DNA of 40,794 nt, taken from assembly GCA_027619225.1 (NCBI GenBank), contig JAQCFW010000017.1:1-40794 (forward strand), in the 5' to 3' direction. The stretch's first letter is position 1. Each line of letters starts with the position of its first letter. This document shows, piece by piece, positions 1 through 40,794 of this stretch. The notes beneath the pieces were generated by a model. That model saw only the letters and a list, made by a program, of their open reading frames with translations. It did no database searches and was not told the DNA's origin. Source of the stretch: Bacteroidota bacterium. Lineage in GTDB: Bacteria > Bacteroidota > Bacteroidia > Flavobacteriales_D > Sanyastnellaceae. The position numbers were made by a program, and so were the translations under genes.

Positions 1-44
1 TTGAGTCCTGTTGTATTAGCCATTCTATTCTTAACTATTATAGT

Positions 45-254
45 TTAACTCCCTACCTGTAGTGATGAATTGCGCTGAGAGTCTTGACTAATATGATACT
101 TCGTGGCATAATCGCTCAACCCCTCGTGTTTAAGCACATCTTTCAAGTCGTAGAGCTGTACTAAGTCTTTGTAAAAGAGTTCGAGAACTGAGTCGTCCTG
201 TGTACAAAGCGAGAGAGCGTCGAAAGATTGCCTCTCGTTTTTGTTTTTACCCAT
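45..254 (-). CDS. Doubtful small hypothetical protein
   Basis: A 69-residue frame starting at an internal Met (MGKNKNERQS) and ending in TAA; a 79-residue version could start at base 284. I recognise no family. It has no signal peptide or membrane segment and a hydrophilic mixed composition, with a possible short helical stretch around LELFYKDLVQLYD. It would be divergent from the secreted repeat protein that starts at 294, and the longer version would run over that gene's promoter-like element at 272-279, so the shorter start is preferred. It could equally be a chance frame or the decayed end of a longer gene. Confidence 0.25.
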   Translation of the reverse strand: MGKNKNERQSFDALSLCTQDDSVLELFYKDLVQLYDLKDVLKHEGLSDYATKYHISQDSQRNSSLQVGS

Positions 255-271
255 CTCAACGTGTGTTTGTC

Positions 272-279
272 TATCTTTA
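272..279 (+). promoter_or_regulatory. -7-like element of the 294 gene
   Basis: TATCTTTA resembles the Bacteroidota -7 consensus TAnnTTTG (7 of 8). It lies 14 bases before the ATG at 294, which would leave a short leader and supports that start. No convincing -33 TTG was found. Confidence 0.35.
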
Positions 280-293
280 ATCATACGTCAACG

Positions 294-941
294 ATGAAAT
301 CACTACTACTACTTCTCTTTTCATTCTCAATGACATTGAGTTTGTTTGCTCAATTCACGTATGTGCCTGATGCTAATTTTGAACAAAGACTTATTAATTT
401 AGGGCTAGATGATTTATTGGATGGACAGATACTGACCTCAAATATTAATGTAGTGAGCAGTTTAATCGCGTCATCGTCTTCTATTTCTGATTTAACAGGA
501 ATAGAAGATTTTACGGCCTTAACCTTATTAAGTTGTGGGCACAATCCACTTACAAACCTTGATGTAAGTAACAATACTCTTTTAACCACTTTGTGGTGTT
601 ATGAAAGTCAGCTTACCTGTCTAAATATTGCCAATGGGAACAATACGAATATAAGCTGGCTATCGTTGGGGGGAAACCCCAACCTTACTTGTGTAGAAGT
701 AGATGACGCCTCTTGGTCATCAGCGAATTGGCCAGAAATTCTAGAACCCCAATTTTCTTTCAGTGAAAACTGCGACAACGAATGCTCTCCTTCAGATGTA
801 GGCATCCACGAACTCAACTCTTCTAGAACCCTACTCAAAATCATAGACATGATGGGAAGAGAAACAAAAGGTGCTAAGAATGAATTTCTTTTATATATGT
901 ACGATGACGGATCAGTGGAGAAGACGTTTGTAGTAGAGTAA
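294..941 (+). CDS. Secreted leucine-rich-repeat-like protein with a T9SS-like tail
   Basis: The 215-residue product starts at MKSLLLLLF, a typical signal peptide ending near SLFAQ; an in-frame upstream start at 228 would put 22 odd residues before it. After cleavage it reads FTYVPDANFEQRLINLGLDD, a common opening of short Bacteroidota LRR-like surface proteins, then degenerate repeats of the type LTNLDVSNNT around residues 80-135, then a Cys-containing spacer. The C-terminus (LLKIIDMMGRETKG...EKTFVVE) resembles a short tail that I recall at the ends of many secreted proteins of marine Flavobacteriales, possibly a sorting signal; this is recollection, not a search. The substrate or partner is unknown. 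The protein is short for an LRR protein and may be a reduced copy. Confidence 0.75.
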   Translation: MKSLLLLLFSFSMTLSLFAQFTYVPDANFEQRLINLGLDDLLDGQILTSNINVVSSLIASSSSISDLTGIEDFTALTLLSCGHNPLTNLDVSNNTLLTTLWCYESQLTCLNIANGNNTNISWLSLGGNPNLTCVEVDDASWSSANWPEILEPQFSFSENCDNECSPSDVGIHELNSSRTLLKIIDMMGRETKGAKNEFLLYMYDDGSVEKTFVVE

Positions 942-963
942 TCACCGAAAGAGCTCGAGGTAG

Positions 964-1260
964 GTAGCGTTAGGGGTACCAAGCGAGAGACATTGCTCTG
1001 AAGCAACATTCAAAACTCTTTTAGCTTATCCCAATCCCAGCTCAGGAGACTTTTCGCTATTGAATATATCAGAAGAATCAATGTTTGGAATTGTGACGAT
1101 TTCCACAACCTCTGGATCAACAGTTTATTCTAAAGAAAGCGTAACGATTAGAGGTGGCGAATCACTAGAATTAAGCAATTTAGATTTACCTAAAGGCATC
1201 TACATAGTTACCTTCCAAGGATCTCTAAAAGGTCAGAGCTTAAAACTTATTGTCTTTTAA
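964..1260 (+). pseudogene. Orphan T9SS type A sorting-domain fragment
   Basis: One open frame runs from just after a TAG at 961 to the TAA at 1258-1260. It has no ATG near its beginning and no signal peptide. It reads LLAYPNPSSGDFSLLNIS, the classic opening of a type A T9SS C-terminal domain, and ends in SLKLIVF, the classic closing beta strand. The domain normally sits at the end of a large secreted protein, but the body is missing here. The preceding gene ends at 941 in another frame and has its own tail, so a simple frameshift joining the two is not obvious. I read this as the remnant of a lost T9SS cargo gene. A TTG start at 1060 would give only 66 residues without an export signal. Confidence 0.6.
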
Positions 1261-1266
1261 AAAGAA

Positions 1267-1306
1267 TAGCCCCGCCAACTCAAAGTTAACAGGGCTTTCT
1301 TTTTTA
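1267..1306 (+). terminator. Rho-independent terminator
   Basis: AGCCC pairs with GGGCT, with an inner AACT/AGTT stem, followed by TTCTTTTTT. It lies just after the T9SS fragment's stop and before tRNA-Cys, so it closes plus-strand transcription from the 294 gene or the remnant. Confidence 0.7.
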
Positions 1307-1308
1307 TC

Positions 1309-1382
1309 TGGAGGTCCGAAGCGGATTCGAACCGCTGTAGCAGCTTTTGCAGAGCTGAGCCTAGCCGCTCGGCCATCGGACC
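1309..1382 (-). tRNA. tRNA-Cys (anticodon GCA)
   Basis: Read on the minus strand, the acceptor stem GGTCCGA pairs fully with TCGGACC. The anticodon stem CAGCT/AGCTG holds the loop CTGCAAA, giving anticodon GCA. The T arm contains GGTTCGAATCC. The discriminator base is U, as expected for Cys, and CCA is encoded at the 3' end (1309-1311). A perfect -7-like element lies 9 bases upstream. Confidence 0.95.
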
Positions 1383-1391
1383 GTTACACGA

Positions 1392-1399
1392 CAAAGATA
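1392..1399 (-). promoter_or_regulatory. -7 element of tRNA-Cys
   Basis: TATCTTTG on the minus strand is an exact match to TAnnTTTG. It ends 9 bases before the mature tRNA 5' end, leaving a few bases of 5' leader for RNase P. Confidence 0.55.
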
Positions 1400-1431
1400 C
1401 ACAACTGAGTGTATAAGGCTGCACTCATTGC

Positions 1432-1439
1432 TATCTTCG
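1432..1439 (+). promoter_or_regulatory. -7-like element abutting pssA start
   Basis: TATCTTCG, one mismatch from TAnnTTTG, ends 4 bases before the pssA ATG. Transcription would begin at or next to the start codon, suggesting a leaderless message. Confidence 0.45.
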
Positions 1440-1443
1440 TTGC

Positions 1444-2187
1444 ATGAATTTCAAGAGATTAATACCTAACGCCCTGACAATGGGTAATTTATTAGGGGGA
1501 GCATATGTATGCTGGGAAGCGGCTTCTGGGGCAGACATAACAGACGGAAGAATAGCGGCGGTTTGGTTGGCTGCGATGTTTTTTGATGTTTTAGATGGAT
1601 GGGCTGCAAGGAAGCTGGGTGTGGAAGGTCCGATGGGCGTACAGTTAGATTCTTTAGCAGATCTTGTGACGAGTGGGTTAGCCCCTGCTTTTGTTTCATA
1701 CAGGTTAATTTGCGAAAGCGGGGCGTGTGATAGCTTAATGCTGAATGCCCTTCCTGCACTGCTAGTGGTAGCGGCAGCGTATAGGCTGGCCAGATACAAT
1801 GTGAGCGCTTCGGAAGGAAAGGGTTCTGGTTTTTTTGAGGGGTTGCCAGCTCCAGCAGCTGGGTTGTTTTGGATGGGGATGACGTTGTGGTGGGGAGCGG
1901 CTTATTCAGGTAGCGAAGGTCAAATAAGAGTGATGCTCGTAGTTGCGTCCGTGGGCATGGTTATGTTCCCTCTTTTGATGGTGATTAAAAGGCCTTTTTT
2001 TGGATTAAAAACATGGGGCAAAGACAAGACAATTGATGCGGTAAGAATGGGTCTTGGGGTTGGATTTATCGCAGTTGCTATTGGAACGTGGATTGCTTGG
2101 GGAAATGCATACGCAGCGGTGTCGTTGTGTGTACTTTTGTACTCAAGTTTAGCACTCATATTTGCCCCGAAAGATATTACCTCATGA
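1444..2187 (+). CDS. pssA: CDP-diacylglycerol--serine O-phosphatidyltransferase
   Basis: This 247-residue integral membrane enzyme makes phosphatidylserine from CDP-diacylglycerol and serine, the first step towards phosphatidylethanolamine. The CDP-alcohol phosphotransferase motif D-G-x2-A-R-x8-G-x3-D-x3-D is complete: D51-G52, A55-R56, G65, D69 and D73, with an extra Asp at 48. The N-terminus NALTMGNLLGG is typical of the bacterial PssA family, and several hydrophobic helices follow. Length is normal. The stop codon overlaps the purS start (ATGA, 2184-2187), so the two genes are translationally coupled. Confidence 0.93.
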   Translation: MNFKRLIPNALTMGNLLGGAYVCWEAASGADITDGRIAAVWLAAMFFDVLDGWAARKLGVEGPMGVQLDSLADLVTSGLAPAFVSYRLICESGACDSLMLNALPALLVVAAAYRLARYNVSASEGKGSGFFEGLPAPAAGLFWMGMTLWWGAAYSGSEGQIRVMLVVASVGMVMFPLLMVIKRPFFGLKTWGKDKTIDAVRMGLGVGFIAVAIGTWIAWGNAYAAVSLCVLLYSSLALIFAPKDITS

Positions 2188-2438
2188 AATTTGTAGCAGA
2201 GATTGACATTATGCCCCTTCCGACACTTTTAGATCCACAAGGAAAAGCTGTTGGCGGCACCATGAAGAGTATGGGTCTTCCTGAGATTGGAGGTGTAAGA
2301 ATCGGAAAGCACGTTACTCTTGAGGTAGATGCATCGGATAAAGCTACTGCCGAGGCTAAGGTTGTTGAAGCTTGTGAAAAGCTTCTTGTAAACCAAATAA
2401 TGGAGGGCTTCACCTTCCGAGTCGAAGAGTCGAAGTAA
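2184..2438 (+). CDS. purS: Phosphoribosylformylglycinamidine synthase subunit PurS
   Basis: An 84-residue protein beginning MKFVAEIDIMPLPTLLDPQG. This matches PurS, the small dimeric subunit that bridges PurL and the glutaminase PurQ in the three-part FGAM synthase of purine synthesis. The segment VGGTMKSMGLPEIGGVRIGK is the characteristic PurS core, and the remainder forms the expected beta-alpha fold. The ATG overlaps the pssA stop, so expression depends on the pssA message. No purQ or purL is in the window. An upstream in-frame start at 2088 would overlap pssA by 100 bases and is rejected. Confidence 0.88.
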   Translation: MKFVAEIDIMPLPTLLDPQGKAVGGTMKSMGLPEIGGVRIGKHVTLEVDASDKATAEAKVVEACEKLLVNQIMEGFTFRVEESK

Positions 2439-2457
2439 ACGTCGCAATTCGCCTTAA

Positions 2458-2952
2458 TTAAAGCAACCCTGCAGACAACAAGAGAGCGAATAGCTCTGTA
2501 TGTGAAGGATCTCCCTGTAATGTGGCGACGATATCAAAAGGGCTAATGCTGTTTTCTTTAAAGATATTGATCACGTCAGGGTGTGACACGTCTGGGCGAA
2601 TCGTGTAGGCGATATCTAAAGGAAAATTGCTATTTCCAACATAGACAACACCTTGCTCAAGAGTATATGTGATTGCATCTGTGAAGTGTGAATCTCCGAT
2701 GTGCAATTTCCCCTCCCTTAGAGTGTATGCAAGATTAAAAGTGCTGGTTGAATATCCGGCGTAAATCCGATCGAGATCCACAGTATAGAGAATCTCTCCC
2801 CGCCACCCATTTCCATCTCTGACGACCCCACCATCGATGTGGCAGATTACCTCATTCCACCGAAGAGATGTTGAAGGGTAGAGATATGTTGAGGTTTGGG
2901 CGAAAGAGCCAAGGGAAACAATCGCAAGAGCACAAGTGAGGATTAAACGCAT
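2458..2952 (-). CDS. Secreted beta-repeat hypothetical protein
   Basis: The 164-residue product starts at MRLILTCALA with a clean signal peptide (cleavage near GSFAQ), so it is exported. The mature part contains about four short repeats built on the pattern Y-T-L-x2-G-x-hydrophobic2-x-G-x-S-x-F (for example YTLREGKLHIGDSHF and YTLEQGVVYVGNSNF, residues about 75-125), suggesting a small beta-solenoid or beta-sandwich. The family is not recognised and the function is unknown. The ATG lies 10 bases inside the 3' end of the upstream PLP-enzyme gene, so it is probably the second gene of that operon. An earlier start at 2979 would add nine residues before the signal peptide. Confidence 0.7.
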   Translation of the reverse strand: MRLILTCALAIVSLGSFAQTSTYLYPSTSLRWNEVICHIDGGVVRDGNGWRGEILYTVDLDRIYAGYSTSTFNLAYTLREGKLHIGDSHFTDAITYTLEQGVVYVGNSNFPLDIAYTIRPDVSHPDVINIFKENSISPFDIVATLQGDPSHTELFALLLSAGLL

Positions 2953-4226
2953 TCTAAAGTTTCTTCGTAAACTTTGCAAGCCGCCTGAAGCGCTTGATCT
3001 ATGTCAGCGATGAGGTCCTCTGGGTGCTCGAGCCCAATAGAGATGCGAACGAGACCTTCTGTTATTCCGTGTTTTAATTTTTCGTCAACAGAAACTCCAG
3101 CGTGGGTCATACTGGCAGGGTGCTCTGCTAAAGACTCTGTTGAGCCGAGGCTGACAGCGAGTTGGATGTGGTTGAGGGCGTCTAGGAAAGCAAAAGCCGC
3201 CGGACGCCCACCAGGAAGTTCCATAGCGAACATTGCTCCACCGTTAGCCTGCTGCTCTTTCGCAATTTCAGCGGACCGAATATCGCCAGCCCCCTCTAAA
3301 TCTTCAGCCCAAGCAGAGTAAATTTTATTTATTCCAGCAACAGGCGTACCTGGAGTTTCTTGGATGTGGTCAAGGACAAGGCGTGCAGAACGGACTTGGC
3401 GCTCAACCCTAACTTGGAGAGTTTCCATAGATCTTGATAGCATCCAACAGGTGTGCGGGTCAGCCATTCCTCCAAAGAACGTTCTGTATTCGAACACCTT
3501 CGCCATCGCCATTGCTTCTCCACTTACTGCTCCAGCAATAAGATCACTATGTCCCCCGATGTATTTCGTCGCGGAGTAAACATTTAAATCAGCACCGAGC
3601 TCTAAGGGTCGTTGTATAATAGGCCCTAAGAATGTGTTGTCAACGGCTACAATGATGCGGTGATCCTCAGAAGAATTATTCTTTGCCCAATCCGCGGCTG
3701 TTTTAATGCTGTGAATTTGAAGTGTGGGATTAGCTGGGGTTTCTACGTAAATCATTCCAGGGAGGCCATCCGCTTCTGTAAAGGACGCCAAATCATTGAG
3801 ACTTTCCAGGCGCTTAACACTTACACCCATAGACGGAAGGATGTCATCAACAATGTGTTGGGTTCCTCCATATAAAGGGCCTACATACCAAAGCGGCTTG
3901 TCGGGACCCGTTAAAGCAAATAACATGGTGCTTATTGCCGCCATTCCGCTTGCAAAAAATGCAGCAGCGTCAGATTCGTCCCAGGCAGCCAATCGGGCTT
4001 CAGCTACACTTAGAGTGGGGTTTCCTAAACGACTGTAGATAAAACCACCTTCTGGCGGCGTCTCTGCTCCCTCCACTCCGTAAGTAGTTTCCATGTGAGC
4101 CGCTCCAACAGCCGCGCTAGGAAAAACAAATGTAGAAGCTGGGTGAATAGGAGGTTTAACAGCTCCGTGGTTGTCAGCAGGGTTATATCCAGCAAACAGT
4201 GCTTTTGTCTCTAAATGTGTTTTCAT
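2943..4226 (-). CDS. Gamma-family PLP enzyme (cystathionine gamma-synthase / methionine gamma-lyase-like)
   Basis: A 427-residue member of the Cys/Met metabolism PLP-dependent family. The PLP lysine is K221 in NVYSATKYIGGHSD; the substrate/PLP region FIYSRLGNPT and the VETPANPTLQ motif are also present. In methionine gamma-lyases the motif LYGC carries a Cys important for activity; here the motif is LYGGT with Gly at 121, as in cystathionine gamma-synthases and lyases. The exact reaction therefore cannot be assigned from sequence. The gene is divergent from an Lrp/AsnC regulator, which fits an amino-acid-responsive sulfur metabolism role. A -7-like box ends 5 bases before its ATG. The downstream secreted protein overlaps its 3' end. 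Confidence 0.85.
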   Translation of the reverse strand: MKTHLETKALFAGYNPADNHGAVKPPIHPASTFVFPSAAVGAAHMETTYGVEGAETPPEGGFIYSRLGNPTLSVAEARLAAWDESDAAAFFASGMAAISTMLFALTGPDKPLWYVGPLYGGTQHIVDDILPSMGVSVKRLESLNDLASFTEADGLPGMIYVETPANPTLQIHSIKTAADWAKNNSSEDHRIIVAVDNTFLGPIIQRPLELGADLNVYSATKYIGGHSDLIAGAVSGEAMAMAKVFEYRTFFGGMADPHTCWMLSRSMETLQVRVERQVRSARLVLDHIQETPGTPVAGINKIYSAWAEDLEGAGDIRSAEIAKEQQANGGAMFAMELPGGRPAAFAFLDALNHIQLAVSLGSTESLAEHPASMTHAGVSVDEKLKHGITEGLVRISIGLEHPEDLIADIDQALQAACKVYEETLECV

Positions 4227-4231
4227 GTGTG

Positions 4232-4239
4232 TAAAGCTA
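4232..4239 (-). promoter_or_regulatory. -7-like element of the PLP-enzyme gene
   Basis: TAGCTTTA on the minus strand, one mismatch from TAnnTTTG, ends 5 bases before the ATG at 4226 and suggests a leaderless or nearly leaderless message. Confidence 0.4.
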
Positions 4240-4272
4240 CGCTGTTGTTTTGTTATTGGTTAGATGTTTAGA

Positions 4273-4327
4273 ACAATTTTATTGTATTGTCTGAAATTAC
4301 ATCAATTTGTGCTAATTTGTGCTAATT
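4273..4327. promoter_or_regulatory. Candidate Lrp/AsnC operator region
   Basis: Within the 122-base divergent spacer, the 13-base inverted repeat ACAAT-TTT-ATTGT (4273-4285) is followed by two perfect tandem copies of AATTTGTGCT (4304-4323) and a partial third copy (AATT). The 10-base period would place the copies on one face of the helix, as expected for an oligomeric Lrp/AsnC protein. Assignment to the adjacent regulator is inference. Confidence 0.4.
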
Positions 4328-4348
4328 ATAGCATATATAACAGAACAA

Positions 4349-4795
4349 ATGAATCTTATAGACGCTTTAGACCGCACAATTGTCGAACATTTAGAGTTTG
4401 ATGGACGCTGTAGTATGCAAGATTTAAGTGATTTGACTGGATTAAGCCGCAGTGCTGTTTTTGCCAGAGTGAAACGCTTAGAAAATGACGGAGTAATCCA
4501 GAGGTATACAGTTAAGCTTGACAGGAAAAAGATGGGCTTTGCACTCAAAGCGTTTTGCAGCGTGAATCTGAAACTACATGAACGAGCAGCTCTTGAAGAA
4601 TTTGAACACGATATAGGTAGCTTTAAAGAAGTTAGATCGTGCTACCATCTCACTGGAATATCAGATTATATGCTCGAGATAAATGTCCCAGATATGGACC
4701 ACTACCATAGATTTATCACAAGAAAACTGGCGGCATTAGATAACATTGCGCAAGTAAAAAGCATGTTCGTGATGAACGAAATAATAGAAAAATAA
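4349..4795 (+). CDS. Lrp/AsnC family transcriptional regulator
   Basis: A 148-residue protein with the usual architecture. The N-terminal winged helix-turn-helix spans about residues 5-60 (LDRTIVEHLEFDGRCS, then the recognition helix LSRSAVFARVKRLENDGVI). The C-terminal RAM/AsnC ligand-binding domain spans about 65-148, including GISDYMLEI. Start chosen at MNLIDALDRT; the GTG at 4319 would add ten residues that the family lacks and would consume the putative operator repeats. Divergence from the PLP enzyme suggests it controls that gene and itself in response to an amino acid, perhaps methionine; the ligand is an inference. Confidence 0.9.
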   Translation: MNLIDALDRTIVEHLEFDGRCSMQDLSDLTGLSRSAVFARVKRLENDGVIQRYTVKLDRKKMGFALKAFCSVNLKLHERAALEEFEHDIGSFKEVRSCYHLTGISDYMLEINVPDMDHYHRFITRKLAALDNIAQVKSMFVMNEIIEK

Positions 4796-4804
4796 ACCGG
4801 GTAT

Positions 4805-4826
4805 TAGTCTAGTACTAGTCTAGTAT
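4805..4826. repeat. Tandem 11-bp repeat spanning the pgk stop
   Basis: Two near-identical 11-mers, TAGTCTAGTAC and TAGTCTAGTAT, lie end to end. The pgk stop codon (TAG on the minus strand, 4815-4817) falls at their junction and a second in-frame TAG follows, so the gene ends in tandem stops. Confidence 0.6.
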
Positions 4827-5999
4827 TGCTGCGATTCCAGGAAGAGTTTTCCCCTCCAAATATTCTAACATAGCTCCACCTCCCGTACTCACATAGCTTA
4901 CCTCTTCAGCAAGTCCGCAGGCGTTGATTGCGGCAACGGAATCTCCTCCACCGACTAGCGTGTAAGCACCTTTTTTTGTAGCGTCTTTTAAAGCATTTGC
5001 CACTGTGAATGTACCTTTAGAGCAAGCTTTAAATTCGAAGACTCCCATAGGACCATTCCAAAGAACAGTTTCGCTTTCTTTTACAGCAGCGGCAAACTTT
5101 TTACAAGCTTTAGGGCCTATATCGAGTCCCATCCAGCCTTCTTTGATTTCATCAGAATTGCAAATCACAAAATTTGCATCGGCGGAGAATTGATCTGCAC
5201 AAACAGAGTCCTCTGGAAGCAGAATTTCAGTGGAGCAACTTGCTGCCTTTTCTAAAACGGCTTTCGCTCTTTCGACCATCTCCTTTTCCACTAAGCTGTC
5301 ACCCACTTTACCGCCTTTAGCAAGTATAAAAGTGTAAGCCATCCCCCCACCTATCATCAGTTTGTCCACCTTCTCTACCATGTTTTCTAAAACAGTGAGC
5401 TTGCTACTAACCTTGGCCCCCCCTATAATAGCGAGTAACGGCCTTGCGGGTTTAGACATAACCTTACTCAAAGCAGAAATTTCCGCTTCTAAAAGTTTAC
5501 CGAAAGCCTTGTCTTCAGGAAAAAATCGAGCGATTACAGCTGTAGAGGCGTGATTTCTATGGACAGTTCCAAATGCGTCGTTAATATATAGATCACCGTT
5601 CTCAGCCAATTGGCCTGCGAAAAACTCATCCCCACTTTTTTCCTCCTCATGAAACCTTAAATTCTCAAGAAGAGCTATTTCTCCTGGCTTGAGGTTTTGT
5701 GATACATCTAGAGCGCTATCGCCAATACAGTCACTTGCAAACTGTACAGGGTTTCCAAGCAAACCCTCCAAATGGGAGACGATGTGCTTTAAACTGTATT
5801 CCTCAGAAACACCCCTAGGTCTTCCAAGGTGGCTCATTAAAACGACAGAAGCGCCACCCTTTAAAAGGGCTTTGATGGTGGGAAGCGCCCGACGAATTCT
5901 CGTGTCGTCTTGCACATTGTGAGACTTATCTAAAGGGACATTGAAGTCTACTCTCACTAGCGCTCTGCGCCCCCTGATATTTAGATCGGAGATTGTCAT
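4815..5999 (-). CDS. pgk: Phosphoglycerate kinase
   Basis: This 394-residue cytosolic enzyme transfers phosphate between 1,3-bisphosphoglycerate and ADP in glycolysis and gluconeogenesis. Hallmarks are all present: RVDFNVPLD near the N-terminus, the substrate-binding MSHLGRPRG, LENLRFHEEE, the nucleotide-domain GGAKVSSKL, the hinge segment WNGPMGVFE and the C-terminal GGGDSVAA. Length is normal. Its ATG directly follows the glyQS stop codon with no gap, so it is the second gene of a glyQS-pgk operon and is likely coupled to it. Confidence 0.97.
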   Translation of the reverse strand: MTISDLNIRGRRALVRVDFNVPLDKSHNVQDDTRIRRALPTIKALLKGGASVVLMSHLGRPRGVSEEYSLKHIVSHLEGLLGNPVQFASDCIGDSALDVSQNLKPGEIALLENLRFHEEEKSGDEFFAGQLAENGDLYINDAFGTVHRNHASTAVIARFFPEDKAFGKLLEAEISALSKVMSKPARPLLAIIGGAKVSSKLTVLENMVEKVDKLMIGGGMAYTFILAKGGKVGDSLVEKEMVERAKAVLEKAASCSTEILLPEDSVCADQFSADANFVICNSDEIKEGWMGLDIGPKACKKFAAAVKESETVLWNGPMGVFEFKACSKGTFTVANALKDATKKGAYTLVGGGDSVAAINACGLAEEVSYVSTGGGAMLEYLEGKTLPGIAAILD

Positions 6000-7529
6000 T
6001 TAAAAAAGTGTAGCCATCCCGACTCTTGACTCTACGTATGCCGGTATGTCAGAAATTGCAACTCGCTCTTGAGTCATGCCATCGCGCTCACGAACGGTGA
6101 CCGCATCGTCATTTAAAGAATCGTGATCTATCGTAATACAGAGAGGAGTTCCTATAGCGTCTTGCCTGCGGTATCGTCGTCCGATCCCATCCTTCTCATC
6201 GTACTGACAATTGTGATTGAGGCGTAGTTTAGAAAGAACCTCTCGGGCTTTTTCTGGTAGCCCATCTTTTTTCACAAGAGGTAGAATGGCGACTTTAACG
6301 GGAGCAAGCGCGAAAGGAATACTCAGCACCGTTCGAGAGTTGCCCTCTCCCAAATCTTCTTCCCTGTATGAGTTGCATAGAACAGCAAGGAACATTCTAT
6401 CAAGCCCTATAGACGTTTCAACTACGTAAGGGACGAAACTCTCCTTTGTTTCTGGATCGAAAAACCTTAGCTTTTTTCCAGAAAACTCTTCGTGACTTTT
6501 AAGATCGAAATCAGTTCGAGAGTGTATCCCCTCTAACTCTTTAAAACCCATTGGGAAATTGAATTCGATATCACAAGCAGCATCTGCATAGTGAGCGAGT
6601 TTAATGTGATCGTGGAATTTGTAGTTTTCGTCTCCCAATCCTAACGTAGAGTGCCATTTTTTACGCTCTTCTTTCCAAAACTCATACCACTCTCCCTGTG
6701 TCCCTGGCTTAACGAAAAACTGCATCTCCATTTGTTCAAATTCACGCATACGGAAAATGAATTGACGGGCGATAATTTCGTTGCGAAAGGCTTTTCCTAT
6801 TTGGGCTATACCGAAAGGAAGCTTCATGCGACCGCTCTTCTGAACATTTAAGAAATTCACGAAAATCCCCTGAGCAGTTTCAGGACGAAGGTAGATGACC
6901 CCAGAATCGCCACTCACAGCACCCAGCTCAGTACTGAACATGAGGTTAAATTGTCGCACGTCCGTCCAATTTTTAGAGCCACTAACAGGACAAACAATCC
7001 CCAGATCTTCAATCAACGTCTTTACACCTGCAAGATCTTCCGCATTCATGGCGTCCTTGAACTTTCCGTTTATTTCGTCAATGGTTGTTTGACGACGCAG
7101 CACGTTTACGTTCGTTGCCCTGAACTCAACCTCGTTGAAATCATCCCCGAAACGATTGAGCCCCTTTGAAACGTCTTTGTCAATCTTTTTGTCGATTTTA
7201 GCGATATGATCTTCGATTAAGACATCTGCACGGTAGCGCTTGTTGCTGTCCTTATTGTCAATAAGAGGATCGTTGAAAGCATCAACGTGACCGGAAGCTT
7301 TCCAAGTTTTCGGATGCATAAAAATCGAGGCGTCAATACCTACGATGTTGTCATTCATACGAACCATCGCCGTCCACCAATAATTTTTAATATTGTTTTT
7401 CAGCTCACTCCCAAGTTGACCGTAGTCGTAGGCCGCACTTAAGCCGTCATAAATTTCACTACTTGGAAATACAAATCCATACTCTTTTGCGTGGCTTATC
7501 ACTTTTTTCAGTCCGTCTTCTTGGCTCAT
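6000..7529 (-). CDS. glyQS: Glycine--tRNA ligase (single-chain dimeric type)
   Basis: This 509-residue class II synthetase charges tRNA-Gly. It is the homodimeric eukaryote/archaeal-like form used in Bacteroidota, not the alpha2beta2 form. Class II motifs are visible: RNEIIARQFIFRMREFEQME (motif 2 region) and SIGLDRMF (motif 3), and LRPETAQGIF marks the glycyl active site. The anticodon-binding domain occupies roughly residues 400-509 (LPLVKKDGLPEKAREVLSKL). The start MSQEDGLKKV is the only reasonable one. It leads the operon with pgk; the promoter should lie in the 199-base AT-rich spacer shared with gpsA. Confidence 0.97.
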   Translation of the reverse strand: MSQEDGLKKVISHAKEYGFVFPSSEIYDGLSAAYDYGQLGSELKNNIKNYWWTAMVRMNDNIVGIDASIFMHPKTWKASGHVDAFNDPLIDNKDSNKRYRADVLIEDHIAKIDKKIDKDVSKGLNRFGDDFNEVEFRATNVNVLRRQTTIDEINGKFKDAMNAEDLAGVKTLIEDLGIVCPVSGSKNWTDVRQFNLMFSTELGAVSGDSGVIYLRPETAQGIFVNFLNVQKSGRMKLPFGIAQIGKAFRNEIIARQFIFRMREFEQMEMQFFVKPGTQGEWYEFWKEERKKWHSTLGLGDENYKFHDHIKLAHYADAACDIEFNFPMGFKELEGIHSRTDFDLKSHEEFSGKKLRFFDPETKESFVPYVVETSIGLDRMFLAVLCNSYREEDLGEGNSRTVLSIPFALAPVKVAILPLVKKDGLPEKAREVLSKLRLNHNCQYDEKDGIGRRYRRQDAIGTPLCITIDHDSLNDDAVTVRERDGMTQERVAISDIPAYVESRVGMATLF

Positions 7530-7728
7530 TGCGATTTTGTGTTTTGCAATATTGAATGTTTACAGATGACAAAGTTACTTATAACGGGTCGTTGAAGTAT
7601 ATGATATCTTAGTGTTGTGCTTAATTTTATAATTTACCGGCTTCATATTTTATGTATAATCATATTTATATCTATAAAGGCTTTTGATACCCTTTTATAT
7701 GCTCAGCTTAATTCGCTAACTTAGCTTC
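7530..7728. other. AT-rich divergent promoter region
   Basis: The 199-base spacer between glyQS and gpsA is strongly AT-rich and has no credible reading frame or hairpin terminator. It should contain both promoters; only the gpsA -7-like box is clear. Confidence 0.4.
7717..7724 (+). promoter_or_regulatory. -7-like element abutting gpsA start
   Basis: TAACTTAG, one mismatch from TAnnTTTG, ends 4 bases before the gpsA ATG at 7729; a leaderless start is suggested. Confidence 0.4.
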
Positions 7729-8742
7729 ATGTCGAAGAAGCCTGTAATAGGAGTTTTAGGTAGCGGAAGTTGGGCTACGGCACTGGTAAAAATGCTGTGC
7801 GAAAATGTGGAAGAACTCAATTGGTGGGTTAGATCTCAAGACACCAAAGATCACATAGTTCGCCATGGAAATAACCCTAAATACATCCAGAGCATTCAGT
7901 TCCCAGTAGAGAAACTCAAGCTATCGACAGACATGAAAGTCGTGATAGAATCAAGCGATATAATCATTGTAGCGATTCCTTCCATGTTTTTAGACGCTGC
8001 GTTTAATGATGTGTTTGGGGAAGGCTCATCTTTTACCCCCTTCTCGAATAAACTGGTGTTTTCTGCCATAAAAGGCATGATTTCTAAATACAATTATATT
8101 CCCGCTAAATATCTTCACAAGAGATTTGAGATCCCTTATGAAAAAATTGGTATAATCTGCGGACCGTGCCATGCCGAAGAGGTGGCTCGCGAAAGACTTT
8201 CGTACTTAACCGTAGCTTGCCCAGACACAACTCAGGCAGAAATTTTTGCACCATTTCTGAGAACCAGGTACATCAAGGTGAGCACATCCGATGATGTTTT
8301 CGGAGCGGAGTTAGCAGCTGTTTTGAAGAACGTATATGCCATTGGAGCTGGGCTAGCCCACGGATTGGGATATGGAGACAATTTTATTTCAGTCCTGATT
8401 TCCAATGCTGCTATTGAGATGAAGAGATTCATTGACGTGGTGCATGATATTGACAGGAATATAAAGAGCAGCCCGTATCTCGGAGACCTTTTAGTCACGG
8501 CCTACAGCGTGAATAGTCGCAACAGGGCGCTTGGCACGATGGTTGGGAGCGGGTACACAGTAATGGCAGCAGTAATAGAACTTAAAATGGTTGCCGAAGG
8601 CATGACAGGAGCAAAAGGCATATTCGAGATGAACAAAGATTTTAAGGTTGAGATACCTATCGCCGATGCGGTGTATAGAATTCTTCATGAGCGCATGTCT
8701 CCCGTTTTAGAAATGAGACTTTTATCAGACCAACTAAAGTGA
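7729..8742 (+). CDS. gpsA: NAD(P)H-dependent glycerol-3-phosphate dehydrogenase
   Basis: A 337-residue cytosolic enzyme that reduces dihydroxyacetone phosphate to sn-glycerol 3-phosphate for phospholipid synthesis. The Rossmann loop GVLGSGSWATAL opens the protein. The catalytic-lysine region is present twice as expected (FSAIKGM and ELAAVLKNVYAIGAGLAHGLG), with RNRALGTMVGSGYT in the C-terminal helical domain. Length is normal. Its TGA overlaps a GTG start of the giant T9SS protein (GTGA, 8739-8742), an unusual pairing of a metabolic gene with a secreted adhesin-like protein. Confidence 0.95.
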   Translation: MSKKPVIGVLGSGSWATALVKMLCENVEELNWWVRSQDTKDHIVRHGNNPKYIQSIQFPVEKLKLSTDMKVVIESSDIIIVAIPSMFLDAAFNDVFGEGSSFTPFSNKLVFSAIKGMISKYNYIPAKYLHKRFEIPYEKIGIICGPCHAEEVARERLSYLTVACPDTTQAEIFAPFLRTRYIKVSTSDDVFGAELAAVLKNVYAIGAGLAHGLGYGDNFISVLISNAAIEMKRFIDVVHDIDRNIKSSPYLGDLLVTAYSVNSRNRALGTMVGSGYTVMAAVIELKMVAEGMTGAKGIFEMNKDFKVEIPIADAVYRILHERMSPVLEMRLLSDQLK

Positions 8743-11700
8743 AACAAGGCATCACTCATATCTTAGTTTTTCTAGTATTCCTGTTTTCAGGTCTGTCAGT
8801 ATTTTCACAACAACATTCCTCAGATTTAGCATTCATACCAAACGAAGGGCAATGGGAATCTTTTGTTTCATATCGAGCCGACATAGATGGAGGGGTTTTC
8901 TGGATGGAAGAAAATGGATGGACGGCATGGGTTGCTGGAGAAGGTTATGACGATTTGTGGGATCACGAAAGTGGGGCTTTCGAAAGTGAAACATTGTCAT
9001 CTCACGCCTGGCGAGTTCACTTTAAAGACGGAAACCCAGAGTCAGAAAAATCGGGCCGTCACGAGTTGGGCCACAAAGTAAATTATTACAGAGGGAGCGA
9101 CGAAACGAAATGGGTAAGCGGGCTTGATGCGGTGGGGCAGGTGAGATATAAAGAGGTTTGGCCTGGAATAGAATTAATCATGGACGGAAGGTCGAGAGGA
9201 ACGAAAAAACTCAAGTACGACTGGGTAGTAGAGCCCGGAGCAGACCCCTCGAACATCGTCTTGATACATGAAGGAACTGAGCTCAGTTTGAGACCAGACG
9301 GCTCACTTTTACATCTCATGGGTGAGACGGGAGACATCATCGAAGGCGTACCATTTGCTTACCAATTAATCGCCGGATCACGGATCAAACAAGTTGAGTG
9401 CCACTACAAATTGACAAAGAGGTCAGATGGAATGACAGAGGTGAGTTTTGAAATAGGTGATTACAATCCAGACCTTAGATTAACAATAGACCCAGACCTT
9501 GTATTTGCAACTTATATAGGAGCCACCCAAGCAAATTGGGGATTTACGGCCGCTTTTGATGATGACGGCAGGGCGATTGCAGGAGCTGCATTGTGGGACG
9601 GTGGAATGGGAACATACCCCACTACGGCGGGTGCCGTTTCGACTACTTTCGCTGCTGGAGACGGGCCCTTCGATATCGGAATTACAGTTTTTTCTGCAGA
9701 TGGAACAGCTTTGGTGTATAGCACCATTGTGGGTGGAAACAGCATGGATATTTGTTCCTCCCTTGTCGCTGATTCAAATGGAGATTTTTATGCTTTAGGC
9801 ACGACAGGGTCTTCCAATTTCCCAGTTTCTAGTGGATCTTATGACGTTTCGTTTAACGGAGGTTCATCAATCAATTTGCAGGCTTGTTGCAATTTCCCAG
9901 GAGATTTTTCAGATGGTTCTGATCTCTTCATCTTAAAATTCTCCTCTGGAACGGGTGGATTGTTGAGCGGAACGTATGTCGGGGGATCCGGCAACGACGG
10001 GATTAACTCTGGTTCGATGTTGAACTACAACTACGGCGACGTTTTTAGAGGGGAGATTAATGTAGACGAACTTGACAGGCCTTGGGTCGCTACAGTGACT
10101 TCAAGTAATGATTTTCCTATGATAGCGGGACCCTACCCAAGCTATAACGGTGGAACTACAGATGGTGTTTTATTCAGGATGAGCCCTGACTTAACCACCT
10201 TAGAGTGGTCATCCTATATTGGAGGCTCTCAGGCAGACGCTGCATACGGAGTTCAATTTACTTCCGCTTTTGAGCCCGTAGTTTGTGGTGGAACCCGCAG
10301 CACTGATTACCCCGCCCTGGGCTCCTCGCATCAGTTTGTTTTCGGGGGCGTCGTAGATGCTTTTGTAACCCGTTTCCCCAATGGCGGAGGGACCCCACTT
10401 GCGAGTACTTATTACGGAAGCTCCTCTTATGATCAGTCTTATTTCGTTCAGGTTGATGAGGATGACAATATTTATTTGTTAGGCCAAACAATAGGGAACC
10501 TACCTCTCTCCGGCACCGTTTACGACGCCAGCCCCAATGCTGGTCAATTTATTGCCTGCTTCGATGTACAACTCCAAAACCTTCTTTGGAATACCCGAGT
10601 TGGAAACCCCAACAACGCCGGTAGTATAGATATCAGCCCTACAGCATTCCTTGTGAGCGACTGTGGGCAGATATACCTATGTGGTTGGGGCGGAGGGACA
10701 AACAATAGTTCTCAGGCTGGGTCTAACAGCGGTACCCAAGGGATGCCAATTACTGGTGGACCCTATCAATTTACATCTGACGACAGCGATTTTTGGCTTG
10801 GCATGCTTAACCCTGGAGCAGAGCAGTTAATCTATGGCTCATTCTTCGGAGGGGGACAATCGGCAGAGCACGTAGATGGAGGTACCTCAAGATTTGATAA
10901 AAACGGGACGGTTTATCAAGCAGTGTGTGCGGGATGTGGAGGCAACAACGATTTCCCAACTACGCCCGGGGCGTGGAGCTCCACGAACGATAGTTTTAAT
11001 TGTAACATCGGAATTTTTAAGTTCGAACTCGGGACGATCTATGTTGAAATTGATCTTGACGCACCAGACATCATTTGCCCAGATGAACCCATACAGTTCG
11101 TAAATAATTCTGAAGGGGGAGGCGTGTATTTGTGGCAATTTGGAGATGGAGAGATTAGCGATGAATTCGAACCGTCTCACACCTATAGCTCAACTGGAGA
11201 TTGGGAGGTTACCCTTACCGTTTCAGATCCACTCGGGTGCTTAGATGAACAATCTTCAACGCTTGATTTAACGATAGGGGAACCCATCAACATCACCGTT
11301 GATCTGGTCGAACCCATTTGCTTAGGCGAAGAAGTTCAGCTTAACGCTTGGGGGTCAGATGGCTTGTTTTGGTTTAATGACCCAACGCTAAGTGCAACAG
11401 ATATTGCTAACCCCATAGCCACCCCTACAGAGACCACTACGTATACCGTTTACGATGAAAACGAGTGTGGTTCAGGCCAGGCCCAAGTAACGGTTCAAGT
11501 GAGCTTCGTTGAGGCAGAAGCAAACCCCATAGCTGCAACGATCTGCTTGGGTGAAAACGTCCAACTTTCTGCTGAGGGTGGAACGGGTTATTCTTGGTTT
11601 CCTCCTGTAGGATTAGATGATCCTACAGCTTCTACGGTGAGTGCCGCCCCGAATGTCAACACCCAGTATACGGTTACGGTTACGGACGAGTTCGGGTGCT

Positions 11701-12704
11701 CGGATACCCAACAAATTCAGATTACAGTCGTTCCAGAACCGCCAGGAGGTCTGGTATATGATCCGATTGTAATATGTACAGGACATGGAACATCTTTGCC
11801 TGGAGCACCTGGCGATGCTTGGCTTTGGGAACCCTCTACGAATCTGAATATGGCGAATGTCCAAACCCCATATGCCTCACCCACTCAAGACATTACCTAT
11901 ACAGTTTCTATTCAAAACATATGTGGAATAGGAACGGATGAAGTTTCTGTGCATGTTATCGTTCCTGTTGCTCAAGCTTCAGAAGAGGGCAGTATATGTA
12001 GAGGAGAGGAGTTTCATGTGACGGCGTCTGGAAATGATCAAGAGAGCTCCACGTATGTTTGGTCTCCGGCATTACTTGTTTCTCAATCAACGAGTAACGA
12101 CACATATGTTTTCCCGGTATTTACGACAACCTTCACTGTTTATGTTACAGACCCAAATGGTTGTACTGCCAGTGATGAGCTTACAGTATATGTGAGGCAA
12201 CCCCCGATCGTTAATGCTGGACCTGACCGAGATATTGAATGGCTCGATGAAGTAAGGCTGCTCGGCTCGACAAGTGGCGATACTTATTGGTGGACTCCAG
12301 CGGAAAATTTAAGTTGCTCGTATTGCACCCTCCCAGAAGTCTTGTCTGCCGAGCCGGGCTGGTACGTTTTCCATGCATTAGATGATAATGGTTGCGAGGG
12401 AATGGACTCGACATACCTCGATGTTTTCTATCCCATTTACGTTCCGACATCTTTCACCCCTAATAACGATGGGATAAACGACACTTTTTTTGTTGCGGGA
12501 CTTAGGCTACAAGGTTATAGACTTATTATTTATAACAGATGGGGTGAGGAGGTGTTTTACTCGGAAGACACAGAACAGGTTTGGACTGGAGAATCAGCAA
12601 ATGGAACCCACTATTGCCCCGACGCAGTTTACTTGTACTCACTTAGATACGAGGATCAAGACGGCGCGCACTTAATTCACGGACACGTATCACTCTTGAG
12701 ATAG
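8739..12704 (+). CDS. T9SS type B sorting-domain surface protein
   Basis: A 1321-residue exported protein. Order: signal peptide (1-24, ending FSQQ); an N-terminal domain opening LAFIPNEGQWESFV (DUF7948-like, to about 250); a beta-propeller-like region with SBBP-type repeats (about 255-760; LVFATYIGA, LVYSTIVGG, LEWSSYIGG); a PKD domain (about 785-850; WQFGDGE, SHTYSSTGDWEVTLTV); about five Ig-like modules beginning ICLGE/ICTG/ICRGE (about 865-1230); and a gliding-motility C-terminal domain (1234-1321; PTSFTPNNDGINDTF, IYNRWGEEVF). This is a typical type IX secretion cargo, anchored or released at the surface; an adhesive role is inferred. The start is a GTG overlapping the gpsA stop. Downstream, 33 bases separate it from the HU/SPOR gene. 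Confidence 0.93.
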   Translation: MKQGITHILVFLVFLFSGLSVFSQQHSSDLAFIPNEGQWESFVSYRADIDGGVFWMEENGWTAWVAGEGYDDLWDHESGAFESETLSSHAWRVHFKDGNPESEKSGRHELGHKVNYYRGSDETKWVSGLDAVGQVRYKEVWPGIELIMDGRSRGTKKLKYDWVVEPGADPSNIVLIHEGTELSLRPDGSLLHLMGETGDIIEGVPFAYQLIAGSRIKQVECHYKLTKRSDGMTEVSFEIGDYNPDLRLTIDPDLVFATYIGATQANWGFTAAFDDDGRAIAGAALWDGGMGTYPTTAGAVSTTFAAGDGPFDIGITVFSADGTALVYSTIVGGNSMDICSSLVADSNGDFYALGTTGSSNFPVSSGSYDVSFNGGSSINLQACCNFPGDFSDGSDLFILKFSSGTGGLLSGTYVGGSGNDGINSGSMLNYNYGDVFRGEINVDELDRPWVATVTSSNDFPMIAGPYPSYNGGTTDGVLFRMSPDLTTLEWSSYIGGSQADAAYGVQFTSAFEPVVCGGTRSTDYPALGSSHQFVFGGVVDAFVTRFPNGGGTPLASTYYGSSSYDQSYFVQVDEDDNIYLLGQTIGNLPLSGTVYDASPNAGQFIACFDVQLQNLLWNTRVGNPNNAGSIDISPTAFLVSDCGQIYLCGWGGGTNNSSQAGSNSGTQGMPITGGPYQFTSDDSDFWLGMLNPGAEQLIYGSFFGGGQSAEHVDGGTSRFDKNGTVYQAVCAGCGGNNDFPTTPGAWSSTNDSFNCNIGIFKFELGTIYVEIDLDAPDIICPDEPIQFVNNSEGGGVYLWQFGDGEISDEFEPSHTYSSTGDWEVTLTVSDPLGCLDEQSSTLDLTIGEPINITVDLVEPICLGEEVQLNAWGSDGLFWFNDPTLSATDIANPIATPTETTTYTVYDENECGSGQAQVTVQVSFVEAEANPIAATICLGENVQLSAEGGTGYSWFPPVGLDDPTASTVSAAPNVNTQYTVTVTDEFGCSDTQQIQITVVPEPPGGLVYDPIVICTGHGTSLPGAPGDAWLWEPSTNLNMANVQTPYASPTQDITYTVSIQNICGIGTDEVSVHVIVPVAQASEEGSICRGEEFHVTASGNDQESSTYVWSPALLVSQSTSNDTYVFPVFTTTFTVYVTDPNGCTASDELTVYVRQPPIVNAGPDRDIEWLDEVRLLGSTSGDTYWWTPAENLSCSYCTLPEVLSAEPGWYVFHALDDNGCEGMDSTYLDVFYPIYVPTSFTPNNDGINDTFFVAGLRLQGYRLIIYNRWGEEVFYSEDTEQVWTGESANGTHYCPDAVYLYSLRYEDQDGAHLIHGHVSLLR
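11331..12428 (+). repeat. Tandem Ig-like modules within the T9SS protein
   Basis: About five divergent modules of 60-75 residues follow one plan: ICxGE near the start, a W or F hydrophobic core, then TTYTVxxxxxxGC and a closing TVxV strand. They link the PKD domain to the sorting domain and probably form a stalk. Boundaries are approximate. Confidence 0.6.
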
Positions 12705-12726
12705 ATGGAATCTCGAAATCCATAAC

Positions 12727-12734
12727 TATATTGC
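12727..12734 (+). promoter_or_regulatory. -7-like element of the HU/SPOR gene
   Basis: TATATTGC keeps the TAnnTT part of the consensus and ends 3 bases before the ATG at 12738. Weaker than the other boxes. Confidence 0.3.
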
Positions 12735-12737
12735 AGC

Positions 12738-13670
12738 ATGGACTTTAAGTTTACACGCAACCTGTTACCAGGAATGTTCCTCGATTACGACTGTGTAATC
12801 ATCCCCGGCTTAGGTGGATTCGTGTGTAACGGACGATCGGCTTGGTATGATGAGGAAAATGAAGAAATGGTCCCTCCTTCACGAGATGTGATTTTTAACC
12901 CAAACCTCATACACAATGACGGCCTCCTCGCCCAAGAAATTATGCGGGCAAGAGACCTTTCGTATTCAGAGGCGATGAAGCACGTTGAGGATGAAGCTTC
13001 GTCTATGGTTAGACAGCTGAAGGAAGGAAAACCTGTAGAGATTGCTCGTGTGGGCAGGCTGTACTCAGGTGAAGACGGTGTAACTAGATTCTTGCCAGAT
13101 TCCGAACTGGTTCGAGTTCTAAGATCTTTTGGTCATGCTAGGATTCCCTTAGCTAAGCTTGTTGAAAATAAAGCAATCCCTATTTACACTCCGTTAGGGG
13201 TTAAAATAGCTCGCGCTGCTGCTGTGATAGCTTTACCTATAGCTTTAGGTGGAGCATGGATGCTTTCGGACTCATCAAACTCCAGCACTCGACTTAGTGT
13301 TTTCCCAACCTTTAACACAGAAGCGATCGTTTCGACATTCATGCCGTCAGAGGGCTCTGTTTTATTTAATTCCCCTGACGAAGAGCTTGTGGAGGAGATA
13401 GAAATAGAGTACGCTCCAGAGGAAGTTGAAATTCTTCCGATTCAGATTAACTTCTTAATCATAGGAGGCGCCTTTTCTATTGAAGAAAACGCCATGAAAC
13501 TTGCTGAAACTTTGAAGATAGAAGGATTCAACCCAACGCATCACTACCAAACTCACAACAACCTAAATCTCGTTGCGATGGGGGAGTTTGAGACGGAGTC
13601 CTCAGCAAGGGAAGCTCTAGAAAAAGCAAGAAAAAAGGGAAGAACGGCCAGTTGGTTAAAGCGCTTATAA
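12738..13670 (+). CDS. CCDC81-like HU domain and SPOR domain membrane protein
   Basis: A 310-residue protein of a Bacteroidota-specific type. The N-terminal part (about 1-130; LLPGMFLDYDCVIIPGLGGF and IFNPNLIHNDGLLAQEI) resembles the prokaryotic CCDC81/HU-like pair of domains. A single membrane helix follows (about 158-177; ARAAAVIALPIALGGAWM). The C-terminus (about 238-310; LIIGGAFSIEENAMKLAETL) is a SPOR domain, a fold that binds denuded septal peptidoglycan. The topology puts the HU-like part in the cytoplasm and SPOR in the periplasm, suggesting a link between nucleoid or cytoplasmic factors and the division site; that role is an inference. Its stop overlaps the 3' end of the opposing DUF6495-like gene. 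Confidence 0.85.
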   Translation: MDFKFTRNLLPGMFLDYDCVIIPGLGGFVCNGRSAWYDEENEEMVPPSRDVIFNPNLIHNDGLLAQEIMRARDLSYSEAMKHVEDEASSMVRQLKEGKPVEIARVGRLYSGEDGVTRFLPDSELVRVLRSFGHARIPLAKLVENKAIPIYTPLGVKIARAAAVIALPIALGGAWMLSDSSNSSTRLSVFPTFNTEAIVSTFMPSEGSVLFNSPDEELVEEIEIEYAPEEVEILPIQINFLIIGGAFSIEENAMKLAETLKIEGFNPTHHYQTHNNLNLVAMGEFETESSAREALEKARKKGRTASWLKRL

Positions 13671-14096
13671 CCCCTCTTTTTCAAAGAGCTCTTTTAATTC
13701 TTTATGTCTTTCATCTGGGCAAGGTTTCAACCCCTGTTCAAGTAGAAGAAAAATCTCCCTCCCTCGAGCTTCTAGTGGAAATTCTTTTACACCGCTAAAA
13801 AGCTCCGGATTTTCGACCCCATCTTGTTTCACCCACCGGATGACTTTTGCTGAGGACTCGTTAAACTGAAAGATCCACCGATCCACATCAGACGTTTTTT
13901 CGAGATACGTAATCCTTTCAGTTGAAGACTCCCAAAACAGGTTGCTAAACCCATCTAGTAAAAAATCAACCTTGTCCGGATCTTCACTCTTTACTCTTTG
14001 CCATTCAGGAGCGTCAAAACCTTGAGAGGAAAGGAATTTAACAAATTCTTTTTCCACAGCCTGAAGTTCTTTGTCAGATAACCTTCTAAATCTCAC
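13665..14096 (-). CDS. DUF6495-like hypothetical protein
   Basis: A 143-residue cytosolic, acidic protein beginning MRFRRLSDKELQAVEKEFVKFLSSQG. It resembles the uncharacterised Bacteroidota family I know as DUF6495 (pattern MRFRRL...EKEF..FL...GI/F....W). It has no signal peptide, membrane segment or catalytic motif. Its 3' end overlaps the HU/SPOR gene tail to tail by six bases, and it follows the oligopeptidase gene by one base, so it is likely the last gene of that transcript. Confidence 0.75.
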   Translation of the reverse strand: MRFRRLSDKELQAVEKEFVKFLSSQGFDAPEWQRVKSEDPDKVDFLLDGFSNLFWESSTERITYLEKTSDVDRWIFQFNESSAKVIRWVKQDGVENPELFSGVKEFPLEARGREIFLLLEQGLKPCPDERHKELKELFEKEGL

Positions 14097-14097
14097 A

Positions 14098-16320
14098 CTA
14101 TTTTTCTATTCCCTCAAGCATAAAGAGGAACGCGTATTCCATGGCTGTTTCCTTAAATCTAGCGAAACGCCCAGATGCACCACCGTGACCGGTTTCCATA
14201 TTGCAATGCATAATGACGATGTTATCTCCTTGTTTGTGATCTCGAAGTTTTGCGATCCACTTAGCGGGCTCCCAATACTGTACTTGACTGTCCCAATAAC
14301 CTGTAGTAATTAAGGTGTTGGGATAATTCAATTCTCCAACGTTATCATAAGGGCTGTAGCTCATGATATAGTCGAAATAATCTTTCTTCTTGGGGTTTCC
14401 CCACTCATCAAACTCACCCGTTGTAAGTGGAATAGTCTCGTCGAGCATCGTGTTGATCACATCAACGAAAGGCACAGCAGCTACGACTCCATTGAAGAGC
14501 TCAGGTTCGAGGTTCATTACCGCACCCATAAGTAAACCGCCAGCACTACCTCCCATAGCGTACATATGCTCAGAAGAGGTGTAGTTGTTTTCTACAAGGT
14601 ATTTTCCACAATCTATAAAGTCGTTAAAGGTGTTCATCTTTTTGAACAACTTCCCATCCTCATACCAGTGACGCCCCATTTCAGACCCACCTCTTATATG
14701 TGCCATAGCATAGACAAACCCTCTATCTAATAAACTCAGTCTTGTACTAGAAAATCCCGGATCCATACTATATCCGTAACTTCCGTATGCATATAAAAGC
14801 AAAGGGTTAGATCCGTCTAAAACGACATCTTTTCTGTAAACGATGCTCACAGGAACCTTTACTCCATCACGTGCTTCGACCATAATACGCTCGCTCGTGT
14901 AGTTCGCTACGTCGAAATCTCCTCCTAGGACTTTTTGTTGCTTGAGTTGGGTGCGTGACTTGTCTTTAAATGCGTGCTCGTAAGTGGTGTTAGGCGTTGT
15001 AAGTGAAGTATAGCCAAAGCGGAGTTTATCTGACTTAAAATCAGGGTTAGACCCTACATAAGTCATGTAAGCGGGATCGTTAAACTCGAGGTAATAATCT
15101 TCTGTTTCGTCCCAACTCTTTACCCTTATTGATGTTAGACCATTTCGCCTCTCCTCTAAAACCAAATACTTCTCAAAAATCTCAATACCCTCAAAAAGGA
15201 CATCATCCCTGTGAGGAATTACATCTGCCCAATTAGATCGTGAAGGTGTATTAATAGATGTTTTTACAAGCTTGAAATTTTTCGCACCAACAGCATTCGT
15301 TGTAATATAAAAATAATCTAAGTAATGACTTACGTGGTACTCATGGTCAGCCTCTCTTTCTTGAATGACGATGAATTCAGAGCTTGGCTTATCAGCATGT
15401 ATATACCTCACTTCACTACTCAAAGTTGAATGTGAGCCGATCATAATATACTCTTCACTCTTGGTTTTCCCAATTCCCACATTGAACGTTTCATCCGTTT
15501 CTTCATAAACCACGACGTCTTCACTAACAGACGTTCCCAGCACGTGTTTAAGGATGCGGTAACTACGTAACGTAATGGGATCTTTTTTTGTGTAGAACAA
15601 GGTCTTGTTGTCATTCGCCCAAACAGCCCCTCCCGTTGTCTCGGGGATCTCATCCTTAAGTACAACTCCAGTTGTTAAGTCCTTTACTCTAAGAGTATAC
15701 TGACGCCTACTCACCGTATCAATTCCGTATACAATAAGCTTATTATCAGGGCTGACACTAGACCCCCCGATAGCAAAATAGTTGTGACCTTCAGCGAGCT
15801 TAGGGCCATCTAAAAGAACCTCCTCAGCAGCTTCTAGGCTTCCTTTTTTACGGCAATTGTATGCGTACTCTTTCCCCTCTTCGTAGCGAGTGTAGTACCA
15901 ATATTCCCTATAAAACACAGGTACACTTTCATCATCTTTAACGATCCGACCTACGATCTCATCGAAAAGTTCAGCCTGAAAATTTTCTGTCGGCGAAAGC
16001 ACCTTCTTTTTGTAATCATTCTCAGAATTGAGGTAGTCTAATACGTCCTGAGTTTTTTCTGAGGGCTTTTTTGCTTCTTTTTCTTCGTCGCTAAGTCGCA
16101 TCCAGAAATAATCATCATCGAGATCTAACCCATGAATTTCCTGAGAATAAGGGACGGTTTTTGCGTCTGGAGCAGAAATATCTAATGCGGTGAGTTTTTC
16201 CTCACTGGTAACGTAATTGTTGTCAGACATAGACGATTTGTTATTATCACCGGTAATCGTGCATGAAAAAAGCGCAAGGGCAGCAACAATTGAAATTGGG
16301 GTTAACTTATTATTTGTCAT
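14098..16320 (-). CDS. S9 family oligopeptidase B-like lipoprotein
   Basis: A 740-residue prolyl-oligopeptidase family serine peptidase that trims short peptides. The beta-propeller covers about 70-480; the alpha/beta hydrolase domain carries the triad S592 (MGGSAGGLL), D677 (GYWDSQVQYWEP) and H712 (TGHGGASGR). The N-terminus MTNNKLTPISIVAALALFSC is a lipoprotein signal, so the enzyme is predicted to sit in the periplasm or on the outer membrane, unlike cytosolic oligopeptidase B. The start at 16320 is chosen over 16338 because an exact -7 element (16327-16334) ends six bases upstream of it and would lie inside the coding region of the longer form. Downstream it adjoins the DUF6495-like gene. 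Confidence 0.92.
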   Translation of the reverse strand: MTNNKLTPISIVAALALFSCTITGDNNKSSMSDNNYVTSEEKLTALDISAPDAKTVPYSQEIHGLDLDDDYFWMRLSDEEKEAKKPSEKTQDVLDYLNSENDYKKKVLSPTENFQAELFDEIVGRIVKDDESVPVFYREYWYYTRYEEGKEYAYNCRKKGSLEAAEEVLLDGPKLAEGHNYFAIGGSSVSPDNKLIVYGIDTVSRRQYTLRVKDLTTGVVLKDEIPETTGGAVWANDNKTLFYTKKDPITLRSYRILKHVLGTSVSEDVVVYEETDETFNVGIGKTKSEEYIMIGSHSTLSSEVRYIHADKPSSEFIVIQEREADHEYHVSHYLDYFYITTNAVGAKNFKLVKTSINTPSRSNWADVIPHRDDVLFEGIEIFEKYLVLEERRNGLTSIRVKSWDETEDYYLEFNDPAYMTYVGSNPDFKSDKLRFGYTSLTTPNTTYEHAFKDKSRTQLKQQKVLGGDFDVANYTSERIMVEARDGVKVPVSIVYRKDVVLDGSNPLLLYAYGSYGYSMDPGFSSTRLSLLDRGFVYAMAHIRGGSEMGRHWYEDGKLFKKMNTFNDFIDCGKYLVENNYTSSEHMYAMGGSAGGLLMGAVMNLEPELFNGVVAAVPFVDVINTMLDETIPLTTGEFDEWGNPKKKDYFDYIMSYSPYDNVGELNYPNTLITTGYWDSQVQYWEPAKWIAKLRDHKQGDNIVIMHCNMETGHGGASGRFARFKETAMEYAFLFMLEGIEK

Positions 16321-16326
16321 ATTGAG

Positions 16327-16334
16327 CAAAGATA
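16327..16334 (-). promoter_or_regulatory. -7 element of the oligopeptidase gene
   Basis: TATCTTTG on the minus strand is an exact TAnnTTTG match ending 6 bases before the ATG at 16320. It decides the start codon and gives this gene its own promoter inside the kdsB operon. Confidence 0.5.
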
Positions 16335-16340
16335 ACATTA

Positions 16341-17072
16341 CTAAAGGATCTCACCCCCTTGAAGGAGAACTTTGATTTTCTCTAAATCCTCAGGAGTGTC
16401 AACAGCAGGCGTTTTGTGATTCGTTAATCCCAGACTGATGCTCCACCCATGATCTAACCACCTTAACTGTTCAAGCAATTCTCTTTTTTCTAATTCGGTA
16501 GCGTCGAGCTTTACAATGTCCTCTAAGGCACTACTTGTATAGGCATATAATCCGACGTGTTGTAGCCAAGGCCCACTAGAATTTGGAACAGGAGTTCTGC
16601 TAAAATGTATGGCACATCCTTCAAGATTGCGAACAACCTTTACACGGTTTTTATCCTCTCGACCTTTATCAGAAGCCTTCATTGGTCGGGCAAGAGTAGC
16701 GATTGTTGCATTGGGTAAATTAATTAACCTCACCAATTCTTCGAGCTGTTCAGGATGCACAAAGGGCTCGTCTCCCTGAACGTTAATTATTGCATCGGGC
16801 CTAGGAGTCAGTTTCCCCAAAGCTTCGACACATCTCTCGGTACCGTTGACACAGCCCACGGAAGTCATAACCACCTCTCCCCCGAAGCCAAGCACCAGCT
16901 CTTCAATTCTTCTATCGTCTGTTGCCACCACAACCCGGTCTACCACGCCAGCGCTTTCGACACGTCGGACAACGCGCTCTATCATCGGGATGCCATCAAT
17001 CAGGGCCAGCGGCTTTCCAGGAAACCTGGTGGAGCCATATCTGGCGGGGATGATTGCTACAACATTCATCAT
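16341..17072 (-). CDS. kdsB: 3-deoxy-manno-octulosonate cytidylyltransferase
   Basis: A 243-residue enzyme that activates KDO as CMP-KDO for lipopolysaccharide inner-core synthesis. The N-terminal nucleotide-binding signature AIIPARYGSTRFPGKPLA is intact, followed by the QGDEPF motif (VQGDEPFVHPEQ) and the C-terminal VDTPEDLEK. Length is normal. The ATG overlaps the TonB receptor's TGA (ATGA), so kdsB is translated from the receptor's message; a second ATG follows immediately at 17069. This links an outer-membrane receptor with an LPS gene in one transcript. Confidence 0.96.
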   Translation of the reverse strand: MMNVVAIIPARYGSTRFPGKPLALIDGIPMIERVVRRVESAGVVDRVVVATDDRRIEELVLGFGGEVVMTSVGCVNGTERCVEALGKLTPRPDAIINVQGDEPFVHPEQLEELVRLINLPNATIATLARPMKASDKGREDKNRVKVVRNLEGCAIHFSRTPVPNSSGPWLQHVGLYAYTSSALEDIVKLDATELEKRELLEQLRWLDHGWSISLGLTNHKTPAVDTPEDLEKIKVLLQGGEIL

Positions 17073-19486
17073 TCAAACTCGTAAGTGTAAACCAAATTTA
17101 CCAATCTCGGAGATTCAATGGCCAATGGCCTAATACTATATTCCTCGTTCAAAAGATTGCTTACTACGAGAGAGATTTTAGAAACCTCATTCAAATTAAA
17201 GCCTACCCTAAGGTCAATAATCCAAGGCAAAGTAGGATGATCTTCAAGCCAGTCATTAAGCCCCCAGTCAACAAACTCAAGATTCTCAAAAGTGACAAAT
17301 GCCTTATCAAAGTTCTGCAAAACACTTTGGTAACGAGCGCTCACCCCAAAAAACCCTTTTGGGTGAGTCCATTGCGCATCGAACCGCACAAGATGTGGAG
17401 AACGGTACTTGAGGATGTGTCCAGTGGTGTCGTAACTGGTACCAAGATAGGTTGTCGTCACGCCATCCCCGTAATTGTAATCGGGTGTTAGGCTGATGGG
17501 GTTTGTATACGTATATCCAGTCAAAAGATCTAATGAATGCTGATCGTTCGAACCCCATTTGGCTTGTCCCATTAATGATACTTCGACTCCACGCACTTGA
17601 CTTTCACCCGTATTTAAACTTCTAAATCCCAGACCAAACAAATTGTCAATCCCCTCAGATTCAGCCCATGTACCAAATGTAAATTCAATGAAATCGGTAT
17701 ATCTCTGCTGGAAAATAGCAACATCTAAATACCCCAAAAACCCACCCAATTTAATTCCCTGCTTCACTGCGAGCTCTAAACTCGTTGAAGACTCAGGTTT
17801 GAGATTTTGATTGGGATAAACCTGTAAATCGCCCAATCCAGTTCGGATGTATTTCTCAGCGATTGTTGGGAATCTAAATCCTTGACCAAAGCTACTCCGT
17901 ATGTATGTCTCTTCTGCAACTTGGTAGTTTGCCCCTGCTCGAAATACAGGCTTGCCTTCAGAGTCGTCGTTGATCGCAAAATATTCGTATCTCATTCCAG
18001 CAGATACATTGAGATGCTCACCTATGGGTTGATCGAGTTGAAGATATCCGGCGATATTTCTTGCGGTATTTATTCCATCTTCACTTCCCCCAGTATAAAG
18101 TTGTGCTTCGCCTTTTGTATACTGATGCACGACACCACCTGTAAGGGCCATTTTTTCCATCCCCCAAGCCCCAAGCTTTTGGGTTTGTAGCTCAGAGTAG
18201 AACACATCGCTGTTGTTTCCTTGGCCATTGCTGTTGTCGTTTACAAGATGCTGCCAGCGATTCCGAAAACTTGTTCTAACACCTGAAGGACTCAAGTATT
18301 CAACAAATGGATCTACCGTGCCCACGAGTTGCTTAGTCCTAGTAGCTGCTCCAGCATAACTGCTGTAGAGACCCGTTGCAGAATGCTCCCAAATCAAAGT
18401 GTTTAAAGATTCACCCTTCTGCCAATTTGTACTTACTCCGTATGTAAGTCCTGGAATGGCGCTGTCTCGCCTGCGTAAATTAATATTAAATCTCGCTTGT
18501 GAGTTCGCCCCATATCGATCTACTGAAAAAGGATTGTATCCAGTCGTATTTGTGTCGATAGGAGTTTCTAAAGAGTCTAACATAACTGTTGGCCCCTTGT
18601 ATCCATCGTCTCCCAGTAGATTTCCTCCAATTACAATGTCCCAACCTCCCAATTGTCTGCTGTGAAGAAAGCGGATGTTCGTCTGTTGTAGCGGGATGTC
18701 CCAATACACAGAGGACGTCGATCTCGGATTAGAGTAGACACCTTGCTGAACAGAAAATCGTGTTAATGGCCTTGCGTCTGGAAATCGTGTTCTAATATTT
18801 ATCACCCCACTTAAAGCGGCGCTTCCATATAGGACAGAGCTTGCACCTTTGACAACCTCGATTTGTTCTAAATTTTCGAGAGGGAGGAACCCCCAAGTCG
18901 GACGTCCAGCATCCCCGCTCAGGACAGGCAAATCGTCCACCATAACCATTACGCGCGACCCCGCGCCATAACTGAAGCCACTTCCGGACCGAATCTGTGG
19001 TTCACCATCCACCATACTTACCCCAGGGACTTGCTCTAAAGCGGACTCCAAAGAAGTGGTCGCTTTATTTTCTACGAGCGCTGGCTGTAAAATTTCAATA
19101 GAAACGGTCACTTCTGCAATACTTTGTTCGAAACGTCCCGCAGAAACGACAGCCATATCTAGCAGACGAGCTTCAGAATCTAAGTTGAAGTTTAGAGTTG
19201 CCATTTCGCCGGGAGCAAGCGTTATGGTTTTAGTGGTGGTTTTAAGACCTATAAACGAGCAGGTTATTTCATGGGTGCCGCTTGGAAGCTCAAGAGTGTA
19301 TTTTCCATCGATGTCGCTCGAAGCCCCTTTAGTTCCTGAGGTGATGTATGCTCCTATGACTGTTTGTTTGTTGGAGGAGGTGATTGAGCCTGTAACGGTT
19401 TGGGCTCTTGCTCCGAAAGACAGAAGGAAAAAGCAGGTTAAAATGAGTAAAATCGAAACACTAGGAATGGGATTTAACTTTTGCAT
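17069..19486 (-). CDS. TonB-dependent outer-membrane receptor
   Basis: An 805-residue receptor. It has a signal peptide (1-28, ending ARAQ); a carboxypeptidase-regulatory-like beta domain (about 30-110; TVTGSITSSNKQTVIGAYI); a plug domain (about 120-240; VPGVSMVDGEPQIRSGSGFS, then VVKGASSVLYGSAALSGVIN); and a barrel ending in an aromatic-rich last strand (LVNLVYTYEFE). FRFPTIAEKYI marks the usual barrel motif. No substrate-specific feature is recognised; no riboswitch is evident in the short 132-base leader region. A -7-like box ends four bases before the ATG. It is the first gene of the kdsB transcript. Confidence 0.92.
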   Translation of the reverse strand: MQKLNPIPSVSILLILTCFFLLSFGARAQTVTGSITSSNKQTVIGAYITSGTKGASSDIDGKYTLELPSGTHEITCSFIGLKTTTKTITLAPGEMATLNFNLDSEARLLDMAVVSAGRFEQSIAEVTVSIEILQPALVENKATTSLESALEQVPGVSMVDGEPQIRSGSGFSYGAGSRVMVMVDDLPVLSGDAGRPTWGFLPLENLEQIEVVKGASSVLYGSAALSGVINIRTRFPDARPLTRFSVQQGVYSNPRSTSSVYWDIPLQQTNIRFLHSRQLGGWDIVIGGNLLGDDGYKGPTVMLDSLETPIDTNTTGYNPFSVDRYGANSQARFNINLRRRDSAIPGLTYGVSTNWQKGESLNTLIWEHSATGLYSSYAGAATRTKQLVGTVDPFVEYLSPSGVRTSFRNRWQHLVNDNSNGQGNNSDVFYSELQTQKLGAWGMEKMALTGGVVHQYTKGEAQLYTGGSEDGINTARNIAGYLQLDQPIGEHLNVSAGMRYEYFAINDDSEGKPVFRAGANYQVAEETYIRSSFGQGFRFPTIAEKYIRTGLGDLQVYPNQNLKPESSTSLELAVKQGIKLGGFLGYLDVAIFQQRYTDFIEFTFGTWAESEGIDNLFGLGFRSLNTGESQVRGVEVSLMGQAKWGSNDQHSLDLLTGYTYTNPISLTPDYNYGDGVTTTYLGTSYDTTGHILKYRSPHLVRFDAQWTHPKGFFGVSARYQSVLQNFDKAFVTFENLEFVDWGLNDWLEDHPTLPWIIDLRVGFNLNEVSKISLVVSNLLNEEYSIRPLAIESPRLVNLVYTYEFE

Positions 19487-19490
19487 TTAT

Positions 19491-19498
19491 CTAAGTAA
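19491..19498 (-). promoter_or_regulatory. -7-like element of the TonB receptor gene
   Basis: TTACTTAG on the minus strand has two mismatches to TAnnTTTG but has the same 4-base spacing to the ATG as several neighbours. Confidence 0.3.
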
Positions 19499-19606
19499 AT
19501 ACATTCTTGAGGAACTATTTACTTCTGGAAGGTAAATTCTTTGAAACGTTGATAAATTCATGGATGCCACACACAAAATTCTCGAATTATTAATAGATAT
19601 TTATAT

Positions 19607-19614
19607 GACTTTTG
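19607..19614 (+). promoter_or_regulatory. -7-like element of dprA
   Basis: GACTTTTG, one mismatch from TAnnTTTG, ends 4 bases before the ATG at 19619. Confidence 0.4.
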
Positions 19615-19618
19615 AGCC

Positions 19619-20707
19619 ATGAAAAAGAGAGTACATGCACTTTTATCCCTCACGTTAATTGAGGGATTGGGACCGGTTAAATTAAAACATCTTTTAGAAA
19701 AGAAAGGTTCACCTATAACTTTTTTGAACTCTTTCAGCTCTTCTATTAAGAATGAAGTTAAGGAAAGAGCGGATGAAATAAATGAAGAAGTAAAAGCTCT
19801 TGGTGCGAGGGTGGTTTCATATCACTGCAAAGAATACCCAGACAATTTAAAACGCATTGTAGATCCTCCAGCAGTAATTTTTGTTAAAGGAATAATCCCC
19901 AAAAGACTCAAGCAATCAATTTCCATTGTGGGCACTAGAATGAGTTGTCCGGAGGGGAGAAGGTTGGCAGAGAAAGCGGTGGAGCTAATGGCGCAGCAGA
20001 AATTCCCATTGGTGAGCGGAATGGCTCTGGGAATTGACACAGCCTCTCACAAAGCAGCACTTTTAAACGGCCTGCCCACGGTGGCGGTACTTGCTCATGG
20101 ACTCGATAGAATTCACCCCAAACAAAACATAAAATTAGCTCAAAGAATTTTAGAATCTGGCGGGGCATTGATTTCAGAGCACCCACCCAGAACACCTATT
20201 TCTAAATGGATGTTTGCCGCAAGAAATAGAATTTTAGTAGGCATAAGTGCTGCAACTGTTTTGGCTGAAAGTCCGGAGTCTGGGGGGTCACTTATTTCAG
20301 TAAAAATTGCCTTGAGAGAGGGGCGCCAAACCTATGCTTTTACTCCTCCATCCCCCACCGACAAGCGTTGGGATGGAAATAGGTTTGTCATAGAAGAAGG
20401 AAGGGGGATCGCAATCTCAAATATGTCAGACTGGTATAGAAGTTTATTGAAAGAGGTGCCAGATTTGAGAACGCCCTTTAAGGATGTGGAGTCAAAAGTT
20501 AAGAAGGTGAGGACAAGCGAAGTGCTTAAGCAAATTCCAGAAAAATGTAAATCAGTCTATATCGAAGTCAGCAGGGAATCACAGTCTCCGCACGAAATAA
20601 GCAGGGTTCTTAGAATAGAAATGAGTGTGCTAAGAACCAGGTTGTTTATTCTGGAGACGATGGGGTTTGTGAAGCGTCTTCCTGGGGATAGTTATTCTCC
20701 GAGCTAG
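19619..20707 (+). CDS. dprA: DNA-processing protein DprA
   Basis: A 362-residue single-strand DNA-binding protein that loads RecA on incoming DNA during natural transformation. The extended Rossmann fold shows SIVGTRMSCPEGR, VSGMALGIDTASHKAAL, AHGLDRIHPKQN and ESPESGGSLISV, all conserved in DprA/Smf. The N-terminal helical part begins LSLTLIEGLGPVKLKHLL, and the C-terminal winged helix covers about 295-362. The last 62 bases overlap the antiporter gene on the other strand, and the stop codon lies inside a 12-bp tandem repeat. Confidence 0.94.
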   Translation: MKKRVHALLSLTLIEGLGPVKLKHLLEKKGSPITFLNSFSSSIKNEVKERADEINEEVKALGARVVSYHCKEYPDNLKRIVDPPAVIFVKGIIPKRLKQSISIVGTRMSCPEGRRLAEKAVELMAQQKFPLVSGMALGIDTASHKAALLNGLPTVAVLAHGLDRIHPKQNIKLAQRILESGGALISEHPPRTPISKWMFAARNRILVGISAATVLAESPESGGSLISVKIALREGRQTYAFTPPSPTDKRWDGNRFVIEEGRGIAISNMSDWYRSLLKEVPDLRTPFKDVESKVKKVRTSEVLKQIPEKCKSVYIEVSRESQSPHEISRVLRIEMSVLRTRLFILETMGFVKRLPGDSYSPS

Positions 20708-22043
20708 CTACTTTGCTAGCTTCTTCGCTAGTTTCTTCGCTAGTTTCTTTTGACAAGAGAGGCAGACCCTCTTTTATCTCTATAGGCTCTAGGCCTGAAC
20801 CGCTTTGGATGAGCGAGACAGTCATAACAATACAGGTCACTAAGATTACGACTAAGAGTATTCCCCCATCAAAGGAGTCACTAATAAGTTCAGGGTAATT
20901 TGAACTTATTTGGAAGAAAAGAAGGATGGTGATAAGCCCCCTTGGCGCTATGTATAAAAGTGATGAAGGGTCTTCTGGTCTGAAAAGACGTAGAAAGACA
21001 AATCGAATTGCATAAAGTATAACGGAGATTGCCAATCCGTAGAACAGAACATCGTACTCCTTTAGTGAGCTAAGGACTACCGTTGCGCCGAAAAGCACAA
21101 AGAAAAAAGTTCTAATTACAAAGGCGCTCTCAAGGGTTAAGATGTGAAAATCATGCCTCAGTCCATTCATCTTTTCATTGTCCAAGAGACTTCCGAGCCA
21201 GCTTTCACCCTTTTTATTTTTCAAAATATTTGCAAAAAATATTTTGTGATTGTTAAGCATTAACCCGAAGATTAAGATTAAGATCAGCGGGCTGAGGTGA
21301 AGAAGTTTTTGGATTGAATAGATTAAAATTAGGACGGCAATTGATAAAAATAATTTAACTGAACTAGAGATTTTTTGGAGTACGTAAACGAGTAAATAAC
21401 TCACCACAACAGAGATAAAAATAGAAGCTCCTAGATTAATTCCGATGGACTTTGCAATCTCTAGATAGCTTTCAGAAGTAATGTTTCCAAGCAACAGATA
21501 GAAGGCCATAATACCCCAAATATCCGAGAAAGTGCTTTCGTAAACCATAAACTCTTTGCGCTCTAGGCTCAACCCTCCAACAGATGGGATGATAATAGCG
21601 CTGCTCATGATAGAAAGCGGGATGGAATACACCAAAGCTGTAAACCAATCCATATCCATTGCAAAATTAAGGAGCCATGCAATTCCTGCGGAACTCGCGG
21701 CCAATGTGAAAAGAGCGAGCGATGCGCTTTTTAAGATAAGCGGCAGTTTTTCTTTAGAGAGCTCTAGGTCTAGCGCTGCTTCTAGCAGTATGAAAATTAA
21801 CCCGACTGTTCCTAAAAGCTCTAGCGCTACGGATTCAAATGGGATTTCTTCAATCCCCATTGCGGTAATTATTTGCCTTAGCGCGATACCCATAGCGATC
21901 AAAACAAGCACCGATGGGACATTCGTTTTCTTAGCCAAAACGTTCGCGAAATAAGACAGGATGATTATGACACTTCCACCTATTACAAGTGAAAAGGCAC
22001 CAATATCGTCAACGGTAAAAACTTCAAATACATTATTTAGCAT
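20646..22043 (-). CDS. CPA1-type sodium/proton antiporter
   Basis: A 465-residue membrane protein with about 12 hydrophobic helices, typical of Na+(K+)/H+ antiporters. Segments such as NVPSVLVLIAMGIALRQI, LLEAALDLELSKEKLP and SIPLSIMSSAIIIPSVGGLS match the conserved CPA core, including the acidic and polar residues of the ion path. There is no RCK/TrkA domain; the tail is a short hydrophilic stretch with four KETS/EETS/EEAS/KVAS units encoded by a 12-bp repeat. The start at MLNNVFEVF is chosen because a -7-like box ends four bases before it and an earlier ATG at 22091 lies inside rseP. The 3' end overlaps dprA by 62 bases. Confidence 0.88.
   Translation of the reverse strand: MLNNVFEVFTVDDIGAFSLVIGGSVIIILSYFANVLAKKTNVPSVLVLIAMGIALRQIITAMGIEEIPFESVALELLGTVGLIFILLEAALDLELSKEKLPLILKSASLALFTLAASSAGIAWLLNFAMDMDWFTALVYSIPLSIMSSAIIIPSVGGLSLERKEFMVYESTFSDIWGIMAFYLLLGNITSESYLEIAKSIGINLGASIFISVVVSYLLVYVLQKISSSVKLFLSIAVLILIYSIQKLLHLSPLILILIFGLMLNNHKIFFANILKNKKGESWLGSLLDNEKMNGLRHDFHILTLESAFVIRTFFFVLFGATVVLSSLKEYDVLFYGLAISVILYAIRFVFLRLFRPEDPSSLLYIAPRGLITILLFFQISSNYPELISDSFDGGILLVVILVTCIVMTVSLIQSGSGLEPIEIKEGLPLLSKETSEETSEEASKVASSENNYPQEDASQTPSSPE
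20703..20750. repeat. Four tandem 12-bp units at the dprA/antiporter 3' overlap
   Basis: The units gctagctacttt, gctagcttcttc, gctagtttcttc and gctagtttcttt lie end to end. On the minus strand they encode the four-residue repeats of the antiporter tail; on the plus strand the first unit supplies the dprA stop codon TAG (20705-20707). Confidence 0.85.
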
Positions 22044-22047
22044 GGCC

Positions 22048-22055
22048 ACAAGATA
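22048..22055 (-). promoter_or_regulatory. -7-like element of the antiporter gene
   Basis: TATCTTGT on the minus strand keeps TAnnTT and ends 4 bases before the ATG at 22043. It lies in the gap after rseP, just before that gene's stop. Confidence 0.35.
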
Positions 22056-22060
22056 AGAAA

Positions 22061-23389
22061 TTACCCAAACCCACCCGTAAAGAGCCGCCAAAAATCGTTC
22101 CCCAGCGCAAAAACCATCAATCCAAGTAACAGTGTAATCCCGATTATCTGAGCTATTTCCATGATTTTCTCTGGAGCGGGCTTGCCCACGACAATCTCAT
22201 AAAGCAAGAAGACAACATGCCCACCATCTAGCGCGGGGATGGGTAAAAGGTTCATAAAGGCAAGTATTAATGAGAAGAAAGCGGTGTTTCTCCAGAAGAC
22301 TAACCAATCCCAACTTCCGTCGAAGATGCTGCCAAATGTGATTAACGACCCCACTTGTGATGCGCCAGATTTAGAAGCTAAAAACCGAAGAGAAAGGGCG
22401 TACTCCTGTAACGTAGTTCCCGCCATAAAAAACCCACTTACCAAAGCATCTAAGGCACCATATTCTATTTTTTCCTGGACGAACATCTCTGAAAAACTAG
22501 CCGGACTTTCCATTACAAAACCGATATGCCCCAAGCTGTCAGTCATAACAGGCAGAGAAAGCGTTTCTCTATCACGCTCTATATGGACTAAAACTGGAGA
22601 ATTTGGGTAACCCTGAAAAGCATTTACGGTCTGCTGTTGTGAGAAAACAATATTATCATTCACCCCAAGAATTAAATCTCCGGCTACTAGTCCAGCTTTT
22701 TCAGCCCTTGAATCAGAGTCAACACTTTTAATTACTGGAGGAACTTGGAGAGAAAAGGGTCTGCGTATTCCCTCATCAATCAGCACCTGTCCCAACTCTG
22801 TTGTAAACACAAGTTCTTTTTCTACTCCGTCTCGTTTAACAATAGCCTCGGTGACTGGTTCAAAGAATGCAGTTGTTCTAACATCTCTAAAGGTTTCGAG
22901 CTCTTCTCCGTTAAAAGAAATGATTTGGTCTCCACTTTGAAAACCCAACAGCTCAAGACGCGGATCAATATCAACTGCGTATTTGTTAGGCAAAATAGTT
23001 TGACCCCAAACAAGTAAGATCATGCTGTAAATCAAGAATCCCACAATTAGATTTACGATTATTCCGCCAAGCATAATGATGAGCCTTTGCCACGCCGGCT
23101 TAGATCGAAACTCCCAAGGCTCAGCCGGCTTCGCCATTTGCTCCTTGTCCATGCTCTCGTCTATCATCCCGCTTATTTTCACGTACCCTCCTAAAGGAAG
23201 CCACCCGATTCCCCACTCAGTATCTCCAATTTGCTTCTTGAAAAGAGAAAATCCAGGATTCATAAACAGGTAGAATTTTTCTACTCTCGTTTTGAAGTAA
23301 CGGGCTGCTAAATAATGACCTAACTCGTGTAGAACCACGAGGAGTGAGAGGCTGAGTAGGAGTTGTAATCCTTTAATGAGTGCAATCAT
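22061..23389 (-). CDS. rseP: RIP metalloprotease RseP (site-2 protease)
   Basis: A 442-residue intramembrane zinc protease (M50B) that cleaves membrane-anchored anti-sigma factors and signal-peptide remnants. The zinc motif H21-E22-L-G-H25 sits in the first membrane helix, and the third ligand region NLLPIPALDGGHVV lies near 380-393. Between them are two PDZ-like parts (about 135-215 and 215-300; KAGLVAGDLILGVN marks the second). Length is normal. An exact -7 element ends five bases before the ATG. It is divergent from the PBP gene with 101 bases between start codons. Confidence 0.95.
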   Translation of the reverse strand: MIALIKGLQLLLSLSLLVVLHELGHYLAARYFKTRVEKFYLFMNPGFSLFKKQIGDTEWGIGWLPLGGYVKISGMIDESMDKEQMAKPAEPWEFRSKPAWQRLIIMLGGIIVNLIVGFLIYSMILLVWGQTILPNKYAVDIDPRLELLGFQSGDQIISFNGEELETFRDVRTTAFFEPVTEAIVKRDGVEKELVFTTELGQVLIDEGIRRPFSLQVPPVIKSVDSDSRAEKAGLVAGDLILGVNDNIVFSQQQTVNAFQGYPNSPVLVHIERDRETLSLPVMTDSLGHIGFVMESPASFSEMFVQEKIEYGALDALVSGFFMAGTTLQEYALSLRFLASKSGASQVGSLITFGSIFDGSWDWLVFWRNTAFFSLILAFMNLLPIPALDGGHVVFLLYEIVVGKPAPEKIMEIAQIIGITLLLGLMVFALGNDFWRLFTGGFG

Positions 23390-23394
23390 GGCGG

Positions 23395-23402
23395 CAAAGA
23401 TA
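23395..23402 (-). promoter_or_regulatory. -7 element of rseP with possible -33
   Basis: TATCTTTG on the minus strand is an exact match ending 5 bases before the ATG. TTTG lies 22 bases further upstream (minus strand, 23425-23428), within the spacing range accepted for a Bacteroidota -33 element. Confidence 0.5.
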
Positions 23403-23490
23403 CCTTTCCACGATGTGATGCTGACAAACGTTGTGAAATTCTTAAATATTTTACTCAGTTGTGTGCATCTTGCAGTCTCTAGCGATACCC

Positions 23491-25950
23491 ATGCCTAAAA
23501 ACACCTCAACTAAAAAGAACCCCCGAACTGCCCATTGGAAAGTTCTGTTTTTCCTTGCGGGAATAAGCCCTCTTTTAGGAATATTAGCTCTGGTAGCTAT
23601 TGCTCGACTCGGCGACCTGCCAGACACGGAGGCACTCACAAACCCTCGAACAGATCTTGCAACAAAGGTTTATACCATGGACGGGAAGGTCTTAGGAAGC
23701 TATTATAACGAGAATAGATCAGACGCACGGTTCGAGGATTTACCTCAGCACCTTATAGATGCGTTAATTTCCACAGAGGATGTAAGGTTTTTCAGTCATG
23801 ATGGAGTTGATTTTTTCGGTTTGGGTAGAGCGATCGCCTTTTTAGGCAAAAGGGGTGGGGGTTCAACGATAACTCAACAATTGGCAAAGTTGCTTTTTAC
23901 AGAAGAGTATGAATCGACAAGCTTTTTAGAGCGGGCGGTTTTACAAAAACCCAAAGAGTGGATCATTGCGTCACGGCTAGAGAGCCATTACACGAAGGGT
24001 GAGATTATGGCGATGTATCTCAATAGATACGACTTTCTAAATCAAGCCGTGGGGATCAGGTCTGCTTCGACGATTTATTTTGACAAAGAGGTTGAGGAAT
24101 TAAATGTGGAAGAATGCGCGATGTTAGTGGGAATGTTGAAGAATAGCGCTCTATTTAATCCACTTCGCAGAATGGAGTTGGTGACAAACCGCAGGAATGT
24201 TGTTTTAAACCAAATGGGTAAATATGGGCTCCTATCCCCATCGATTCTCGATTCTATAAAAGCAAGGCCGATCACTTTAAATTACCAAAGAGTAAGCCAC
24301 GATGAAGGTGCTGCTCCATATTTTAGAGAGCGTTTGCGCGCAGAATTGAAGAGAGTTTTCTCGGAGAAAAACCCCAATGGTTCTTATGTTGTAAGTAAGG
24401 CCGATGGCTCTAAGTACAACATTTACAGAGACGGATTAAAGGTGCATACTACGATTGACAGTCGCATGCAACAGTATGCTGAAAACGCCGTTTCTACACA
24501 TTTAGGTGGAGAGCTCCAAGCAGCTTTTGACAGAGACTTGAAAAACCGCTCAAAACAAGATTACCCGTTTTTTGAGGGCATAGATCAAGAAGCAAAAAAG
24601 ACAATTATAGACATTGCAGTCCGTGATTCGGACAGGTATAAAAAAAGTCAAGGGAAGCTTTGTCCCGGTTGTAATAGACCCGCGTTTTACATCCGCGATC
24701 ACGCTTTCGAAGATGGGGCGAAAGGTTTCAAGTGTAAGCCAAATCACGGAGGATGCGGTAACACTTGGATGGGATTAAGTAAAAAGGATTTTAAAGCGGC
24801 TATGAAAAAGCCAGTAAAAATGAAGGTTTTCAGCCATTCTGGCCCACGAGACACATTGATGTCTCCCATGGATAGCATCATTCATCGCAAGAAAACGCTT
24901 CATGCCGCCCTACTTTCGATCGAACCCTCTTCAGGTCAAATCAAAGCGTGGGTTGGAGGCATTGACTATAAGTTTTTTCAATACGACAATGTAGACCAAA
25001 GCAGACGCCAGGTAGGCTCCACCTTCAAACCCTTCGTATACGCTACCGCCCTAAGAATGGGGATGAATTCCTGTGACGAATTGCCTAACCAAGTGACTTG
25101 TATAGACCTGCCTGAGGGGTATGACCCACCGATTTGGTGTCCACAAAACTCATCAGAAGATTATGGAGAAATAGTAACCTTAGAGTATGCCCTTGCGAAC
25201 TCAATGAACACCGTTACTGCAAAACTCATTAAAACGTTTGGTACCGATAGAGTGATAAAACTTGCGCACGCCTTAGGAATTAACAGCGATATTCCCAACG
25301 TGCCGTCTATAGCTCTCGGAGTAGCAGAACTACAGTTGAAAGAACTTGTTTCTGCTAATGCGGCTCTTGTAAATGGGGGGGTTTACGTTGAGCCCACCAT
25401 CTTAATAAGAGTAGAAGATAGATTTGGGAACACCATTTTTGAACCGAGCCCGGATATTAGACAAGGCCTGGATGAACTCACTGCTTACCGTGTAGTTCGC
25501 ATGATGAAAGGCGTAGTAGATGGGGCCTGGAATGAAGAACTCCAAAAAAGAATGGGAACAGGTGTTAGGCTCCGTTACGATTCCGACGCAAGAGATTATG
25601 ATGGAATCACAGCGCCTATGGCCGGGAAAACAGGAACGACCCAAAACAATACTGACGGGTGGTTTATGGGGCTTACACCAGAATTAGTAACGGGGGTTTG
25701 GGTAGGAGCGCAAGACCCCACAGTAAGATTTTCATCGACGCATTACGGTCAAGGTGCGAATACTGCCCTTCCTATTTATGGATTTTTTATGAAGGATACT
25801 TACGCAGATGAGAGCATCGGTCTTTCACAAGATGATTTTGCGAGGCCTGAGTCCTTGGGATCAGACACGTTAAATTGCAAAGACCAAGTCTCTATAAAAG
25901 GGCATACCTTCGATTCTGATGGATTCGATGATTCGGACCTGTTTAATTAA
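23491..25950 (+). CDS. Class A penicillin-binding protein (PBP1A type) with Cys4 insert
   Basis: An 819-residue bifunctional peptidoglycan synthase. It has a short cytoplasmic tail and one membrane helix (about 13-36). The glycosyltransferase domain has STEDVRFFSHDGVD (from 95) and GGGSTITQQLAK (about 123-134). The transpeptidase has S510-T-F-K513, S571-M-N573 and K713-T-G-T. Between the domains is an insert with C391-P-G-C394 and C415-x6-C422, the spacing of a zinc ribbon, which I do not expect in a standard PBP1A. The periplasmic location makes metal or disulfide both possible. The start at MPKNTSTKKN is chosen; a GTG at 23461 would add ten residues. Followed by the CoA-transferase genes. 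Confidence 0.92.
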   Translation: MPKNTSTKKNPRTAHWKVLFFLAGISPLLGILALVAIARLGDLPDTEALTNPRTDLATKVYTMDGKVLGSYYNENRSDARFEDLPQHLIDALISTEDVRFFSHDGVDFFGLGRAIAFLGKRGGGSTITQQLAKLLFTEEYESTSFLERAVLQKPKEWIIASRLESHYTKGEIMAMYLNRYDFLNQAVGIRSASTIYFDKEVEELNVEECAMLVGMLKNSALFNPLRRMELVTNRRNVVLNQMGKYGLLSPSILDSIKARPITLNYQRVSHDEGAAPYFRERLRAELKRVFSEKNPNGSYVVSKADGSKYNIYRDGLKVHTTIDSRMQQYAENAVSTHLGGELQAAFDRDLKNRSKQDYPFFEGIDQEAKKTIIDIAVRDSDRYKKSQGKLCPGCNRPAFYIRDHAFEDGAKGFKCKPNHGGCGNTWMGLSKKDFKAAMKKPVKMKVFSHSGPRDTLMSPMDSIIHRKKTLHAALLSIEPSSGQIKAWVGGIDYKFFQYDNVDQSRRQVGSTFKPFVYATALRMGMNSCDELPNQVTCIDLPEGYDPPIWCPQNSSEDYGEIVTLEYALANSMNTVTAKLIKTFGTDRVIKLAHALGINSDIPNVPSIALGVAELQLKELVSANAALVNGGVYVEPTILIRVEDRFGNTIFEPSPDIRQGLDELTAYRVVRMMKGVVDGAWNEELQKRMGTGVRLRYDSDARDYDGITAPMAGKTGTTQNNTDGWFMGLTPELVTGVWVGAQDPTVRFSSTHYGQGANTALPIYGFFMKDTYADESIGLSQDDFARPESLGSDTLNCKDQVSIKGHTFDSDGFDDSDLFN

Positions 25951-25960
25951 CCAGTGGAAT

Positions 25961-25968
25961 TAATTTAG
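25961..25968 (+). promoter_or_regulatory. -7-like element of scoA
   Basis: TAATTTAG, one mismatch from TAnnTTTG, ends 4 bases before the ATG at 25973. Confidence 0.4.
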
Positions 25969-25972
25969 AACA

Positions 25973-26686
25973 ATGTCAATTTCAAAATTAGTAAGCGGCG
26001 TAGAAGAGGCCTGCAGCGGTGTAGAAGATGGAATGACCTTGATGTTAGGCGGTTTCGGATTGTGTGGTATCCCGGAGAACTGTATTGAGCAGTTGGTTAA
26101 ACTTGAGGTTAAAGATGTGACATGCATTTCGAACAATGCGGGCGTCGATGGCTTCGGATTGGGAAAGCTGCTTAGTGGCCATCAGATTCGAAAAATGATA
26201 TCTTCGTATGTCGGAGAGAACGATGAGTTTGAACGCCAAATGCTTTCCGGCGAACTCGAAGTAGACCTTATCCCTCAAGGCTCACTTGCCGAGAGATGTC
26301 GTGCAGGTGGTGCAGGCATCCCAGCTTTTTACACTCCAGCTGGATATGGGACGGAAGTAGCGGAAGGGAAGGAGGTGAGAGAGTTTGACGGCAAGCCACA
26401 CATCCTAGAATCGGCCTTAACAGCAGATTTTGCCTTTGTAAAGGCGTGGAAAGGTGATGCCGCTGGGAATCTAATTTTCAAAGCGACCGCACGCAACTTC
26501 AACCCCATGATGGCAATGGCCGGAAAAATCACGATCGCAGAAGTAGAAGAACTCGTCCCACTGGGAGAGCTCGACCCGAATGAAATCCATACCCCAGGCA
26601 TCTTCGTCCAACGCATATTCCAAGGCAAGTCCTTCGAAAAGCGCATAGAGCAAAGAACCGTTCGTCCATTTAACTCGCCTTCTTAA
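25973..26686 (+). CDS. scoA: 3-oxoacid CoA-transferase subunit A
   Basis: A 237-residue subunit that pairs with the next gene to form succinyl-CoA:3-ketoacid CoA-transferase, moving CoA between succinyl-CoA and acetoacetate in ketone-body and branched amino-acid breakdown. The family signature is [14 protein letters not shown] near residue 27, followed by [15 protein letters not shown] and [20 protein letters not shown]. Length is normal. It has its own promoter-like box, and ten bases separate it from scoB. Confidence 0.94.
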
Positions 26687-26696
26687 ATAGTACACC

Positions 26697-27350
26697 ATGC
26701 TAGATAAAAACGGGATTGCAAGAAGAATTGCGCAGGAAGTAAGAGATGGATGGTACGTGAACCTCGGCATAGGAATTCCAACCCTTGTTGCCAACCATAT
26801 CCAAGAGGGTATGGAAGTAGAGTTCCAGTCAGAAAATGGAATTCTCGGCATGGGCCCATTCCCTATAGAGGGCTCAGAGGATGCTGATCTTATTAACGCG
26901 GGCAAGCAAACGATTACTGCGATGCCCGGAGCAGTTTATTTTGACTCGGCAACATCTTTCGCGATGATCAGAGGTCGCCACGTTCAGCTCACCGTTTTAG
27001 GAGCAATGGAAGTTAGTGCCAATGGTGATATAGCCAATTGGAAGATTCCCGGCAAGATGGTAAAAGGCATGGGTGGAGCGATGGATCTGGTAGCGAGTGC
27101 AGACAATATCGTTGTTGCAATGATGCACACAAATCGAGCTGGAGAATCTAAACTTCTGCCCACATGCTCCCTTCCATTAACGGGCGTGGGTTGCGTGAAG
27201 CGTGTGGTTACAAACCTTGCCGTTCTAGACATCAAAGACGGGGCGTTTCACCTTGTCGAAAGAGCGCCAGGAGTTTCCGTTCAGGAGATTATAGATGCCA
27301 CCGCAGGAGAGCTTGTCGTCCCTTCGGATGTCCCGGAAATGACGCTTTAG
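26697..27350 (+). CDS. scoB: 3-oxoacid CoA-transferase subunit B
   Basis: A 217-residue catalytic subunit. The nucleophilic glutamate that forms the CoA thioester is E46 in FQSENGILGMGP, and VNLGIGIPTLVANHI precedes it. The C-terminal SLPLTGVGCVKRVVTNLAV is also diagnostic. Length is normal. It is cotranscribed with scoA. The next gene, folB, runs towards it; the 33-base gap has a weak hairpin but no clear terminator. Confidence 0.95.
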   Translation: MLDKNGIARRIAQEVRDGWYVNLGIGIPTLVANHIQEGMEVEFQSENGILGMGPFPIEGSEDADLINAGKQTITAMPGAVYFDSATSFAMIRGRHVQLTVLGAMEVSANGDIANWKIPGKMVKGMGGAMDLVASADNIVVAMMHTNRAGESKLLPTCSLPLTGVGCVKRVVTNLAVLDIKDGAFHLVERAPGVSVQEIIDATAGELVVPSDVPEMTL

Positions 27351-27383
27351 ACCTACTCTTAAGAAAGAGTACAAAAAACTAGG

Positions 27384-27737
27384 TTAGCCATACATCACTA
27401 CAGCAACAGACTCACAGTCCCCTTCTATGGGCGGAGAAAGTTTTGTGAGTTTGAGTTCAATTGATTTTACCAATTTAAGCTCACGACGGAGTGATTTAAC
27501 GATGCGTCTTCCTACGTGTTCGATGAGCTTAGACGGAATAGCCATTTCACGCTCAGCAATTTGTTGGACCGCACAGTAATCTACCGTGTCCTCAAGTTTA
27601 TCAGATTCTCCACTCGCCCCCATATCGACCCCGAGTTTTATATCTATGCGGTACTCTCCCCCTATGGTAGTTTCTTCAGCCATACATCCATGATAGCTAT
27701 GAAACCTCAACCCGTTTACCTCTATAATCTCTTCCAT
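27384..27737 (-). CDS. folB: Dihydroneopterin aldolase
   Basis: A 117-residue enzyme that cleaves 7,8-dihydroneopterin to 6-hydroxymethyl-7,8-dihydropterin in folate synthesis. The opening IEVNGLRFHSYHGCMAEE contains the usual substrate-binding YHG, followed by DTVDYCAVQQIAERE and the late motif IELKLTKLSPPI with the catalytic-lysine position. Length is normal for a homo-octameric enzyme. It lies five bases after gltX on the same strand, and its start falls in the second copy of a 14-bp repeat. Confidence 0.93.
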   Translation of the reverse strand: MEEIIEVNGLRFHSYHGCMAEETTIGGEYRIDIKLGVDMGASGESDKLEDTVDYCAVQQIAEREMAIPSKLIEHVGRRIVKSLRRELKLVKSIELKLTKLSPPIEGDCESVAVVMYG

Positions 27738-27781
27738 AATTTCTATTCCTCTAACAATATATTCTCTATAATTTCTATTCC
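27736..27781. repeat. Duplicated 14-mer at the gltX-folB junction
   Basis: ATAATTTCTATTCC occurs at 27736-27749 and again at 27768-27781, a 32-base period. On the minus strand the first-read copy codes for part of the gltX C-terminus, and the second provides the gltX stop and all but the final G of the folB start region. Confidence 0.65.
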
Positions 27782-29287
27782 GTCATCGAGTCTTTCAAGG
27801 GTTTTTTCCAAACCCAGAAACGCTGCAAACTCAAACATGGACGGCCCGCCACCAGATCCAGTTAAAGCCAACCTAAAGGGAAGTAAAACCTGTCCGAAGC
27901 CCAGCGACTCTTTTTCCAAATGCGATTTAAAATTTGCCTCAATCTCATCTGCCTTAAACGGGTCTACCTGAGAGAGCATTGACTTTAAATCGCTCATGTA
28001 TCCCGCGGTCTCTGGCTTCCATTTTTTGCGAACCATCTTTCCGTCAAAATCTTCTTTTAAAGGAGCGCCGAAAAGCCACTTTGCATCTAACACTTCATGC
28101 AGAAAGGACACCCTTTCGAGCATTAGCCTCAGCACAACTTCCGCGTCCATTTCATTTAAGACTATGCCTTTTAAGCTTGCCATTTCCGTCAATGCAGGAA
28201 CGAGTTCAGCCGGCTGCTTAGCACGCAAGTACTGCTCATTAAACCAACGTGCTTTATCTGGACTGAAACGCGCACCGGACTTCACTACCTTGTCTAATGA
28301 GAAAATTTTAGCGGCCTCTTTTATGGTGAACAACTCCCTTTCATCTCCAGGATTCCAACCCAACATAAGCAACATATTTATAAAAGCTTCAGGCTCGTAA
28401 CCTCTTTCACGGTATCCGCTTGCGATGTTTCCAGTTTTAGGGTCTTTCCACTCAATTGGAAAAACGGGGAAGCCTCCTGCGTCGCCATCTCTTTTGCTGA
28501 GTTTCCCGTTTCCAGTGGGCTTGAGGATTAGGGAAAGGTGGGCAAATTTAGGAGCGTCCCAACCAAAAGCTCTGTATAACATGATATGTAAGGGAGCACT
28601 TGGTAGCCACTCCTCTCCTCTTATGACGTGTGAGATTTCCATTCTGTAATCGTCAACTACGTTTGCGAGGTGATATGTTGGAAGGCCGTCTGCCTTTACA
28701 AGTACTTTGTCGTCGACAACGGCGCTTGAGATCGTTATTTCTCCTCTTATCTCATCAGTGAAAGTGATGTCTTCAGCATTGTCTGGTGTTTTAAAACGAA
28801 TAATGTATGGGGTTTCTTGCTCTATAAGCGTCTCAACCTCTTCTTCACTCATTGATAAACTATTCTGCAAATCTCCTCGAGTAGATGCATCATATTGAAA
28901 AACGTTTTTCTCTGATTCCGCTTTCTTCCTGAGGGCGTCAAGCTCTTCGGGCGTATCAAAAGCCATGTACGCATGCCCCGAAATGAGAAGCAACTCCACC
29001 GCCTCACGGTAGAAGGCATTTCTTTCGCTTTGTCTGTACGGCTTAAACTCTCCCCCTTCGACAACCCCCTCATCAACCTCAATTCCACACCAATTTAGCG
29101 CTTCACGAACGTAGTCCTCAGCACCTTCAACATATCGAGTTTGGTCTGTGTCCTCTATGCGTAACAAGAACTTGCCGCCATGGGCGCGAGCAAACAAGTA
29201 GTTATAAAGGGCTGTCCTAACCCCGCCCATGTGGAGGGGCCCTGTGGGACTTGGGGCGAATCTTACACGAACGTTGCTTGTGGTCAT
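27743..29287 (-). CDS. gltX: Glutamate--tRNA ligase
   Basis: A 514-residue class I synthetase that charges tRNA-Glu. The HIGH-type motif is PSPTGPLHMGGVRTALYNYL near residue 12 and the KMSKS-type motif is KLSKRDGDAGG near 265. The substrate-binding segment RIEDTDQTRYVEGAEDYV is intact, and an anticodon-binding helical domain completes the C-terminal third. Length is normal. It leads the gltX-folB pair; a TACCTTCG box sits 22 bases upstream of the ATG, one of the few genes here with an ordinary short leader. Confidence 0.96.
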   Translation of the reverse strand: MTTSNVRVRFAPSPTGPLHMGGVRTALYNYLFARAHGGKFLLRIEDTDQTRYVEGAEDYVREALNWCGIEVDEGVVEGGEFKPYRQSERNAFYREAVELLLISGHAYMAFDTPEELDALRKKAESEKNVFQYDASTRGDLQNSLSMSEEEVETLIEQETPYIIRFKTPDNAEDITFTDEIRGEITISSAVVDDKVLVKADGLPTYHLANVVDDYRMEISHVIRGEEWLPSAPLHIMLYRAFGWDAPKFAHLSLILKPTGNGKLSKRDGDAGGFPVFPIEWKDPKTGNIASGYRERGYEPEAFINMLLMLGWNPGDERELFTIKEAAKIFSLDKVVKSGARFSPDKARWFNEQYLRAKQPAELVPALTEMASLKGIVLNEMDAEVVLRLMLERVSFLHEVLDAKWLFGAPLKEDFDGKMVRKKWKPETAGYMSDLKSMLSQVDPFKADEIEANFKSHLEKESLGFGQVLLPFRLALTGSGGGPSMFEFAAFLGLEKTLERLDDGIEIIENILLEE

Positions 29288-29309
29288 AATGTGCTTTTAT
29301 AGCTGAATG

Positions 29310-29317
29310 CGAAGGTA
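29310..29317 (-). promoter_or_regulatory. -7-like element of gltX
   Basis: TACCTTCG on the minus strand, one mismatch from TAnnTTTG, 22 bases before the ATG. Confidence 0.35.
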
Positions 29318-29424
29318 ATACTGCTTTTTCGAAACAACTATAAAGTATTGACCTACATCTACAAATTGAGTGAAAAAGAGTGGAGGAATAATCGCAAATT
29401 TGATAAAAATAAAATATATTTATC

Positions 29425-29772
29425 ATGAACGCATTGCGTAACAAAGTCCAATTAATTGGCAGATTAGGGCAAGACCCTAAGATCATCACCTTCGACGAAG
29501 GCAAGTCTAAAGTCAACTTTTCAGTGGCTACAAATGAATCCTACCGCGACAACGAAGGCGATAAAGTTGAGAGAACTCAATGGCACGAAATAGTTGCCTG
29601 GGGACCCCTGAGCGATATTATGGGTCAGTACTTGAAAAAGGGATCCGAAGTAGCGATAGAAGGCAGACTGCATTACAGAACCTACGACGATAAAGAAGGA
29701 AACACTCGTTATGTAACAGAGATAGTCGCAAAGGATCTTCTAATGTTAGACAAAAAACCTGCTGAAGTGTGA
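29425..29772 (+). CDS. ssb: Single-stranded DNA-binding protein
   Basis: A 115-residue OB-fold protein starting MNALRNKVQLIGRLGQDPKI. Other hallmarks are RTQWHEIVAWGPLSDIMGQY, KKGSEVAIEGRLHYRTYDD and the final strand YVTEIVAKDLLML. It lacks the glycine-rich linker and the acidic DDLPF-like tip that most bacterial SSBs use to recruit partner enzymes; the protein ends DKKPAEV. It may be a short paralogue rather than the main replication SSB. It is monocistronic, with a terminator directly after it. Confidence 0.93.
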   Translation: MNALRNKVQLIGRLGQDPKIITFDEGKSKVNFSVATNESYRDNEGDKVERTQWHEIVAWGPLSDIMGQYLKKGSEVAIEGRLHYRTYDDKEGNTRYVTEIVAKDLLMLDKKPAEV

Positions 29773-29779
29773 TGATATA

Positions 29780-29809
29780 GGGGAGCTGTAACAGGCGGCT
29801 CCCCTTTTT
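29780..29809 (+). terminator. Rho-independent terminator after ssb
   Basis: GGGGAGC (29780-29786) pairs with GCTCCCC (29798-29804), followed by five Ts. It begins seven bases after the ssb stop codon. Confidence 0.85.
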
Positions 29810-29922
29810 AAATCCGCTTGCTAAGCTGATTTCCTATCTCGTATATGCGAGTATTTTTTCAGGTTATTGACGGACTGATTATCACGATTCAGAACCGAAA
29901 AAAACAATTTTATTCTTAGATT

Positions 29923-30669
29923 TTATTTCTTAAATAGTTTTCTATACAACATCGTTACAGGGTCAAAATATCTATCCACTACTCTTTCTTTTAGTGGGAT
30001 AATCCCATCATCTGTAATTTGAATATCTTCAGGACATACTTCCGTGCAACATCGTGTAATATTACACATCCCCGAACCATGATCTTCCTTTATTGCAGGT
30101 ATTCTATCTGCATCATCCATAGGGTGCATTTCTAAACTAGCAAGTCGAATCATAAATCGTGGGCCAACAAATTTTTCCTTTGCATCCTGATCTCTAATTA
30201 CATGGCAAACATTCTGGCACAAATAACATTCAATACATTTTCTGAAATGCTGTGTTCTTTCCACGTCGACCTGTTGCATTACCAAGCCTTTTTCTGTATT
30301 GTTTTTATTTTGAGCTGGGGAAAATGGCTTGATTTTTAGGTTTTGTTTGTAATTCCAACTTACATCTGTTACTGTATCTTTTATAATTGGAAATGCTTTT
30401 AAAGGAGTAATCATAATAGTCTCGTCAGGGCTATATTCATTCATCCTTGTCATGCAAGCCAATTTGGGTCTCCCATTAATTTCCACACTACAAGAGCCGC
30501 ACTTGCCAGCTTTACAATTCCATCTGCAAGCCATATCGTTGGCATCATCTGCTTGAATTCGATGCATTGCGTCTAGCACTACCATCCCTTCAGTTACATC
30601 ACAATTGTAATCAACCAACTCACCTTTTGTATTGTCTCCTCTGTATATTTTGAATTTACGATTTCCCAT
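29923..30669 (-). CDS. sdhB: Succinate dehydrogenase iron-sulfur subunit (Sdh1-like)
   Basis: A 248-residue electron-transfer subunit linking the flavoprotein to menaquinone. Cysteine ligands for all three clusters are visible: CRWNCKAGKCGSC plus a later Cys for [2Fe-2S], CIECYLCQNVCH and CNITRCCTEVCPE for the others. Whole stretches (WNCKAGKCGSCS, ACMTRMNEYS, FRKCIECYLCQNVCHVIRD) look like the actinobacterial Sdh1 SdhB as I remember it, more than the usual Bacteroidota protein. It ends the C-A-B operon, two bases after sdhA. Base composition is AT-richer than most neighbours. Confidence 0.93.
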   Translation of the reverse strand: MGNRKFKIYRGDNTKGELVDYNCDVTEGMVVLDAMHRIQADDANDMACRWNCKAGKCGSCSVEINGRPKLACMTRMNEYSPDETIMITPLKAFPIIKDTVTDVSWNYKQNLKIKPFSPAQNKNNTEKGLVMQQVDVERTQHFRKCIECYLCQNVCHVIRDQDAKEKFVGPRFMIRLASLEMHPMDDADRIPAIKEDHGSGMCNITRCCTEVCPEDIQITDDGIIPLKERVVDRYFDPVTMLYRKLFKK

Positions 30670-30671
30670 AA

Positions 30672-32528
30672 TTATAGTTGTGATTTTCTTTCTTCAGCAA
30701 CCTCCGCTTCCAAATCTTCCAATGTTGCATTGGCTATTCTAAAAAGTTCCGCATTGGGTTCTTTCCGCTTTTCTTTAATCACTTGCATATTTCCGTCTTC
30801 CCCTTTTTTGGTAATGATATTATATTGACACCACTCCTCACTTTCTGTAGGGAAATCATCCCTTGTATGAGCCCCTCTACTTTCTTCCCTCATATATGCT
30901 GCCCTAGCAACCGCCTCAGAAGTAATCAATAAATTTCTCATGGCAAGCGCTTCATGCCATCCAGGATTAAACTGAGAAGAGCCATTCGCTTTTACATTTT
31001 TATTTTTTTCTTTTAAGTTTTCAATGTTTTGAATTCCTTTTTGTAATTCTGTATCCGTTCGGATAATGCCTACATTGTTTTGCATATTGTTTTGCAATTC
31101 CTCATGTAAAAGATATGGGTTTTCCCCTTCGTCTCTATTTAGAATACTTGTTGCGTTTCTGATAATTTTTTTAGCATCCTCTTCATTAAATTTTGGAACA
31201 GCCCCTAATTGTTTGGCGTAATTTGAAGCTCCCACTCCGGCTAAATCCCCAAAGACCAATAAGTCAGATAAGGAATTTCCTCCCAATCGGTTGGCACCAT
31301 GCATTCCTGCCGCACATTCCCCACAAGCAAAAAGCCCATCAACAGTGGACATAGTAGTGTCCGCCTCTACTCGAATTCCCCCCATAAAATAATGACATGT
31401 TGGGCCAACTTCCATTGGTTCTTTAGTAATATCTAATTCAGCAAGCACTTTAAATTGGTGATACATCGAGGGTAATTTCTTTTTAATATCCTCTGCGCTT
31501 CTTTGAGTCGCAATATCTAAATAAGCTCCTCCGTGTATGGATCCTCTTCCTGCTTTTACCTCTGCATTAATAGCTCTTGCAACGACATCTCTTGTAAGCA
31601 ATTCTGGCGGTCTTCTTGCATCTTTATCTCCCGCTAACCATCTGGCAGCTTCTTCTTCAGTATCGGCAGTCTCGTTTTTAAATTTCTCTGGGATATAGTC
31701 AAACATAAATCGTGTTCCTTCACTATTTTTCAGAATTCCACCCTCTCCTCTAACCCCTTCTGTTACTAATATCCCCCTAACTGATGGTGGCCAAACCATT
31801 CCGGTTGGATGAAATTGATTGAATTCTAAATCCATTAATTCAGCCCCAGCTTCATAAGCCATAGCGTATCCGTCTCCGGTATATTCCCAACTATTTGAAG
31901 TAATTTCCCAAGCTTTTCCTCCCCCTCCAGTTGCAAGAATTAAAGATTTTGTTTTGAAGATGATAAATTCTCCGGTATCTCTATACATGCACACAACACC
32001 AGCAATTTTCCCATTTTCATCTTTCAAAATATCCAAAGCGGTACATTCCATATGAATATCAATCCCTTGGTGTATTCCATAATCCTGGAGAGTTCTGATC
32101 ATTTCTAGTCCCGTTCTGTCTCCAACATGAGCAAGTCTTGGATATCTATGTCCCCCAAAATTTCTTTGGTTGATAAGCCCTTCTTTTGTTCTATCAAAAA
32201 CAGCCCCCCTTTGTTCTAATTCTATTACTCTATCGGCAGCATGTCTAGCGTGTAATTCGGCCATACGCCAAACATTCAACATTTTCCCTCCACGCACTGT
32301 ATCTCGAAAATGTATTTTCCAATGATCTCGTTTATCCACATTGCCAAGTGATGCAGCCATACCTCCCTCAGCCATTACTGTATGTGCTTTACCTAATAAA
32401 GATTTGCACACTAACCCAACTTTTTTGGATTCTTTGGTAGCTGTTATTGCAGCACATAAGCCAGCTCCTCCTGCTCCTATTACAAGAACATCAAATTCTA
32501 TCTGTCTTATTTCAGAAATATCTAACAT
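30672..32528 (-). CDS. sdhA: Succinate dehydrogenase flavoprotein subunit (Sdh1-like)
   Basis: A 618-residue catalytic subunit oxidising succinate to fumarate. The FAD dinucleotide fold VIGAGGAGLCAAITA opens it; the covalent-FAD histidine is in GKAHTVMAEGG. Active-site segments FNQFHPTGMVWPP, RDVVARAINAEVKAGRG, GPTCHYFMGG and NRLGGNSLSDLLVFG are present. Usual Bacteroidota SdhA proteins are longer (about 660 residues) and start differently; this one, with RMAELHARHA and SNSWEYTGDGYAMAYE, resembles the actinobacterial Sdh1 class. It sits between sdhC and sdhB with gaps of 10 and 2 bases. Confidence 0.94.
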   Translation of the reverse strand: MLDISEIRQIEFDVLVIGAGGAGLCAAITATKESKKVGLVCKSLLGKAHTVMAEGGMAASLGNVDKRDHWKIHFRDTVRGGKMLNVWRMAELHARHAADRVIELEQRGAVFDRTKEGLINQRNFGGHRYPRLAHVGDRTGLEMIRTLQDYGIHQGIDIHMECTALDILKDENGKIAGVVCMYRDTGEFIIFKTKSLILATGGGGKAWEITSNSWEYTGDGYAMAYEAGAELMDLEFNQFHPTGMVWPPSVRGILVTEGVRGEGGILKNSEGTRFMFDYIPEKFKNETADTEEEAARWLAGDKDARRPPELLTRDVVARAINAEVKAGRGSIHGGAYLDIATQRSAEDIKKKLPSMYHQFKVLAELDITKEPMEVGPTCHYFMGGIRVEADTTMSTVDGLFACGECAAGMHGANRLGGNSLSDLLVFGDLAGVGASNYAKQLGAVPKFNEEDAKKIIRNATSILNRDEGENPYLLHEELQNNMQNNVGIIRTDTELQKGIQNIENLKEKNKNVKANGSSQFNPGWHEALAMRNLLITSEAVARAAYMREESRGAHTRDDFPTESEEWCQYNIITKKGEDGNMQVIKEKRKEPNAELFRIANATLEDLEAEVAEERKSQL

Positions 32529-32538
32529 AATTATTTTT

Positions 32539-33381
32539 TTATACCCAAGTATTTAAATCTGTAATCACTCCCATTGAAACCAATCTGACATAAACATCAG
32601 AAAGCCCAACCCAAACTAAAGAACACCATGCAAACATTTGATGTCTTCTGTTTAAATAAGTCACAATTTTCCATCTACTATGTGAATGTTCTGCAGAATG
32701 TGAGCAAGAGAAACAATCCATTCTCCCCCCAATTAAATGTCTCAATGAATGACATCCAAAAGTATATCCTCCCAATAATATAGGGTTAATAAGCAATATA
32801 ATACTACCTACACCCACACCAAATTCTCCATCTCTAAAGAAGGCCATAACGGCATCATAAGAAAGAAGAAAAATAAATACTATGGCAAAATACATGGCGT
32901 ATCGGTGGATATTTTGAAACAATAAAACTCCTGTTTCTCCTTTATAGTCTTTTTGTGGGATACCTCCAACGGCACAAGCTGGCGGAGAAAATGTAAAGGC
33001 CCTGTAATATGCTTTTCTATAATAATAACAAGTAAATCTAAAAGATAAAGGGAAAATCAGAATGAGCCAAGCAGGAGAATGCCCAGGCAACCACCATAAC
33101 CAATTTGGCCACTCACCAAATAATGCATGAGATATTGGCGGAATTCCTTCTTTTGTAATGTCAAGAAAGAATGTTGGAGAATAAAATGGAGAGAGATATC
33201 CCCCAAAGCCTTCTGCATTTAAGGCTCCGCTCCACCAAAAATATTCTCCTTGCCAAGCTGCCCAAGTGGAATAAACTATAAATGAAAGGAGCCCAAAAAG
33301 CACTAACATAGGACTAATCCACCATCTATCTTCTCTCAAAGTTGAGAGAAAAGATTTCTCTCTTCCGATAACTTCTGTCAT
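32539..33381 (-). CDS. sdhC: Succinate dehydrogenase membrane anchor (Sdh1-like) with Cys/His cluster
   Basis: A 280-residue membrane subunit with about five or six hydrophobic helices. FTCYYYRKAYYRAF and SPPACAVGG are features I associate with the mycobacterial Sdh1 anchor. A compact Cys/His group, C210-H211, H215, C223, C226, H228, H232 and H234, follows a membrane helix (GSIILLINPILLGGYTFG). In mycobacterial Sdh1 a membrane-embedded Rieske-type [2Fe-2S] cluster has been reported; these residues are candidate ligands here, an inference. It is the first gene of the operon; an exact -7 element lies 18 bases before the ATG. A usual Bacteroidota anchor is shorter (about 225 residues). Confidence 0.88.
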   Translation of the reverse strand: MTEVIGREKSFLSTLREDRWWISPMLVLFGLLSFIVYSTWAAWQGEYFWWSGALNAEGFGGYLSPFYSPTFFLDITKEGIPPISHALFGEWPNWLWWLPGHSPAWLILIFPLSFRFTCYYYRKAYYRAFTFSPPACAVGGIPQKDYKGETGVLLFQNIHRYAMYFAIVFIFLLSYDAVMAFFRDGEFGVGVGSIILLINPILLGGYTFGCHSLRHLIGGRMDCFSCSHSAEHSHSRWKIVTYLNRRHQMFAWCSLVWVGLSDVYVRLVSMGVITDLNTWV

Positions 33382-33399
33382 ATTGTTTTTTTAATGCAG

Positions 33400-33407
33400 C
33401 AAAGATA
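33400..33407 (-). promoter_or_regulatory. -7 element of the sdhCAB operon
   Basis: TATCTTTG on the minus strand is an exact TAnnTTTG match, 18 bases before the sdhC ATG; an A-rich leader follows, unlike the leaderless pattern elsewhere. Confidence 0.5.
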
Positions 33408-33569
33408 ATACCTTTCAAAGTGTTTTTTTAATAATAAATAATTAAATCCGGCTGATTTCTTGAGAGAGGAGATGCTATGTGTCTAGAGACTTCAGCATTA
33501 CTAATATTGCTCGTATGAATAGAGAATTTCTCTCCTCAAACTTGACATCAAAGTAGAAGATTGATTTTC

Positions 33570-33583
33570 ATAACAATTGTTAT
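33570..33583. promoter_or_regulatory. 14-bp palindrome upstream of the metal operon
   Basis: ATAACAATTGTTAT is a perfect palindrome ending 27 bases before the operon's -7-like box and 39 bases before the first ATG. Its position fits an operator, for example for a Fur- or MerR-type metal regulator, but the regulator is unknown. Confidence 0.4.
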
Positions 33584-33610
33584 TATGCGCGGATTGGGGC
33601 ATTCGTGACT

Positions 33611-33618
33611 TAAACTTG
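33611..33618 (+). promoter_or_regulatory. -7-like element of the metal operon
   Basis: TAAACTTG, one mismatch from TAnnTTTG, ends 4 bases before the ATG at 33623. Confidence 0.4.
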
Positions 33619-33622
33619 TATT

Positions 33623-33988
33623 ATGAAGAATTTAATTTTTGTGGTTTTCAGCCTACTTTTAGTTACCAACATCTCTGCTCAGAAAAAAGCAGATGTTACT
33701 TTTGACGTAGGAGGAGTATGCGGGATGTGTGAAGAACGCATTGAAAAGGCATATGATGTTAAAGGCATCGTGATTGCTGATTATGATCTGGAATCACACA
33801 AGCTTCACGTCGTTTATAAAACGAAACATTTCCCTGACATCCTGGATGTTCATCGTCTCGCAGCGAATGTAGGGCACGATACAGATTTGATGAAAGCCTC
33901 AGACGAAGTCTATGCAAAAATTCATGGATGCTGTAAGTACAGAGTAGAAACTGAAACGCACAAATGTTCCGGGGATCACGAGCGCTAA
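33623..33988 (+). CDS. Exported HMA-like metal-binding protein
   Basis: A 121-residue protein with a signal peptide (1-19, ending NISAQ) and a ferredoxin-like HMA fold (about 23-85). The metal motif is GGVCGMCEERIEKA, a CxxC as in copper chaperones. A second cysteine pair, HGCCKYR, lies near residue 105, and the C-terminus HKCSGDHER adds more potential ligands. It is the first gene of a three-gene set ending in a TonB receptor, which suggests a periplasmic carrier of copper or another soft metal taken up or sensed at the outer membrane; the metal is not determined. Confidence 0.85.
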   Translation: MKNLIFVVFSLLLVTNISAQKKADVTFDVGGVCGMCEERIEKAYDVKGIVIADYDLESHKLHVVYKTKHFPDILDVHRLAANVGHDTDLMKASDEVYAKIHGCCKYRVETETHKCSGDHER

Positions 33989-34278
33989 TCGCGCTTTTAC
34001 TTATAGGATGTAAACCTATTGAAGCGATCACTTTCACAGCAAGAGGCTGTTGTCCTACCTGTGAGAAATATATTCTTGAGAGTGTTCAGATGGAAGAAGT
34101 CAAATCTGCTCAATGGGATCAGCACAGTGAAAAGGTCACCTTGAGATTTTACGCCAATGAAATTTCATTAGAACTGCTGCAGCATACAGTAGCCATGGCG
34201 GGTTACGATACAGACTTGTTTATGGCGCCAGACTCCGGTTATTTGGCCTTACCCAGATGTTGCCACTATAGAGATTAA
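33964..34278 (+). CDS. Second HMA-like protein, probable lipoprotein
   Basis: A 104-residue protein whose start overlaps the previous gene by 25 bases. The N-terminus MFRGSRALIALLLIGCKP has a lipobox (LIGC), so it is probably membrane-anchored. The HMA-like fold has the CxxC motif TARGCCPTCEKYI. Its end, AGYDTDLFMAPDSGYLALPRCCHYR, is clearly homologous to the end of the preceding protein (GHDTDLMKASDEVYAKIHGCCKYR), so the two arose by tandem duplication. The TonB receptor starts one base after its stop. A soluble/anchored pair passing metal to or from the receptor is an inference. Confidence 0.8.
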   Translation: MFRGSRALIALLLIGCKPIEAITFTARGCCPTCEKYILESVQMEEVKSAQWDQHSEKVTLRFYANEISLELLQHTVAMAGYDTDLFMAPDSGYLALPRCCHYRD

Positions 34279-34279
34279 C

Positions 34280-36670
34280 ATGAAGCTTTTACAACACCTC
34301 TACATACTCGTATTTATTGTCAGCTGGCTTGCGATGCCAAATATCAACGCACAGAAGCAAGTCAAAGGCAAAGTTCTTGCACCGGAATCTCATGTGGGTC
34401 ATGATCACGAAGAAGGCGAACACGAAGGGGAGGTAGTATATGAAATCCTTCCAGGAGCAACAGTGGTTTGGAAAGGAACGACAGTGGGGACGATGACTGA
34501 CCTTTTCGGGTTTTTTAAGCTGCCCGCCCTCAATCTCGGGGACACACTGCAGGTAAGTATGATAGGATATGAGACGGTGGGCCTCGTGTATACAGGATGG
34601 GATTATTTGGACATCCCGCTTGAGCCTGGAATTTTCTTAAATGAGGCACAAGTAGAAGCCAGAAGGTCTACGACTTCTATTTCTCTTCTCGACCCATTAA
34701 ATATCCAGCAGCTTAACAGGAAAGAACTTGCAAAAGCAGCGTGTTGCAACTTAAGTGAAGCATTCGAAACAAACGCTTCCGTTGACGCCTCTTTTACAGA
34801 CGCCGTTACTGGGACACGTCAGATTCGCATGTTGGGTCTGGATGGAAAATACACCCAGCTTCTCGTTGACAACCTTCCGGGACCACGTGGGTTAAATGTG
34901 GTACAAGGTTTGTCTTTTATTCCTGGGCCTTGGATAGATAACATTTCTATTTCAAAAGGAACGGGGTCGGTCATCAATGGCTATGAAAGCATCACAGGAC
35001 AAATCAATGTCGCGATGCGAAACCCAGAAAACGCAGAGCCTCTTCACATTAACCTTTATGTAAGTGGTGATGGAAGACTGGAATGGAATCACGTGAGTCG
35101 GCATCAAGTAAACAGGCGTTGGAGCACAGCTCTTTTGTCCCACGCTGAGCTAGGCACTGCGATCAATGACCGCAATGAGGACACTTTTCTCGACACACCT
35201 CTCAAACGCGATCTCGTCTTAAGGAATGAGTGGAAGTTTCGTGGAGACAGAGGCATTCGAGGTGAGTATGCCTTTTCTTCTGTCATGATGAACAGACTCG
35301 CAGGTCAAGCTTCGGCATACTCGGATTCACCTTTCGACCTTTTACAACCCTATTTAGAAGATACAGATTTTTCATCAGCTTGGACTGCAGCGACAAAGAT
35401 TTCTAGATTAGAAGCTTCGGCAAAAACGGGATTTGTATTCCCTGCAAAGTCTTGGCAATCGATAGGAACTCAATTTTTTGCATCGAGGCATTCGCAAGAA
35501 CATAAGTTTGGCAACAGGAGCTATGAGGGCACTGAAGATTATTTTAGGGGAAACATCCTCTTTTCTGGCATCATTAACAATACGGATCACAAATTTACCA
35601 CCGGCGTTAGTTTTGTGTATGACGATTTTAATGAGATCGGCACATGGGGTGCGGAATTCGACGAGTGGGACAGTGAAAATGACACGATTTCCCGCACAGA
35701 AATGGTCCCAGGGGCCTTCTTTGAATACACGTGGACCGCAGGAGAGCGCTTGGTGGTTGTTGCCGGACTAAGAGGGGATCACCACAACCTTTATGGAAAT
35801 TTTGCCTCACCTCGATTGCATGTTCGCTATTCACTTGCTGAGGAGACATCGATCAAACTCGTCGCAGGCCGTGGGTTCCGAACGGCAAATGTGTTTATGG
35901 AACAATTGGGATCTTGGGCGAGCAACAGACGTTGGGATATTCAAGAAGATTTGGCCCCAGAAGTAGCGACGAACTTGGGGTTGAACCTGGTGTCTAAATT
36001 CCGACTCAACTCGAGAGATGCTTCCCTTTCTTTGGACGGGTACTTCACCAATTTTGACAACAGAATCATTGTAGATCTATACAATTCTCCCCATGAGGTA
36101 AGTATCTACAATTTGAATAACTCTGGGGGATACCCGTCTCGCTCAAGCTCAACGACGGTTCAGTTGGAGTTCGATTGGTCTTTTCACAGGCGATTAGATA
36201 TCAGGGCTGCGTATAGATGGGTGGATGCGGTCACGGGCTATGCTTCAGGTGATTTTGATGCAGGGAATGGTTTTGAAATGCAGCAAGATCCATACGTTTC
36301 TAAGCACAGAGCGTTTACCCAATGGAGTTATGCGAGCAAAGCGTCAAAAGAAGGCAAGCAGACCAGAATTGATGCGACGGTACAATGGGTGGGGCCTCAA
36401 GCGCTACCAGTCCCAGGGGGCATGGCGTCAATGCATCCAAGTGTCTCTCCTTCATTTACCCAAGTGAATCTCCAACTTACTCAAGTTTTACCTGGAAATT
36501 TAGAGCTTTATATCGGGGTAGAAAATCTGACAAACGTGAAGCAGATGTCACCCATTGCCGGCACGAATGATGGAGGGCTAGACCTTGAGAATTTTGACGC
36601 CAGCCTTGTTTACGGACCTATTCTGGGCCGAATGTCTTATGCTGGATTAAGATGGACGCTGGGGAGTTAA
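34280..36670 (+). CDS. TonB-dependent receptor with His-rich loop, metal operon
   Basis: A 796-residue outer-membrane receptor. It has a signal peptide (1-24, ending NINAQ), then a carboxypeptidase-regulatory-like domain (about 26-120) carrying an inserted loop HVGHDHEEGEHEGE (38-51) rich in His and Glu, and a plug domain (about 140-260) with a Cys-Cys pair at C155-C156 (AACCNLSEAFETN). The barrel ends near 796. The Cys pair, His loop and two HMA-like genes upstream suggest transport of copper or a similar metal or its complex. This CC-containing receptor type next to HMA proteins is one I recall from other Bacteroidota. Convergent with the MiaE-like gene. Confidence 0.9.
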   Translation: MKLLQHLYILVFIVSWLAMPNINAQKQVKGKVLAPESHVGHDHEEGEHEGEVVYEILPGATVVWKGTTVGTMTDLFGFFKLPALNLGDTLQVSMIGYETVGLVYTGWDYLDIPLEPGIFLNEAQVEARRSTTSISLLDPLNIQQLNRKELAKAACCNLSEAFETNASVDASFTDAVTGTRQIRMLGLDGKYTQLLVDNLPGPRGLNVVQGLSFIPGPWIDNISISKGTGSVINGYESITGQINVAMRNPENAEPLHINLYVSGDGRLEWNHVSRHQVNRRWSTALLSHAELGTAINDRNEDTFLDTPLKRDLVLRNEWKFRGDRGIRGEYAFSSVMMNRLAGQASAYSDSPFDLLQPYLEDTDFSSAWTAATKISRLEASAKTGFVFPAKSWQSIGTQFFASRHSQEHKFGNRSYEGTEDYFRGNILFSGIINNTDHKFTTGVSFVYDDFNEIGTWGAEFDEWDSENDTISRTEMVPGAFFEYTWTAGERLVVVAGLRGDHHNLYGNFASPRLHVRYSLAEETSIKLVAGRGFRTANVFMEQLGSWASNRRWDIQEDLAPEVATNLGLNLVSKFRLNSRDASLSLDGYFTNFDNRIIVDLYNSPHEVSIYNLNNSGGYPSRSSSTTVQLEFDWSFHRRLDIRAAYRWVDAVTGYASGDFDAGNGFEMQQDPYVSKHRAFTQWSYASKASKEGKQTRIDATVQWVGPQALPVPGGMASMHPSVSPSFTQVNLQLTQVLPGNLELYIGVENLTNVKQMSPIAGTNDGGLDLENFDASLVYGPILGRMSYAGLRWTLGS

Positions 36671-36685
36671 ATAGAAGGGCAGAAG

Positions 36686-37309
36686 CTATCCGTGCATGGT
36701 TTCTACAATCCCGTATCGTTTGATGACTTCTCCTTCGAAATCAAGAAATTTCTGCCACCTCGCATCGACATCGATGTCGCCTCCATATTTTCTGGCAAAC
36801 TTCAGGAAGGTCGTGTAGTGGTGAGCCTCAGAGATCATTAACTCTCTGTAAAATTTAACGAGATCGGGATCGGTAAGTTTTTCTGCCAACAGTCGGAAAC
36901 GTTCGCAACTTCGGGCCTCGATCATCGCAGAAAAAAGCATCCTGCTTACGAGTTGATTTTCTTTTGACCCGCCCTCACTCAACATATACTTATATAACTC
37001 TCCCACGTAATTGTCTTTGCACTCATACTGAAGCTTCACGCCCCTGTCTTTCATTTTCTCAAGTACCATATCGAAATGCTCGAGCTCTTCAATTGCAATC
37101 TTCGTGAGCGCTTCTACCAAGTCCGTGTGCATCGGGAACTTGGTGATGACACTGATGGCATTTGATGCGGCTTTCTGCTCGCACCAGGCGTGATCATTTA
37201 GAATGGAGTTGATGTTGCTTTCGCAAAGCTTGGCCCATTTCTCATCCGTCGCGAGTCTTAACCCCAGAAGAACCTTTTTTGCCTTCTCGTACTTTTCAAT
37301 TTCTGACAT
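36686..37309 (-). CDS. miaE: tRNA-(ms2io6A)-hydroxylase MiaE-like diiron protein
   Basis: A 207-residue ferritin-like protein. Diiron ligands appear in four helices: ...DHAWCEQKAA, EELEHFD, EARSCERF and EAHHYTTF. MiaE hydroxylates the isopentenyl group of modified adenosine 37 in tRNAs. In Bacteroidota, proteins of this family are annotated as MiaE, but whether this organism makes the substrate nucleoside is not shown by the window. It follows the methyltransferase gene by 12 bases on the same strand, so the two RNA-modification genes probably form an operon. Confidence 0.88.
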   Translation of the reverse strand: MSEIEKYEKAKKVLLGLRLATDEKWAKLCESNINSILNDHAWCEQKAASNAISVITKFPMHTDLVEALTKIAIEELEHFDMVLEKMKDRGVKLQYECKDNYVGELYKYMLSEGGSKENQLVSRMLFSAMIEARSCERFRLLAEKLTDPDLVKFYRELMISEAHHYTTFLKFARKYGGDIDVDARWQKFLDFEGEVIKRYGIVETMHG

Positions 37310-37321
37310 CTGAATGATTGG

Positions 37322-38194
37322 CTATAGTTCTACCCTTATCAAAGAACCTGTGGAAAGCAAATGTCCATCACTCGCCTTCAAACAGAGCTCTCCACACTCA
37401 GTGGAAGCATTTGGCAACACCCTGCGCCAAAGTGTCTCCAGTGTAGAGGGAGGAAGTCCAGAGTAGGTATTCATCACGATAAACCCGTCGGGCTCGACCA
37501 CTTGGGACACGAGTTCAACGATTTCTACCAAGCTGTGCTCTAGTTTCCATTTCTCGTTTTTCGGACCGAGTCCCCATGTCGGAGGATCGAGAACCACTCC
37601 GGAATATTTGTTCCCCCTTTTTACTTCACGGCGAAGAAATTTCAGCGCATCTTCTACGACCCATCGGATTCCGGTCAAACCACTCAGCTCCATATTCACG
37701 CGTGTCCAATCGATGACTTGCCTGATTGCATCGACATGCGTGACGTCTGCACCGGCGCTTTTTGCCGCAAGACTGGCCCCTCCGGTATATGCAAAGAGAT
37801 TGAGGAGTTTATCTCCCTCTTTGATTTTGCCTGCGATGTACTCCCAATTGCAAGATTGTTCTGGAAAGATGCCTATGTGCTTAAATTGCGTCGTTTCAAG
37901 GTTAAACTTAAGCCGAAGTGAAGGATGTTCTTCGGATTTGTATTCTAAGTTCCAGCTGTTTGGGACCTTTCCGTTTTGCTTCCAATACCCCGCAGCTTTA
38001 CTCGTGGATTCAAAGCTAGAATGGGCTTTATCCCATTCTTTGAAGGATTTCTTTCTATCCCAAACGGCACTCGCTTCGGGCCTGTCGAGGACGACTCCAC
38101 CGAACTTCTCTAGTTTGGCTCCCTCACCAGAATCGAGCAACTCATAATCCTTCCAAGTGTCGGCTACAAACCTTTTTATTTTGTGTGATCCCAT
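37322..38194 (-). CDS. RlmI-like SAM-dependent RNA methyltransferase
   Basis: A 290-residue class I methyltransferase of the 23S rRNA cytosine-5 type (RlmI/RlmK-like). The SAM site is LLNLFAYTGGASLAAKSAGA followed by VTHVDAI; the catalytic region VVLDPPTWGLGP is the DPP motif of this family. It lacks the N-terminal PUA domain of E. coli RlmI, so it is a shorter variant whose exact target is unknown. The start MGSHKIKRFV at 38194 is preferred over a TTG at 38203 because a -7-like box ends six bases before it. Confidence 0.85.
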   Translation of the reverse strand: MGSHKIKRFVADTWKDYELLDSGEGAKLEKFGGVVLDRPEASAVWDRKKSFKEWDKAHSSFESTSKAAGYWKQNGKVPNSWNLEYKSEEHPSLRLKFNLETTQFKHIGIFPEQSCNWEYIAGKIKEGDKLLNLFAYTGGASLAAKSAGADVTHVDAIRQVIDWTRVNMELSGLTGIRWVVEDALKFLRREVKRGNKYSGVVLDPPTWGLGPKNEKWKLEHSLVEIVELVSQVVEPDGFIVMNTYSGLPPSTLETLWRRVLPNASTECGELCLKASDGHLLSTGSLIRVEL

Positions 38195-38200
38195 ATGATG

Positions 38201-38208
38201 CAAAGGTC
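38201..38208 (-). promoter_or_regulatory. -7-like element of the methyltransferase gene
   Basis: GACCTTTG on the minus strand, one mismatch from TAnnTTTG, ends 6 bases before the ATG at 38194. Confidence 0.4.
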
Positions 38209-38280
38209 GTGAATCGAATGGTTAACTCGCACTTAACATTCTAATAATGACGTAGTCATGCTCAATTGAAAATTTCGCCT

Positions 38281-38288
38281 CATCTTTG
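38281..38288 (+). promoter_or_regulatory. -7-like element of rnr
   Basis: CATCTTTG, one mismatch from TAnnTTTG, ends 8 bases before the ATG at 38297. Confidence 0.4.
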
Positions 38289-38296
38289 TCCTACAT

Positions 38297-40516
38297 ATGG
38301 GAAGGAAAAATAGAGGAAGCTGGCCTAAAGGGAATAAATCAGATAGGGGTAGCAAAGGCCAAAGAGGTCAACATGGCGTTTCGAGTTCGAATTCGCCAAC
38401 AGATTTACGCAGAACGATTTTGGATGTCTTTCGTAAGAGTCCATCCAAACAACTCAACCACAAGCAGGTATCTTCTGCTCTGGGGATACTCAATCACGAT
38501 GTCAAAAATCTCATCACCGAGTTACTTGCTGATTTGGCGACAAAAAAAAAGCTTGAAGATGTAGGGCGCGGAAAGTATATGCTCGCAGAACAAGAACTTC
38601 AAGCCAGCTCAGGAGTCATCCAAATCACACGCTTCGGACGAGGGTTTGTCAAGCAAGAAGATGGCACGGAGATAAAATTATCTAAGGGCGATACAGGAAG
38701 CTCGTTTTGGGGGGACACCGTCGAAGTCGAGTGGTCGAAAAACCGCCGCAGACCGACGCCCTATGTTTCGAAGGTGATTCAACGTCTGCGCAAGGTATAT
38801 GTGGTGACCATCGAACAAGTGAAAGATTATGCTTTCGGGCATCCCTCAGACACGAAACTCCACACAAACTTCTTTATCCCAGGCCGTTCACTGAATGGCG
38901 CCGTTCAAGGAGACAAGGTTCTCATTGAGCTCGCCTCGTGGGACTCTCAGGACGATGCGCCTCTGGGACGCGTCGTGAAAGTACTGGGCAAAGAGGGAGA
39001 CAACGATGTGGAGATGCATGCGATCTTGGCGGAGTACGGATTGCCCCTTGAATTCCCTCCTGAAGTTGAAGAAGAAGCAAAACAGTTTACGCCTAGCGCA
39101 GAAAGCAACGTAGGGCTTGATAAAAAGGAAATCGCCAAACGCAGAGATATGCGTGATGTCCTGACGATGACGATTGACCCTGTGGACGCCAAGGATTTTG
39201 ATGATGCTTTGAGCTTGAAGAAGTTGAAAAACGGAAACATCGAAGTAGGCATACATATCGCAGACGTTTCGTATTACGTCAAGCCAGGAAGCGCCATCGA
39301 TGAGGAAGCAATCAGTCGTGCAACCTCTGTATATCTCGTAGACAGAACGATTCCAATGCTTCCAGAAGTCCTTTCAAACGACCTGTGCTCACTTCGCCCG
39401 AACGAAGATAAATTTGCGTTCAGTTCGGTCTTTGAGATGGATTCTGAAGCGAACGTCATCAATGAGTGGTTCGGACGTACGGCAATCCATTCAGACAGAA
39501 GATTTGCATACGAAGATGCTCAAGTGCGCCTCGAAACAGGGGAGGGGGATTATGCTGATGAGTTGGGATTGCTGTTCAAACTGGCGACCAAGCTTCGCAA
39601 AAGGCGCTTTGAAAATGGGGGGATAGATTTCAACAGTGAGGAAGTGAGATTCGAGCTTGACGAAACGGGGAAACCGCTTCGTGTCTTGATAAAAAAGATG
39701 CGGGAAGCGAATAAACTCATCGAAGACTTCATGCTTTTGGCGAATATTCGTGTCGCCCGTTTCCTTGCAAAAGTCCACCCAGAAAAGAATACGCCTACCC
39801 GCACAAGTATTTATCGGATCCACGACAATCCAGATCCTGAGAAGCTACAATCTTTGAGATTGTTTGTCAGAAGGTTTGGCCATGAAATGCCCAAACCCAA
39901 CCCTGGCAACGCAGAATCTCTGATCCGAGACCTCTTGGTTGCTACTGCTGGAAGCCCGGAAGAGGGAACGGTCAAAACGATGGCCATTCGATCGATGGCA
40001 AAAGCGGAATATTCTACAGACAACATAGGTCACTATGGACTTTCCTTTCCGTACTATACACACTTTACATCGCCCATAAGGCGCTACCCAGATATTATCG
40101 TACATCGCTTACTTCAGCATTATTTAGATGGTGGAGTGGATGCTGACAAGGGAGAAATAGACGCGAGATGTCACCACAGTGGCATTATGGAAAAACGTTC
40201 TGCCGAAGCTGAACGTGCAAGCATTAAGTATAAGCAAGTCGAATATTTAATGACGAGAATAGGCGAAACCTATAAAGGACTCGTCGCAGGAGCTGTTCCC
40301 AGGGGTCTTTTTGTGGAAATCCAGGAAAACAAATGCGAGGGTTTTGTCTCGAAAGACGCTCTGCCTAACGACCATTGGGTGTACGATGAAGAAAAAATCG
40401 GCTTCGAAGGAATGCAATCAGGCCGTACAATTGCATTGGGAGATGAGGTGACAATTAAGGTCGTTTCTGCGGACCTTGCAAAACGTCAGCTCGACTTTAA
40501 GATTCTCGTAAATTAA
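38297..40516 (+). CDS. rnr: Ribonuclease R
   Basis: A 739-residue 3'-5' exoribonuclease that degrades structured RNA. A basic, Gly-rich N-terminus (1-30) precedes a winged-helix segment (about 35-95). Cold-shock-like domains follow, then the RNB catalytic domain (about 270-620) with the metal-binding DPVDAKDFDDALSL, HIADVSYYV and the late SMAKAEYSTDNIGHYGLSF. The S1 domain spans about 650-735. Length and order match RNase R. The gene is GC-richer than most of the window (36 of 60 bases on line 38941). Two tRNA genes follow downstream. Confidence 0.96.
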   Translation: MGRKNRGSWPKGNKSDRGSKGQRGQHGVSSSNSPTDLRRTILDVFRKSPSKQLNHKQVSSALGILNHDVKNLITELLADLATKKKLEDVGRGKYMLAEQELQASSGVIQITRFGRGFVKQEDGTEIKLSKGDTGSSFWGDTVEVEWSKNRRRPTPYVSKVIQRLRKVYVVTIEQVKDYAFGHPSDTKLHTNFFIPGRSLNGAVQGDKVLIELASWDSQDDAPLGRVVKVLGKEGDNDVEMHAILAEYGLPLEFPPEVEEEAKQFTPSAESNVGLDKKEIAKRRDMRDVLTMTIDPVDAKDFDDALSLKKLKNGNIEVGIHIADVSYYVKPGSAIDEEAISRATSVYLVDRTIPMLPEVLSNDLCSLRPNEDKFAFSSVFEMDSEANVINEWFGRTAIHSDRRFAYEDAQVRLETGEGDYADELGLLFKLATKLRKRRFENGGIDFNSEEVRFELDETGKPLRVLIKKMREANKLIEDFMLLANIRVARFLAKVHPEKNTPTRTSIYRIHDNPDPEKLQSLRLFVRRFGHEMPKPNPGNAESLIRDLLVATAGSPEEGTVKTMAIRSMAKAEYSTDNIGHYGLSFPYYTHFTSPIRRYPDIIVHRLLQHYLDGGVDADKGEIDARCHHSGIMEKRSAEAERASIKYKQVEYLMTRIGETYKGLVAGAVPRGLFVEIQENKCEGFVSKDALPNDHWVYDEEKIGFEGMQSGRTIALGDEVTIKVVSADLAKRQLDFKILVN

Positions 40517-40520
40517 TCAG

Positions 40521-40528
40521 TACTTTTG
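40521..40528 (+). promoter_or_regulatory. -7 element of the CAU tRNA
   Basis: TACTTTTG is an exact TAnnTTTG match ending 11 bases before the mature tRNA 5' end. Confidence 0.5.
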
Positions 40529-40539
40529 CCCCTCGATTT

Positions 40540-40612
40540 GCGCTTGTAGCTCAGTGGTTAGAGCAGTGGACTCATAATCCATTGGTCGTAGGTTCAAATC
40601 CTACCAGGCGCA
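40540..40612 (+). tRNA. tRNA with CAU anticodon (Ile2 favoured, or Met)
   Basis: The acceptor stem GCGCTTG pairs with CAGGCGC (one G-U). The anticodon loop CTCATAA gives CAU (40573-40575), and the T loop is TTCAAAT. CCA is not encoded. A CAU anticodon belongs to elongator Met, initiator Met or lysidine-modified Ile2. The stretch TAGCTCAGTGGTTAGAGCAG and the variable region TTGGTCG resemble the E. coli Ile2 tRNAs as I remember them, and the C4-G69 pair also fits Ile2, so Ile2 is favoured. Confidence 0.85.
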
Positions 40613-40620
40613 CTGACAAG

Positions 40621-40658
40621 ACGCCGCGGAGATTAACTCTCGGCGGCGTTTTTTTTTT
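40621..40658 (+). terminator. Strong terminator between the two tRNAs
   Basis: ACGCCGC (40621-40627) pairs with GCGGCGT (40643-40649), with an inner GAGA/TCTC stem, followed by a run of about ten Ts. It ends the rnr/CAU-tRNA transcript directly before tRNA-Arg. Confidence 0.9.
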
Positions 40659-40730
40659 GGCCCCGTAGTTCAATGGATAGAATAGGACTTTCCTAAAGTT
40701 TAGATGCAGGTTCGATTCCTGCCGGGGCTA
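40659..40730 (+). tRNA. tRNA-Arg (anticodon CCU)
   Basis: The acceptor stem GGCCCCG pairs with CGGGGCT (one G-U). The anticodon stem GGACT/AGTTT has two G-U pairs and holds the loop TTCCTAA, anticodon CCU. The T arm contains GGTTCGATTCC. CCA is not encoded. The gene starts immediately at the end of the terminator's T run, so its promoter must lie within or before the hairpin, or it is processed from read-through transcripts. Confidence 0.9.
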
Positions 40731-40732
40731 CT

Positions 40733-40773
40733 AAACGGGACAACTCTAATTTATTAGAGAAATCCCCTCGTTT
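40733..40773 (+). terminator. Probable hairpin terminator after tRNA-Arg
   Basis: AAACG (40733-40737) pairs with CGTTT (40769-40773), GGGA with TCCC further in, and CTCTAA with TTAGAG at the tip. The following TTATTTTC is only a moderate T tract, so the call is tentative. Confidence 0.45.
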
Positions 40774-40794
40774 ATTTTCAGGTAAGTCTTTGTC

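Follow-up and report, generated by a model that had tools for sequence, protein, structure and literature searches.

The window analysed here is a stretch of 40,794 nucleotides from a Bacteroidota genome, in which the reading frame at 32539-33381 was taken by an earlier note to encode SdhC, the membrane anchor of a succinate dehydrogenase. A compact group of cysteine and histidine residues near the end of one hydrophobic helix led to the proposal that part of the group holds a membrane-embedded Rieske-type cluster of the kind known from mycobacterial Sdh1. The locus raises three questions: which kind of succinate dehydrogenase is encoded, which residues might bind such a cluster, and how the operon came to stand where it does.

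The operon encodes a class F complex II

The interval 32539-33381 is open on the minus strand, its plus-strand translation being stop-ridden, and it is the first of three adjacent genes on one strand in the order sdhC-sdhA-sdhB:

32539..33381, minus strand: sdhC, class F membrane anchor, 280 aa (open reading frame; best PDB match 7d6v_C)
30672..32528, minus strand: sdhA, flavoprotein, 618 aa (NCBIfam PRK07803, 942.4 bits, cut-off 819; best PDB match 7d6v_A)
29923..30669, minus strand: sdhB, iron-sulfur protein, 248 aa (NCBIfam PRK12386, 398.5 bits, cut-off 256; best PDB match 7d6v_B)

Inspection of the neighbouring genes found no second anchor gene beside these three, and a single membrane subunit is encoded. 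All subunits find their best PDB match in M. smegmatis Sdh1 (PDB 7D6V/7D6X). For SdhC, 7d6v_C is the sole phmmer match at E up to 1 (E 1e-54), while 7d6v_A and 7d6v_B score 743.7 and 328.7 bits against SdhA and SdhB, with runners-up at 348.1 and 81.7 bits. Because this structure lies far ahead of the others for all three subunits, the attribution to a mycobacterial Sdh1 kind of enzyme holds at the level of the enzyme. As described in an excerpt of PMC10238741, 7D6V is a class F complex II, a class characterised by one membrane subunit that contains a Rieske cluster within the membrane. By sequence similarity, the window enzyme is assigned to this class.

At E up to 1, SdhC matched 0 Pfam families, a Rieske domain included, and had no NCBIfam match, TIGR02046 included. 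In this it is unlike the classical Rieske proteins of bc1/b6f, with which it would share the predicted cofactor type only. A conventional class B (haem) enzyme whose anchor has diverged might be considered, since congeners carry the conventional enzyme in the same slot (see below), but the absence of any TIGR02046 or Pfam match and a sole PDB match to class F make this scarcely credible.

The Cys/His group and the candidate Rieske ligands

The group consists of C210, H211, H215, C223, C226, H228, H232 and H234, all of which are found at the SdhC positions reported for them, within 25 residues, on translation of the minus strand. Eight of the 15 Cys/His residues of SdhC thus lie inside residues 210-234, and since only 47 of 100,000 residue shuffles were as dense, the clustering is beyond chance. 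As judged by hydropathy, the stretch begins right after hydrophobic segment 187-205, as the earlier note had it, but then enters a polar loop (206-254, with six Lys/Arg and two Asp/Glu) and lies mostly beside the membrane, not in it. The loop probably faces the cytoplasmic, SdhB side.

We compared 34 SdhC rows in an alignment of the window, M. smegmatis, loci from Flavobacteriales, Marinimicrobia, Omnitrophota, Gemmatirosa, Nocardia and Nonomuraea, and other genomes. Same-place repeats (L001, L017, L021, L037, L039, L040 and L042-L045), L011 (65 residues from the N-terminus) and L062 (a fragment containing a stop) were left out, and the rows L008 and L041 come from one gene of a single genome, each covering a part of it. 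Seven residues are invariant in this set:

33028..33030, minus strand: codon of C118, Cys in 32 of 32 rows reaching the position
32974..32976, minus strand: codon of C136, Cys in 32 of 32 rows
32905..32907, minus strand: codon of H159, His in 33 of 33 rows
32749..32754, minus strand: codons of C210 (Cys in 32 of 33 rows, X in the remaining row) and H211 (His in 33 of 33)
32737..32739, minus strand: codon of H215, His in 33 of 33 rows
32641..32643, minus strand: codon of H247, His in 32 of 32 rows

All seven (three Cys and four His) are also present in M. smegmatis, where they are numbered C114, C132, H155, C206, H207, H211 and H240; this is enough for a cluster with two Cys and two His ligands. 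The alignment to mycobacterial SdhC, proposed by the earlier note as a check, gives a divided answer: seven Cys/His residues are common to both proteins, but five of the eight in the compact group (C223, C226, H228, H232 and H234) differ in M. smegmatis. Part of the group, namely C210, H211 and H215, may thus contribute to a cluster site, but the group does not stand as a conserved site, and C118, C136, H159 and H247, which make up the rest of the invariant seven, lie outside it. On this alignment, it is made up of three core residues and a lineage-specific loop.

The density of the group and the invariance of three of its eight members would both fit a Rieske site formed by C210-H234 itself. 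We regard this as very unlikely, given the four invariant Cys/His elsewhere, the absence of C223/C226 in M. smegmatis, Nocardia, Nonomuraea, Gemmatirosa and the genome G198, and the variation of H228, H232 and H234 (His in 5, 9 and 10 of the 34 rows, respectively) even among rows that have both cysteines.

In our preferred reading the Rieske ligands would instead be two Cys and two His among C118, C136, H159, C210, H211, H215 and H247, and these seven residues should converge on the SdhB side of the membrane. By analogy with 7D6V, electrons from succinate would pass to FAD in SdhA, from there to the three iron-sulfur clusters of SdhB, and on to a Rieske-type [2Fe-2S] cluster in SdhC and then to quinone, with no haem in the path. 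The original 7D6V paper reportedly found activity to be lost when two His ligands were changed. Within the aligned part, nine M. smegmatis Cys/His residues differ in the window SdhC (H65, C74, C79, H85, H138, H178, C209, H219 and H223); if any of these were a ligand, the mapping of ligands onto the window protein would break, and conservation of the 7D6V ligands would follow only if they belong to the seven shared residues.

The window SdhC has four hydropathy segments above the cut-off, and a low-confidence AlphaFold2 model has five long helices, where the class F criterion is six. This model, built from 10 sequences, reached a mean pLDDT of 48.7 and a pTM of 0.45, and was set aside as structural evidence on account of the former value.

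A clade-specific CxxC insertion

Two of the residues that differ from M. smegmatis form a motif of their own:

32704..32715, minus strand: C223-x-x-C226, the CxxC of one clade, lying in an insertion of four residues (27 of 34 rows have both Cys, five lack CxxC and two are cut short)

The five rows without CxxC (M. smegmatis, L018, L019, L020 and L022) have a four-column gap instead. The motif is present in the Flavobacteriales, Marinimicrobia and Omnitrophota rows and absent in the organisms listed above as lacking C223/C226. Within the clade that bears it, both cysteines are kept in 27 of the 27 rows that reach them, across three named phyla. The class F enzymes of Marinimicrobia and Omnitrophota have the same seven invariant residues and the same CxxC as the window, but their SdhC proteins are only 56-71% identical to it and stand in other neighbourhoods in the loci seen.

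Such retention, in a loop adjoining the invariant C210/H211/H215, could point to a further metal site or a pair of redox-active thiols in addition to the Rieske cluster. We find this possible but unlikely: no further SdhC Cys/His co-varies with CxxC, and a comparison of Cys conservation in SdhB, which has 12 conserved cysteines, found no Cys pair accompanying it, so that a full metal site is not evident. From sequence, a structural or thiol role for the CxxC is equally likely as a metal site.

Class F replaces the haem enzyme in two genomes of the genus

The genome of the window (G000) comprises 49 contigs, of which the window is contig 13; it measures 2.03 Mb, is 97.32% complete and has one class F SdhC and one SdhA. 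No TIGR02046 SdhC was found in this 97.32% complete genome, and class F is the only succinate dehydrogenase found in it. This is unlike most mycobacteria, which carry both Sdh1 and Sdh2 according to an excerpt of PMC7447783.

Across the 14 genomes of the genus, TIGR02046 (the haem b558 SdhC) occurs in 12 without class F, and class F in two (G000 and G110) without b558. For the second case, G110, the assembly is 70% complete and the contig breaks off in sdhC; a search of this partial genome found no SdhA. Among the 114 genomes of the family, class F occurs in two, TIGR02046 in 98 and both in none; neither SdhC type was recovered by these searches in 14, most of them incomplete, but one of which (G076) is 94% complete.

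More widely, class F was found in at least two genomes (G000 and G198, the latter of another class) of an even draw of 395 from the phylum, for many of which only some first-look candidates were scored. It was also found in 5 of 52 genomes of another Flavobacteriales family (that of G508), in 18 of 199 of the G509 phylum (one being a fragment with a stop) and in 2 of 145 of the G510 phylum. No TIGR02046 was found in the ten genomes behind loci L002-L011, for which completeness is not given. A literature search returned, by title, no earlier report of class F enzymes in Bacteroidota.

The genome G198 carries its class F operon (L035:9148-12653), without CxxC, together with a TIGR02046 SdhC, and the tree places the class F proteins of this genome with Gemmatirosa (support 100).

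The displaced operon has left a scar

TIGR02046 gene neighbourhoods were examined in 10 of the 12 b558-bearing congeners. In all ten loci the b558 sdhCAB operon follows gltX, with a called ssb between them in seven, and in nine it is followed by a homologue of the small protein at 33623-33988; the tenth contig (L026) breaks off within sdhA. In the window these neighbours recur in that order, but the class F operon between them stands in the orientation opposite to b558 sdhCAB. The gltX and ssb names are by reading only, while the TonB receptor and MiaE of the right flank were confirmed in Pfam. The relevant features are:

29425..29772, plus strand: left neighbour of the slot, ssb-like (open reading frame and congener loci)
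33494..33556, plus strand: scar, the last 20 codons and stop of a displaced haem-type sdhB (tblastn and blastn against congener operons)
33623..33988, plus strand: right neighbour of the slot, a small Cys-containing protein (congener loci; no Pfam match)

The two operons thus share slot, gene order and presumably reaction, but differ in orientation and anchor family, and their SdhA and SdhB are only distantly similar. The sdhB scar sits between the class F sdhC and the right neighbour and is 89.9% identical over 89 bases of DNA to the b558-bearing congener G101. At the same junction, G110 has three remnants, from sdhA, mid-sdhB and the sdhB end (L034:482-819). The scar and the G110 remnants are direct evidence that a haem-type operon once stood in the slot, and the haem b558 sdhCAB appears to have been displaced there by the class F operon.

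The remnants in G110 are longer than that in the window, as if less eroded. A second small Cys-containing protein, at 33964-34278, is related to the one at 33623-33988 and has a counterpart at this position in G110 (77% identical); tblastn searches of the nine other congener loci covered recovered only the first copy as its relative (27-32% identity). This protein shares its two genomes with the class F operon.

Origin of the class F operon

Similarity to the class F operons of the G508 family delimits the incoming DNA:

29908..33458, minus strand: imported segment, approximate extent (set by where blastn similarity to class F operons from a second Flavobacteriales family stops)

Over the three genes and some 60-77 bases upstream, DNA identity to these operons is 84-89%. 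The proteins are 92-95% (SdhA), 93-96% (SdhB) and 85-96% (SdhC, partial lengths for G513, G515 and G516) identical. The Pgk of the window, in comparison, is 93% identical to that of G110 but only 50-55% to those of four G508-family genomes (no Pgk was found in the fifth, G515), and 42-45% to those of Marinimicrobia-phylum genomes. Together with the b558-type enzyme of the congeners, the closer Pgk match to Flavobacteriales supports placing the window genome in Bacteroidota, and probably in Flavobacteriales. The gap between Sdh (85-96%) and Pgk (50-55%) identities points to transfer between families. In a three-protein tree, the Flavobacteriales class F copies fall together (support 100), with G873 of the Marinimicrobia phylum as nearest outgroup (support 86); branching within them is weak (support 53-89), G110 contributing 160 residues only. 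The G508 family is the probable donor, and the operon would have come from, or be shared with, that other family.

Proteins left of the slot (23461-29287) are nearest to G101 (91-98%), and those to the right (34280-38203: the TonB receptor, MiaE and the protein at 37325-38203) are nearest to G113 (94-99%). These mosaic flanks suggest recombination around the slot. A genome in 49 contigs with such flanks might also raise suspicion of an assembly or binning artefact, but a single contig carries the operon, the scar and the native flanks, and in a second assembly, G110, the same junction likewise has a class F SdhC alongside remnants of the old operon particular to that genome, which makes an artefact exceedingly improbable.

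A single inherited swap for the window genome and G110 was considered but is not borne out by the trees: the flank tree pairs G110 with the b558-bearing G101, and the class F tree fails to unite G000 and G110 (support 53-56).

Discussion

We hold with considerable confidence that the window encodes a class F succinate:quinone oxidoreductase with a Rieske cluster in SdhC, its ligands lying among the seven invariant residues, and that this enzyme, as the sole Sdh of its genome, displaced b558 sdhCAB, having come from a different Flavobacteriales family or being common to both. The class F kind itself is already known from M. smegmatis Sdh1; what is new is a CxxC-bearing subclade of it and the replacement, in the same slot and with a scar left behind, of a haem succinate dehydrogenase by one of the Rieske type.

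On a more ambitious reading, which we think rather doubtful, the class F enzymes with CxxC in Flavobacteriales, Marinimicrobia and Omnitrophota would have, next to the Rieske cluster, an additional redox or metal centre or else a thiol switch by which the passage of electrons to quinone is adjusted, and the operon would at the same time be a lineage-hopping cassette able to displace the haem enzyme fully. The CxxC provides a concrete residue pair for testing.

The Rieske-type enzyme, known structurally from mycobacteria, is also present in a small number of Bacteroidota genomes and spreads horizontally. With menaquinone as acceptor the oxidation of succinate runs uphill, and di-haem enzymes are believed to use the proton potential for it via membrane-spanning haems (as set out in part of PMC7447783). 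The change from a haem enzyme to a predicted haem-free type, in the same slot and among close relatives, is a natural experiment on the need for the haem path, and if this lineage uses menaquinone, comparison with the congeners would make the drive for the uphill step in class F testable.
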